64,000 nucleotides of DNA from Tremella fuciformis (Eukaryota; Basidiomycota; Tremellomycetes; Tremellales; Tremellaceae): positions 436,501 to 500,500 of the forward strand of contig CP136497.1 in NCBI GenBank assembly GCA_032768795.1, in the 5' to 3' direction. Below the pieces are notes generated by a model that saw only the letters and a list, made by a program, of their open reading frames with translations, did not search any database and was not told the DNA's origin. Position numbers and translations under genes: made by a program. Below are positions 1-64,000 of the stretch, piece after piece (the first letter of the stretch is position 1; each line of letters begins with the position of its first letter).

Positions 1-418
1 TTGATCTGTGGGGGCAAGAGATGCGATGGATAGATGTTGATTGTCGACCAGGCAGGAGAAGAACAAGGAGAGGGGAGATGAAACGGTGCTACAGGCTTAG
101 CCTTTGCATTGGTTAGGCGGTGCTGATTCGTGCCTGGAATCGCAGGTCCAGGCCAGCCCAACTGACAACTCACAACTCAATCTCGCTCGTGCTCGTTGTC
201 GCGTCGCTCAGTGTGCAGACTGCAGTGTACAGTGAGCAGCTACACTGCGGAGCTGTGCTGTGCTGTGAACGTGGATGTGCGCCGAGGTGGTATGCAGCGG
301 GGAGACAAGAGCTGCACTATAAAAGGCTGAAACGCACGCACGCACAGTGTCCCTGATTTATCCATTGTCACTGCCAACTGTGCACATATGCCCTGATACA
401 ACCCTCTCTCTCTCTTCT
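1..418. other. Left-edge flank, no gene recognised
   Basis: This stretch lies downstream of the Sec7-PH gene's stop codon. It holds a CT-rich tract near 400-420 and a TATAAAAG string at 318-325 on the + strand. I see no credible coding exon or RNA gene in it. Confidence 0.4.
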
Positions 419-3400
419 CTATGCCTCGTCCCCATTCATCACCTTGGCAGACATGGCGGCCGTCAAGAGTCCGGGCTCGCTGTCTCGCCGGTGAAAGCTG
501 GCCGACCTCGTCAGGCTCTTCTCCAACTTCTTCTCGCCCTGCTTCTTGACTCTCTGAGCAATGGCCGCATGCAGCGTCTCGAGGTAGATGCGGATCTTGA
601 ACGCCTCGCGGTGCAGGTACGCAGCTTTGAGTCGGTAGTTTTCCCGCGCCTTTTGGCCGTTCCGCGAGCTCGGCACGTACTGCCCGTCAGCTTAATCCAC
701 ACCTGCCGGCTGTTGATCTCACAGCCCGATTCACGCCCTCCTCCAGGAGGCGGTGCGATTCGACCTCGTCCAGCAGGGTCTGGAGGTACGTCTGGAGCAC
801 CTCCACCTGCGCCTCCTCGTCTAGGGTGCTCGCGATACCCGCGGCCGGGGGAGGGTTCCAGTCACTGAGAACAACCCCTCGGTCACCGGACGGACCACGG
901 CGGTGGTGATGTGCTCCAAGCGTGCCGAACATGCTCGAACTCCTGCTCCGCACACTGGCCCGATCGTCGTCATGTGAGGCCGGGGCGGTGAGGTGGTTCC
1001 ATCCATAGTCAATGTTGGACACGCCACCCTGGAGTGGCGGACGCGTCTTGCGGGCAGCCCAGTAGTTGCAGGTGGCCGTCCATTCCGCGACGAGATCGGC
1101 CGTTCCGCACTGCAACAAGATGATCTCGTCGCCAGGGAGGAGAATGAAGAAGACATTGGGCCGAGAGGACTGGACGTTGAGGTAGTTGGACGTGGTGGAC
1201 ATGGCCAAAGTATGTATGAGCGGGTGATGGTAGATGGCATTGGCGTTGTTCTGCCCGTCAGCTCTCCCTCGACATGCGTCTTATCCCCTCCAGGACTCAC
1301 GAGCCAATTGCCCCCGCCCACACTGCCCATGGCCATAGACATCCCCTTGGACCCCTCGCCAAACGTGAACATGTACAGATCTCCCTGACTCGCCACGCAG
1401 AAGAACTGCTTCCATTCCTTGCGTGTGCTCTTCTTGCCTCCGGCCTCTTGATACTGCTTGCGAGTGAGCAAGCCCTCTTTCGCCCACGGCGCGCCGAGAA
1501 GGGCCAGCTCGTCATCATTCATATCGCTGACCGAGCTGGCCGTAGCGTCCGAGGCAATCGAGGCGGCATCGCCTTCATCATTGTCAGGCCGGGGAGAGTC
1601 GTGACTCCGAGGGTGGACAGACGAGGTGTGCGAATGCGAGTGCTCGTCTCGATGCTCTTTGATAACTGTATGCGAGAGGTTGGATGCGAAACCAAGTGAA
1701 GGCGTGAATGAGGAGTATTGCGTCTGTCCATTAGTCAGAGCTCTCAAACACATGACGAGAGCTCACTTCGCCGATGCTGTTCGTGTAGCTCGGCGTCGGA
1801 CTTAGCCTGCCCTCACTGCCATACTGACTGCCGAACGGCGAGGATCCCAGATTCATACCGCCCATCAGGACACTGCCCCGCTTGAGGGCGTTGATCCTGC
1901 TTCGCTGGCTGGGGCTGCGGATAGTCTTATTCCTCCCCAGTTCGTGTGTGGAGCTGGCAATAGACAGCACTGAGTGCCGATTGTTGATGCCGCCCTTACC
2001 GCCCGCAGCGGCCGACGGGTCAAGCGCAACAGGAAGAAGGATCCTCTCGCTCCGCACCGCAGCGTAGATATCCTTGAGCGCACTCTCGGCATCCGCTTCC
2101 CAGCTCTTCGAGTAAGAGAAAGAGGAGACAGACAAGGTGGAATCCTTCATGCGCGGGTCGAGGTGAAGCTGCGACCTAGATCCGTGCGGGGCATCGTCGT
2201 GTTGTGCCGAGGGTGAGGTGATGACAGGCGCTGAAGCAGAACGTTGAGCGCTTGAGACAGTACCGGGCGCAGCGCCCTTGGTGCGGACAGAGATAGACGA
2301 AGGGTTGACCGAGGTGGAGCTGGAGTAGACACGGAGTGAAGAAGAATCGTCTCGAATCAAGTCGGGAGTCGAGGCGCCGCCGTCGGATGGGAGCGACTCT
2401 TGAATCGCTCGGATGGCATTACGCACAAAGTCGGAGCGCGACATGTGCTTTGACAGCTCGGCAATGTGGAGGTCGGTGTTGAGCATGAGCATGGCCGCCG
2501 TGACGGTGTGCACGACACCCGCCGAGCCGAAAATGGTAGAGGGGTTGCACTCAAAATACCGGGCCGAGAACGCCTCGAGGATACGGTCAATCTCCTGGGA
2601 TTCGGCCTTGAGATGCAACTTCTTGCAGAGATCCCGGAAAGCCTCCACGAGGTTCTGCGACTTCATGTCGAAGTACTGCATGTAGTAGCGTAGGGCAATG
2701 GAGCTGACAGGGCGGCTGGCAATGAGTCGAGTGCCTCTGCAGACAGAAAAGTTCAACTCACGGTCCTCCCAGGAACTCTGCGACCTTTTCGGCGGGCATA
2801 CTAGAGAAATCGTCGTCAAGGAACTCGCAAGCAAGCCGTCGGCCCTTCTCCTCGTCGTCTTCCTCGCCAGGCGCAGCAGTGGGCGTGGTGACAATCTCGT
2901 CCTCGTCGCGAGAGGCGGCAACATCATATGTACGCGGGCTCTGCTTGCCCCAGGCATATCCGCCATGCTTAACAGTCTCGGACTCGGTCAAGATTGTTGG
3001 CGGGTCTTCGAGTCGCGAGATAGCATTTACCAAGCGAATAGTCCCAGGCGTCAGCGGCGAGTCGACCTTGGCCTTGATCGTAGCATCCGGGTCTTGGAGA
3101 GGCGGACCAAAGTCGGCAGCTGTGACCTGCAGGGGCGGGGCTAGATCGACCGAGGAGCGAGGTTGCTGCCCATCGGCTGAAGGTGGGTCGGACGAAGCTT
3201 TCGTCCGAGCTGAGAGGTCTGCGATCGGCAGAGGTGATCTGGAGGGTAGAGAAGAGGTACGAGTGCCGGGAATGGGCGATGCGGACTGGCTGAGTCGAGG
3301 CGATGGCGACAAAGCCTGGCGCTTCTCTGCTTCATCGGAGTTGGATCGTCCCAATTCAGTTAAAGCTTTTGCACGAGTACTGTCGGCAGCGATCTCCAGA

Positions 3401-5449
3401 GACCGCGTCCGATCTTCCTGGTCTCGTTTCTTCTGCCTCACACTATCAGGCGGTAGTCCCAGCTCTCGAGCTGGGTCAGACTGGCCAATCCCGTCGAACG
3501 CGCCTTCCACATCCCGCTTGAAAGACGCCAGACCAGCCGGCCCAGGCGACTGATGCGGGGTAGGCAGAGAGGGAGCCTGATCGGCGGAGGGAGCATCCTC
3601 AAAGATGGTGTCTGCAGGTTGTCGTATATGACCTGAGCGCCTCGCTTCTGTACCTCTGACTGTCCCGGCAGACGAAGGGGCGTCCGGTTGTACAGGCGGT
3701 AAAGGCTTGTCTGTGCTCAACATCGAGCTGCCAGATGAGACGCGCTTGCCGTCGACGGTCGCCTGAGAGTCGCGCTTGGAGAATTGGGAGCCGGTGGTAC
3801 CGGCAGAAGTGTGCGGGCGTGCGTGAGGAGAAGACGGCTTGACATCGCCAAAGACGTCTTGTGGCATCGGTTTGGGCGGTACGACCTCTCTGGCATATCC
3901 CGGTGGGAGCGGCGGTACAGGAGGGTGATCTGGAGTCGAGGATGAGGAAGAAGAGGGGGCAGTCTCTTTGGGTGTCGAGCCGAACATGCGCCCAAAGACA
4001 CCTTTGGCTTTGGAGCGCATACTCTTGAATCCTTCGTCTGACTGCTGACTCCTGCGCCCCGTGACGGTGGAGACGGCGCTCGTGCTGCTCTGCCGCTCCC
4101 ACCTGTCGTCTGAGCCAGCTGCGGAGGGGTGGGAGGTCGAGCTGTAGCTGAGAGCACGGGAGGATCCAGGACTGCGCGTGATGGACGTTGTGGATATGCT
4201 GGCGGGGTTCGGCGATCCGAACGAGCTCCTCGTGGTGGACGGCCCGGCTGTCTGCGGCCGTCTGCTGCCCGTGGGCGATTTGATTGAAGGCGCATTGCGG
4301 CTGGCGGCAGCCGCAGTCGTCGGGCCAGGCTGAATAGAGGGAGGGGCAGGGGGCGGGGCAGGCTCGATGGAGTATGCGGACGAGGCGGGCCGAGCGGCGG
4401 TCATGGAGGACATGTTGGAAGCCTGCGAGGCCGAGGGAGGGAGGGTGGAAGGAACGGGCTTCTTGGCCTCTTTGGCACGACGAACAAGCGTCGCCAGGTC
4501 GGGCGAAGAGGCAGTCCCCGGCGAGCGGAAGATCGACTTGCGCGTCTTGGGCGGCGGGACGGGGTTCTTGGCCTTGATCTCGGCTGGCAATCAGCACGTG
4601 TACCCTCAACGTTGTCGTGGGAAGGAGGAGAGACTGACCATCAAGACCCAAAGCCTGCTTCTCCTTTCTCTGGCGTATCTTGCTCGGCGTCCCCTCGCTA
4701 CTCGCCACGCTGCCCGTGGTCATCTCGCTGCCCCTCCTCCCGACCGTGCCGCTCGTCCTGCCCGTTCTGACACTCGTGACGGTACCAATGGTGCTCGGTG
4801 TGGGCGGTATCACACCGATCCCACTTCCTCTACGAGCACCGCTGATCGGCGAGCCCGGCTCGGCATCACGCTCAGGCGTCTGGGTGACTGTCGGGCTGAA
4901 GCCCCCAGTGAGGCGCTTGGGCGTATACCGCCCGGCGTACGTCTCGACGATGCCTAAACCGCGCAGGTCGTCGTCAAACGACCGCTTCTCGATGGTCTGC
5001 GGGGCGTCGTACTCGTCCACCGGGACGCGGGGCGTGGTGGAGATCGCAGGCGGGGGCCTCGCTCGCCCAGACGCCAAGCTGTAGCTCGTGCTGGCGCTCC
5101 CTCGGCGCCCTTCAGGCGGTACGCCAGGCGAAGCAGCCGACGCCGATGCGCGGCGGGAAGAGGAGGCCGAAGCGGGAGCGAAGGGATGGCCTTCCGGCAC
5201 GCGCATGGCGCTGCCGAACGCTGCCTCGTCCAGCGTCGTCTCTTCAGGCAGGGAGCTGGAGGCGGTGAGGTAGGTCGTCTTGCCCGGCGCCAGGAGCGCA
5301 GCTTCGAACGTCGCCTCGAGGTCCTGCTTGGAGCGCTGCGACCGCTGTGACGAAGTGGACGGGCGCGGCTGGGCGGGAGCGGACGATGAGGACGACGAGG
5401 ACGCAGCGGCAGGGGGGACGGGTGAGCGCCGGCCAAGTAGCGAAGTCAT
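419..5449 (-). CDS. Sec7-PH domain Arf guanine-nucleotide exchange factor
   Basis: Predicted Arf-GTPase activator of Golgi/endosomal membranes, domain order resembling yeast Syt1. Six exons: 419-679, 723-1250, 1301-1723, 1767-2715, 2762-4583, 4639-5449; introns of 43-55 bp; the frame closes at 1,597 aa. The first 840 residues are Ser/Pro-rich and low complexity. The Sec7 domain (about 840-1010) is recognised from EFLGGP before the second intron, then LKAESQEIDRILEAFSARY, which keeps the glutamate equivalent to the family's catalytic glutamic finger, and MLNTDLH. A PH domain follows (about 1265-1400: KEGLLTRKQ, WKQFFCVASQGDLYMF, LLQCGTADLVAEW). The C terminus is helical and ends in a basic stretch. 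The start is the first ATG of the long N-terminal exon. Identity as a Sec7-PH exchange factor is firm; the exact subfamily is inferred. Confidence 0.88.
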
Positions 5450-6115
5450 GGTGGTCGAGCGTGCGCGCGGGCCGGTCGACAGGCCCGCGAGGGTCCGTGG
5501 CCGAATAGGCGGGCTGGCTGGCCGGCTGGCCGGCGGGTGTGGTTCGGTCTGGTCTGCCTTGGGAAAGAGGCTAGATGCGGGGGAGAGACATGAGACTGTC
5601 TGTGATCACCTGATGATGAGGTGAGATGGTGGTCGACAAGGGGAAAGAGTGATCGAGGCCACTTGGCTGCTGGAATGTGAGATTGAGATCCCTTTTCTTT
5701 CCTTTCCTTTCTCTCTTGCTGATCGTCTCTCTCTTCCTGGAACGAAACAAATGGTATGACGAGAGGTCTCCGTGTCGTCTCCGTGTCGTCGCTGCTGCGT
5801 AATGTAACTACCTAAATGAGCAGGAAGGCCTGACCAGGGCCGGGGAGGTGCCGGGAGATGGACGAGATGAAAGTCAAAGAGAGACTCCGAGGCACGTGGC
5901 GCTTTCTTGTCCTGTCTCCTGTTTCCTTGCTTCCACCCTCGATAAGAAGCTTCGGCCAGACATAGCCAGGAGAGGGGTATGCATGACCGCATGAACATGA
6001 ACAGGTATGATCTCCACTCGCTTCGCCTGCATGTATGAACAAGAACGACCAAACGGTATTTCCTCGGCAAGTATAGACACTCCTCAACGGGCCACATGAC
6101 TCACAAACTCCTCGT
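5450..6115. other. Intergenic: 5' region of Sec7 gene, 3' region of SET gene
   Basis: Both neighbours are on the minus strand, so this 666-bp gap is the promoter/5' UTR side of the Sec7-PH gene and the terminator side of the SET gene. I found no convincing ORF, RNA gene or repeat. Confidence 0.4.
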
Positions 6116-9100
6116 CTAGGTGGTGTATCGCGGCCTCTTCCTCTGAGCCCCGCTGCCGCCCACCTCATAGTCGCTCTGTAGCGCCGCAAAGTTGATGCCC
6201 TTCTTCCTCCTTGGTGGCAGCTCCTCGTTAGGGTTGAACGCCTTGGTTGGCGTCTGGTCGTACGGGACGTAAGCCCAACCCATCGGAGCACCGTTTCGCG
6301 CCTTGATGGCTTTGCGCTTGCTGGTCAGGTGGGCGTCGTCTGTTGTAGTTGTAGAGCTTGGGGTCGGCGCTGGCTGGGCATACGCTGTCGGTGGTGCCGG
6401 ATAAGCTGGGGCGGCAGGCACTGTGATGGCCTCTTGGACGGTGACCTGAACGGCCGGCACCATCTGCGGCTGGGGCTGGGGTTGAGGGTCCTGCTCGACT
6501 TCAGGAATTGGCTTCTGTTCCTCCACGGGAGCATCCGTGCTCGCAGCGACCGTGTCCACGATTGCCGGCGGGGCAGATTCCTGTACGGGCTCGGTTGGCA
6601 CCTGCACAGGCTCGATTGGCTCAGCGACACGGACAAAAGTTTGTTCGACAGTCTCGATTGCGGGCTGCGTCACCTGAACACTGATTAAGACCTCCTCTGT
6701 CGCTGCGTTGTCTACCACGGAAGGTTCGATGGACTGGACTGTAGGCGGTACTTGAAGGGGAACAACGGGCTCTTGGGCGACGACCGCGACTACTTGCTCG
6801 GGGACAGGGGTTGCCTGGCGAGGAGCAGGAATGGGCTCCACCATAGGGGCCGGGGTCGGGGTCTCGTCCATCTTCGCTTCGATCTCAGGCGTCTCGACAG
6901 CTTCGGTGACATCCTGCGTGCCAGAGCCAGAAGCGACTTGAGCGGGAGGGATACTGGGGAATCCAGGTTGAGGGTAAGAGAGCGTGACCGTTTCCGAGAT
7001 TTCTGTCCTGAAACCTTCCTTGTCGAACGTCCTGAAAGTCATGGCCGTGTTTCCGCCCTTGTGCTGATTCGCAGGTGCAGGCTCGACCATAAACCTGCCA
7101 AATTGGTCGAAAATAGCTTGAGGACCCGGTCCAGCGGTGACCGTGGTGGTAGTGCCGTCAGCCTTCTTCCTCACGTAGCCTCGGTTTGATTTGAGGTTCA
7201 TCGAGAGGTTTGTCGGGATGATGGGTATACCATTCGTGCTGCCTTCGGGCAAAATACCGAACTCCTTGATCATGTTCAACATCCAGACCTTGCCTCGTCG
7301 GCGCTTCATGCGCTCCTCTTCCCATTGCTGCAATGTCCTTGGGGTCTCGCCGGCTTTCTTGCGCAGCCATTCGGCCCAGCCGGAAATGCGAGGCTTGCGA
7401 TTTTCGTCATCGCCAGCGTCCGTGGCGTTGCCGGGCACAGGCGGTGTGTTGGGAAGTCGCTTGCGTACTTCCACCTTTTCGGCAGTGCCGGGTATCCAGT
7501 GTGGGTCGTTCTGGGCGGTAGGACGGAAAGGTCGGGAGGGGAACGCTGAGGGAGCTGACATGCGACCCTTCTTCTTCCTGCCAAAGGCAGCTTCGGATGC
7601 GGTGTCCATCGTGTCGTGATGCCGGTAGTATCCATCTTCAGGAATGAAGTCTGGGTCTCTCTCATCTCCCGAAGACATCGGACTGCGCGATAGTCCTCGC
7701 ACTGGGGACCGAGTGCTGAAGTCGATCTCTGTCTCCCCATACATGCCGTGGCTTGAGGTTACCGAGCCCTTGCGGCCAGACGGGCCGCCTTGACTCGAGT
7801 TAGATCCCGACAGCACAGGCGATTGCTCGGCGCCAGGCAGCATGCGCCGAAGAGGCCCGGTTGTGAATGGCGGGAAGGGTGTTGGCCACACAGGTATATT
7901 GGCAGAAAAAGCTGGGGTACTGAAGTGAGGGGGAGGATGCACCATTCGGCCGAGGTCGCGTTGCGTAGCAGGTGCCGGAGAGGGCCCGGTGGCTGCCCAG
8001 CTATTCGCAAAATTGTCGCGACGGTCGTTGAGAGAGTCTGTCTGTTCGTGGAATGGACGATGAGCAGGCGGAGCGGGACCTTGCTGAGGATTGCCCGTCG
8101 CTGATCGAGGACCGGAAGATTGCCAAAAGTGGCGCACAGGCTGCCCGGAATAGGGCTGATGAGAAGCTGGGAGCAAATGGGCAGGCGGCGCGGTCGGAGG
8201 CGCTGTCGGCAGAAGACCGTGAGTGAAGTCAAGGCGATGGGGAGGCGGGATGTGTGGCGACATGGCAGCGCTCTGCCCCAAGCTCGTCCCAGGGGGCGTG
8301 GGAAGCAGGACTGGTGCCTCAGACAAGCGCTCGACTTGACGGGCAGGAGTTGAGGTGGAAGCAGAAGGCTGAGCTTGAGCAGCAGCAGCGCGAGCTGCCG
8401 CCAGAGCCTCTGACCGAGCAAACGGCGAATCAGCGTGGATCTGCCTCTGTCGTCGGGACGAAGGCCCGGCGGCGTTTGCGTCATCAATGACCTTTGAACC
8501 GATAGCCAGCGCCTTAGGCTTGAACTTCTGTGCGAGTGGCGATGCTTTCGGGAATCGCCGAGGTTTCATGGGCTTGATACTGGCCTTGCGCACGGCCGAC
8601 TTTGCGGCATTTCTAGCCCGTGCGTTAAGGGCTTTGGCCGCCAGCGCGGCCTCCTTGGCTTTCAGGTCGGCTGCAAGTTCGCGAGCGGACTTCTCTCCCG
8701 CTTTGCGGCTGAGGAAACCGACGCAGTTGGGCGCGCCGCATTCGCACTTGACCCGCAAATCGTTTGTCGCGGGAACGCCGAACGACTCAAAGTTGTAATC
8801 GTAGAACAACTAATCTCAGCCAAGCCTTGAGATACGGTGTCCTCCTACCTCTTCGCCTTTCTTGATATCGCGGATGGCCCACATACCAACTTCGTACTCT
8901 TCCAGACCGTCACCAAGAGTCTGATACTTTCTCACCTCGAGATTGGGTGAACAACCGTGATTGATGAAGCGGGCTTCGTTGCCACGAAGACCCTTTCGCG
9001 TCAGTCCAGGTATGAGGTGTTGTGGATAAGCTTAAGCTCACAGCATCAATCACCTCATCTTGGTCATACGCAAGCGCATAGAAGTTCTTGTCGCCGCAAT

Positions 9101-10961
9101 ATTCGTTGCGAATTCGGTCAAAGAAAGTGCTACACGTCAGACATGCTCAGCAAATTTTTTCGTCGACATCGAACTGACTTCATGTTGATCACCTGTCAAC
9201 ATCAGCTTCATTTCATGGTCGCTGACGCAAGAGACTTACCTCGCCGCGATAATCTATGACAAACTGGCCCTCTTTGATGTTCTCCATCGCCACAAGACCG
9301 AAGCCACGAGCCCCGGTCTGGGCAATCAGCTTGAACAATTAGAACAATGAAAAGTCTCACGAAAAGGATCTTCGTGTTAGGTCGAGCACGCTTAGACAAG
9401 CTTTTGTTGGTGCAGGCGTCACCGGCTGGACAGTCTTTGCCGCAGAGGTAGCTCATGATACGGTTGATACAGTTGTCGCCGCAACCGCTTGACGGATCGC
9501 ACCGGCAAATGGCCTTGTGCTCTGAAACGAATCGCGCGCGCTCCGGAAAGATATCTTCTGTCAATGGACCAGTCAAGGATGCTGCTTTTGACGTGTCAAC
9601 TCACTATTTCGGATCTTCTGATACTGCGCGGGTCGTTTCTTATCGTTAAGCGAGCCATGCTCGGCTTCCCACGCAATATTGTAAGGAAGTACAAAGTCGT
9701 GCTCTCGACCGAAGAAATGTTGCTCGCCGTAGTCGTAAGGCAAAGGAGGGAACGTGAGCCTCTCGCTGGAAGGCGCCGGGGCAGGTGCCAGAGCACGAGG
9801 CTTGCGGCCCCTCTTGGCGGGCTGCGATGCAGACTGATTTTGATGTTGTTGCAGAACCTTGTTGATGTACTTGTTGGGTGACACGGCATTTTCGTCTTGG
9901 CAGTACAAGCCGGCAGACATGTAGTCTTTCTTTCTGCGAAGTGGGTCGTTTGCCGGCTTCTTGCCGGTCGGGAACCCCGCGAGTGGCCTCCCAGGGACCG
10001 AGGAGGGACCGGGAAGCGATGACGCGCCAACAAGTGCGTCAACCGCGTCCTCGTCGCTGTCGGTTTCGCGGGAAAGATCGATAGTATCCGACAAGTGGGC
10101 TTTGCGTTTACCTTTTCCTTTCTGTTGAGCGAGAGGAAGGGATTGCGGACCAGTGGCAGTACCGTCGAGGTTGCCGGCGGTGACGGCGGCGGCTTCGCCC
10201 GATTCTTTGGCGGCACGCATACGGAGCAGTTTCTGGCGCCTGACTTCGCGCATATGAGCCATTCGAGCGTTGATTTCTTCAGGAGTGCCGTGAACTTTGC
10301 GTTTCTTACCAGCTGTCTTTTTGTTGGTCGATCCGGGAGGGCGACCGCGGGGCCTACCAACCTTTTTCATGGTCGGCGCTGCTTGGCCATAAATGCGCGT
10401 TGGGGGCCTCCCTCGAGGCCGGCCGCGCTGACCTTTTGGGCGCACACCTCCAGGCGCATCGATCGGGACGGCGGACGCGCCATTGGCGTCGCCGAGGGCG
10501 GCGGTGAATTTTTTGCCGATCAGTGCGGATGCGTGTGCGTCTGTGCCAGCGGCGGAAGCGCCGATCGCAGGCGTTGCGGTCGTGTCGACGTCTGCCTTGC
10601 CCATGTCGCGCCGAAGTGACTTTGCCTCGCGATTCGTCTTGGGGTCTATGGCTTTCGGCGCGTCCAGGGCGGCGAGGACGGTCTGGCTGCTCGGACCGTA
10701 GGCGTGCGTCGGCTGCGGACGCGGCAGGTTGAAGGTAATGTTGGACGAGAAGAAGGATCGTTTACCTTTTTTGCCACCGTTTGCGGCTGCGCTGGCGGGA
10801 GTGGATTGCGCGCCATTGACGGAAGAAGACGCGCTGGGGACGTTGCTCGCGCCCAGCTTGAGGGACGGGAGGGGAGATGCAACATCGTCGGCATCGCCGG
10901 GCGCGGTCGGACCTACGGATGCCCCGTGGGGACTGGGATGCGCGGGCGCCTCGATCCGCAT
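6116..10961 (-). CDS. ASH1-like SET-domain histone methyltransferase
   Basis: Likely histone H3 lysine methyltransferase of the ASH1/SET2 branch (H3K36 expected for the family). Exons: 6116-8809, 8849-8992, 9042-9129, 9179-9192, 9240-9317, 9361-9557, 9605-10961, giving 1,523 aa; one exon is only 14 nt. Residues about 170-200 hold AT-hook-like GRPRGRPP repeats. An AWS domain follows at about 455-515 (ICRC, GCGDNCINR, CGKDCPAG). The SET domain (about 517-640) shows TGARGFGLVA, FVIDYRGE, RFINHGCSPN and ELFYDYNFE. A post-SET cluster, CECGAPNC, binds the last zinc. The long C-terminal tail is Pro/Glu/Val-rich and I see no SRI or WW domain, which argues for ASH1-like rather than SET2. Start is the ATG at 10961; an in-frame extension upstream lacks family support. 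Confidence 0.87.
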
Positions 10962-12511
10962 TATACTACGATCATGCACGTCTACGACTGGTGGGAAGGG
11001 AGGTGGGGAGCTATGTGCGACTGTGACAAGAGGCAAGATCAAGAAGGGGGATGGACGGCAAGAGGTGGAATTCAAAGTTGTAGAGAGAAATGATCAAAGT
11101 GAGAGACAAGGAGGAAGGAGGGGGGACAGTGGGGGAAAGAGAGAGGGGAGAGCGCACGCACGCACCCGAGCGCGCGGGCAGGAACAACCGAGCGCAAATT
11201 AGAAAACGCCGAGGGTGTGGCGAATCTAAAAGGGGTTATTTCCGTGGGTGGATTACGGGGTCCCTTTACCCTTTTTCTTTCCTAATCCCTACTGTAACTA
11301 ATCCTTAAAACCCCTTAGTCCGTGCATGACTCCACTCCTACGAGACAGAGAGAAATACAAATCGCACCACCTGCTCAGACGAGCGAGACAAGCGAGGACG
11401 TGAGACACACGGCAGCAGGAGCCGCTTTCAGCAAGTGCGACCGCAAACAAGCGCCCGATCGCATAGTACGAATGGATGCCTTTTGATCTGAAACCGAGCC
11501 GACTCGAGACGCGCCGAGAATCCCGTCTCGGCCTCGCCTCCGTTAAAGGCCGTCATCTTACGCGCGGACGCGCTCCTCCGGGCTGGCCGATCGAGAAAAA
11601 GGCCGAACATGGCCGAGAGGTCAACCAGGAGGACGTTGAGGGCACTGCATGGCATGGAGTGGCGTGGCAGTGCATGCGCGAGCGTCAGAGCGCTGGTCAA
11701 TGCTGTGCTCCGAGCATTCGTGCGATGCCGTGGCTGACACCGGGCTCTCTCCTCCCTCTCTCTCTGCGATGGTACGATTTGAGGGAGGGTTTGGGTGAGC
11801 GTTTCAGTGAATGCTGTCTGAACACACTGGAGCAGCTATCTTAACATACTTGTGCAGCTGTCTGGACACACTTGAACCCGCGCAGGAATGTCTCGATCGA
11901 CCTCTCCGTCAGGACATTGTCAGCAGAGCGCATAGACTTGCCGAGGCAGAGACGAAATCAGCAAGAGCTTGCGCGGCGGCATTCCACGCAACCAGCACTA
12001 CTTGCCCCGTCCTGCTCTTCCCTTACAATAGCACTGATATTGACTGGAACGCTACGAGTGCCTTGTCAAGACGTCGTAGACGATATGGACGGCAGTTTGC
12101 AGTCTGAACAGCGGGTGACACAATCCGACAATTGTAGATTCGTTACGCCAGCAAATGCTCCTGAGTAGCCGTTGTCTCGAGCGACCGTGCTCTGATCCTG
12201 AAATGGAGGCTCACGTTGGTCGACACTGGCTACTGAACCAGTCACTAGCGCAAGCAATAGGCGAATGGGGTCTCGTGGGAGGCAACACTCGCTTGTCTCT
12301 TCCTTTCGCTTACACTACGAGCTAGTCGTAGCGAGGCTCACTGTGCTCGTCGAAGAGTTCCAGAGTCCTCTCTTCGGTTCACACCATCCTGTTTGCAGAT
12401 CGGCAGCACAGTGGACGGGGACATTTGAGCACGGTCTACGCGCGCCGACCACGCAAAGTGTTCGCGAGCACGACACAGATACATCCCAATCTACCCCATA
12501 ATCTACTCTGT
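10962..12511. other. Intergenic region, no gene supported
   Basis: A 1.55-kb gap upstream of the SET gene and downstream of the J-protein gene. Short ORFs occur on both strands (for example 11811-12107) but show no motif or splice pattern I can defend. It may contain a long 5' UTR or an unrecognised non-coding transcript. Confidence 0.35.
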
Positions 12512-14305
12512 CTATCCCCACTGATGCATCTTCGGCCCGCCTCCCTGGCCAAAATGGAACTGGAAGCCCTGCTGAGCGAATCCGCCACCGCCCCCTCCTT
12601 GCTGGAAGAACTGGAACGGTGCTCCACCATGATGAGCAAAAGGATTCTGGTGCTGACCCGACGTGGGATCATTGGGATCATCGCCATTATCATAGCGCTG
12701 ACGTAACTCTGCATCTCGTCAGCCACCGAAAGCGTCCTTGCTGGGCCAGCCAATCAGCTTACCGGGGTCGATCAAGACTTCGTACGCCTCGTTAAGAGCG
12801 GCCATCTTCTCCTCTGTGCCTCCGACGTCCGGATGGGCGATCTTGGCGGCTTTCCGGAACGCTTTTTTGATCGTCCGATCATCGGCATCGCGCGGCACGC
12901 CAAGGACTTTGTAGTAGTCTTTCTGCTTGGACACCTTGAGGAGACGTTGGGCCTTTTGCAAGCGATTCAAAATCTGTCCATCAGTCTTCCTTCCGATACA
13001 CTCTGCGGTCTGGCAGATACTTACGTCCTGACTCGACCTGCCGCTCTTCTCGAAAGCAGCTTCAAACGTCCTGGTCGCCTCATCCCACATCTCTTCCTTG
13101 AGAAGCCTCTCGCCTCTACCCACGAGCCCATCGATGTTCTCCGGGTCCAAGGTCAGAACATCTTCGCACCATTTGCCGGCTTTCTTCCCGACGTCCGCGC
13201 CGACGGCAGCCTTGCACGCCATCGAAAGCAGGTCCAAACGCATATGAGAGGTCTCCTTGCTCTTGAGCTTGGGAGGGATGAGAGGCGGATAGCCGCCATG
13301 GGATTGCTGGGCATCCTCAAGCGCCTGCTCAAATCGAGCCAAAAGGCCGTCATTCCCGTCTAGAACCTTCAAGGCCTGGCGCCACTGAGACCCTTCCACA
13401 AAATTGCGCGCTTTCTGGGTATCTTTGTCCAGGGATCGCAGAAGCTTGTGAGCCTTTTTGCACGGCTTCGAGTCGGGGTCGTAGTGGAGACACTGCTTGA
13501 TGTCTTTGAGCGCAGAGGAGGAAGCGAGGAGGAAATACGAGATGTGCGAGAGGCGAAGGGCCAATGGGACAGAGGACGGGTTGAGCGTGGCCAGCGCTCT
13601 GACAATCAGCCACCTATCCCTTCCCAGCCATGAGGGCACACTAACCTCAAATCTCCATAGACGGCCATGACATCCGCAATCTCCTCGTTGCACCGCAAGC
13701 GCAATTCGCGCAGGGCCACCGAATTCGAGGCGACCTCCAGGGCCCTACTGCTGTCCTCCACGCACTTGTCCCACTGGCCATGCTTCTCCGCTCTGACCGC
13801 CGCACTCTGGGCGTCTCTCGCAGCGCGCAGCCCGTCGCTCAGCTCCTTGGCCTCCGCGTCGCCTTTGCCCTTGCCCGACGCTGCAAGGGACGACTCGGCG
13901 GCGTCAAAGTCGCCTTCGCGAGCGAAGATCTTGGCTTTTTGCCAGTGCGCCTGCGAGAAGTTCGGGTTGAGCTCTAGTATGCGCTCAAAGTCGTCTAGTG
14001 CAGGGCCGTGCCGGCCGAGGGAGAGGTAGGCCGTGGCGCGCTTGTAGTAGTTGAGGTACGAGGTGGGGTCGAGGTCTGCACGACATGAGCGAAGCAAGCG
14101 CCAGCTGTAGGGACGGGAGGGGCTGACCTATGGCTTGCGAGTACGCGCGCGCTGCTTCTGCATATTGGGCCGAGGACAAGAGTCGGTTGGCATCCGCCAC
14201 CACGGTCTGCAAGTTGTGGCTGTCCGAGGTGTCGGCGGTGGTGAATGGGAGAGTGAGGAGTAGGACCGGGAGCACCAGGCTCGAGGCGACGCGAGGGACG
14301 CGCAT
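12512..14305 (-). CDS. ER-lumenal TPR/J-domain co-chaperone (DNAJC3/P58IPK-like)
   Basis: Predicted Hsp70 (BiP) co-chaperone of the ER lumen. Exons: 12512-12708, 12763-12973, 13025-13598, 13646-14075, 14128-14305; 529 aa, close to animal DNAJC3. An N-terminal signal peptide is clear: a basic start followed by [20 protein letters not shown]-like helical repeats span about 30-390 ([41 protein letters not shown]). The J domain (about 400-465) has [23 protein letters not shown] and the essential HPD tripeptide. It ends in a Gly/Phe/Gln-rich tail. The start was chosen because only the ATG at 14305 places the hydrophobic segment at the N terminus. No HDEL-type retrieval signal is present, as is also true of animal DNAJC3. 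Confidence 0.87.
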
Positions 14306-14784
14306 TCGGCAGGGGAGACTGGCCAGACGATGGTACCGAGATGAAGTGAAGGGGAGGCGGTGGAAGATGATCGAAGGTGGGGAACGCGACAAAGGTGCTG
14401 CACGTCATGCCACGGTGCCAGCTCATCATCGTGACGTGGATTATTTTCCGGTATTGGGTGATAAGACAAGGTGGGCCGTGCGTCACTGGTCATGGCGAGT
14501 CTACGCCGACGTTGGGAGTGTTCCCGCTGACTGATGTGAGATCAACCACGAGCTGCTACAGTGTACAGAGCTACCAAATCATGCACGCGCCGAGTCCACC
14601 TACAAGCTACGGCTTGGGAGACGGATCAGATCAGTTCTATGAGTGGACCGGGTATAAGGGTGGAGGTCGTCCGGTAGATAGGCCGGATGACCACACGTCC
14701 ATTCCGAGCTTGAGCTATATCGAGCCTTACTGTTCACTCTGAATACTTGCTCTTGCTCCCACTCATAAGACACTCCTGCTCACC
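14306..14784. other. Divergent promoter region of J-protein and cyanase genes
   Basis: A 479-bp gap between two divergent genes, so it must contain both promoters. I see no clear TATA box or other defined operator. Confidence 0.4.
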
Positions 14785-15513
14785 ATGCACCTGCCGGCAC
14801 ACTGCACCGCGCTCCTATCAGCCAAGACATCCCTCGGCCTGACGTTCGCCGAGATATCCACAGCCCTCCAAAAGCCAGAAGTATGGACCACCGCGCTTTT
14901 CTTCGGGCAAGCAGCATGCGACGCCTCGACCGCGCAGAAGCTCTTGCAGATCCTCAAGATCTCTTCGGAGTACTCGTTCGAAGCGGAGGATGGGAGCGCC
15001 AGGACGATCAGTGACGAGGTCGTCGTCAGGGGTCTGACGGGCGCTGGGACGGGGGTGCAGGGTATGGTCCAGCGGGGCGGGACATGGGATGGGGTGCCCA
15101 AGGTGGGCTTTTCCTTGTCGAGGCCTCATAAGAACCCCCCTTCTTAGGAAGGACGCTCCACCCTTTAGGTCTTATGAGGTAAGAACAATTGGCTTACCGC
15201 AGGACCCCGTGCTCTATCGCCTGTACGAAGTGCTGGTCGTCTACGGCTGGTCGTACAAGGCGCTCATACAAGAAAAGGCAAGTCGTCTCTGACCACAGAC
15301 AAGAAGAGAGGAGATGCTAAGGTGTGCAGTTCGGAGATGGGATCATGTCGGCCATTGACTTTCGCACGTCGTTGACCCGCAAGCCGGACCCGAAAGGCGA
15401 TAGGGTGGTCATTACTCTGGATGGGAAGGTTGGTCAACGGGTGAATTGAAGGGGGTCACGCAGCTGATGAGCAGTTCTTGCCGTACTCGCCCACAGAGGC
15501 TTGGGACAAGTAG
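14785..15513 (+). CDS. CYN1: Cyanate hydratase (cyanase)
   Basis: Catalyses bicarbonate-dependent breakdown of cyanate to ammonia and CO2, releasing nitrogen and detoxifying cyanate. Exons: 14785-15102, 15203-15277, 15330-15428, 15475-15513; 176 aa, slightly longer than bacterial CynS (156). The N-terminal helical domain has [13 protein letters not shown] and [15 protein letters not shown]. The catalytic half has [22 protein letters not shown] and [11 protein letters not shown], supplying the family's Arg (YRLYE), Glu (YRLYE) and Ser (IMSAID). It ends [20 protein letters not shown], the usual terminus. Intron 2 (15278-15329) begins GCAAGT, so it is a GC-AG intron; no GT site in this interval keeps the frame. 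The ATG follows a purine-poor but standard CACC context. Confidence 0.93.
15278..15329 (+). other. GC-AG intron in cyanase gene
   Basis: The exon ends at ...GAAAAG and the intron starts GCAAGT and ends TGTGCAG. Joining here gives [12 protein letters not shown], which matches the invariant cyanase active-site segment exactly. Confidence 0.85.
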
Positions 15514-15842
15514 TCGTGCGTGAGCCCGTCTAGCGAAGAAGTATGCACTCCGTGTTAATCTCTCCATCTCTGCATCGAGGCACCTCGACTTGTGTCAGGG
15601 GGCGATCAGTACCTCAGATCTGGGAGGCTTCGTCCATCAGCTCCGCTGATACATACTCCGATCCTTCTTCTCGCTAGATCCACATCCCGCTCCTATTATA
15701 CCGTACAGTGTCCCGACCATCCTCGAGTCTGCACCTCCCCTCCCATCCACATCACACACTACCTCCATCCACTGGGTCCTTCACTGCCGCACTCCCCTCC
15801 TCTTCGACACTTCTCTCCGCTCAGCTACTCCTCTGGTGCAGT
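15514..15842. other. Convergent intergenic gap
   Basis: 329 bp between the 3' ends of the cyanase gene and the MARVEL-like gene; pyrimidine-rich, with no gene recognised. Confidence 0.4.
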
Positions 15843-16909
15843 TTAAGCGGTAGGCTGCGAACCCTGCGGGACGTTGGGCAGAGGTCGCACATCCGACTGG
15901 CCCTGCTGCGCCGACTGGCTCGCGGCGGCATATCCGGCCTTCTCGCTAGGGTAGCCAGCTTGCGGGGACCCAGCAGCGGGCGAAAGCGATCCGTAGCCCT
16001 GCTGCGAAGCACCGGTCGGTTGGGGAGTAGGGAAAGCCGCCTGCTGCTGCTGCTGAGGCTGAGTCGCGTAAGCCTGGGTCTGGGGAGCATAGGCCTGAGT
16101 CTGAGGCTGGGCCGGGGGCTGGTACGCGCCGGTGCCGACGGTCTGCGGGGCGTACTGCTGCATCTGCGGTTGGTGCCCAACCGAGCCCATGGCTACGCCG
16201 GACTCGACGCCGCCGGCAGAGGCGACGGCCGGGCCGGACGAGCGGGACGATGTGCCGTAGTGCAGGAGCTGGTGGAAAGGGGTGCGCCAGGTCGAGTAGG
16301 ATCCGCCGTAGTGCACCAGGGTGTAGGCGACCTCGGTGACGAGAAGGCCAAGTAGCTGGAATCAGCGAAGTGCTTCCACTACAGGAGTGACTCACGAGGA
16401 AGGTGAAGATCCAGGCGACGCCGATGAGGCCGCTGCCGAGGGCACAGTACGAGTAGCCGGAGCAGCGGCTGAAGGCGCCTGCCTCGCTCGACTCGCCGGC
16501 CGTGGAGCCGAGCGCGAAGATGAACAGGCAGCCGAGGACGATGGTGTCCACCATGACGGAGATGAGGATGGACTCGGGTCGGAGGAACAGCAGCACGAGG
16601 CTTGTAGGCGTCAGCGAGGCTCTAGGCAGGTCTGAGCGGGAGAGGGACGCACGCGGCAACAAAGTACAGCAGGGCGAATACCGCACAGGCGAGAATGGCG
16701 TTGCCCGAGGCGAGGTTGGTGTTGTTGACAAAGTCCGACGAGGCTGCAATGTCAGCGCTGCACTGTCGATGCAGCTACACGCTTGGTCTGGACTCACTCG
16801 CTGCGATCAGCTTGCTCTGCGTGGCGGCGGCAACGGCCAAGGTGACCAGCGACCAGAAGCACGTGAAGCCCTTGAGGGCGGTCATGAAGGGTGCGAGCCA
16901 GGCGGCCAT
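15843..16909 (-). CDS. Four-helix MARVEL-like membrane protein with Gln/Pro/Tyr-rich tail
   Basis: Exons: 15843-16355, 16396-16600, 16653-16743, 16798-16909; 306 aa. Four hydrophobic segments are visible: FTCFWSLVTLAVAAA, ILACAVFALLYFVAALVLLF, MVDTIVLGCLFIFALG and GLIGVAWIFTFLLLGLLVTE. A cysteine-bearing external loop between helices 3 and 4 (FSRCSGYSYCALGSG) fits the MARVEL/Nce102-type fold of fungal plasma-membrane proteins. The last 150 residues are cytosolic-looking and low complexity (QPQTQAYAPQTQAYATQ, poly-Q), typical of a scaffold or trafficking tail. Family assignment rests on topology rather than on a diagnostic motif, so molecular function is open. Confidence 0.72.
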
Positions 16910-17779
16910 GATGCTGAGGTTGGAGGTGGTCTGGCGTCAAGCTCAAGTGGGCAATTGCGAGTGAAGACTCTCTCGAGTGTGAGTCAGAGTCGAGATATAA
17001 ATACAGAGACGACGATCTGATCAACAGAGAGCTAGAAGGCTAGAAGCTCGGGAACGTGTCAAAGGAGACCAAGCGAAGGGCGGGCGGCAAAGGCGGTGTG
17101 TCACAGCTCACAGCCTCGGGTTAGACCACCACAGAGGAAGAAACGGGGAGACGCGGAGAGGGATAACCGGTCTGACAGTGGGCAAGGCAGCAGCCACGGG
17201 TATTTCAACAAAGAGAGAGGGAGCGGCGTCGGACTCGGGCCTCTCTCCCTTTCCCCTTTGGTCGAAGAAAGAGTCGTCACCCTCCTTTCCGTCCCTCCCT
17301 TTCTTTGCATTTGTGCCTGCATCGAACACACTGATTGTACACAGACACACACGGAAAGCTACGGTAGATCAGAATCCACCCCTGCCCTGCACCGCCGGGC
17401 ATTGTTGTTGCAGCTGCTTAGCTGCCCAACTGCCCAGGTGCCCAGGCGGTGCCCAGCGGCTAAGACGGCGTGGCGTCAGGTCGATGCTCGGACTCGGCAC
17501 TAGTCTATCGAGCAAAAAGCCACCGGCCGATCTGCTCCTGCTGTTCGGGCAGCTGCCACGGGGATGTTGACCCTGAGATGATTGATCGGGGAGAGGGCAT
17601 GGTGCCTGTCTCATCTCGTTCACCGCTTGCCACCCGTCCCGAGCCCCTGAACATAGCTCGTGGCAGTTTGTCCGATCTGCGTACGTAACTTGACGATTCT
17701 TCGGAACAGAAGCAGAAGCAAGCAGCAGTGCAAGTACAGCCTCGCCCAGCCGCTAGATGCACCGTCTCTATCTACCTCT
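16910..17779. promoter_or_regulatory. Intergenic with TATA motif for the MARVEL-like gene
   Basis: An 870-bp gap between two minus-strand genes. At 16996-17003 the top strand reads TATAAATA, i.e. TATTTATA in the gene's sense, about 87 bp upstream of the MARVEL-like ATG; a plausible TATA box. Nothing else in the gap is recognised. Confidence 0.45.
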
Positions 17780-18573
17780 CTACTGCTCTAGACTATCCGC
17801 GAGCGTCTGCTCTGGCGGCGGCTCGATCAGGCCATGCAGGTGATCCGCCTCGCCCCAGCTCAACACGCGCCCGCTCCATCGCTCGCCGTCGTACGCCACG
17901 TCTACACGCATCACACAGGTGTTGACGCAGTGGCGCCGCAGGTGGGCGGTCGGGGGCGGGGCAAAGTTCATCTCGGGCGACAGGAGGATCTTGAGCAGCT
18001 GCGTGAGGTAGGCGCCGTGCGAGACGCACAGCACGACCGTCGATGATGGGATGTTTTCGTGAGACTGCAAGAAGCCCGCGAGCCAAGTTACGATGCGCGT
18101 CTGGAAGCTGGGATCAGTCAGCTCCTTCCCCGCCGCTCTCTGCGCCTCAACTCCAGTGTGATACTCACTCTCTCATTGGTTCTGAATCTGGCGGGTACTT
18201 TTCTCCCGGATACCGCCTGCGACCCTGCAAAGATCCCAAGTAGATCTCGCGCAGCCCTTCAGACTTGATCACTCGCAAGCCGTGCGGTCGAGCAAGTATC
18301 TCGGCCGTCTGCCGATCAGTCGTGTGCCACATGCCACTTGTCCCAACCCACCTCGGAAGCGCGTGACAGGTCGGACGAGTGCACCTCGGCAAATGTCACA
18401 TCCTTCAGCCTGTCTGAGAGTCTCTGTGCTTCTCGCCGCCCGTGCGCATTGAGCGGCGTGTCCAGTTGCCCCTGGATGATGCCCTGCAGATTCCTGCGTG
18501 TCAGGTGGGACATGCAGGCAGGCAAGGCGACGCACGCATCGGTCTGGCCGTGTCGCGCAAAGTAGACGATCAT
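17780..18573 (-). CDS. Histidine phosphatase superfamily protein (phosphoglycerate-mutase fold)
   Basis: Predicted phosphohydrolase or mutase acting through a phosphohistidine. Exons: 17780-18107, 18169-18308, 18352-18493, 18536-18573; 215 aa. The signature ARHGQT is at residues 6-11, followed by GQLDTPLNAHGRREAQRL and SSDLSRASETAEIL, which supplies the second active-site Arg, and the glutamate region EGLREIYLGSLQGR. The second catalytic histidine is in CVSHGAYL. The short first exon (38 nt) joins to ANLQGIIQG, as in cofactor-independent-looking fungal family members. Substrate cannot be told from sequence; fructose-2,6-bisphosphatase-like and broad phosphatase activities are both known for this fold. 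Confidence 0.85.
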
Positions 18574-19715
18574 TTCTCAGCGCCTTTCACATGGGAGGTC
18601 TCTGTCACCCGTCGCGCATCTCCACTTGCTGTCTATACCAACGTCCACTCCGATCTGGTATCACCTTTCATAACGCTGAGGGCAGCTTAGTTGAAAGGGG
18701 GAGAGTGGAGGCAGTGATGGGATAAAATGTGGAAATGATTGGAATTAACTCGTAATCTCGACGTGCAACTGCCTCTTTGTCTGTTCGCCTCACGACGGTC
18801 TTGCGACATGTAGTGGACTCTATCACCTACACTTTCCGGTCAGATTGGAGGCAGAGTTGCAGTCGGAAGCAGGATGAGCTCTTTGAAAAGGTCGCATCAT
18901 TTCATTTTTGTTCCCAGAAAACGCAAATGTCGGATCTGTGCCACTCCTTCTCGCAGTCGGCGGGGGCGCGTGCCGTCATATTGCGAGTGAGCCCCCCCCC
19001 CCCCCCCCCCCTGCCTATTTGGATTGACCAGGCGCCAATGGCTAGGCAATGACAAGCACGTCTCACATTCCCGGAGCCGTCGGGCTGCGAAGTCCGACGG
19101 GCGCTTAGACGCGATATGCTGTCCGTCCCAGGCTCGCTGCCTCTGAACTGATCACCCTTTCGGACACATCAGACAACCCTTTCTTCGGCCACTGGTTGAA
19201 TGGCCCCGCTGTGACCCGCTGTGGGGACGTGGGGAACGAGTCTCAATTTGCTGCTTTTCGAACGGTAGTTCGGGGTTGCCGAACTGCGCACAGCTCAAGA
19301 CCGGCAGATGAGATGAGATCTATGGTAGACCGGCCTCTTCATCGATAGCCTCTCGGATTCGGGGAGCAACGTACTGCTTATTGGGCGGCTGGCTGCAGGG
19401 CTGCGCTGTGGGGGTGTGGGGCAGACGAGTTGAAAGCTGTCGGCAGTAGAGCTGTCCGACCGCTCTTTCGGGATACAATTTCCGTCCTGCGCTTCGCCTC
19501 CATGCGCAGTGGTTGGTTGCTGTTCTCATCGGACGGAGCACTCTGGCGCTCGCCGGCCCCGCAAAAGCAAGCGCGGGCCTCGATAGCGCGACTGCGATCA
19601 CACAGATCATATAAGGACCTGGCGCTTGGCGCGGAGGCGGACGAGGGGGTAGCAGTAGCGTCAGATCGAGCAGCTTACCTACGATCCGTCACAGCAGTTG
19701 GTCTGGTCGACGAAC
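18574..19715. other. Divergent promoter region of phosphatase and MFS genes
   Basis: A 1.14-kb gap between two divergent genes. It contains a 20-bp C homopolymer and otherwise no recognised gene. ORFs at 19320-19610 and 19430-19786 show no supporting features. Confidence 0.4.
18992..19011. repeat. Poly-C homopolymer, 20 bp
   Basis: Twenty consecutive C residues in the divergent promoter region. It may form G-quadruplex/i-motif structures, or its length may be a sequencing artefact. Confidence 0.8.
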
Positions 19716-22392
19716 ATGTTGTCGGCAGCCGCAACAGTCCAGCACGCACACGGGGCGGACAAGGCTTTCAGCCCCGAACATCATGAGCAGGTCCTAGGGG
19801 GGCATCAGCTCACCTACGCGGTGGACGGGACGGGGGACCCCCTGACAGTGAAGAACACGATGGGCCAAGATCCCGAACACAAGCAGGGGATATCCCTCAA
19901 GGCTGCCGTCATCTTGGCAGTGGTCGCCCTTGGACAGTTCAACAACACCTTCTTCGCGGTGGCGCCCGCCCTCAGTGCTAGCTATGCGGCGGCGCAGTTG
20001 GATGCTGCCGCGCTGCAAACTTGGATAATCCAAGCTGTAAGTCCTGCGCTCGAGCGGCGGACGTATTTTGGCAAAGAAACTGACGCCCGTCAACAGCAAG
20101 GTGTGCCCTCCATCGCCGTTGGTCCAATCATTGCCGTCATCTCGGATGTCTACGGCCGCAAGTATGCGTCAGTCATCCGGAGTCACAGATTGGTCCGTGA
20201 TGGTGCTGACTGTCGATACAGTATTCTGGGGCTGTGCTTGATTGCCATCGTGGCAAACATCATCTGCATGACCTCCCACAGCGTTAGTCCTCTGCATCGG
20301 CATGAGCCAGTGGCTGATCAGAGAGATCATCTCTCTCATCGTCGGTCAGACCCTCAACGGTATTGGTGGAGGAATCTCAGGCTTGCTGTTTGCTGTCCCG
20401 TCTGAGATCGTCCCGGCAAGATACCGCTCCGCCGCGCAAGCCATCAACACCTTGTGAGCCTTCTCGACCCAAATGTTAGGCGGTGTCCCGCTGATGAGAT
20501 CGCAGTTTCGCTTTCTTGGGCGGCATGATCGCCCTCTTCGCAATGGGAACGGCTAACGAGGACACCGTCAATGGGTGGCGGTGGTGTTTCCGCATCGAGC
20601 TCATCGATAACGCGGTCATCTTCCTCGGCTTCCTGGCGTTCTACCGTGTAAGTCATTAACGCGCGACGCTCAGTGGCTCGCACACAGTACAATCATCAAA
20701 CTTTGCTGATCTTTGCAGCCTCCGGAACGCACTGACACTGAGACCAAGTTCTGGGAGAGGATCAAAAGTCTTGATTGGATCGGTTACGGTCTGCTGACAG
20801 GAGGCCTGGTCCCATTCCTCATGGGTTTCGCCTGGGCTGCGGACTGTGAGTGACCAGTGACAGCAGACATTAGACGGGCAATGAGCTGACGGCTCTCGCA
20901 GCAAATTACGGGGTAAGAGCTTCGGGTCGTTCGTCACTTGCACCAGTAGAGCTGATGGCGATTTCAGTGGAAGAACGCGCATTCATGGGGCACAGTCTTG
21001 GCGGGAGGCCTCTCCTTCATCGCCTGCTTGATCTGGGGTGGGTAGCATATGTCGTTGTTATCGCTTGTCTCCGCTGATGTGAAAGAATGGAAGGGTAACC
21101 TCGACAGGCTTCCTCCACCACGCACTTTTCCGAGAAGGTTGGAACTTCCCCATCTCCATCTTCCTGATGGCCGTCGAAGGCGACATATTCTACATGATCA
21201 ACAATGTTTACGTGAGTAGCGCAGGCCCACACCTCCGCATCATTCGGACAGAGCAAGGCTGAGATTTTGTTAGATCTCAGAGGTGTACGGCTTGTGGTTC
21301 ACGTCGGTCACCTCTATCAAACAGACGGCATGTCTTCTTCCCTTCTTCGGGATGCTCCTGTTTTCGACACCCTTCGTGGCGTTCTGTGCGTATGAGCCTT
21401 CCACCTGCCCCTTCCCCGGCCAGACAGACGGCAGGCAGCTGATCCGAGCCAGACTCGACCAAATACAAGGATATCAAAAACCCGATCATCGTCGGCTTTG
21501 TCTTGTGCCTCGTGGGTGTGATTGGCCTCGGCACGGGGAACGCGACGAGCGGCACTCGTGGCCTGGTTTTGTGAGTGTCTTACTGGCCTTTATGAAAGAT
21601 GGAAAGTTTCGCTGAAACTTCTTCCCTCAGCAACGGGTTCCTCGGGATTGGCTTCTCGGCTCTCCTCATGCTCATCATGACGGTTGTCCAGTTCTCCTCT
21701 CCACCACTGTACATCGGCGTCGCTTCAGCGCTCGCCATCTCGGCCAGAACGATGGGTGGTACCGTAGGCGAGTCCGAGGGCCCCCGTTCTTGCCAAGTAG
21801 GCACAGTACGTCAGCTGACGACGCTACAGGCTATGCGATCGCCACGGTCATCTGGAAGAATGTCCACGTCTCCAAGGCGTCGAGCTACATCTGTACGTCG
21901 CCGTCCTGACACCAGATTCTCTCCATCTGACACTTTGCAGTCAAGGCAGTGACCCCACTTGGCTTTGATTCCGCCAACTTGGATGCTTTGGTTTCCGGCA
22001 TACTCAACGGAAACACCACGGGTGTGCCGGGCGCAACTACGGCCATTGTGGCAGCCGCCAGTTCGGCCAATAGCGAGGCGCTCGCGTACGGGTACGGCCG
22101 AGCGTGGTATGCGCAGATCCCAGCCAGTACGTTCATGTTTATGCCAAGACTTTTTCTGCGTCTGGTGGGGCAGGGCTCACACGGCTCAGTCGCGATCGCT
22201 ATTGCCGGCATCATCTTTGTGAGCAACCCTGCCAAGAAGATGGACTATGTCATCGGTGAGTTCCTGTGCTCGTGGCGTATCGTGTGGCTGGCTGATGACC
22301 GTGCAGATGCCCCGTTGGAGGATCTCGGACTCAAAGATGTGGAGCACAAGAGCGCCATGGTGGAGGACCCGGAGGATAAGGCTGTTTTTTGA
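19716..22392 (+). CDS. MFS transporter, TRI12/siderophore-type
   Basis: Predicted 14-helix major-facilitator efflux or siderophore transporter. Sixteen exons: 19716-20036, 20097-20167, 20222-20282, 20326-20453, 20506-20647, 20719-20845, 20902-20912, 20968-21037, 21108-21211, 21274-21385, 21453-21570, 21631-21767, 21830-21892, 21941-22126, 22190-22255, 22307-22392; 600 aa, frame closed throughout. Family marks include GPIIAVISDVYGRKYA (loop 2-3), LIVGQTLNGIGGGISGL, SEIVPARYRSAAQA, and ARTMGGTVGYAIA near the end. Exon 7 is only 11 nt. Intron 12 (21768-21829) is GC-AG. The acceptor of intron 3 was chosen at 20325 to restore the conserved spacing. The adenosine kinase gene follows 222 bp downstream on the same strand. 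Substrate unknown. Confidence 0.85.
20902..20912 (+). other. 11-nt microexon of the MFS gene
   Basis: CAAATTACGGG lies between a CTCGCAG acceptor and a GTAAGA donor. Including it joins AADS-NYG-WKN in frame; skipping it shifts the frame. Confidence 0.75.
21768..21829 (+). other. GC-AG intron in MFS gene
   Basis: Donor GCGAGT, acceptor CTACAG. The join produces GGTVGYAIA, the conserved TRI12-family motif; no nearby GT donor keeps the phase. Confidence 0.75.
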
Positions 22393-22614
22393 ATGCCGCT
22401 GTCAACTGCCTCGGCTCGTGAGACCAGAGGGGCTGCTGCGATAGCAGCAAAGGTGGCGAAGAGGGAGTCGCTTCGCGTAGGAGCTTTGTATGGAACAAGA
22501 CACGGGATTAAATATTGAAAAAGGGCTCGGATTAAATAGTTTCAGTATGAGATGGTTGTCTGGCGATCTCGGCGAGCATTTCAACGTGCGTTCGCCTTCT
22601 CTAGTACCACAGCC

Positions 22615-23824
22615 ATGTCTCCCATCCTCGTCAGCATCGGCAACCCCCTCGTATGTGCTTCGTCACTTGCCAAATCTGCTCTGACGTCAGCTCGACATTC
22701 AAGTCGGGCCGGAGGAGGGTCCCGCCTACCTCGAAAAGTACGGCCTCAAGGCCAACGACGCCATCCTCGCCGAGGAGAAGCAGATGCCAATGTGCGCTTC
22801 CCACATGTTACCCGCTGAAGCTCACGAGTAGCTACGATGATATTGTCGCCAACGCCAAGGTGACCTACGTCGCTGGCGGCGCCGCCCAGAACGCCGCCCG
22901 TGCCGCCGCCGTGAGTCTAAGTCCGGGCAGCTTGAGCTGTGGAGGAGTATGGATGGACGGGGCTAAGAGCAGTACGTGCTCCCCGCCGACTCGGTGGCGT
23001 ACATCGGCTCGGTCGGCGACGACGACCTGCGGCGCACGCTCGAGTCTGCCAACTCGGCCGAGGGGGTCATCTCAGCCTACCAGGTGCAGCCGGCACCAGT
23101 GCGCACGGGCGCGTGCGCGGTCATCCTGTCAAACCACGACCGGTCCCTGTGCACGACGCTGCGCGCCGCAGAGCAGTTCACGCCCGCGCACCTTTCAACG
23201 CCCGCCGTCGCCGCCCTGCTGGACGGCGCCAAGATCCTGTATATCGAGGGGTACTTCCTCACGCACGGCATCGAGTCGGTGCTCGAGGTGACCAAGGCCG
23301 CGTCGAGCAAGGGCAAGACGGTCGTGCTGAACCTGTCGGCGCCGTTCATCCCGCAGTTCTTCAAGGTGCAGCTGGACCAGGTGCTGCCGTTTGTCGACGT
23401 GCTCATCGGCAACGAGAGCGAGGCGGCCGCGTACGGCGAGGGCGCCGGTATGGGCGACGTCGGCCTGCCGCAGGTCGCCAAGGCCCTCGCGGCGAGCAGC
23501 AAGAGCAATGCCGCGCGACCGCGGCTGGTCATTGTGACGCAGGGCGCCGACTCGACGCTCGTCGCGTCGTCCGAGCCGTCGGCGCAGGCCGCCAACCTCA
23601 AGCCCACCGATGAGAACCCAAAGGTGTACCCCGTGCCGAAGCTCGCGGCGGACAAGATTGTCGACACGAATGGCGCCGGCGACATGTTTGCCGGTGGGTT
23701 CCTGGGTGCGCTCGCGCTGGGCAAGGACCTCGACGAGGCCATCGAGCTCGGCCACAAGCTCGGCCAAATGTGCTGTGGCCAGATTGGCCCCAAGCTCGTC
23801 TGGCCCAAGGAGAACGTCCTGTGA
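22615..23824 (+). CDS. ADO1: Adenosine kinase
   Basis: Phosphorylates adenosine to AMP, salvaging the nucleoside released by the S-adenosyl-homocysteine cycle. Exons: 22615-22650, 22691-22791, 22832-22910, 22973-23824; 355 aa, normal for fungal adenosine kinases. The N terminus SIGNPLLDIQV gives the substrate-binding Asp. VTYVAGGAAQNAARAA is the PfkB signature 1 glycine motif, and VDTNGAGDMFAGGFLGAL is signature 2 with the catalytic Asp of DTNGAGD. VLIGNESEAAAYG matches the conserved central region. The start ATG lies in ACAGCCATGTC. Cytosolic, constitutive housekeeping enzyme. Confidence 0.94.
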
Positions 23825-24061
23825 ACCAAAAATGAGATAGAGCAGTAGAGACCGCCTCAACGCGAGTCACCGTATACCCGTCCGTCATCGTATATCCACT
23901 CACGACCACCACGTACATCCATCATCATGCATCAACCGCATACGTCATTGCATCCGCACTTGCCAACTTACAGCCCGAGGGCCAGTCCACAGCATTACTT
24001 CCTCGGTGCCGCAGAGTACCGTCATGTAGATGCATGGTCTTTATGATGGGACTACATGGGG

Positions 24062-27000
24062 TCAATACCACTTGGCCCGTGCGCGTTTCCGCTCTACCGC
24101 CGGTTTCGCGACCAAGATCCCAACAGACAGTACAGCAAGCGTGAGCAGCAACTGGGGCTTGTTGAAGGAATCAGACAACAGGTCAAATGTGCCGCCAGGC
24201 GTGTGGCGTGTGCCGAAGAGGTCCAGGCTGTGCGCAAAGAGCAGAGACGTGGACTCGAGCAGCGAAGGCGAGGTGGCGATATGGCGTAGGCCTAACACTG
24301 GGTAGTGGTGGCTGACAACGCGTTTTGGGTCGGTGGGGATGAGCGCCTCGTACGGGATGAGCATTTCTTCTTTGTCTGCCGAGGAGGGTTTGCCCTCTGG
24401 CCGGCGGGGATCCAGAAGGCGGCGAGGTAGAGTTGCTATTTGGCCTTGGGCGTTGACGACTGTACATCAGCCTGCAGGCTCGACTCCGACGTGACGAAGC
24501 AATTTACAGATCAGCTCTTTGGCAGTGACGCCCAGCTTGCTCGTTGTGAGACCGAGGTCGGATATCTGGCCGGGGAGGATGAACGTCTTGCTGAATGTCT
24601 GAAGGTGGTGCGGGTCTGCGTAGCTCGATAGACCGGGACTGGACGTCAGCTCCGATTCGAGAACGCTCTCGCGCTCGAGCAGAAACGACTGACGTGTTGG
24701 CCGCAGATTGTGTACGGTTCTCGTACATCTCTATCGAGGCGATTCTCCACCCCGCCTCGCTCTTCCAGCGGAAGACAAGCCAGTTCTCCTCCATGATCGC
24801 CTCGAGCCCGCCTTCCGGCTGAGCATCCACCGCTGCAGAATACACGACCGCTCCAGTCACACTATCGACGGTGTACATTGTTCCGCCCGAAGACGAGAGG
24901 GTAGTGACCACCAGCAAATGGCGATTGAGATACTTGTACAATGTCTGCTTGTCCCCCGTGACCCGGCCAAACGACGCGAGCGGGCCGTTGATCACAGGAT
25001 TGACATCGAAGACCTTTTCCTCTGCTGGAAGACCCATCGTCCATACTTGTGCGGAGGCGAGGGGTTGATGCACTTCAGCATCAGATGCGAGAGCAGCCGG
25101 AACGAGACCGCGGAGCGTCGTTCCCGAAAGGGACTTTTCGACGACATGGAAGTGAAAGTTCGAAGTGGAGGATAACTCGCGAGCTACTTTCTTGCAGAAC
25201 GGGTAGATGTAGAGCTTCGCCTGAGCTGATTATCTCATATTCGCGATGCACTCACCTGATCGGCCTGGTCGACAACACCCAGCACGTGGGCGCGAGAATG
25301 GCAATTACGCTGAGGTAGCAGGAAAGCAGTCTTGGGCCTGCCGTCGAAGAGCTCCTTCCCTTGTGGGAGACCAGCCGAGTCGAGTTCACCCGCCTCGCCA
25401 GTCAGAGCGTCAATCTGGAAAGCAACGGTCTTGACGGTCTGCTCGTCAGAATGGATATGCAATGTACAATAGGGGCTGACCTGGCCTTTGGTCTTTACAG
25501 CCAGGACATCCACAATCGGGCCACCCTCAGCGACATCCCGGACTGTACGCATGTCGACCACTTCCAATTCCGGAGTAGAGTCTGTCGTCCGGCCCAGTGC
25601 CTTGCTCCAGACGACCCGGCCCGAGCTAGAGTCAAGAGCATACAGCTTGCCAAACGACGTCACGCCCAGAACGAGCTTCTGAAAGCCAAACTGGTCGCGA
25701 TGCAGGTTTGTCGCGTTGAGCGGCTTGACCGAGAGTGTGGACGCGTAGGAGGACGATGTGAATCGCGCGATGAACTTGAGAATGAAAACCGGGAGGTCCT
25801 TGAGCTCGGCGAGGTGCCGGGCGAGACGCGCGATGTACGTCTCGTCAGTCAAGACATGTCTCGTCTCCTCGACTTCGGGCTCGCCGAGCTCGATGAACTT
25901 GACGAATTGCAAGTCGGTCAGACCTTCTTCGCGCGTCCACGCGTGGCCCGTGTGGGGAAGGATGTACTGCAGAGCACCGGTCGAGGTGGTGACGAGGAGA
26001 GTGGGCAGCTGAGTCTGAGTTAGCGTGGGCGCCGCGCCTCCCTACTCATCAGCCTCAGTACCCTTGGAGGCCGAGAGGTACCCACGGCAAGCATGACGCC
26101 GTGAGACTGGGTGTCGAAAGCGAAGGTAAAGCCGCTCTGTACGACCATATCATCATCGTGCACATGGTACAGCTGCGACATGGCCATCTGCCATGAGCTG
26201 CCACTCTCTAGCAGCGCGAAGTGCCTCACATTGAGGCTGAATGACCAGTAGAGGCGATGGAAAGCCACACCCTTCGCAGTCTCCACGCTCGAGTAGGTCG
26301 AAGGCGAGTGGTCCGGGCCATCCTGCGAGCCCTCGAACACGTCCACCACCTTGCCCTTGACCACATCCACAATGACCGCCGAGCCATCGGTCGCCTGGCC
26401 CAGCACGAGCCCCTTGGCCAGCGCAGACCTGCCCACGTCAAGCAGTGCCGAGAACTTCCTGCCCTTGCCCGGCATGACATCCTTCGGCTGGCCGACCGTG
26501 CCATCCGGCCAGATGGGCGCACTGCGTATTCGCCCATGCTCGTGCCACACCACGAGCGCGCGGCCAGCCGCACCAGGAGCAGCAGCGAGGACGCAGTCCT
26601 GCGGCGTCGTGACGATCGAGGGGATCTGGCCCATATCCCCCGTGGGCACGCCCGCGCCGAGGGCGAGCGTCATGGTGCCCAGCTGGGTGGAGGCAAAGGA
26701 CGACGTGAGCGCGAGGAGGTGCACGGCGTCGCCGGAGACGTGCAGGCTCTTGAAGAGCATTGTGTCGCCCGCGCCGGGCGCCTCGAGGGACCACTCGACC
26801 GTCCCGGTCTGGAGGGACAGGCGCGAGACGCGCCGGCCGCCGGAGAGGACGACGGCGGAGCGGGCGTCGGGGGTGAAGGCGATGTCGGTGCCGAGGTACA
26901 CGGGGTGGGTGAGGTGGTCGGATGGGCCGGACGAGAGGTGCGTCTCCCATTGTGCCCGCCCGGTGTCGAGGGCGAAGAGACGGACGGTCGAGCCTGCAGG

Positions 27001-27375
27001 ACCAGATAGCAGGATGATACCTCATGCTCAGCTACGCTCGAAAGAAGATTCGCGGAATGTTGAATGTTCGGACTCACCATTGTCCACTACGCGGTAGCTG
27101 ACGACGGGGTCGTCATCTTCCAGCTTCTGCCGCCATGCCACTCCGCCCCGATGGTCTAGTACAGCAAGGACGTTCTTGTCCGTGATCAATACCCCTCTGG
27201 TCCCTTGCGCCGTCTCGACCAATGTCGGCGGTGTGGGCTTTAGGAGCGGTTTTCCGATGAGGGGGACGTGCCAGTCTACCACACCAGCCAGATTGGCCTG
27301 CAGCGCGAAGACCGACGTCGCCAGGCCGAGCAGTAAGAAGAGGACAGCGGCGATGCCGCATGGTGGCCGTGTCAT
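24062..27375 (-). CDS. EMC1: ER membrane protein complex subunit 1
   Basis: Largest subunit of the EMC, the insertase for tail-anchored and multispanning proteins of the ER. Exons: 24062-24459, 24508-24638, 24694-25220, 25256-26008, 26086-27020, 27078-27375; 1,013 aa, the family's usual length. A signal peptide starts the protein (GIAAVLFLLLGLATSVFA). Beta-propeller-type repeats follow (GGVAWRQKLEDDDPVVSYRV, ALDTGRAQWETHLSS, ALDSSSGRVVWSKAL, TVDSVTGAVVYSAAV). The C terminus carries the conserved EMC1 block (TLPRRLLDPRRP, MLIPYEALIPTDP, RHIATSPSLLESTSLLFAHSLDLF) and a final membrane helix (LLLTLAVLSVGILVAKP) ending in basic residues. The intron at 26009-26085 has competing donors; GTGGGT was chosen by phase. 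Confidence 0.92.
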
Positions 27376-27703
27376 CTGGGCGACATGGATCTACAGATGA
27401 TGAAGAAGAACTCAGAGTCGACTGGCATCCAGTATAGTCGTCATGCCTCCACGTCGCGGCTGCTTTTTCTTTCTACCCAAACCTTGCCAAGGGCTTGCCT
27501 GTATTGCGACAGGCGCAGATGCATACTGTAAGCTACAAGGGGGTCATCCATTCTATACTGCTTCCCCGAAACCGTCGAATGCCCTTCTCATCCCGACAAG
27601 CCCTCTACATGGACAAGCGGGGCTGCACAACGAAATCTCCCGTAGTTCGAAGCCATTAAACGTTTCCCACAGACCAGCCGAAGAAACGCAACCACCAGGC
27701 CTT
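27376..27703. other. Intergenic: EMC1 5' side, SNF1 3' side
   Basis: 328 bp between two minus-strand genes. No gene or repeat recognised. Confidence 0.4.
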
Positions 27704-30290
<2,587 letters not shown>

Positions 30291-30506
30291 GGCGGTCGAG
30301 GCTCCTGCGAGACCTTGCCGGTGCGATGACCTCTCGTCCTCTGCCTCTTGACGGTCTAGCTAGCTGTCGCTACGGGTGCGGTCGTGTTCTACGGTCGCAT
30401 CAAGTGTCGTTCTTGTGGAATGTGACTGTGATCTAGTGTGAATGGAATAGAAGAGTGCTCGTAGGATCGGGATGCGGGCCGTGAGACAGTAAGGGAGACG
30501 CGGCGG
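30291..30506. promoter_or_regulatory. SNF1 proximal promoter
   Basis: The 216 bp between the SNF1 ATG and the start of the inverted repeat. It is the remaining proximal upstream region of SNF1. No TATA box is evident. Confidence 0.45.
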
Positions 30507-30532
30507 GCGGCTACCGCGTCGAGATCGTCCCA
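30507..30532 (+). repeat. Left terminal inverted repeat (putative)
   Basis: Core GCGTCGAGATCGTCCCA at 30516-30532 is the exact reverse complement of 36433-36449. Similarity extends nine bases outward with two mismatches. Confidence 0.6.
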
Positions 30533-30871
30533 CGCCGGTTGAAATTTTTCGCCCGTCCGTTCACTTCATTCATTCGCCTCTTCACCCCGCCAATGCTCAT
30601 TTCACCAACATCCACCACCAAGGGACAGGGGGGGCAGACCAGTGAATCCCCGGCTCCCCCCCTCGATGGCAATGCCTCTGGCCTGACCCGCCATGCATTG
30701 AAACGCAGGCATGGCGACCGACCGACCGAGACCAACCGATCAAGCGAGCGGGCGAGCGAGCGACCGGTCGAGCGACTGGCGGACGAGGGGGTGACCGGAG
30801 GGGCAAAGTGAGTACGCTCTCTGCTCATCACCAGGCTTCGTCATTCATCTCTGCCTCACTGCCCCTTGCAG

Positions 30872-31993
30872 GGCCAGGCGAAGCCATGCCAAAATTCTGT
30901 GCCAAGGCCAAGGCTGACTGGACTTAGGAAAAAATCACGCCCTTCCCGGCACCTCTACTCGGAACAAGTGTTCAACAAACACCCCCTCGATGTCACAACC
31001 TTCTCAGAGCCAAGCAATCCGGTGCTCCTTGAGCTTCTCCACCGCTTTCTCGATGCAAATCACCCACGCAGCTCGCAACGAGTCAATGCTACGCTTGAGG
31101 AGCTTCAGCTTGCCTATGCAAACATCCCTCGACAAGTTATTGCTGGCCCTGGCAATCAAGCCATCCGCTCTTCTCACTCGACACTCCCCTATCACATCAT
31201 CCGCCTGGAGAAGATCATTGGGCGGGCCAGTAGGAGGGAGATCCTTGGCGTCTTTCGAAGATTTGATTCCTATGGTCCAGGCAAGCATGTTCCCAAGACA
31301 AACAGCCGGACAACACATGACTCCGACAATCATTTCCATCCTTACCACTTTGCGATCATCAAACGACAGAGCAACACTCTGGGCACCACCAAAGACACCC
31401 TACAATCAGCTCGGAAGGCTCTGCACACCCCAACTTCATTGGAGCTTCGACGGCGTCAAGCTGCATATCACCTCACCAATACCTTGGACCGGCTGGTAGC
31501 AACACCGATTCGACGCTACTATGCAAAACTGGATCCCACCACCACCGACTATGCCTTCCATGTTGGTCACTTTGCCAACATTGCTGCCGATGCCAACAAC
31601 ACTCAGCCACTCAATCAACAACTTCGATTTGGTGGGCTGGCCTCAGGCGTTGCATTTGGTTATGGGGAAGCTCGAAAGCCTCACCTCGATACCAATGACT
31701 CACCGGGGATCCCCTCCCTCATTGTCCAGCTGGATGGTCCTCCGGCTTTCACCCGTTTCCCCCAGCTCAACCTTGATGTCAAACTGTGTGCTGGCGACGC
31801 CATCATTGCACCAACAAGATCCCTCATTCACCACGGTCTGGGTGCTGGGAGTGTCACGGAGGAAAGGGTGACAGCAGTTTTCTACACCTGTCGGCACATG
31901 GAGAACCTAGTTGGGAAATCTTTGGATGGAACAATCACAGAGGGGGTCTTTGCTGGACTTGCTGACCACGATATCCATATACTTGATGAGTGA
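30872..31993 (+). CDS. 2OG-Fe(II) dioxygenase domain protein, TET/JBP-like
   Basis: The double-stranded beta-helix dioxygenase core lies at about residues 255-345 of the open frame. It has PHLDTND (the HxD iron ligands), FPQLNLDVKLCAGDAIIAPT, LIHHG (distal His ligand) and EERVTAVFYT (the 2-oxoglutarate-binding Arg). This order and spacing match the basidiomycete TET/JBP-like family, whose characterised members oxidise 5-methylcytosine; activity here is inferred. The N terminus is basic (RKKSRPSRH), and the middle is helical. No ATG lies in frame before the domain, so translation must begin in an upstream exon. A strong intron (GTGAGT donor at 30808, TTGCAG acceptor ending 30871) precedes the frame, but the first exon is unresolved. 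5' truncation is also possible. Confidence 0.62.
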   Translation, partial: GQAKPCQNSVPRPRLTGLRKKSRPSRHLYSEQVFNKHPLDVTTFSEPSNPVLLELLHRFLDANHPRSSQRVNATLEELQLAYANIPRQVIAGPGNQAIRSSHSTLPYHIIRLEKIIGRASRREILGVFRRFDSYGPGKHVPKTNSRTTHDSDNHFHPYHFAIIKRQSNTLGTTKDTLQSARKALHTPTSLELRRRQAAYHLTNTLDRLVATPIRRYYAKLDPTTTDYAFHVGHFANIAADANNTQPLNQQLRFGGLASGVAFGYGEARKPHLDTNDSPGIPSLIVQLDGPPAFTRFPQLNLDVKLCAGDAIIAPTRSLIHHGLGAGSVTEERVTAVFYTCRHMENLVGKSLDGTITEGVFAGLADHDIHILDE

Positions 31994-32020
31994 TGTACAA
32001 ATTGTGGCAGGTGTTCTACC

Positions 32021-33551
32021 TCACAACTCGTTCCCGAGAAGCGGCTGGAGTTTGTCGCGTACCCAAGGTAGTACAAGATAGAACACTTCCCAAGCCGTTT
32101 CCCACCTGAGAGGCGGGCAAGTAGCACCCAGACCCAGCCTCGTTTCTTCCAGCAAATTGCTAGCCGCAACAGGTAGCCACCGGAGATGGCCGTCTGCCTC
32201 TATGTCTGTCATACATTGTAACAGATTCTCCTCCTCCTCTGACGGTATAGATTGTAGGCATTGCTCTCCTCCCCAATGTTGAGGATTTTCCCAGAAGCTT
32301 TCTCGCGGACCTCCAGATGGGTTCAGTTTGTCACGCTGCTTTCGAACTTTGTACGTGTTGTGAAAAAGACAGTGCTCATTGAGCGTCTCTTGCAGCAGTG
32401 GTGCAAATATCCACCAGAACAATGCACTGTCTGTGAGCTGGCGGCAAGCTGACGTGCGTACTGAAGGATTGCGGAGGGAGTCACCTGTGAGTTCCATTTG
32501 TTGGGACAAACCCCCCCGCCATCCCCTCATCAAGTTTCTTCTCCACAAGTCTGTCTACCTCCTTGCAGATCACACCCCATGCACGCTCAATTGTGATGTT
32601 GCGAACTGATGGCAGTTGAATATGGGAAGGAATCTCGTTGAGATCTTGGTGTGAATATGTTGTCCTCCTTTTTCAGCCATTGCAGTACGTTTAGAACAGA
32701 GCACGGTAGCCTTTTGCCTCACCTAAGATGCTCCTGACATTGAAACATGAGCCCACATTCCGAGCCTCTGTCTGCGGCAATCTGTACGGGAAAGCCTGTT
32801 CTGATCAGCCGCATATGCACCCGCTTTTGTTGTTACACACCATGAGTTGCTCGTACGGTCTTGAGAAACAACCATTTGACGTTGGATGCAAGTCTGTTGC
32901 TGGGGAACACATGGAGAGCTAGGAATTTGCCAGAATACACGTCTCGGATGCCGTATATCCCAAACCCATGCTTTGACAGTTTGTCATGTCCGTCAACTGA
33001 CCACTGCTCGTTTGCTCCTGCCGAGACAATAGGGGCTCGATGAGTGCGGCCTCTTTGCCCAAGCCGTCGCGCAACAAGGGCAGCTGGGTCCATATGGCGT
33101 AAAGCTTGTAGAACGGCAGATCTGCTGTGAGCGACATGGCATTTCAATGTGCTCACTGAGTTGTGTGGACTCCTACAAGGCTCAAAGCATGCTGTGAACC
33201 ACGGAAGCCTCGTCCTTGATGGTAGAGCGGGAGCAATGTCAGTGCTTGTTCCAGGTCTGCTCCTCGTAAAGAAGCCTTCCTGTACCCCTCAATACCAAGC
33301 TGTTCTAAGCGTCGAAAGAATGTAGACCTCCCGCTGAGATGAGTCTCCAACATATCAAGTTATGTGTATGCGTACCCAAATGACAAATGAGGATACTTCT
33401 GCTTCAACTCGTTGTTGATTGCCTTGAAGACTCCATGATGTTTGTTGATCAAGGTTCGTAGTATGATGGTATCGTCTTTGGGATCAACTGCATGGTCAAC
33501 ACCTGAGTGAATCTTGGTAGAGTGCTTGCCTTGGTTTCGAGGGATAGACAT
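32021..33551 (-). CDS. Integrase-core (DDE) transposase-like protein
   Basis: Exons: 32021-32426, 32485-32664, 32723-32800, 32837-33124, 33157-33333, 33376-33551; 434 aa, frame closed. An N-terminal helical region (SGRSTFFRRL-type helix-turn-helix, RRLGQRGRTHRAPIVSAG) precedes a retroviral-integrase-like fold. The first acidic residue is in NEQWSVDGHDKLSKHGFGIYG, the second in FPVQIAADRGSE and the third in SVRNITIERAWG, so D, D and E are all present. The C-terminal half (LQETLNEHCLFHNTYKVRKQ) matches the rve-type transposase-like genes that are common in agaricomycete genomes. Some introns are very short (32-36 bp), so splice sites deserve transcript support. It is the natural candidate for the element's mobilising enzyme. 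Confidence 0.75.
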
Positions 33552-33713
33552 GTTTGTGGGATATGAGATAGGTGGAACGAAATGATCAATGGGACCCTCC
33601 GTGCTAGTTGCACATTCAGGGTCAGTGCATAACGTAGATGTTACGTCAACTCTGCCAAACAACCACCATGCCTGGGCAGGACGCGCTCAGCATAGAAGAC
33701 ATGCATAGATGTG

Positions 33714-36266
33714 TCATTTCAGCCCAAACGGCTCGTTCAGATCCAGTACCTCACAAATCAAAGCCGAAGGTGGTCTTGGCCCAATGGGGATATGGTCATA
33801 CACACACTGACCTGTTTTTCGCCAGTCCTCACTGATCTCCGGGTTGCTCTGCCACAATTCTGCTTCTCCTTCCTCTCGTCGCCAGAATGGAATGTCTGCT
33901 GGATCACACACATACTCATAAAGGAGCTCAGATGGGTTGGTGAAAGGTTTGAGCTTGGCCTCCTTGCAGACGGGATTGCACTTGTGCCCGTAAAGAAATG
34001 CCTGCACCCCAGGATTACCTGCATCACCTGGGCCAAGAGTCCGAGCAAAGCTAAACGTCTGATTAGTTACTTGCTGATGGGTGCTTTATGATGACAACGA
34101 ACGAGTGGGCCATCAGATCAAAAAGCCTGACTTGATAGGTGTTTGTTGCCTTCCCTATGTTGCGAGACCTGGCTGCTTCATTGGGCCAATACACAAAGCC
34201 TGATATTAGCATAGCAACTGAAGAGTTACCGGACATACCTTGTACATCTGCTGGAACACATTCTCCATTTGTCGCCTTCTCGAAATGATAATGCAGCCAT
34301 GCATGTATCTCTTGCTGAAGCACCATTGGCACGTACTCCTCATGAGCCGGCTGTGTGGTCTGGCGTTGGATGCCTTCATAGAAGGATCCAAAGAATTTCT
34401 GTTCGCGGACATGGTGTCCAGAAGGGGCAATGGAAAGGTCGGGCTCAATCAACCAGCTCCTTAGGGGCAGGCTATCCTCTCGAGAGCACTCCATGGCAAT
34501 GAAACATGGGGTGATCCCAAAGCCTGGCCTATGAGTCGCCTTGCTGCTGCAATAGTACGGCTCACTGTGTGCAGTGCGAGCATTCTTCTTCCTCTTCAGG
34601 CCCCCCAGGAACTCGTCAAGGGACCGAGCAAGATAGACACCATGGGTCACATCAAGCCAGTTGAGATGGAGCTGCTGGTCCTCGTCGAGTGGAGCTTTAG
34701 GATTTGTGACCGAAAATGGAGCCTGGAGCGTGGCTTGCATAGTGAAATAGCGTTTAGCCACCCAATGAGTCTGTGAATTGCTGGCCAGTCGCATCTGAAG
34801 AATTGTCAGACACTGTCATTCTGTCACAACGACTTACCTTGTACGCCAGCCTGAACATACCCTCCCCAAAATGCTCCTTCTCAACAAAAGCTTCCTCCAC
34901 AATATCATGCCCAACTCTGACAATGTTGTCCTCCTCCTCTACAAAGCGCGGATAGATGCGTCGGATGTGAACCTTCTCAAAGCCACTGGGGGTAGTTGGG
35001 CCATTTTGTCCGCCGCTGTTCCGAGCGCGAGAAGTTGAAGGAATGAACATGCTTTGAAAGAGGCTTTGCGAGGGGGGAAGTGCTAAGCTGATCAGCATGT
35101 TGTCTGCCCAAACCTCCTGACTTACTACTGGTGATGTATGACGGAAGAAGCTCATTGACAGTTTGGGAGGCACGTGTTGACACGGACATGCTTTTGGTCC
35201 CCTTTACCAACTTGATTGGTGTGAGATCCTCGACAGAAGAGTCAGGACTATGGCCTCGCTTCTGCTGGTCAGCTTACAAATAAGCCATCTGCCAACATTA
35301 CGAACCCGTGTAAGAACAGTGGGCCGAACTGTGAATATGAGGTGGATATATCCATGTGCAACGTCCAAGGGTTTTCCGTAAAAGCCTTCTTTTGGCTTGA
35401 AGCGTTTGCGAAAGAATGTTGCAAGCAGCAGTTCACCCTCCTCAAAGTCATTGTCAAGGATGGCAGGCTTGCCAGCTTTGTCGTGCAAAGCCTTTGATGC
35501 CAATTCGCTTGCATGTTACCACCTTGATTCCTTCGCAGGAGAGGAAACACTGACTAGACTAGGTCAAACCCATATGTCGCAAAGCCCTGACCGGGCCCAT
35601 TCCAACAGAGAACCACTTTCTCCCATGCAGCCAGCAGCATCTCCCTCACGAGCATGTTCCAATCTGGGTGAAGGTCGGGCACCTGGTAATTCCAAGGTCG
35701 AGGCTTCTTAGAAGAGTCTGATGCATCAGGCTTTGCAGGAAACATTGCCACACACAACTTACCAGCTACAAAGACACTGATTTTCACAGCCGGATGATGG
35801 GGAACACCCTGATCCATGCCAGATTTGCGAGTTGCACGACTGCTGATGATCTGCTTGGAAGTGAGGGCATTGAAGGTTTGTCGAGAAGCTGCATTTGATT
35901 GACGATCCTCTGCAATGGCATCCAAAGATTTGGGATGCGCGGAAACATCTGTTGATGAATTGATGCTGTGAAGCTTTTGCTGCCCAGTGCCAACATACCA
36001 GGAGCTTTGCACGCCGGGCATGTCCAAAGATCGGTTGATGTGCCATCTATGTCTGCAAGGCCGAAAGCCCCGCACTGTTGACAGCAGCGAGCACGCAGCT
36101 AAAGTCAGCCTTTTGCATAAAGCTGGAAGAGATTGCTCACACCCGTCACCATTGGCAGCATCTGAGGCTTGTCCATTGCCATGGCCATTGCTTTGCAAAG
36201 CCCGCAGACATCACTGTTGGCGGGCATGGCAGGACGATCACAATTGCACGAGCTGCACTTGGTCAT
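33714..36266 (-). CDS. Alpha-type atypical protein kinase with N-terminal cysteine cluster
   Basis: Ten exons close at 714 aa: 33714-34050, 34103-34199, 34239-34794, 34838-35082, 35126-35261, 35306-35507, 35555-35717, 35763-35850, 35904-36098, 36141-36266. The N terminus has CSSCNC, CGLC, CCQQC and CPAC pairs, suggesting a zinc-binding module. The kinase region (about 360-600) shows EKEHFGEGMFRLAYKMR and WVAKRYF (nucleotide-binding strand with Lys), GECVPADVQGF (catalytic Asp, DLQG-like), RLFDLMAHSF, and the closing zinc motif GNPGVQAFLYGHKCNPVCKEAKL. These are alpha-kinase (MHCK/eEF2K family) landmarks. Alpha-kinases have expanded strongly in some basidiomycetes. Substrate unknown; it lies wholly inside the inverted repeats, so it may be cargo. 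Confidence 0.78.
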
Positions 36267-36432
36267 ATTGATTCAGCAGCACAATGATCATGCGAGGTTT
36301 GGGGGGAGATGATGAGTGTCACTTGGCAAGGTGAGCACAGTTGATGCATCTTGCAGTCGAACAAGCCATAGAAGTTCATTCAATGTCCATCATGAAAAGA
36401 GAAGTGTGCGTTGAGAGAAAAGAAAACGCCGA

Positions 36433-36458
36433 TGGGACGATCTCGACGCCGTAGCGGC
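36433..36458 (-). repeat. Right terminal inverted repeat (putative)
   Basis: 36433-36449 is the exact reverse complement of the 17-bp core at 30516-30532, and the match continues outward to 36458 with two mismatches. Confidence 0.6.
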
Positions 36459-36787
36459 GGTATGAGCCGGAAATTACCCGAATAGGGAAGATCCGACCGT
36501 TGAGTTACAGAGGACACCGGCAGCGAGCCAGGAAGCGGACGACGGCCAAGACACCCTATTGCTGCCAGTCACAAGCTGCGTGTTCCACATCACTATCACT
36601 CGTCCATCCACTTCATACAGCATCGCAGTCTCTCCAGCATCAGCGGATCCTTTCTCCTCCCCGCCTAGCGACACGTGAACACCGCCCGCCACCTGGATCC
36701 CTGCCCCACTCGAGTCAGCCGAGCAGTCCCGTTCGACTGGGCCTTCCACCCACACGCCGCTTGGCTGTGCTGCCTGCCAGGAGCACC
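36459..36787. promoter_or_regulatory. Proximal promoter of the SNF1-complex beta subunit
   Basis: 329 bp between the right inverted repeat and the beta-subunit ATG. No gene is recognised. With 30291-30506 it would have formed a bidirectional promoter of roughly 0.55 kb before the insertion. Confidence 0.45.
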
Positions 36788-38491
36788 ATGGGCAACGCAC
36801 CGTCGCATCAGAACTCGCCGAGCCGAGGCGGTCACGGCCACGGACCGAACGGCGCGGGCGGCACCCACAATGGCACGGGAGGATCCGGCTCTGGGTCCGG
36901 CCCCACGTCGCCCACGTCAGAGAAGCGTGACCGCTCGTCCTCGCGCCAACCCAACCTCCGCCTCCCCATGCCCGCTCGTCCGACCACCATTTCGCCCGGC
37001 CACTCGAACCCCACCTCTCCCTCTGGCGGCCGATCAGGATCGCCCCGACGGCGCAAGTCGCTCGAGCTGCCCGACCTGAACAAGCTGGCCTTCACGCCCG
37101 CCGCGCCGGTAGTGACCATTGCGCATCACACGTCGCACGGCCTGGAGGCGCCCGCGGGTCATGCGAAGCGCCATTCGGACGTCGCTGGCAGCTCTATGCC
37201 GGCCGGCTCGAGGCGCTGGCAGCAGGCGCTAGGGGGCAGAGCACCGCTGGGCGGGATGGGCCTCAGCCCCATGTCCAAGCTGGAGTCCGGGCAGGGACCC
37301 ATGAGTGCGCCCGTCCACATGCCCAATGCGAGCGTCAGCCCTACTCGGGCATCGGCATCGACCGAGAACCCGTACTTCCCTTCTGCGCCTACTCCTAAGC
37401 CTGAGGAAGTGCCGCTCGCAAAAGCACTGCCTATACCGATTCCCGGCAAGACGGCTCCTGCTGCCGAGCAGCAGAGACAGACGATGCAGATCAACACACC
37501 GCCACGCGCGGGCACGTCGCCACCGCCCTCGACGGTCGCGCCCACTCCTGCCGAGCCGAGGCCTGCAGAGGGAGACGACGAGCAAGCGAACGATGGGCTG
37601 GTGGCCGTGCCTATTCAGTGGACGCAGGGCGGCAAAGAGGTGTATGTGACAGGCACTTTTGCCGACAACTGGAAAGGCCGGGTCGAGCTGCGCAAGAGGT
37701 ATGCATATCGCGCTCGAAAGACTACTCATCGCTAATGCCATAGCACACACGACTTCAACACCGTCCTGCGGCTACCTCCTGGCGAGCACAAGATCAAGTT
37801 TGTCGTCGATGGAAGCTGGCGGTGTTCGAAGAGCATCCCTACGGCCACGGACGATGACGGAACTCTGGTCAACTACATCGAGGTAGAGGCGGCCAAGACC
37901 CAGGAAGAGCTCAAACAGGAGTGGGCGGTCGCGGTCAAGCCTGTGTCCAGGGAGGAAGAGAGTGGGTTGTTTTGGCTGTCTCACATGCACGAGCTGACGT
38001 GGCAGTCAACGACTCCAAGTGGACCAATGTCATCCCACCAGCACTGTCACTCTACCAATACCTCGAAGAACTACCTCATCTCTTCGCCTCTCGGGAGCAA
38101 TACCAGTCGTTCCTGCAGGGCGCGCCTTACCTTGCACCCGTACCGCAGCCGCCGATGCTGCCCCGTATCATGGATAAGGTCATTGTCAATGCAGACTACC
38201 GCAAGGTCGACAACAGCGCCCATTCAGCTCAGCAGATGCCAGCTGGACGGGATGACAATTCGATTCTAGCGGTACCAAATCATGTGGTTCTGAACCACTT
38301 GACTGCAAGCGCAATCAAGAATGGGACGCTTGGTGTGGGGACGACTACCAGGTACAGGCAAAAGGTGCGTATCCCGAAGTGATATACGGACATGGGAGCT
38401 GACCAGTCAGTACATCACGACAATGTACTTTAGGCAGACGGGCGACGATGTCGTGACTCCCGGGCCAGCACCGAACCCCGTGGCCGCATAA
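36788..38491 (+). CDS. GAL83: SNF1/AMPK complex beta subunit (GAL83/SIP family)
   Basis: Scaffold and localisation subunit of the SNF1 kinase. Exons: 36788-37698, 37744-37961, 38006-38364, 38411-38491; 522 aa. The start MGNAPSHQ is a consensus N-myristoylation signal, as in AMPK beta, and supports this ATG. A long Ser/Pro/Gly-rich linker leads to the carbohydrate-binding (AMPK1_CBM) domain at about 275-350: VPIQWTQGGKEVYVTGTFADNW, FNTVLRLPPGEHKIKFVVDG and WRCSKSIPTATDDDGTLVNYI. The C-terminal ASC domain, which holds alpha and gamma subunits, has IPPALSLYQYLEELP, PPMLPRIMDKVIVN, VPNHVVLNHLTASAIKNGTL and YITTMYFRQ. It is divergent from SNF1, its physical partner. Confidence 0.95.
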
Positions 38492-39216
38492 CCCGGAATA
38501 TCGCCAAGCGGCTCGTCGGTTGCCGGCTCGTCGAGGCGGTGAGGTGGCAAATGATCGATCTTGTTCAAGCTTCAAGTGGCAAGCAAGGCTACGTGTGCTG
38601 TGCGCTGGCGTTGCGCCTGTGGTTCGCAGTTGCCACCGACTGAAAGCACTGTTTTCCCGCAGCAGGCAACGAATGTATATGGAATAGAGGCGAGGGTTCA
38701 AAATGTAGCAAAGCCAAGAGCAGAGATTGAGCATCCGCAGCATTTTGCATATGCACATCGTTGAGAGCATTAGAATACAAACCCTGAGTGCACGTGGCAG
38801 ATTAGCGGCGTCGCAGTTGGGAGAATCCCCGAACCCGAACACCGCCATGGACCATCTCTCTCTCTCACTTTCTCTCTTCTTCGTCTGTTCTTTCCACGTC
38901 CATCGCTGTCCCGTGGCTCGCAAGTCGATCGCCGCTCGACCTCGCCTAGTCCTGCTCGTCGACGCGAGGTGTCGATCTGTCCTTTTCTCTGAAAAGAGTG
39001 GAGACCCCGCCTTCACAGCCCCAGCTCTGGCCCTCTTGGCGGCCACTCCCCTCCACACACGTACACCGCAGCTCGCTTGTCTTTTTCGCACTTTGGCACT
39101 ATAACTCCACCACGAAAAACCACCATCGCACCCCTTCCTTGCATGATCACCCTCCATCTAGCTCGCTGGGACTCGTATCCGCCCAGTAACACAGCCGCTG
39201 GGGTCGGGTCGTCAAC
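38492..39216. other. Intergenic, upstream of the VHS gene
   Basis: 725 bp between two plus-strand genes. CT-rich and C-rich toward the 3' end, as expected for a basidiomycete promoter/5' UTR. No gene recognised. Confidence 0.4.
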
Positions 39217-42200
39217 ATGAAACGCCTCTTCCGGAGTTCCAAGCCGGACGTCTCGCCCCTTCCCCCGCCACCGCTATCGTCTGCCCCTCCCGGCCCACCA
39301 CCGTCCGACCAGCGCGCCAACGCCGTCTCGCCCGTGCCGCCGCAGGCGCAGAGGCAGCATCACCAACACCAGCACCAGCATCCGCATCTACATCACCATG
39401 GGCAGCAACAAGGGAGCGTGACTCCTTTCCCACTCGACTCGCCGGCTGGCGCTGCTCCTCTACCCAAAGGCAGCAAAGAGCAGCTCGGCGCGATGACCAT
39501 GGCGGCGAATGGCGTGCCGAGTCTGGCGGAGATGCAGGCCCAGTATGCTCAGCAGCAGCAACCCCCTCCACCACCACCACCCTCAGCGGCGGCGCAGCAG
39601 CAGCAGAAGGTGGGCCGCAAGCTCAGCTTGCGCGCAAAGCCTCAGGCCCCGCCGCCTGCTGCAGCACAGGTGGCTTCGCATTCGCCTCGAGGGACCGGCG
39701 CGCAGAGCCCAGAAGGCTGGACGATCGTATCGCCTCAATCGCTCCAGATGCCTTTACCCCCGACCCTCAATGGCGATGTACCCTATACATCATCTCCAGG
39801 TCTACCGCAACCACCCTTCCTCCAACCTTCCCATCACCAAGGCTCTTCGCCTGCTGTCACACCGGGCCTCTACCTTCCTCCGGGAGCAAGACCACCCTCG
39901 CCGCAGCTCCGACCGGCCACTCCCACCAAATACCCCTTCTCCTCCAGTCCGTCTCAGACCAGTCTTAATGGCCCCTTCGCCTTGGCGATGAACGAGGAGA
40001 GTCGGCAGAGAGATAGAGGATATTCTTCAGCGTCAAGTGGAGGAGGTCGTAGCGACTACGAGTCCTCGGTCTCGCATTCGCAGGCACATTCTCACTCCCA
40101 TCACACGGCCGCCAAGCTCTCGCGGTCGCCACAGGCTGCCGGTGTCACTCGATCACCCCTCGTGAAGTCGTACCAGCAAGATTCGATGTTGACCAACGGT
40201 GCCGGTCCCGGTATTCAGGCCTTCCCTTCACCTCAACCATTCGGCCCACCCTTGACCAACGTCCCCAATCCCTACTCGCCCGTCTCTGACGATCCTCACA
40301 CCAACAGTCTCCAACCTATGGAAGCGTTCAACGCCCCGCAGAATCCTCGTCGTGACCTTCGACCTCCACCTCCCGATGCCGCGACCCGCCCGGTCGAAGG
40401 CAGAGAGAAGGAAAAGGAGAAGGAGAAGAAGAAGTTCTGGGGTGTAGCTTGGGACCGCAAGGAGAAGACCAAGGAGAGAGATCGAGATCGCGGGATGGAT
40501 ACCTCTCGTGGTACGATAGAGGAGGATGGTAGATTCAGCACGGATGGCGCGGACGGCAGTGTCCTAGGTCATCAGGCACCGAGCTCGACTGGACATACCG
40601 TCGAAGAGACCCGAGGAAAGCTTCTGGGCTTGGATCTGGGCAAATTCAAGGAGAGTGGCCAGGCCGACAGCGTCACGTTTGCCATTCGTCTGTCCTCCCA
40701 TGCCGCCTTGGAGCGATACTGACTTCTCAGAAATGTTGTGCACTCGCACAGAACCCCCACTGGCCGCGATCTACGACGTCACCGAGCGGATCAACCATTC
40801 TCACTCCCCCGACTCGGTCGCCAAGGAGGCCTCCAGGGCTATCCGAAAGCAGTTCAAGCATGGAAACGAGGCAGAACGACGTGCAGCAGCAAAGGTGTGG
40901 CTCATCCTGATGCGCAACATCTCCACGAAAGGCTTCCGCGCCCATGCCAGCAGCAAGAAATTCATGGCGTCTCTCGAGCCTATCCTCATGGCCCCTCCCA
41001 GCAACCCTTTGGTTTCTGCCCACACGCATCGCATGATCACCGATATCTTGGCAGACCTCGTCTTTCAGTACGGAAATGAAAAGGGCTGTGAGGCCCTCGG
41101 AGAGCTCTGGTGCAAAGTCAAGATGCCACAGGAGGCTGAAGGCGTACGTTACTCACTTGCTTGAAGCCTGGCTGAGCTGACGGGTAGGGCGTCCCACTCC
41201 CATCTGACCATCATCTTTACACACCCGAGGCTCAATTTGCTGCTCGGTTCCCGGATACTTTCACGGCCGACCTCACTCCACCTGGCTCTGTTCCAAGCTC
41301 GCGTAGAGGTTCATCGGCCCAGCACACGACAGCTCGGAACACACCTGCACCCGCACCTCTGAGCCGCACTCGCTCGCCGGCCTATGCTCAGGGCGGACCG
41401 CAGTACGAACATTTGACGAATCATGATGAGGATATCAGGCGACTGATCGACGAATGTACGGCGGCAAAGGAAAGCGCCAGGGTGCTCGCAGAGGCTCTTA
41501 TCTACACTCGGCCCGAGGAGCTGGAGCAAAAGCCGATCATCCGCGTGGGTATTGGGCTGTTGCACATTGCCTTTTTGACTGAGTCTCAGGAATTCTACCA
41601 GAAATGCTTCCATGCTCACGAATCTCTCACGAATCAGATGGACTGGGCACAGGCCGAGGCGGCGCGATCGCGCGAGAGGGTCGATGGCAATGCTCTCATG
41701 AACGGCATCCCACCTGAGGATGGGCTTGGAAAGGGCACGACGGTGGAAGAGAGGGCCCTTGGGGCGTTATTCGAGGCCCATGGACAGCTTGCCGAAAGCT
41801 TGAAGCAGCATGACGATCTTTCGAGGATGGCTATGGATGAGAGGGAGTTGCGGGAGGTCAGAGAGCGAAGCAAGAAGGAGACGAGGATTGACAGAAACGT
41901 GAACCCTGCGTTGCCAAACATTGGCTGTGCTGACATTGGACAGGTGATTGACCCTACCGGCGGTCTGTCGATCCCCGATACCCAGCAGGCTTCGTCCTCT
42001 CGTTCGCCCTCCCCAGGACCATATTCCCGTCTTCCCGAGCGCTCCCCCAGGAGACCCGATCTTCCCTTGCCGCCTTCTCAAGGAGGCACGACCCCGCTCG
42101 ATCGCTCACGTACGCCTTCGCCCGACACGCACGATCGGGCTCTGCCACATCCGCCCAAGCTCCCCGGGACTGCTTCTCCACGAGCACCCTCTCCACTTGG

Positions 42201-42678
42201 CCTGCACCGTGCGCAAAACTCGCGACCACTGCCAGTGCCACTCAAGAACGGCAATACCTACTCTGATGCCTCGGTCAACTCTCATGTCCTCGTCAATGGC
42301 CAGCCGATGACCCGCACGCACACCTCCGAGCGCAAGGATACCGGCAGCTCTGGCGATGCTGATGCCGAAGCGGAGGAAGAGGAAGTTGTGCGAGACAAGC
42401 CTTCTCGCAAGGCGCTCGGCAAGCGTCGAGCCATTCCTGACGAGGACAACCACTTCAACCCGGACGACATGTTTTTCCCGAATGGCGATGCCAATGCCCT
42501 CAAGCGTCAGGTATCGCGAGAATCGTCAGAGGAGAGCCTGATGGCGGACGAGGTGTACCTGAGCAAACCGGTCAAGTATGCCTACGACGCGTACCAGGAG
42601 AAGGTGGACCAGCTCAAAGCGGCCAGCTCTGGCGGGAGCGGATCTAGCGAGGGAGAGCAGGCTCGTGCTCCTAGGTGA
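39217..42678 (+). CDS. VHS-domain protein with Pro/Gln-rich N terminus (LSB5/GGA-like)
   Basis: Predicted adaptor in endosome/actin-linked trafficking. Exons: 39217-40687, 40731-41143, 41188-42678; 1,124 aa. Residues 1-480 are low complexity with His, Gln and Pro runs and a KEKEKEKKKFWGVAWDRKEK charged motif. The VHS/ENTH-like superhelix spans about 485-630 (VTFAIQMLCTRTEPPLAAIY, VAKEASRAIRKQFKHGNEAE, AAAKVWLILMRNISTKGF, LADLVFQYGNEKGCEALGEL). A helical GAT-like segment follows at about 700-860 (DEDIRRLIDECTAAKESARV, EFYQKCFHAHESL). The tail is Ser/Pro-rich and disordered. The donor of intron 1 (GTCTGT) was chosen because it alone joins the two halves of VHS helix 2 in frame. Confidence 0.78.
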
Positions 42679-42823
42679 AGAGCATGAACGAGTTGTAGCA
42701 TCTAGACACGAATCGAGACGATCATCGTACGATTATGCTAAACAGTCGTATCGATCAATCCTTTCCTGATACCTGCTGCAATCCTTTCCAGAGGGAAACT
42801 AGATGGCGACAAGCAAGGTGCCA

Positions 42824-43612
42824 CTATGCCATGCTGCACGGGTTCAACGCTTCGACCAGCATGATATCCCCATCAGAGCTGGGCGACGCCTCGCCCTCTT
42901 CTTCCGCTTGCCTAGCGGATGAATCAGTCCGAAGCTGACTTGTATACTGGGGATTCTCAAACTTCACCCCGACTCGTGTTTCCCCACTCGACAGGGCATC
43001 GTCATGCTCGCCAGCAGAGAGGTCATACTGAAGAAGAATGAGCTCTTCATCTTGGTCGGGGACATGATCGCAGTCCCTACCGTACGCAGCATCAGTCAGC
43101 TCGATCTTGATGCGGGAGAGCAAGGCCCTGCCCACGCACGCAGAAAGATTTCTGAGCGGCTCGACTTTCGATGACTTATCGATCGTCCTGCTCTGCAGCA
43201 CCGCGCGGTCGGTGGGGGAGGTGTCTGCCCAGCCCAGGTCAAACGCCTCAGCTACCATGCTGTGCAGCTCCGAGTCATCGGGGAGGACGCCGTGAGTCAA
43301 TTCGAGTGCTTCCTCGGGCTTCTTGGGTGAGCATAATGAGTTCCAACGCCTCTGATACGCCTCGAGGCGTTGTGCTACTTCGGGCTTTGTCGCCAGGGGA
43401 TGCGTATACTCTGCATCCTCCGTTTGCAGCTCGATAGCGTTTTCGTAGCCTCGCTTGCCACTCATTGTATGGACGGTCATGCCGAACTCAGAGTCGTCGT
43501 TCTGCCGGACGATGACGCGTGCGCAGATGGCATACGAGGTGTCTCTGGTGCGTTGTCCCGGACGATGGTATATCTGGACACTGCCATGCTTTGGCGTGGG
43601 AGCTCCGTCCAT
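42824..43612 (-). CDS. Unknown protein, divergent member A of tandem paralog array
   Basis: Single exon, 262 aa, no recognised domain. It shares with the three genes to its right the segment RLEAYQRRWNSLC, an acidic DDSELHSMVAEAFDLGW motif, then L-x-x-R, PLRNLSACVGRALLSRI and a late EELILLQY block. It lacks the YGPPGQPD motif, so its N-terminal half has diverged. The end is acidic and Ser/Glu-rich. No signal peptide or membrane segment. Function unknown. Confidence 0.6.
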   Translation of the reverse strand: MDGAPTPKHGSVQIYHRPGQRTRDTSYAICARVIVRQNDDSEFGMTVHTMSGKRGYENAIELQTEDAEYTHPLATKPEVAQRLEAYQRRWNSLCSPKKPEEALELTHGVLPDDSELHSMVAEAFDLGWADTSPTDRAVLQSRTIDKSSKVEPLRNLSACVGRALLSRIKIELTDAAYGRDCDHVPDQDEELILLQYDLSAGEHDDALSSGETRVGVKFENPQYTSQLRTDSSARQAEEEGEASPSSDGDIMLVEALNPCSMA

Positions 43613-44072
43613 GGCTTTGCTCTAAGGTCCCAGATATTGTCTTTTGCGCGTTATGTTCTCAGTTCGGGAGGGCGAAATTCTGGAGTCGGAAATGGCTAGC
43701 ATCTATATAAGAGGTGGCGGGGGGTGCCCTTTACAGTGAGGAGAAGGCGTTGGGGCTCGCAATATACCGTCGACTCAGCACCACCAGGTTGGAAGCCAAT
43801 TGCCTTCCTCAATGACTGGTCTGCTGCGCTGCGCAGTCTCCTCAGAAAGCCTCACGTATGTGAGCGTCTGGCTGAGGAGACGCAGGCCGGGAGTGACACT
43901 GTCCTTTCGGACCGTAGAGGCGAAGATGTGGTGCGGACGAGCTCGTAATGAATTATGCGGTTTCCACTCGAAGCTCGAGTTGATGACGCCTATGTTTGAC
44001 TTTTGCCTGCAGCCATTGATGGCTGAAGGGACAGCAACAGTCGTCGGGAAGCTCTGCAGGAACGGAACATAT
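43613..44072. other. Intergenic before the solo LTR
   Basis: 460 bp upstream of paralog A. No gene recognised. Confidence 0.4.
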
Positions 44073-44270
44073 TGTCGGGATCGGTGAACGCGAGTTGGTA
44101 TGTGAGTGACTGCCTTGCTGGTCGACTGATATGCCAGGATGAGTTACCAGGTGACAGATGAATAATACATTCTTCGAAGAAGGTATCCTCTCCTTCTCAG
44201 TCTGTATATGTAGAGTTCTCACGGGTAGTCGGCTACTACGGACATGTCCGTGATGACGTATTCCATTACA
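44073..44270 (-). mobile_element. Solo LTR of the resident chromovirus
   Basis: 198 bp that differ from the LTRs of the full element at 53296-60033 by a single visible substitution. It has the TG...CA ends (bottom strand) and is flanked by the 5-bp direct repeat CATAT (44068-44072 and 44271-44275). No internal sequence remains, so it is the product of LTR-LTR recombination. Confidence 0.92.
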
Positions 44271-44879
44271 CATATCGTGTGTATGCATGAACGTGGCGCG
44301 CACGGAATACTCTACAGACCGCCACAGTCAGACTGCTTCCGCGGCCACTGAGCACACGTCCAGTTCCCCTCTTATTTCGGTGTGGTCGGTCTCGGGCCAG
44401 CAGCATGTGTAAACGATCGATGCATACCTACTCGAGACCAATGTCTTTAGTTGCAATTCGAACGTGTCTGACACGGGACTTTTGCTTCCAATATGGTAAA
44501 GGGTGCGGAATCAAGTAGGACATGATAATCATCATGACCCATGCTCTTGAGTATGACATTCTGACGCAGATGAAAATAACAGGTGTGCGTGCACTAGGAC
44601 GTCTCACTATTTTCAGAGGTCGAGGAGGGGAAAAAGTCCATGCCAGAGGAGAGGGGAGGGGGGATGAATAAATCTGGATTGATCTCCTTCACAGATAGGC
44701 CTTGGGGGCGAGAAAGTGGCCTAGGAGTCTGCCGATATCAGAAGCCGATTGAAGCGAACAATGATTATCGATGTTGACGGAGGAATCGTGCATAGCGACG
44801 CCATCATGAGCTCATACCTCATCTTTCCATGGACTCAAACCCGTCGGCTGAGCCCGGAGGCGGTCCAACGTCGTCGCTG
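44271..44879. other. Intergenic after the solo LTR
   Basis: 609 bp between the solo LTR and the 3' end of paralog B, on average AT-richer than the gene space. No gene recognised. Confidence 0.4.
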
Positions 44880-45845
44880 CTAGCTAAGCATTACGTAGTC
44901 GTAGTAGAAGCCGCACAAATCTTCATTGTACGGCAGCGTTTCGTTAATGCCCTGGTGTGATATGCACGCGCCGCCCGCCTTGTATGGGTACGCAAGAGTG
45001 ATTGGCTCAATGAGCTCAGTCCCGGATGTGTACTGGAAGAAATGCAACTCTTCGTTCATCTTGGAATGAGGAACGAAGCAAGACCATTCAAGCGATTGAA
45101 CAATTTCACTCCGAATTCTCTCATTCAATGCAGACTCGACTTGTCGTGACAGTTTGTCGAGCGGTGAGGTGTCAATCGTACCCGTAAGCCTTTTATGAAG
45201 CAGAGTCTCCTGCGTGGCTAGATCAAGCTTCGTCCAGCCCAGTTGAAAAGCTTCCAGTGCGAAGTCGCGCAGCTGCGAGTCCTCAACTGGGGAATCTACC
45301 GAGGAGCCGGACGGCAGCCTTTTTTCACATATCTTCTGCCAGAGGGCCTGGTAGGCCTCGAGCCGGCCCTTCCCCTCTGGTGGCGGCGGGAAGGGAATTC
45401 TAGCTCTTACGTCAAGAAGCGATCTCAACGTTTCCAATCGCATGCTATCCGCCTCCCGAGCGAAGACGTCGGAATCAGGCTGACCTGGTGGGCCGTAGAC
45501 CATTTCGACCCGCAGATCAACCTTGTTGTTGCCGTCAAATCTCGTGGTGACTTTGACTCCAATCGTAAAATACTTTTCACCTGTGAACCGACCCTTCTTC
45601 ACAGAGATAGTCAAGTAATCGGGTTTGACGCTCTGAGTGCCGTCGCTGACTCCCTGGGAGCCTTCGTTGACGCTGTGAGAGCCGCCATCGAAACTTTGAG
45701 TGCCGTCATCGGTGCTCTGACTGTCGTCGCTGACACTCTTAGCGCTGTCGCCGGCCAAGGTCATGCTAAGCTGTGGTTGCGAGCGATGCGTACTTTGAGG
45801 TAAAAACGATAGCTGGACAGGGGTCATTGTGAGGGTGAAGCGCAT
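44880..45845 (-). CDS. Unknown protein, member B of tandem paralog array
   Basis: Single exon; 321 aa if it begins at the ATG at 45845 (MRFTLT), a start shared with member C. A later ATG (MTLAGDS) is an alternative. The first 80 residues contain degenerate 7-residue repeats of the type SVSDDSQ / SVNEGSQ. The core has KKGRFTGEKYFTIGVKV, VYGPPGQPD, RLEAYQALWQKICE, FALEAFQLGW, KRLTGTIDTSPLDKLS and NEELHFFQYTSG, all echoed in members C and D. No catalytic motif, signal peptide or membrane span was recognised. Function unknown. Confidence 0.65.
   Translation of the reverse strand: MRFTLTMTPVQLSFLPQSTHRSQPQLSMTLAGDSAKSVSDDSQSTDDGTQSFDGGSHSVNEGSQGVSDGTQSVKPDYLTISVKKGRFTGEKYFTIGVKVTTRFDGNNKVDLRVEMVYGPPGQPDSDVFAREADSMRLETLRSLLDVRARIPFPPPPEGKGRLEAYQALWQKICEKRLPSGSSVDSPVEDSQLRDFALEAFQLGWTKLDLATQETLLHKRLTGTIDTSPLDKLSRQVESALNERIRSEIVQSLEWSCFVPHSKMNEELHFFQYTSGTELIEPITLAYPYKAGGACISHQGINETLPYNEDLCGFYYDYVMLS
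45640..45745 (-). repeat. 21-bp coding repeat (7-residue units) in member B
   Basis: Imperfect 21-bp units encode (S/T)-(V/T/F)-(S/D/N)-(D/E/G)-(D/G)-(S/T)-(Q/H). About five units precede the conserved core. Confidence 0.7.
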
Positions 45846-46995
45846 CACCCTGCAAGCTTGAAGTACACTTGAAGGTTATCCACCAGTCTTCGATGTGATG
45901 GACAAACGACTGCACATGAATGTGAAAATTTTGTTGAAGCGTGCGACTCGATGTTTCGCTTGTATCCTCATAAAAGGACGGCACGGCGACCAGCGCTCTG
46001 AGGCAGAGGTGGGCTCCGCTCTTGGCCTTCATATCAAATTGTGCGAAAATGCAACATGCATCAATGGGCGGAGGCAGGCAACACCTATTCGGGTACGGTA
46101 TCACCTGCGTGGAATCCTGCTGGTAGACGGATGTCGTTGCTTGCGACTTGCACACTTTCTGTGTGAGTTTAGCGTGCTCCTTCAGCGCAGTGGGTCGTAT
46201 CCATCATGCTTGCGCCTGCCACTTCTCCTCTGTCTTGAGCTTTGGGGGCCGGTTGAACCCTTACAGACTCGGAAATCGCGGTAGGAGTGAAGCAAGCCGT
46301 GCGCACGGACTGAGACGACAGGGTGATGGCATGGATAGCTGCTTGCCTCTTGTGCATCGCGTGCAGAACCCATCCTCGGGCTGTTCCCTCAGCCGGTCTT
46401 CCCACTTCATCGCCTGTCGTCATTCGCCAAGGTAAATTACGCTGTGCAGTTCAGACTGTTACACAACGATTTGAGCTATGCATCCCTCTATCTCTGCAGC
46501 TCGGTAATAATGAGACATCGCTCTGGCGGTCTGTGCAACATATAATGTGCCCATGTGATTTGTTGTTGATCCGACATGTCTTCATTGTTGCGACCTCAAC
46601 GAGCCGATGTATATCTGGAGAGCCCGCCGTATCAGGACTGCATGAGGAATTCCAGTCTAGTCTAAACCCCGGAGCAGATAGGGGACCGTGGGGACCGGGT
46701 GGAAGTTGCCTCTTCCGAAGTTTAGGTTCTGCTTTCTTCTTTGGATATCATGGTCTCGAGTAAAAAGGGCACGAGGATTCCGTAAGCCTCCCGTCGTGGA
46801 CGATAGTTGACGAGGGTTCAAGTTGGTGGGGCTCTGCAAGATGGAGTTTGTAAAATTGGGTGCGAGGCATACACATATCAGCTTCATGTTCAGAGGCTGG
46901 TTGAAAGAATTCCGAGAGTATATAGTTAGTTACATGTAGCTCGCTGATTGACAGATAACCTAGTAAGGAGCTGGATAGAGTACAACTGAATATTT
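45846..46995. other. Intergenic between paralogs B and C, with duplicated module
   Basis: 1.15 kb. The part at about 46197-46335 is clearly related to 48466-48622 upstream of member C, so gene and upstream DNA were duplicated together. No other gene recognised. Confidence 0.5.
46197..46335. repeat. Duplicated upstream module, copy 1
   Basis: Shares GCTTGCGCCTGCCAC, ACAGACTCGGAA, TAGGAG-GAAGCAAG, GCGCACGGACTGA and GAGACGACAGG blocks in the same order with 48466-48622. Confidence 0.7.
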
Positions 46996-48123
46996 CTATG
47001 GGCAACGATATTCGTAGTCGTAGTCCACTTGGACGTAGCCATCGCTGTCCTCCCCTGCCGCGTCGGCTTCGCTCGGGCATGTCGGTGTGCTGACATATGA
47101 GTGGGGGCCCAGACTATCATTGAACAGTACCGTTTCGAAAACACTCCGGTCTGTTATGTACTCCCCGCGTTCCTTGTATGCGTACGTCTTTGCGAGCGGG
47201 CTGACGGGGCAAGCGTGTGGGGCGTACCGGAAGAAATGCAGCTCCTCATTGACTTCCTCGTCTGTGAGGAGGCAACTCCAGTCAAAATCGTTTATACGAG
47301 CCCTCATCTTGGCATTCAAAACTTTTTCAACATTCTCCGAGAGTTGATCAAGCGGCGAGGTATCGAACGTACCAGTCAATCTTTTACCGATCAGATCCTC
47401 TCGCCAGCTTTGATCCAGCTGGGTCCACCCGCACTGAAAAGCAGCTCGTGCCAAGTGGTGCAGTTCCGAGTCGTCGACTGTACAGCCTTTCGAAGGTCCT
47501 TCTGCCATCACAACCGTTTGCGTCTCACGGAGCCTGTCCCAACGAGCTTGATAGGACTTGAGCCTCTCTGCCCTCTTCGGAACCTCTATCTCCACAGGCC
47601 CCAGACGGAGCCCTCTTCCTGAATCTGGCTCCACCACGAATACCGGCGACTCAGGAGGAGATGGTCTGTTGATGTCCTTCATGGCACCGTCTCGCTTGCA
47701 GTCCGCCTCGCGCGCGAGGACTTCGGGATCAGGTTGTCCTGGTGAGCCGTATATGGCTTCGACCGACACTGTGACGGTATTGTCGCCCTCCAGTAACGTG
47801 GAGACGCTGACGCCGATTGCAAAATAATCGTCTCCCGTGTACCTGCCCCTCTGCACAGAGACGGTCAAAAAGTCGACCTCCACCCTCTGGGCGCCGTGGT
47901 TGACGCTCTGGGGGCCACTGCTGACGCTCTGAGGGTCATCGCTGGCACTCTGGGAGTCGTCGCTAACACTCTGGGCGTCATCGCTGATATCCTGGGCGTC
48001 GTTGCTGTTACTCTTGGCGCCATGGTTGTCTTCTCCGGTCATGCTGAGCCGCAGGTGAATGTGATTCGCTTTTTGACGTGAGGAAGGGTTTGTGTGTAGG
48101 TCAACTGTGCGAGTGAATCGCAT
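46996..48123 (-). CDS. Unknown protein, member C of tandem paralog array
   Basis: Single exon; 375 aa from the ATG at 48123 (MRFTRT), the position equivalent to member B. An acidic Ser/Asp/Gln repeat region (SVSDDSQ, SASDDPQ, SVSSGPQ units) precedes the core: QRGRYTGDDYFAIGVSV, IYGSPGQPD, RLKSYQARWDRLRE, DDSELHHLARAAFQCGW, KRLTGTFDTSPLDQLS and NEELHFFRYA. The C terminus is Asp/Tyr-rich (DSDGYVQVDYDYEY). An extension upstream of MRFT is open but has no counterpart in member B. Function unknown. Confidence 0.65.
   Translation of the reverse strand: MRFTRTVDLHTNPSSRQKANHIHLRLSMTGEDNHGAKSNSNDAQDISDDAQSVSDDSQSASDDPQSVSSGPQSVNHGAQRVEVDFLTVSVQRGRYTGDDYFAIGVSVSTLLEGDNTVTVSVEAIYGSPGQPDPEVLAREADCKRDGAMKDINRPSPPESPVFVVEPDSGRGLRLGPVEIEVPKRAERLKSYQARWDRLRETQTVVMAEGPSKGCTVDDSELHHLARAAFQCGWTQLDQSWREDLIGKRLTGTFDTSPLDQLSENVEKVLNAKMRARINDFDWSCLLTDEEVNEELHFFRYAPHACPVSPLAKTYAYKERGEYITDRSVFETVLFNDSLGPHSYVSTPTCPSEADAAGEDSDGYVQVDYDYEYRCP
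47893..48016 (-). repeat. 21-bp coding repeat (7-residue units) in member C
   Basis: About six imperfect 21-bp units, recognisable on the top strand by recurring CTCTGGG(A/C)GTC(G/A)TCGCT. Unit number and register differ from member B. Confidence 0.75.
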
Positions 48124-49224
48124 CACCCTCCAAGCTGAAGTACACCCAAAGGTAAGCTTACGAGCCTTCGATATGCCAGACAAAAGACCGTACAATGTTG
48201 TGAAAAGCCTGCTCTAGCGCTGTTCCGCTGGTATTCTGACGGTGGGAGGATGAGTGAGGGAAATCAACGAGCTAGCTCTGTGGCACGCATCTCGTTTTGA
48301 TGTCAAATCTAGCAGAAAAGCGAGAAAAGCAAGCATGCCGCGACAGTCAGGTTTATGCAACACCTTTTCGATTACGGTATCACCTACTGTGCAAGGATTC
48401 GGGCCGGCAGATGGATATCATTGCTTGGAACTCCCTCATTTGATGTGTGTGTGTTCGGTGTACGTTGTATCCTCTCAGCTTGCGCCTGCCACCTCCTCGC
48501 AGTCTTCAAGTATCGGGTCTGAGGGAAGCCTGAACAGACTCGGAAGTCCGGGTAGGAGCGAAGCAAGTCCTGCGCACGGACTGACTGAAACTAAGCCTTT
48601 GAGACGACAGGACGATGGCACTCGCCAGTGACCTTGTTCCGCCGCCAGAATCCCACATCTCCAAGACCATCCACCTAGCTGTTGCTGCACCACGGGGCAC
48701 GGTGGACGATCATGGCTGTCTTACCTAGTTCTTCTTCCGCGGGGTGCTTTGACCCGCTAGTGTGTGGGGCGTCTGACACCTCATGAGCCGGGATCCATGT
48801 TGCACAGCGAGCAGATGTAGCGTTCTTCCTGCCTGAGATTCAGATCTACGGTCACTGTCGTCTATCACACTGGACCCAGTCAATGGCATGGACGCCCGGC
48901 GGCACTCCTCTGCGGCACGCAGCGCCATCCGTCTCTGTCATCGCAAGCTGCGCTGGAGATATTCGGTGCTCAGACGCTGATACTCTCCGGCGAACTATTT
49001 CAGAGGAGGTTCTGGGGTTCAGGCATGATCCACAGGCAGCTGCCGTATGGAAGTATGGCTGGTTATGTGAGGGGTATTCATACAGTACCCATTCATGCGT
49101 GCGCACACAAGGCGTACCACATAGTATGTGTCCGGAAGAGACCAGTTGCTCTTGGCGTCATGCTATACAAGCTAGCTCGAAAGTTTGCCATGAGTCAGAA
49201 GCCAACAGGAGTGAGAATCTGATT
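48124..49224. other. Intergenic between paralogs C and D, with duplicated module
   Basis: 1.1 kb carrying the second copy of the duplicated upstream module. No additional gene recognised. Confidence 0.5.
48466..48622. repeat. Duplicated upstream module, copy 2
   Basis: Counterpart of 46197-46335 (blocks listed there), with a short insertion before the GAGACGACAGG block. Confidence 0.7.
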
Positions 49225-50118
49225 CTACAGGCTGTAATGACCAGAGTCACGAGTCGGCCGGGGCTTCCGCGCTTCGATGTCGCCAATGCTGTTCTCCTCA
49301 GAGTCGTTCGCTGAAGAATGTTCCAGCGAGCTCGCATCACTCTCACTGAACAGGATTTGGTCGTGCAGCCCCTGTTGAGGTATGAACTCGCCGGCTTTTT
49401 TATATTGGAAAGTTACCGTGGCGGGACGAAGGAGATCCTCTCGGGAGGCGTAACGGAAGAAGTGAAGCTCCTTGTCAAAAACGCTGGGCGCCAGGAGGCG
49501 GGACCAGGCGAACGAGTTGACAATCTCGCTCTCGATACTCTCTCTCAAGGCTTCTTCAATGCGCTCAGAAAGCTTGTCAAGTGGCGAGGTTTCGGTCGTG
49601 CCGGTGAGTCTCTTCCGAGAAAGATCTTCCTGTACATCTCGATCGAGCTCGTTCCACCCCCGCTGGAAAGCATCTTGCGCGAACTCGTATAGCTGGGATT
49701 TGGGGCCTGGGGAACCTGTGTCAGGCCATGTTGCCGTCCCCACCGGTTGATCTCCACATATCTTATCCCAACAGGCTTGATAAGCGGCGAGCCGCTGTGT
49801 CCTATTTGGCAGTTGTATCGCTCCCTTCGCTCCCCTTGAGCCTGTGACAACATATTCCGGAGACGGTGAGCGTCGTTCCATCAGATATCGCATAGTCTCA
49901 TTTCTCTGGCGATCCTCCTCCCTTTGGCTTGCGCGGGGGTCAGGTTGACCTGGAGGGCCATATACGGAGCCAATCGACAGATATACGGTGTTGCAGCCGC
50001 AAAGGCTGACGCCGACCTTGACTCCGATTGCAAAATACTCTTCTCCCGTGGGTCGGCCTCGGGCCACAGAAATATCCACAGTTTCGGGTCCAACACTCCA
50101 GGCGTCTTCAGCGACCAT
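49225..50118 (-). CDS. Unknown protein, member D of tandem paralog array
   Basis: Single exon, 297 aa. Same architecture as B and C but without the 7-residue repeat: ARGRPTGEEYFAIGVKVGV, VYGPPGQPD, RLAAYQACWDKICG, FAQDAFQRGWNELD, KRLTGTTETSPLDKLS and KELHFFRYASRE. The C terminus is acidic then basic (EENSIGDIEARKPRPTRD). It starts at the ATG directly before the core. No recognised domain; function unknown. Confidence 0.65.
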   Translation of the reverse strand: MVAEDAWSVGPETVDISVARGRPTGEEYFAIGVKVGVSLCGCNTVYLSIGSVYGPPGQPDPRASQREEDRQRNETMRYLMERRSPSPEYVVTGSRGAKGAIQLPNRTQRLAAYQACWDKICGDQPVGTATWPDTGSPGPKSQLYEFAQDAFQRGWNELDRDVQEDLSRKRLTGTTETSPLDKLSERIEEALRESIESEIVNSFAWSRLLAPSVFDKELHFFRYASREDLLRPATVTFQYKKAGEFIPQQGLHDQILFSESDASSLEHSSANDSEENSIGDIEARKPRPTRDSGHYSL

Positions 50119-51839
50119 GCTGAGCTGTACTTGAAAGCCGCTATCACTTTGAATTCAAAAGAGCAGATAGTGAGTGGCAACACTGCAACTGGACCACGGC
50201 GCCCTTCAAGCTTGGCATACGACCAAGGTCAGCCCGCTAGCCTTCGAGGAGGTCGACAAAGGACCGAGCATTATGTGAAAAGCCCTTGTATGTTCACCGC
50301 TCGATGTCTCACTGGGCCAGTAGAGTCCTTTGAGAAATTTTCTATGCCACTCTTGGGTCTCACTTCGAAGTGAGCATCAGGGCGAACGTGCAAAAGTGGA
50401 AAGAGTAATACAACGACGGTCCGGGTAGATCAGGGGCTCACTCTGAATGGACATCATCGATTGGGAGACATGCTGTGCCTCTGCTATCGGTATCATCCCT
50501 CAGAGCAGGGCATGCATTGTGTACTCAAAGCGCGCATCTCTCAATCTTCTCAGTTCTTACCTATCGGTGCCGAAGCAGCCCCTGGCAGACACGGGGCCCG
50601 GGGGAACACTGCGGCAACTGGTGCGCACGGAGTAGCTGCACTGGTCGAGGAGAGGACCGCTTGCGAGCGAGCATTGCGAGTGAGGTTGTTCCTCGTCCGT
50701 ATCCTCAAGGTTTTTCCAATGCTAATGTAGGATGTTACTGTACAACCCATTCGTGGCAGGTTACCCATTCGTTGTGTCCCAGCCGTTCTGTTGGTTGGTT
50801 TCCCCAGCTTCTCCTGAGGACATTTGCTCCGCCTTGATTTGCCTGATATGCAAGGCCTGACCGCTCATGCGGTCTCAGACTGGGTCGTTCTCTGACTGAC
50901 ACATTTCGGAAGGTAGCGTGCTCATCCTGACTGCCGAGATACTGTAGCTGCAGCCTTGTGCGTCTGACGCACGGAATCGCTGGACCCATATGGTCGCGAG
51001 TCTTCTGGGGGGCATGAGCAGGTGCTTGCTTTGTTCGGCGAGGACCTCAGATGCTACTTACCTGCCATCCCATCAGTAGAATGACAGGCGTGGATACATG
51101 CGCTCGGTGTCTCAGAACCGTTCTTCTAATCTGGCCAAAGGTCGGGCTATTTGGCGCCTGGATATGGTACTCGTGCACCCAAGGCCAGGCAGAGCGCTTG
51201 AAAAGAGGCAACCGCGTAAGTCGATGGACGTATGTAGACGGCGACTATGCGGCTCCGTCTAGCTCAGCTGGAAGTCGCTGTTTGTCTGCTCTCGCTTGCA
51301 GGTCATTCAACAGATACCAGGCCCAGAATGCGCGCGATACAGCTGACTAAGACTATCTCCGCAGTACCAAGGGTAAAGGAGCCGACATGGGCCTAGAAAG
51401 CCGAGCGGAGTAAGCAGGGAGTTGAGTGAGCACCGTACTTCGCACTCCGCATGCGGGAAGATGAGTGGCGAGGGAGCGTCCAAGTCTGGCGTCAGACCCT
51501 TTGGCGGGGATTGAATGATAGACCGAGGCTGCGCTCTCGGGGCGTTTCGACGTCCAGCGGGAGAGAGCCACGCTAGTGTCTTGACGGCTCACCGAATCTT
51601 TGCTGGACCGCGGAGACGGGAGATTCTGGCCAAGCCGGGGATTCTTCGGCACAGCTTTGCTTTGTGTCGATCGATCGGGTCTGGACTCTGCGCAAGCAAG
51701 TGAACAGGGTACAATGGAATTCTGAAATCCAGGCTCGATCTGTGAGAATGCGCAGCCAGCGAAAGGCTTGTGGAGAAGGTATAAAGCGGGCCACCTGTAG
51801 CGGCGTCAGCAGGAGAGTGCCGACAGGTTCTGAGCAAAC
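50119..51839. other. Long intergenic region, no gene supported
   Basis: 1.7 kb with scattered short ORFs lacking motifs or splice signals. Upstream DNA of member D (about 50220-50300) keeps traces of similarity to the regions upstream of B and C (the TCG-ACAAA...GTGAAAAGCC block). A tRNA-like A-box string at 51260-51271 is not part of a foldable tRNA. Confidence 0.4.
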
Positions 51840-52913
51840 ATGAACATCGACAGCTCTGGCTTCGACGAACGAGTGTCCAGGACAGGGTCCCCTCATCCTA
51901 TCGAGGCCGAGATTCAAGTCCAGACTGGAGGCACTCCCTCATCCCGTAGTTCTAGCACTCGATCCTCGGCAGCCAGCTCGGGCGTGATCTCAGCCTCTAG
52001 CCCCATAGGTGGTTCCCCTGTGCAGTCGACCGCTAGCAGTCCAGTTCGAAACAGTCGTCGTCGGTCCCACACAGGCTCGCGCATACCTACACTGGCACGG
52101 TCGAGTGGCATTGGCCGGAGGAATGCACGTCAAGATGGGGCACGCAGAGACGCGAGGCGAATGTCGGTGTCTGCAGTCCTTGGAAGCGGGCAACTTGAAC
52201 GCAGTGCTCATGGCGCCTTGCCACCCCGTCCGGCTAGCCAGGAAGGGTTTCGGCCATCGCCCTTGTCCCACAACATGACGACGAGGGGAATCGATACGGG
52301 CGTCAGGACTTTAACCAGGAGCTACAGTCTGAGCCATGGGACTCCTATGGCACCTCCCCGTCCAGGTAGCGCTGGGGGGCCTACAAGGGCTTCGACATGG
52401 GACGTTCCGACACGCAATGTCAGACGAGGGTCTGGGACTGTCTACCCGGCTACTCCAGCCTTCGAAAGTGGCTCACGGGTACCAGGCCCTAGTGGTTTTG
52501 GGTCGTTTCGTCAGCCGATGCCAAATGTTGAGGCTGATCGACTCGACGCTGTCCTCTCATCGTTTCAGTCCAGTCAAGGTGAAGCATCAGACGAGGAAGC
52601 GGAAAGCCATCTGAGAAACTGGTGGACCCCCTCGTCGAGCCGGTATGGGCTGGTTCAAGACGTCCTCTCCCGTTCCGGCTCCCCGTTCAACCACCAAGCC
52701 TTGACGAATTACTTTAGCTCACGGCGTAATACCCCAATGACGTTCTTCTGTGATGTCGTACGACAGCTCTCACAGGCAAGCAACACGTTTCCCCGACACA
52801 CCCCAGAAGCCACTGCCAGACTCAGTCAACAAGAGGCGATCGAACGCGGCTTAGAGGTAGCTGTTTGGACCGTTCTGCAACATCGGGTGCCGGACATCCA
52901 GCGAGAACCGTGA
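51840..52913 (+). CDS. Hypothetical Ser/Arg-rich protein
   Basis: Single open frame, 357 aa, beginning ATGAACATCGAC. Residues 1-230 are Ser/Pro/Arg/Gly-rich and disordered-looking. The last 130 residues look folded (DRLDAVLSSFQSSQGEASDE, HLRNWWTPSSSRYGLVQDVL, TFFCDVVRQLSQ, EAIERGLEVAVWTVLQHRVP). I recognise no domain. It sits between the paralog array and a retrotransposon, in gene-poor DNA. A TATAAAG-like string lies about 60 bp upstream (51780-51786), which mildly supports expression. Confidence 0.5.
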   Translation: MNIDSSGFDERVSRTGSPHPIEAEIQVQTGGTPSSRSSSTRSSAASSGVISASSPIGGSPVQSTASSPVRNSRRRSHTGSRIPTLARSSGIGRRNARQDGARRDARRMSVSAVLGSGQLERSAHGALPPRPASQEGFRPSPLSHNMTTRGIDTGVRTLTRSYSLSHGTPMAPPRPGSAGGPTRASTWDVPTRNVRRGSGTVYPATPAFESGSRVPGPSGFGSFRQPMPNVEADRLDAVLSSFQSSQGEASDEEAESHLRNWWTPSSSRYGLVQDVLSRSGSPFNHQALTNYFSSRRNTPMTFFCDVVRQLSQASNTFPRHTPEATARLSQQEAIERGLEVAVWTVLQHRVPDIQREP

Positions 52914-53295
52914 TTTGCGGATCTATGGGTCTCTTGTCCTGTTTTGATTATCTCTACACTAGGCTATGCATGCATTTCAGCTTGCTTAAGGAAATGGGCT
53001 CAATCAAGGCTCCACACTCAATGGACCCCCTCTGTACGGCTTCCCGGACTCCTAATCGCCAAGTGACCGAGGTCATGGCTATCCGCGTACTAACTGAACC
53101 GTGCGGCTTCTTAGGTGAGCGCAGTGATTTGCTCGGTCATGGGTTCCCAGCGACCGAGCTGAGATCGAATCCTCGCGCTTCTCAAATAGGCCTAAGAGTG
53201 CAGCCACTGAGGTCGCTTACCCCAACGTTTGACATTGCGCTCATTTGTTGCATCGGGCAATCAAGCGGAAAGATGCGAGGCTTACGAGTCCGAAT
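52914..53295. other. Intergenic before the chromovirus 3' LTR
   Basis: 382 bp, no gene recognised; its last five bases (CGAAT) are the element's target-site duplication. Confidence 0.5.
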
Positions 53296-53493
53296 TGTCG
53301 GGATCGGTGAACGCGAGTTGGTATGTGAGTGACTGCCTTGCTGGTCGACTGATATGCCAGGATGAGTTACCAGGTGACAGATGAATAATACATTCTTCGA
53401 AGAAGGTATCCTCTCCTTCTCAGTCTGTATATGTAGAGTTCTCACAGGTAGTCGGCTACTACGGACATGTCCGTGATGACGTATTCCATTACA
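53296..53493 (-). repeat. 3' LTR of chromovirus
   Basis: 198 bp, TG...CA on the sense strand, identical by eye to 59836-60033. The purine run AAAGGAGGAGGCGAC (sense) adjoins it at 53494-53508. Confidence 0.93.
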
Positions 53494-53508
53494 GTCGCCT
53501 CCTCCTTT
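53494..53508 (-). other. Polypurine tract
   Basis: AAAGGAGGAGGCGAC in sense orientation, directly upstream of the 3' LTR; the expected plus-strand DNA primer site. Confidence 0.75.
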
Positions 53509-53713
53509 GTGCTCGGGCGTCGCGACCGAGCCTAGCGACAGGGCGTCTCCTTGACGACGGTCGTGAGGGTGTCGACATGAGAACTGCAGAGTAGGGCGTG
53601 CAGTGACGGGCGCGGTGATATATGAACCAGCCAGGTTGGGCGCCCGTTCTTCGTCCATCTCTCTTCTTTCTTGAATCCTCGAGCGACACCCCAACTTGCC
53701 AAGTACGCTAACG

Positions 53714-54641
53714 ATGCCTGCTCGTATCTACACCGCCGCAGACGTGTCTGTATCTCCTCCTGCCTCGTACGCCATCGTCGACGCCAACGACGATTCGACT
53801 ACATACCGCATAGGCAACGGTAGAACGTACCGAGCGCGACATGTCGGCTTTGACGGGACCCTCACTCAAGCCAAGAATCGGGCGGCGGTACGTGGCAGCT
53901 ACTGAGTGGTATTCACTGACCAGTAGGATCTCTCCAACCAGCTATCTTCAACCTTAGCGGCGATGTCGGTTGATGAAGCTGGTCGGCACCGAGCCCATGT
54001 GATGCGCACGGCCGTGGCGTTCATAGCAGCGTGGGACGGTCGGCTGAGGATCGTAAGGGCCGCCGACAGTAAGTCTATTCCGCGATTACACAGCTTATTA
54101 CCAGAGTGTAATGCCTGCGAAAAGGCTGGCAAGCCTTGTGTCGTAGCCGCTATTGTACTCCAGGGAGGCGGTTCCCGCGCAGTTTCCTCGCAAGTACTGT
54201 TTCGTTCCTGCCAGCTACGCTTACCTCAGCTGCGTGCGTTGTCACTCCCAGCATGGAGTTTCTTGCGACATCCAGCTCGGTCTTGCCCTAGGCAAACGTC
54301 CTCGGGGCACCGTTCGCGAAAGTGCCTGGCAGGAACTGGGCTCGACTCTGCAGGATCTACGAAGCGAGCTGTCGTCTACTGACCGCATGACCGCCCATGA
54401 CAAGAAGCGATGGAAGGGGTACATCGGGCGAGCCTTGTTTGTACGCTAGCATATTCGGTCACTTACGGTTGCTAATTGGTAGATAGTCGACGGATTCCAG
54501 GTCAAGACGGAGCACAGGTCTCCCAAAAGGCCAGTCGACTATTCCAAGTATAGAGGCCGCGGTGGCTATGCACAGGAGTCGGACCCATCCGACGACGAGC
54601 CGACCGATCAGGAGGACGCAGAGGCCGATGACGATGCGTAG
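53714..54641 (+). CDS. Antisense cysteine-rich cargo protein of the chromovirus
   Basis: Lies inside the retrotransposon between the end of pol and the 3' LTR, on the opposite strand. Exons: 53714-53887, 53927-54068, 54105 to about 54136, then from about 54177 to about 54440, and a last exon from about 54486; roughly 215 aa. Exon 3/4 boundaries are the least certain. The N-terminal half has TTYRIGNGRTYRARHVGFDG and HRAHVMRTAVAFIAAWDGRL. A cysteine module follows: CNACEKAGKPC, then CVRCHSQHGVSC, resembling zinc-binding or DNA-binding clusters. A Lys/Arg patch and an acidic tail (DPSDDEPTDQEDAEADDD) close it. Five spliced exons and balanced phases suggest a captured or domesticated gene. No family recognised. 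Confidence 0.6.
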
Positions 54642-57600
54642 TAGGTGTTGTAGATTGGCGCTTCCTTCCTCTTCCGGGTGGTGTTGTACATGATTATGCG
54701 TCCTCTTGCATGTAAAGACCGTCGCGTAGTTGGAACAACGAGTGTGGGTTATTGACAGGTACGCTCACGCGTACCTGTTAGGTACGAATCTCTTTCTCCT
54801 ACTCTGGCTCTCCGAGCTTGAGTAGGCGTCGTACATGGTGGTGAAGGCAGGGTCGCTTTCCACCTCTGCCGCTGGTTCCCATGTACTGTCACTGATAGGC
54901 CATCCTATCCACTTGATACGGTAGTGTTTGGAGGTAATCCCATGTTTGTCCTTGACCATTCGTTCGTCAAGGATCGCCTCGTAGGTATAGCCGTTGTCAT
55001 CTAACACTATGTCGCTGACGGGCGACTGCGTAGGTTTTAACTGGCTAGTACTTGCTTCCTCTGAGGCGTAGAAGGGCTTCAGGTATTCCACGTTGATCAC
55101 GTCGTGGATCCTGTAGGACTCGGGGAGGTGCAGCTTGTATGCGTTGTCGTTGACCTTTGCTGCCACCTTGAATGGTCCTAGCCACCGGTTATCTAGCTTG
55201 GCTGATGTCCTAGCTCCTTTGTAGTTTCGAGCAGAAAGTAAGACTAGGTCGCCCACTTTGAATGTCTGTAACCGGCGTTTACGGTCGTATTGCTGTTTGT
55301 TCTGTGCCCGTGCGTGCTTGATCTGTTCTTGAAGGTACTTGAATCGTTCAAATATCCTGTGTGTATACGTCACCCCCTCCTCGCTTTCGTGCGAGGAACT
55401 TCCCAATGGGTCTGTCATATTCTGCCTAGGGGTGTAACCGTACCAAGCATCGTAGGGGGTCATTTTGGTGGTTCCGTGCACTGTGGTGTTGTATACGAAT
55501 TCTGCTGTGGGAAGCAGCACGGACCAGTCGTCCTGTTCGTAGTTGGCATATACGCGTAGGTACTGTGCTGAAGAAAGCAACGCCTTGAAGTTGTGCGCGT
55601 TGAGTTCTGGTGACAAGGTGGTTGCTTTGGTGTCCGTAGGTCGATAGTCTGGTCGTCTGGACAGGGCATCTGGCTTGGTAGCTTGTTTGCCTGGCCTATA
55701 TTGGATGACAAAGTCGAAATCGGCCATGTACTCGCTCCATCTAGCTTGCCTCCTTGTCAATTGCTTGGTTGTTAAGAAGTACTCTAGACTTCTGTGATCG
55801 GATAGTACGACCACTCGTACTCGGGTACCTTTGAGGTAATGTCGCCAACTCTTGAATGCGTACACGATGGCTAGGAACTCCTTGTCGTGAACTGGATAGT
55901 TGAGTTCTGCCGGATCCATCTTCCGAGAAGCATATGCGATGGGTCTGGTTGTACCATCTGGGTAGGTGTGTGACAGGATCGCACCCAGAGCGTAGTCCGA
56001 CGCGTCCGTTTCTAGTAATAGGGGAAGCTTTGGGTCGTAGTGGCTGAGTACGGGAGCCGTAGTCATCGCTCGCTTGAGAGAATCGAAAGCGTCCTGCTGT
56101 TTGGGTCCCCATTGGAAGGGCGTTCCCTTCTTGGTTAAGTCGTGTAAGGATTTGGCTATTACCGAAAAGTTCCTGATGAATCTGCGGTAGAAGTTGGCGA
56201 ACCCTACAAACGACTGTGTCTCCTTCAAGTTCGTAGGCGTGGGCCAGTCTTGTACCGCCTCCACCTTCTTTGGGTCCATCTTGATGCCGTTTTTGTTAAG
56301 AACGAAACCCAGGAACTCCACCTCGTTGCTGTGGAATTGGCATTTCGAGAGTTTGGCGAATAGCTTATACTCTCGTAGTCGTCGCAGGACTTCCTGTACG
56401 TGGCGGGTATGGTGTTCCAGATCCTTGGAGTACACCAATATATCGTCGAGGTATACAGCCACGTACTTGTCGAGTAGGTCGTGGAAGACGTGGTTGATAA
56501 ATAGCTGGAACGAGCCTGGTGCGTTGCAGAGCCCGAAGGGCATGACCAGGTACTCGTATTGTCCGAAGGGTGTCCGGAAGGCTGTCTTCCACTCATCCCC
56601 CTCCGCTATGCGGACGAGGTTGTATGCTCCCCGTAGGTCTAACTTGGTAAACACGGTCGACCCACGTATTTGGTCGATTACGTCGCCTATCAGGGGCAAA
56701 GGGTATTTGTTCTTGATTGTCATGGCGTTGAGCTTGCGGTAATCGACGCATAATCGCAGACTTCCGTCCTTCTTTTTGACGAATAGGACTGGTGCTCCTG
56801 CGGGGGATCGTGACTCTCTGATGAAGCCTTTATCCAGGTTTTCTCGCAGGTACGCCATTAGTTCTTCCCTTTCTCGTGGGCTAAGTGCGTAGATAGGCCC
56901 AGCTGGTGGTACCTTGTCCGAGCTCAGTTGGATGGCATGGTCGAATTGCCGATGTTCTGGTAGTTTATCGGCCTGTCCTTTATCGAATACGTCCTTGTAG
57001 TGTGTATATTCGGCAGGTAGCTCTGTCTCAGTAGGCGGTTCCGCCGTCGTAATGGCGGTGTAGAGCCACGCAGTGGCCTGGTCTGATGTCTTGTCTGTTG
57101 TGTCCCGTGGCGCTAGAGTTCTCGCGCTCCAGTCTACCACAGGCTGCACTTTGTCCAGAAAGGGCATGCCTAAGATCAAGTGTGCTATGCGTATAGGGGA
57201 GACTATGAAGTCGGCGTGATAAGGTTCGAACCCCCTTCCCAGTAGGACTGTAAGCTGTACTCGGTGGGTTAAGAGTCCGTACTCGGATACCCTGCCGTCC
57301 GCCATTACCAATGGCGTTGGTCGTTTGAGTTTTGTCATGGGGAGGTGATGTCGAGCCACATACTCGTCGTCGACGAAGTTGGACGTCGCTCCCGTATCTA
57401 GGAGGGCCCTAGCGGTCTCTCCAGGGATTTGTGATAGGCCAATTGGGACGTTGAACAGCCTTGTAGGCGTTTCATAATTGGCGCGTACGCCGTCCTCTTT
57501 TGATGTTCTTTTGGACCCTTCGAGGGGTTCCGTTTTGGTTAAGTACAAGGCAGACGGATCTGCCCTGCACGTCGCCTTCCTAATGTAATTGCGTACTACG

Positions 57601-58028
57601 TTCTGTGTTTTAGCTACATACGTCTTCTGTTCCGCCTGTTCAGGCGTCAAATTCTTCTCGTTCCCCCCTTGAATTTCTTGATAGCCTAGGTCCGGTATCA
57701 CTTTGTGTAGACCTTTGTATTTGGCCATTACCCGGTTGAACTTGTCTCTCAAGTTTCTTTTCTGGGGCTCGCTTGGTGGGGTGAGTCTGACGTTCACTCT
57801 CTCTGTCGCCATCGAACCTTCTTGGCTGTTGACGTCTGCGTAATCGCCTGTTACGTGGTTCTCTGTGGTCTGATCGGTTGTGTCGGTTTGGGCTACGTTG
57901 ATCCGGTGTGGCGGTAACTTGTTCTGTGGTCGAGTCCAACAGTTGTTGATCGTGTGGCCCATTTTCCCACAATAGGTGCAAGCCCCTGCCTCTATACGGG
58001 CCTTACGTTCTTCCTCCGAGAGAGGTCC

Positions 58029-58180
58029 TGTCACGTCGGACGTGACACCGCCACCTTGCAAGCCTATATGTACCACAAACCGCGAGTCTCAGTCAGACTC
58101 GGGTTATCGTGACCCTTTTGGTGCAGTGGTATTAGCTGGACGATGCAATAGCTATGTGGTAGGTTATTGGCATTGTTACA
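58029..58180 (+). repeat. Left LTR of miniature element
   Basis: 152 bp. It opens with a near-perfect palindrome TGTCACGTCGGACGTGACA. A CCTATATGTA motif lies about 30 bp before AGACTCGGGTTAT (58095-58107), the presumed RNA start and primer. Confidence 0.9.
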
Positions 58181-58182
58181 TA

Positions 58183-58195
58183 ATAACCCGAGTCT
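58183..58195 (+). other. Self-priming primer-binding site of miniature element
   Basis: ATAACCCGAGTCT, two bases after the left LTR, is the exact reverse complement of 58095-58107 within the LTR. Confidence 0.75.
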
Positions 58196-58376
58196 GAGGA
58201 CACTTAGGTTCGATTCCCAGAGTGGGATGAGACGGTGTTTTGAAAAGACCTGGCGCTGGGCCTTCGTGTAGGACACGTTGCGGCTGCTAGGGGATCCTTT
58301 TCGGGTTCCAGATAGGCTTGCACCTCGGGGGAGGGGCAATAGGCGCGAGGGCGCGCCTATGGGAGGTGGGGCAGAG

Positions 58377-58528
58377 TGTCACGTCGGACGTGACACCGCC
58401 ACCTTGCAAGCCTATATGTACCACAAACCGCGAGTCTCAGTCAGACTCGGGTTATCGTGACCCTTTTGGTGCAGTGGTATTAGCTGGACGATGCAATAGC
58501 TATGTGGTAGGTTATTGGCATTGTTACA
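58377..58528 (+). repeat. Right LTR of miniature element
   Basis: 152 bp, identical by eye to 58029-58180. Confidence 0.9.
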
Positions 58529-59820
58529 GGTCCTCTCGGCTGTTGCGTGAACGTCCTGCCACTTTGAGGCTTAGGGGTTGTAGACTTGTTCGTCGTGCGT
58601 GGTGGTGACTCTCTGTTACTTGCAGTGTCCAATCCCGCTTTTGGGCGGAAATGCCCTCGTACTTGTTGACTAGGGGTGTTGAATCGGGTATTTCCTTGGT
58701 GTCGGCCCGGCGGGTTTGGTCCCTGAAATGGGTGCTTGGGGTGCAACGCACGGACTTCTCGGTCTGCGTCGTCAATAGACAGGGTACGCTCGACTAGGTC
58801 GTTGAAGTCGCTGAATGTAGGGCGTGGTCGTTGCGTCATGAGTTCGCGTTGCAGGTACTCACGCAATCCCTTATAAAAGGCCATGCACTGCGTATCCGGT
58901 GACTGATTGGTCCGTGCTAGGATAGTACGGAACTTTACTACGTACTCAGAGGCCGACATGTTGCCTTGTCTGAGTCGGTCCAGTTCGAAGTAGGCCGAGA
59001 ATTCCTCATGGTGACGGCCAAAGGTTCGTCGAAGCTCGGTCATAAACCCTACCAGGGTGGTAGGTTCTTGATTGTTGTCGACTAGGCCAGTGTACCACTG
59101 CTCCGCCTCGTCGCGTAGGTAGCCAGAAGCAAAGATCACTTTGAGCTCTTCGGTCGGGTAGATAGGTGCTGCGATTCGCAGGTATCTTTCGACTTGGTGC
59201 ACAAAAGCATCCAGCTTCAGTCGGTCTAAATCGCCTCTAAAGACATCCGGCTTCTTGATATTCTTGGCGGCCTCGGCGGCCACTTTGATGTCCACGGGTT
59301 GATTCAGCCCCGTAGTTGTCATGTACGGTTCTGTAGTCGACGTCCTCGGCTGTGTAGGTTCTCGGACAGGCTGTCTTCGTGCCTGCTCCATCTGTTGGAG
59401 CTGCATCTCGATCCTAGTTCGTTGGTCGAGTAGCTCTTGATACGTGGGACCTTGGCTAAGGTGCGGGGGATTGCCCCGCACAAAAGGGGTAACTCGGGGA
59501 ATTTCTTCCTCCGCTAGTCGAGTTGATAGATAGTGCGAACCATGTACTCCGTTCGTATCCACCGTGTACGTAGTCGGTGGAGCCTCGAGTGGAGCGGTTC
59601 TCGAGTCGCTGTTGCCAGTCGTCGGCTGTTCTTCGAGTGGTTGCTCGAGGTTGGACAACGGCGACGAGCGAGTAGTAGGTGACAAAGGTTGAGGGTGTAT
59701 CTGAAGGCTTGTGTCTCTGTTATCGGCAGGTAGGGCCACCTGGGCGTCGATTCCCGGCGCTCCTCCTGTTGGATTCTGTCTCGTAGGTCTTCCTGACATA
59801 CCTGTCGTCCACAAGTATGG

Positions 59821-59833
59821 GAAGAATGTATTA
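59821..59833 (-). other. Self-priming primer-binding site of chromovirus
   Basis: In sense, TAATACATTCTTC two bases after the 5' LTR. It is the exact reverse complement of GAAGAATGTATTA inside the LTR (59938 down to 59926), which starts about 33 bp downstream of a CATATA motif. No match to a tRNA 3' end is apparent. Confidence 0.75.
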
Positions 59834-59835
59834 AC

Positions 59836-60033
59836 TGTCGGGATCGGTGAACGCGAGTTGGTATGTGAGTGACTGCCTTGCTGGTCGACTGATATGCCAG
59901 GATGAGTTACCAGGTGACAGATGAATAATACATTCTTCGAAGAAGGTATCCTCTCCTTCTCAGTCTGTATATGTAGAGTTCTCACAGGTAGTCGGCTACT
60001 ACGGACATGTCCGTGATGACGTATTCCATTACA
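59836..60033 (-). repeat. 5' LTR of chromovirus
   Basis: 198 bp. In sense: U3 with CATATA near 59970, presumed RNA start at 59938, U5 to 59836. Confidence 0.93.
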
Positions 60034-60378
60034 CGAATGGCTCTATTGTTCCATCCGAGTCCGACGCGGATATCGTTTATGAATTGGGGGGAAGAACAAA
60101 GGAAGATAGTACTCCGACCCAACGGAGCAGTGTGAACGGAGATAGTTGGGGTCGAGAGCCTTTGTTGATGCTGACCGAACGCCTTCGGAGGGGCGGCCGC
60201 ATTCGAAGTCTTGAGGTGTCCTCCGCGGCAACGGCGGCTGGGGGCGTCCGGATAATACAGTAAGAGACTCGATGTTTGGCCCAAAAGGCCCAAGAACAGT
60301 TCATCCCCAAGCATTCTCACTTGTGGTCATTTATTGTGGCCTTTCAATCGCCTTCAGCCAATTCGATCTACTGTTAAA
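60034..60378. other. Intergenic after the chromovirus
   Basis: 345 bp beginning with the CGAAT target duplication; otherwise no feature recognised. Confidence 0.45.
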
Positions 60379-60867
60379 ATGCCTCGCAACCACCGTTCTC
60401 ACGGATCGCGGAACACTCGACGAAGTTCCCGTCGTACCACTACTTACGATCCAACGCAACTGCGGGAACCTAGCACACAGGAGCAGTACGACCGGTTTAT
60501 CGAGTCCGCGCGTGCTGCTGCCCGTCAGGCCAATGAGCAATCGCTGACTGTGCTCCAGCTCAGTGTGTCGCACTACTTGGTGCGCGCGGAGTTTGGACGA
60601 TGGTGGCAGGACTCTTCAAATCGGTGGTCCAACCGGCAATATGATTTTTACATGCAAGGTCAGTCTGCCACTATTGGAGACGTATGTTGGTCGTTCTCGA
60701 ACGAGAGGCCTATGGCTTCATTCTGCGGGGTTGCGCAGCGTATCCCGGAGAATCAAGCCCCTCTGCCGGATGAAGACGGCCTGTTGGACTGGAGCCCGTT
60801 TGAAGAGGTCGGCTGGGAATTCCTAATGGAGAGGCTAAGAGCAGAGAGCAGAGCAGAGAACGAATAG
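60379..60867 (+). CDS. Hypothetical small protein
   Basis: Single open frame, 162 aa, starting AAAATGCCTCGC. The N terminus is Arg/His/Ser-rich (NHRSHGSRNTRRSSRRTT), then a Trp-rich folded-looking part (AEFGRWWQDSSNRWSNRQYD, DWSPFEEVGWEFLMERLRAE). No recognised domain. It lies just outside the chromovirus 5' end. Function unknown; it could be a small orphan gene. Confidence 0.45.
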   Translation: MPRNHRSHGSRNTRRSSRRTTTYDPTQLREPSTQEQYDRFIESARAAARQANEQSLTVLQLSVSHYLVRAEFGRWWQDSSNRWSNRQYDFYMQGQSATIGDVCWSFSNERPMASFCGVAQRIPENQAPLPDEDGLLDWSPFEEVGWEFLMERLRAESRAENE

Positions 60868-61037
60868 TGGTTACAATTTTCGTCCCGTTCGCTGCTGCGA
60901 GGGATGTCACGTTCATGCATCTGGGTATCCTGTCATACATGACATCTGTTTGATGCAATCAAGCAATTTTGGAATGTTATGCATGATGGGATTATCGGCG
61001 CTGACTTGCAGCTCGATACCCAGTCATTCCGGGCCTT

Positions 61038-63083
61038 TCAATATGGCTTGGACCGAGCGGCCCCCTGGGTCGAGTATCGCTGTGCACCGGGACCTTGCTG
61101 ACCGGCGGGAGCTGGAGGGGCTTGAGCAGGTCCAGTGCGCATGGCGGCAGGGCCCCTCGGAGCGGTCGGTATGGGTCTGGCAGGTTGCTTGCTTATGAGA
61201 TCACACGGCGACAACAAGTATGAGGACTCACGTTTCTCTGCCCCATTGCGTTGCCATTCTGGAAGCCGCCCTGGCCGGTTGGAGGGGACATGCCGCCCGC
61301 TCCCATCGCTCCCATGCCTCCCATACCCATCATGTTGCCCATCATGCCCATCCCACCCATGCCCATCATGTTGCCCATGCCCATACCGCCCATGCCTCCG
61401 CCCATGTTGTTGCGCATCATGTTGGCCATGTTCGGGTTGATGGCCGGAGCGTTGCCCATGCCTCCCATGCCTGCTCATCAGCCAAGCGTTCGGCTGCAAA
61501 CAAGCGGCCCACTCTTCATCATGTTCTGATACATCATGGCCATAGCATTCGGGTCGAAGCCACCTCCCATACCCATCCCTACCATGTCAACCTGAGACTG
61601 CAGGCACGCTGGTCGCAACCTACCCATCCCGGTGTTCTTCATCATATTCTGGTACATCATGGCCATGGCGTTAGGGTCAAAGCCCATACCCATACCCATA
61701 TTTGGCATACCCATGCCCATGTTGCCAGCGGGTTGTCCCGTCGGTCCGCGGCCTGTGCTGAATTTGTTTGGTTGATTGCCCGCACCTCTAGGTTGAGCTT
61801 TGCGGATCTCAATATGTCGCCCTTCAAGCTCCATGCCGCTGGCCTGCATCGCATTGTTGACAGCGTCCTCGCTCTCGAAAGTAGCAAAAGCGAAGCCCTT
61901 GCTTCTTTGCGTGTCCCGGTCGATCATAACAGTGGCATCCATGACACCGCCAAACTGCGAAAGGAATTGCTTAAGAGACTCAGAGGTGACCGTGGGCGCC
62001 AGACCACCAACGAAGACCTTGGCTGTCTTCTCGTGCTCCGCTCGAGGGATGGCGCGCTTCGGGTCGATCTGAGCTTCAGTAACAGACCCTATACAGGGAG
62101 ATGAGAGACTCGCCTGTTTGCCGTCGAGGTGATGATTCTGTGCCAAAACTCGTGTGACTGAGGCTGGGTCTTTGTAGGTCAAGAATGCGAAACCTCTTGA
62201 TCGGCCGGTCGGATCTCTCATCACGGTACAAGCGTCTACCTCTCCGAATTGCTCCATATACGCCTTCAAGTTGTCTTGGAATTCAGTCTCCAGCTTCTAG
62301 CATCCGCATCGAACTCACCATCATTGGTCTCCCAGTTCAGGCCACCGATAAACATTTTTCTGTACGTGGAACGTAGTCAGACAGCAAATGTGAAGGGGAG
62401 GCCATATGTGAGAGGATCGATTCGGCGGTTGAACAGCGCAAGGGTACATCGTATCAGTATCACTCATACCTAGACCTCTAGACAGATCGACAACGGTACT
62501 ACTCGCTACCGCTACCGAAGGAAGTGAGGGACATTGGTCCCTCGCTACCTGCTGACAAGCGTCACGTCTAATGTGACTGCGGCTATGTCGACGACGATAT
62601 GGGAGTAGACAAGGGTACGAGCTATGGATGAGGGGGAGAAAGACTACTGACCCCTCATCGGGCATATCACTTGGCTTTATCCGATCGAGCCCATCCTCTC
62701 CAGTCTGATTTTGGTCTCCTTGCGGCCCTCCTTGACCCGGCAGTGATGAGACCTGCTGCTGCTGCTGTCCATACTGCGGCTGCGCAGGTGCTGGGGTCGC
62801 GTCCTGCGCTTGGTATTGCCCCGAAGGTCCCGCTTGCGGTGCCGGGGCCTGGTATTGGCTGTGATCAGAATCGGGCACATCCACCAATTCTTCCAGCTGG
62901 GAGGCATCGAGGTTGTCGTCAAGGTCTTCGAGATCGAGATCTGGCTTCGTGAGCTCCGGATGCGCCACGGAGACGAGGCAGATGGGATTCTATGGACATG
63001 CGATCGAGCCTGTTGCGTGGCGTGACCAAGGGTTACTCACCTCCGTAAAGGTCGTCTCGGACTGTGTTCTTGTCGTCGGACAT
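61038..63083 (-). CDS. HRP1: Two-RRM nuclear RNA-binding protein, Hrp1/Nab4-like
   Basis: Predicted hnRNP in mRNA 3'-end formation and export. Exons: 61038-61187, 61232-61470, 61513-61578, 61624-62068, 62114-62274, 62319-62359, 62652-62940, 63041-63083; 477 aa. An acidic N terminus (DLDLEDLDDNLD, QLEELVDVPD) and Gln/Pro stretch precede RRM1 (KMFIGGLNWETND RNP2, RSRGFAFLTY RNP1) and RRM2 (KVFVGGLAP, RSKGFAFATF). The linker LDGKQIDPKRAIPR is the Hrp1/Musashi-type signature. The C terminus is Met/Gly-rich with repeated FDPNAMAMMYQNMMK. The 292-bp intron 62360-62651 is unusually long here. Intron 62069-62113 is GC-AG. Intron 61579-61623 is 45 bp, frame-neutral and without a stop codon. Confidence 0.88.
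62069..62113 (-). other. GC-AG intron in the Hrp1-like gene
   Basis: Sense donor GCGAGT, acceptor GCTCAG. Joining gives LDGKQIDPKRAIPR, the conserved inter-RRM linker. Confidence 0.8.
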
Positions 63084-63324
63084 GGCGAATCTGCTTGTAG
63101 ACTTGGATGACGAGACGGTTCGAGTCAATGTAGGGAGAAAGACGAGAAGAAAGGAGACTGGGGCAGAAGCAGAGGGGCAGGAGGGAGACGGGGCCGGAAC
63201 GGGAATCCAATGTGGCACTTTGCAGACCGTGGGAAATCAAACCCGGTGGAGGCGGTCTGCTCTTTCAAGTGGTCGACGATAACGTTCTGAATGGATTTGT
63301 ATAGACACCAGAGTTCTTGGTGAG

Positions 63325-64000
63325 ATGACTCAGGACGCCTCGAGAGCCAAGAGGGGAACAGGTAATGCTGTATTCTCTCCGGCTAAGAGTCGACCTCGCC
63401 CGCCTCCTCGTCGCCCCACGCGAGGCCTCAATCTATCGATCTCGCTTCTGATTTTGGGCTTTGTGGTTCTCTGGTCGCAAAGGAAGAATGTCTCCTCCAC
63501 CCGCTCTTTCGCTTCTGGCAGAATCCGACCACCGAGTAGCTATGTGCTCTGTACTCACGGCAAGGCGATCCATACCGTGCCCGAGCAAGGTGGGGTGGGT
63601 TCGAAAGAGTGTGTCGTAGTTCGAGGCAAGGAGGTGGTCGACTCGGGCAGCTTAGGTGGGGTTACAGGAGTGAGACCTGCTGACGAAGGAAGCAGGCATG
63701 AGACGGACCTACCGCAGCGACGAGTCCGAGAAGCAGCAGTTCTTCTCATCTCGGAGCAACATGCCAATATATCGTTTACCCGTTGGGTTCTCCATAACAC
63801 CGGTATGCCTGTGCGACGCAGATGGATGGAAAGCGAAGCTGAATGGAGCAGGGCTTGATCGATGGTCATGCTCACCCGCTCATGTACGGATATTATGAGC
63901 AGCTACCACTGAGGGGCTCGTCCTCGATCGAAGAGGTGGTTGAACGAGTTGAAGATTTCGTCCGGAAGAACGGGGTGCCCACCGGAGCTTGGATAGAGGG
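63325..64000 (+). CDS. Membrane-anchored amidohydrolase (metal-dependent hydrolase), N-terminal part
   Basis: Exons: 63325-63655, 63696-63802, 63852 onward; runs off the window, about 195 aa visible. A single N-terminal membrane helix (LSISLLILGFVVLWSQ) follows a basic Pro/Arg-rich leader, so a type II anchor or uncleaved signal is likely. The fold's first strands are present (YVLCTHGKAIHTV, CVVVRGKEVVDSGS), then ITPGLIDGHAHPLMYGYYE, in which HAH is the first metal-binding motif. This arrangement resembles the YtcJ/exoenzyme-regulatory amidohydrolase branch. Remaining metal ligands lie beyond the window, so activity and substrate cannot be judged. Confidence 0.8.

Follow-up and report, generated by a model that had tools for sequence, protein, structure and literature searches.

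In the upstream region shared by a SNF1-like and a GAL83-like gene of Tremella fuciformis, the 64-kb stretch of DNA analyzed here (the window) carries a 5,942-bp transposon at positions 30512-36453. Inside it lie, in this order, a putative dioxygenase gene on the + strand, then a transposase gene and an alpha-kinase gene, both on the - strand. All gene models were predicted from splice signals and comparison rather than from transcripts; they give a dioxygenase of 426 aa (2 exons), a transposase of 430 aa after revision (6 exons) and an alpha-kinase of 728 aa (9 exons). The features are, from left to right:

30507..30511, +, target-site duplication GCGGC, left; direct repeat outside the element
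30512..36453, no strand, complete transposon; identical copies at 2 other sites, 92% copies at 2 more
30512..30532, +, left terminal inverted repeat TACCGCGTCGAGATCGTCCCA; recurs genome-wide
30593..30807, +, dioxygenase exon 1; start codon and exon chosen for the model, reading frame preserved in the other subfamily in spite of indels
30808..30927, +, dioxygenase intron; placed by splice signals and by comparison
30928..31993, +, dioxygenase exon 2; carries the HxD...H motif, candidate TET/JBP-like 2OG-Fe(II) enzyme
32021..32426, -, transposase exon 6
32485..32664, -, transposase exon 5; catalytic Glu is residue 262, acceptor shifted 3 bases
32723..32795, -, transposase exon 4; residue 220 is the second catalytic Asp
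32841..33121, -, transposase exon 3; residue 161 (revised model) is the first catalytic Asp, acceptor shifted 3 bases
33157..33333, -, transposase exon 2
33376..33551, -, transposase exon 1
33714..34058, -, alpha-kinase exon 9; C terminus, with the GHKCNPVC stretch
34099..34199, -, alpha-kinase exon 8
34239..34794, -, alpha-kinase exon 7
34838..35082, -, alpha-kinase exon 6; start of the catalytic domain
35126..35264, -, alpha-kinase exon 5
35306..35491, -, alpha-kinase exon 4
35560..35948, -, alpha-kinase exon 3
35999..36098, -, alpha-kinase exon 2; rich in cysteine, acceptor moved
36141..36266, -, alpha-kinase exon 1; N terminus, rich in cysteine
36433..36453, -, right terminal inverted repeat TACGGCGTCGAGATCGTCCCA; recurs genome-wide
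36454..36458, +, target-site duplication GCGGC, right; direct repeat outside the element

An earlier note on this DNA had proposed that an inverted repeat brackets the three genes. We could confirm this by locating its arms, which together with the outer 5 bases span 30507-30532 and 36433-36458, and by finding that, within the 64-kb window, no perfect inverted 17-mer pair other than that of GCGTCGAGATCGTCCCA is separated by more than 500 bp. The outer 5 bases, however, had been counted as part of the repeat and do not belong to it: GCGGC on both sides is a direct target-site duplication, and the element ends at 30512 and 36453. The terminal inverted repeat of this family (family A) is 21 bp long with 1 mismatch.

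The transposase matched the Pfam family PF24764 (48.7 bits for a cut-off of 26, first model), to which transposases (rva_4) of Tremella mesenterica, Cryptococcus wingfieldii, Mycena and others also belong, and a protein database search with the first model returned 15 matches that were 31-49% identical. The D, D, E residues are common to six aligned PF24764 transposases. Upon re-checking, the acceptors of introns 2 and 4 were shifted by 3 bases because, in the second subfamily of the element, the acceptor first chosen for intron 4 reads GG. For kinase intron 1, comparison with locus L018 led to a different acceptor. Of the 6 and 10 exons counted earlier, the six of the transposase stand, and the kinase has nine in our model. 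The revised kinase aligned with the whole PF02816 model (positions 1-185 of 185) at 34.8 bits for a cut-off of 21.3 (34.9 with the first model); when the first model was searched against a protein database, there was no match at E ≤ 0.001 among 7995 scored candidates.

Searching the genome for further copies, as the earlier note had suggested, we found five near-full-length copies that fall into two subfamilies (A and A2). The subfamily of three copies and that of two copies each contain 0 mismatches, and 442 substitutions separate them. The three identical copies are on three contigs, in both orientations; their flanks are unrelated and their 5-bp duplications differ. Each of the five copies has its own 5-bp duplication. 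In total, 11 of the 11 insertions read at both ends are flanked by a 5-bp duplication (5 of family A, 1 of family B, 1 of family C and 4 short derivatives with family A ends), a count that does not include a second B copy, a C5 pair and single repeats on C5 and C10. A 6-bp duplication was rejected, the sixth base being mismatched in all five A copies. Families B (6,165 bp) and C (6,868 bp) likewise enclose a transposase, a kinase and an HxD dioxygenase within 5-bp-duplicated ends, with the transposase also in the middle of the trio and on the same strand as the kinase; their proteins are strongly diverged. The terminal repeats measure 21 bp (A), 23 bp (B) and 27 bp (C) at ≥90% identity, and all three families start with TAC and finish with GTA. 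Together, these data indicate that the element is real, recently mobile through multiple insertions, and IS3EU-like, with an integrase-type DDE transposase, TA..TA ends and 5-bp duplications. They also bear out the proposal of a single mobile unit that brings along a transposase, a dioxygenase and an alpha-kinase whose N terminus is rich in cysteine.

In both subfamilies the reading frames of the three genes are open. Between the subfamilies, dN/dS was 0.106 for the transposase, 0.140 for the kinase and 0.069 for the dioxygenase (exon 2 only), with Fisher P values of 2.6e-22, 6.7e-29 and 2.5e-20, respectively, that is, purifying selection of similar strength on the three genes. Exon 1 of the dioxygenase is weakly constrained, with 23 mismatches and 36 gap columns over 230 aligned columns.

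The translation of dioxygenase exon 2 contains H252-x-D254, H301/302 and R313, which are conserved in Helitron-associated relatives and which, by the pattern of the superfamily, we take to be the iron-binding triad and the 2OG-binding arginine. In the enzymes of B and C, the H, the D and one of the distal H residues fall in aligned positions, the column of the putative 2OG-binding arginine holds R in C and Q in B, and HxDxxD is found in all three families. Dioxygenase A had no accepted match in Pfam, PHROGs, NCBIfam or PDB, the Pfam entries NCAB1 and FdhE_N being below cut-off and irrelevant, and its first model gave no match at E ≤ 0.001 among 7999 scored candidates of a protein database search. 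An AlphaFold prediction from four sequences (pLDDT 32.7) yielded no usable fold. Profile comparison, in turn, linked dioxygenase A to B and C with a score of 57.5 versus at most 23.3 in 60 shuffles. For the family B enzyme, Tet_JBP was the sole Pfam match (E 0.0012, under Pfam's cut-off), and for that of family C the top solved structure was the Naegleria Tet-like dioxygenase (E 0.16, not significant), the sole Pfam match being the halogenase WelO5 (E 0.23). These comparisons weakly link dioxygenase A, through B and C, to TET/JBP enzymes; the support for the TET/JBP label given earlier is thereby indirect. Six-frame profile searches of the genome with PF12851 and PF02816 returned no match; since they had no positive control, this empty result does not show absence. 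We also noticed unusual conservation of the dioxygenase intron in its 3' part, between 30860 and the splice site, both in family C and in the Helitron-associated relatives.

The combination of the three genes had been put forward as a candidate new one, but it is already described: in the parts of Kojima 2025 (PMC12730594) used here, IS3EU transposons with TET/JBP and alpha-kinase genes are reported from rusts and from the truffle Tuber indicum. As in our element, transposase, TET/JBP dioxygenase and alpha-kinase form one unit between inverted repeats, and one end of our element, TACGG, fits the TAYGG..CCRTA ends of the rust families. In every TET+ IS3EU family of that account, however, the TET/JBP gene lies between the transposase and the alpha-kinase, whereas here the transposase is the middle gene; transposase and kinase are there in opposite orientation but here on the same strand; the duplication is 6 bp there and 5 bp here; and the terminal repeats of the rust elements exceed 30 bp compared to 21 bp. 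The same excerpts describe PE-type TET enzymes as HxE, in contrast to the HxD of dioxygenases A, B and C, and AG-type enzymes as having Gly/Ser at +5 and Asp at +11 after the first His (CcTET numbering), positions at which A, B and C have Asp and Ser or Thr (gapless count). The IS3EU/GingerRoot superfamily, as outlined in the portion of Kojima and Bao 2023 (PMC10045372) used here, shares the TA..TA termini and an integrase-like DDE transposase but usually has 6-bp duplications, a comparison made by description and not by sequences. KDZ transposons (Kyakuja, Dileera, Zisupton) are DNA transposons, too, and carry a TET/JBP gene as cargo. They differ from our PF24764 element by another transposase family and by duplications of 7-8 bp (PMC12730594, same parts). 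CMC and KDZ transposons of Cryptococcus neoformans are described in PMC12810828, and no such trio is named in the part of that article used here. Relative to the published trio as given in those excerpts, the 5-bp duplication, the shorter repeats and the different gene order and orientation are new.

We consider it probable that the element belongs to an IS3EU-like lineage of DNA transposons and moves autonomously, in the manner of cut and paste, and that the TET/JBP-like dioxygenase and the kinase are helpers under selection. The transposase would act on the terminal repeats and thereby move the unit. The dioxygenase would probably oxidise methylated bases on element DNA, which could allow the element to escape host silencing by cytosine methylation, and the alpha-kinase would probably phosphorylate either the transposase itself or a chromatin or silencing factor of the host. 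More tentatively, and with less than an even chance, the three genes may constitute a conserved mobility and anti-silencing module, found here in a 5-bp-duplication lineage beside IS3EU with its own HxDxxD type of dioxygenase and with the kinase as a second counter-defence effector. In most DNA transposons of eukaryotes there is little besides the parts needed for movement. Here, by contrast, open and very recent copies retain a kinase and a probable DNA-modifying enzyme, on which selection is about as strong as on the transposase. With a 28-Mb genome, five near-full-length copies and short derivatives with the same ends, it makes a small test system suited to direct tests of the proposed TET-like use against silencing and of the role of the alpha-kinase.

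An old resident three-gene locus, which the earlier note had named as the outcome that would count against an element, or a segmental duplication is extremely improbable, and we found nothing in its favor. Provided that the assembly is right, it is excluded by three copies that lie at unrelated sites and yet show 0 mismatches, and the different 5-bp duplications and both orientations argue in the same direction. It is also quite unlikely that the dioxygenase and the kinase are passengers, kept for a host benefit or by accident, and that the transposase alone matters to the element: hosts may co-opt such genes, and the functions of the element genes are predictions, but purifying selection is similarly strong on all three, and the same three kinds of genes recur in families B and C despite very diverged proteins. 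Less improbable, but still unlikely, is that the third gene encodes another 2OG-Fe(II) dioxygenase, acting for instance on a protein, an RNA or a small molecule. The missing direct family match and structure model for dioxygenase A and the WelO5 match of family C are in line with such an enzyme. Against it, B matches Tet_JBP only, the first structural match of C is a Tet-like dioxygenase and A is linked to both, and sequence likewise makes some of the published TET/JBP enzymes of transposons difficult to recognize (PMC12730594, section 3.2.3, within the parts used here).

Base composition bears on whether the families arrived recently from another host, whose low GC and CpG they would then carry in place of a trace of methylation here, a possibility that we regard as somewhat unlikely and that is compatible with the preferred explanation of element function. 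The comparison of insert and flanks that had been suggested earlier gave a GC content of 0.515 for the insert, below the 0.525-0.614 of 47 overlapping host windows. GC was 0.51-0.52 across A, A2, B and C, and these are CpG-depleted (0.54-0.62 versus at least 0.884 in the same host windows). Such values could reflect an origin in another host, and the 0 mismatches inside subfamilies fit a recent arrival too. So do four stretches around other PF24764 genes, picked without a known dioxygenase, whose CpG of 0.737-0.945 is closer to host values; being less depleted than the element, they also mean that protection of the element by the dioxygenase does not follow from its CpG content. On the other hand, CpG is 0.25-0.57 in stretches of L014, L016 and L018 and 0.76 in the host flank of the C4 copy, so that families A, B and C are not alone in having low CpG. 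Like the CpG depletion, two further observations count for the preferred explanation: transitions between A and A2 were 2.1 times commoner at CpG sites, and the host genome has a C5 DNA methyltransferase locus.

The genome spans 28.1 Mb in 11 contigs, the window being G000:C8:436501-500500, and the candidate element in it proved to be a transposon:

window 30512-36453: transposon, 5,942 bp, ending in a 21-bp inverted repeat with one mismatch

An inverted repeat had been proposed at 30507..36458. Its perfect 17-mer core is indeed there, as the sole inverted pair of its kind more than 500 bp apart within the 64-kb window, but the outer 5 bp are a direct duplication (GCGGC) bordering both sides of the element. 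A DNA search of the whole genome, as the earlier note had suggested, turned up five near-full-length copies, each with a 5-bp duplication (GCGGC, CACGT, CCTTG, CATGC and TCGTG in window orientation). The copies in the window and on contigs C4 and C1 (subfamily A) show 0 mismatches across 5,942 bp, and those on C2 and C3 (subfamily A2) 0 mismatches across 5,937 bp; 442 substitutions in 5,917 aligned sites, plus 45 gap columns, separate the two subfamilies. The window element is mobile.

The terminal repeat, allowing up to 3 mismatches, occurs at 29 sites genome-wide, against 2 for the reversed control. Reading at both ends gave four short repeat-ended derivatives (L061-L064; 553, 664, 704 and 2,013 bp; duplications CGGTG, GCGGG, GGAGT and CCACG), which were probably moved in trans; the other sites include a further pair on C5 (C5:1227177-1230099) and single repeats such as C10:306352 and C10:440610. 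At another locus (L018:3223-5800, C5:2351722), an intact terminal repeat is followed by a diverged kinase copy with 7 TGA codons in one matched stretch, some maybe intronic; no transposase match was found beside this kinase copy. The locus is possibly a broken or partial relative of the element.

We assembled the gene models manually from splice signals and compared them with the second subfamily. In the revised models each of the three genes has an open frame in either subfamily, including the minus-strand transposase and kinase, which agrees with the earlier view that these genes are not decaying. Between subfamilies, GT and AG are kept in 14/14 introns (transposase 5, kinase 8, dioxygenase 1), one acceptor of the first transposase model having not been kept. 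Minus-strand introns measure 35-68 bp and the dioxygenase intron 120 bp. Between A and A2, dN/dS (NG86) was 0.106 for the transposase, 0.140 for the kinase and 0.069 for the dioxygenase, the last from exon 2 alone, with dS of 0.21-0.23; dioxygenase exon 1, which has indels, was left out, and its conservation is low, with 23 mismatches and 36 gap columns among 230 aligned columns. Given these values and the open frames, constraint on the dioxygenase and kinase is roughly as tight as on the transposase, in an element that moves.

The transposase matches the integrase core PF24764 (E 9.6e-13, first model), and D161, D220 and E262 (revised model), common to six aligned relatives, are candidate catalytic residues. 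We found 15 public relatives, the best named being Tremella mesenterica and Cryptococcus wingfieldii proteins. The kinase passes the Pfam alpha-kinase cut-off over the entire domain, and its cysteine-rich N terminus (dN/dS 0.061) is constrained, as is the catalytic domain (0.118). The alignment of its GHKCNPVC region with eEF2 kinase is not significant (E 0.47). PF24764 gave 39 exon-level matches in this genome (37 above cut-off, many on contig C10), so it holds further integrase-type transposons of this broad family, several as near-identical copies.

Two further transposon families carry a transposase and an alpha-kinase, each with a third gene having an HxD...H dioxygenase core:

C8:1341104-1347268: family B, 6,165 bp, duplication GCAGC
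C1:5708373-5715240: family C, 6,868 bp, duplication TACCC

A second family B copy on C1 is 100% identical across 5,469 bp. The public transposase relative P0001 matches the family C transposase in three stretches (100% over 20 aa, 87% over 111 aa and 94% over 102 aa), and at 62% over a longer stretch translated across introns.

These families bear on the identity of the dioxygenase. The sole Pfam hit of the family B enzyme is Tet_JBP (E 0.0012, below cut-off); that of the family C enzyme is the halogenase WelO5 (E 0.23), and its best solved-structure matches are two Naegleria Tet-like dioxygenase sequences (E 0.16 and 0.21). The profile of dioxygenase A (4 sequences) scored 57.5 against B plus C (60 column shuffles, ≤23.3; reversed profile, 11.3), 48.4 against B alone and 45.3 against C alone (60 shuffles each, ≤25.2 and ≤23.2). 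Because the label depends on these hits and scores, and no direct match to a known family was found for the window dioxygenase, calling it TET/JBP is reasonable but indirect. H252-x-D254, distal histidines and one arginine are common to the window dioxygenase and its Helitron-associated relatives; this arginine is matched by arginine in C and by glutamine in B. Neither the PE-type hallmark HxE nor the AG-type hallmark Asp at +11, counted without gaps (Kojima 2025), is present in the window dioxygenase.

The Helitron-associated relative has two copies, L015:3901-5239 (C1:2382900) and L016:3937-5275 (C1:4692436), with 62% and 61% identity to the window dioxygenase in tblastn and 61% in alignment. 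A PIF1-helicase-domain frame lies about 1 kb from the relative in L015, the locus scanned, which suggests that the same enzyme rides a Helitron, an unrelated transposon class. Exon 1 of the window dioxygenase is 85% identical to this version (L015:4948-5239) over 80 bp, versus 66% for the rest. Between A and C, a 3' stretch of the dioxygenase intron that reaches the splice site is 88% identical across 73 bp (window 30860-30931; L017:5818-5889) and includes a 13-codon ATG frame in both; the coding parts outside this stretch gave no tblastn match below E 0.67.

The one C5 DNA methyltransferase locus found in the host (genome search, E 1.5e-5; its frame, E 2.3e-7) makes it plausible that a TET-like enzyme would have a substrate here:

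C3:1690600-1696600 (L065): C5 cytosine DNA methyltransferase gene

The frame preceding it looks BAH domain-like by eye, and Pfam reported none. CpG observed/expected was 0.616 in A, 0.622 in A2, 0.604 in B and 0.536 in C, compared with 0.884-1.075 across 47 overlapping windows of host DNA; values were 0.624-0.862 for the four short derivatives and 0.76-1.108 for the flanks of four other A copies. Transitions between A and A2 affect 97 of 610 CpG-site positions versus 197 of 2,620 other C/G positions (P 1.6e-9). This depletion and transition excess are consistent with past methylation of the elements. Two points weigh against the dioxygenase simply protecting the element: four stretches around other PF24764 genes, picked without knowledge of any dioxygenase there, are less depleted (0.737-0.945) than A-C, and a foreign origin of the families, rather than methylation here, would also account for the composition of A-C. 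Other low-CpG stretches (L018:6000-8501, 0.25; L014:3500-8501, 0.53; L016:5400-9001, 0.57) are possibly other methylated repeats.

In the mechanism that we propose, the transposase would cut and join at the TAC-ended repeats with a 5-bp stagger; the ends and duplications are observed, the chemistry being that expected of the DDE family. As their common ends suggest, it or a relative would move the short derivatives in trans. The dioxygenase would probably oxidise methylated bases on element DNA, relieving silencing. In the weakest step of the scheme, the kinase would probably modify either the transposase or a factor involved in chromatin or silencing.

The gene combination, taken as unfamiliar in the earlier note, had already been published (Kojima 2025, PMC12730594). 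According to that paper, TET/JBP genes occur on 11 transposon lineages, and in every TET+ IS3EU family the TET/JBP gene is flanked by transposase and alpha-kinase; the rust families have 6-bp duplications, repeats >30 bp and ends TAYGG..CCRTA. The window element departs from the TET+ IS3EU elements described there in the lengths of its duplication and repeats and in gene order and orientation.

The insertion is upstream of two genes: a SNF1-like kinase gene, whose start codon (30290, minus strand) is about 220 bp away and whose protein kinase domain is backed by Pfam, and a GAL83-like gene, whose start (36788) is about 335 bp away; both names are read from sequence. The insertion may cause these genes to be regulated otherwise than in sister strains. 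Within window 30290-36788, it splits an upstream region of about 550 bp common to both genes.
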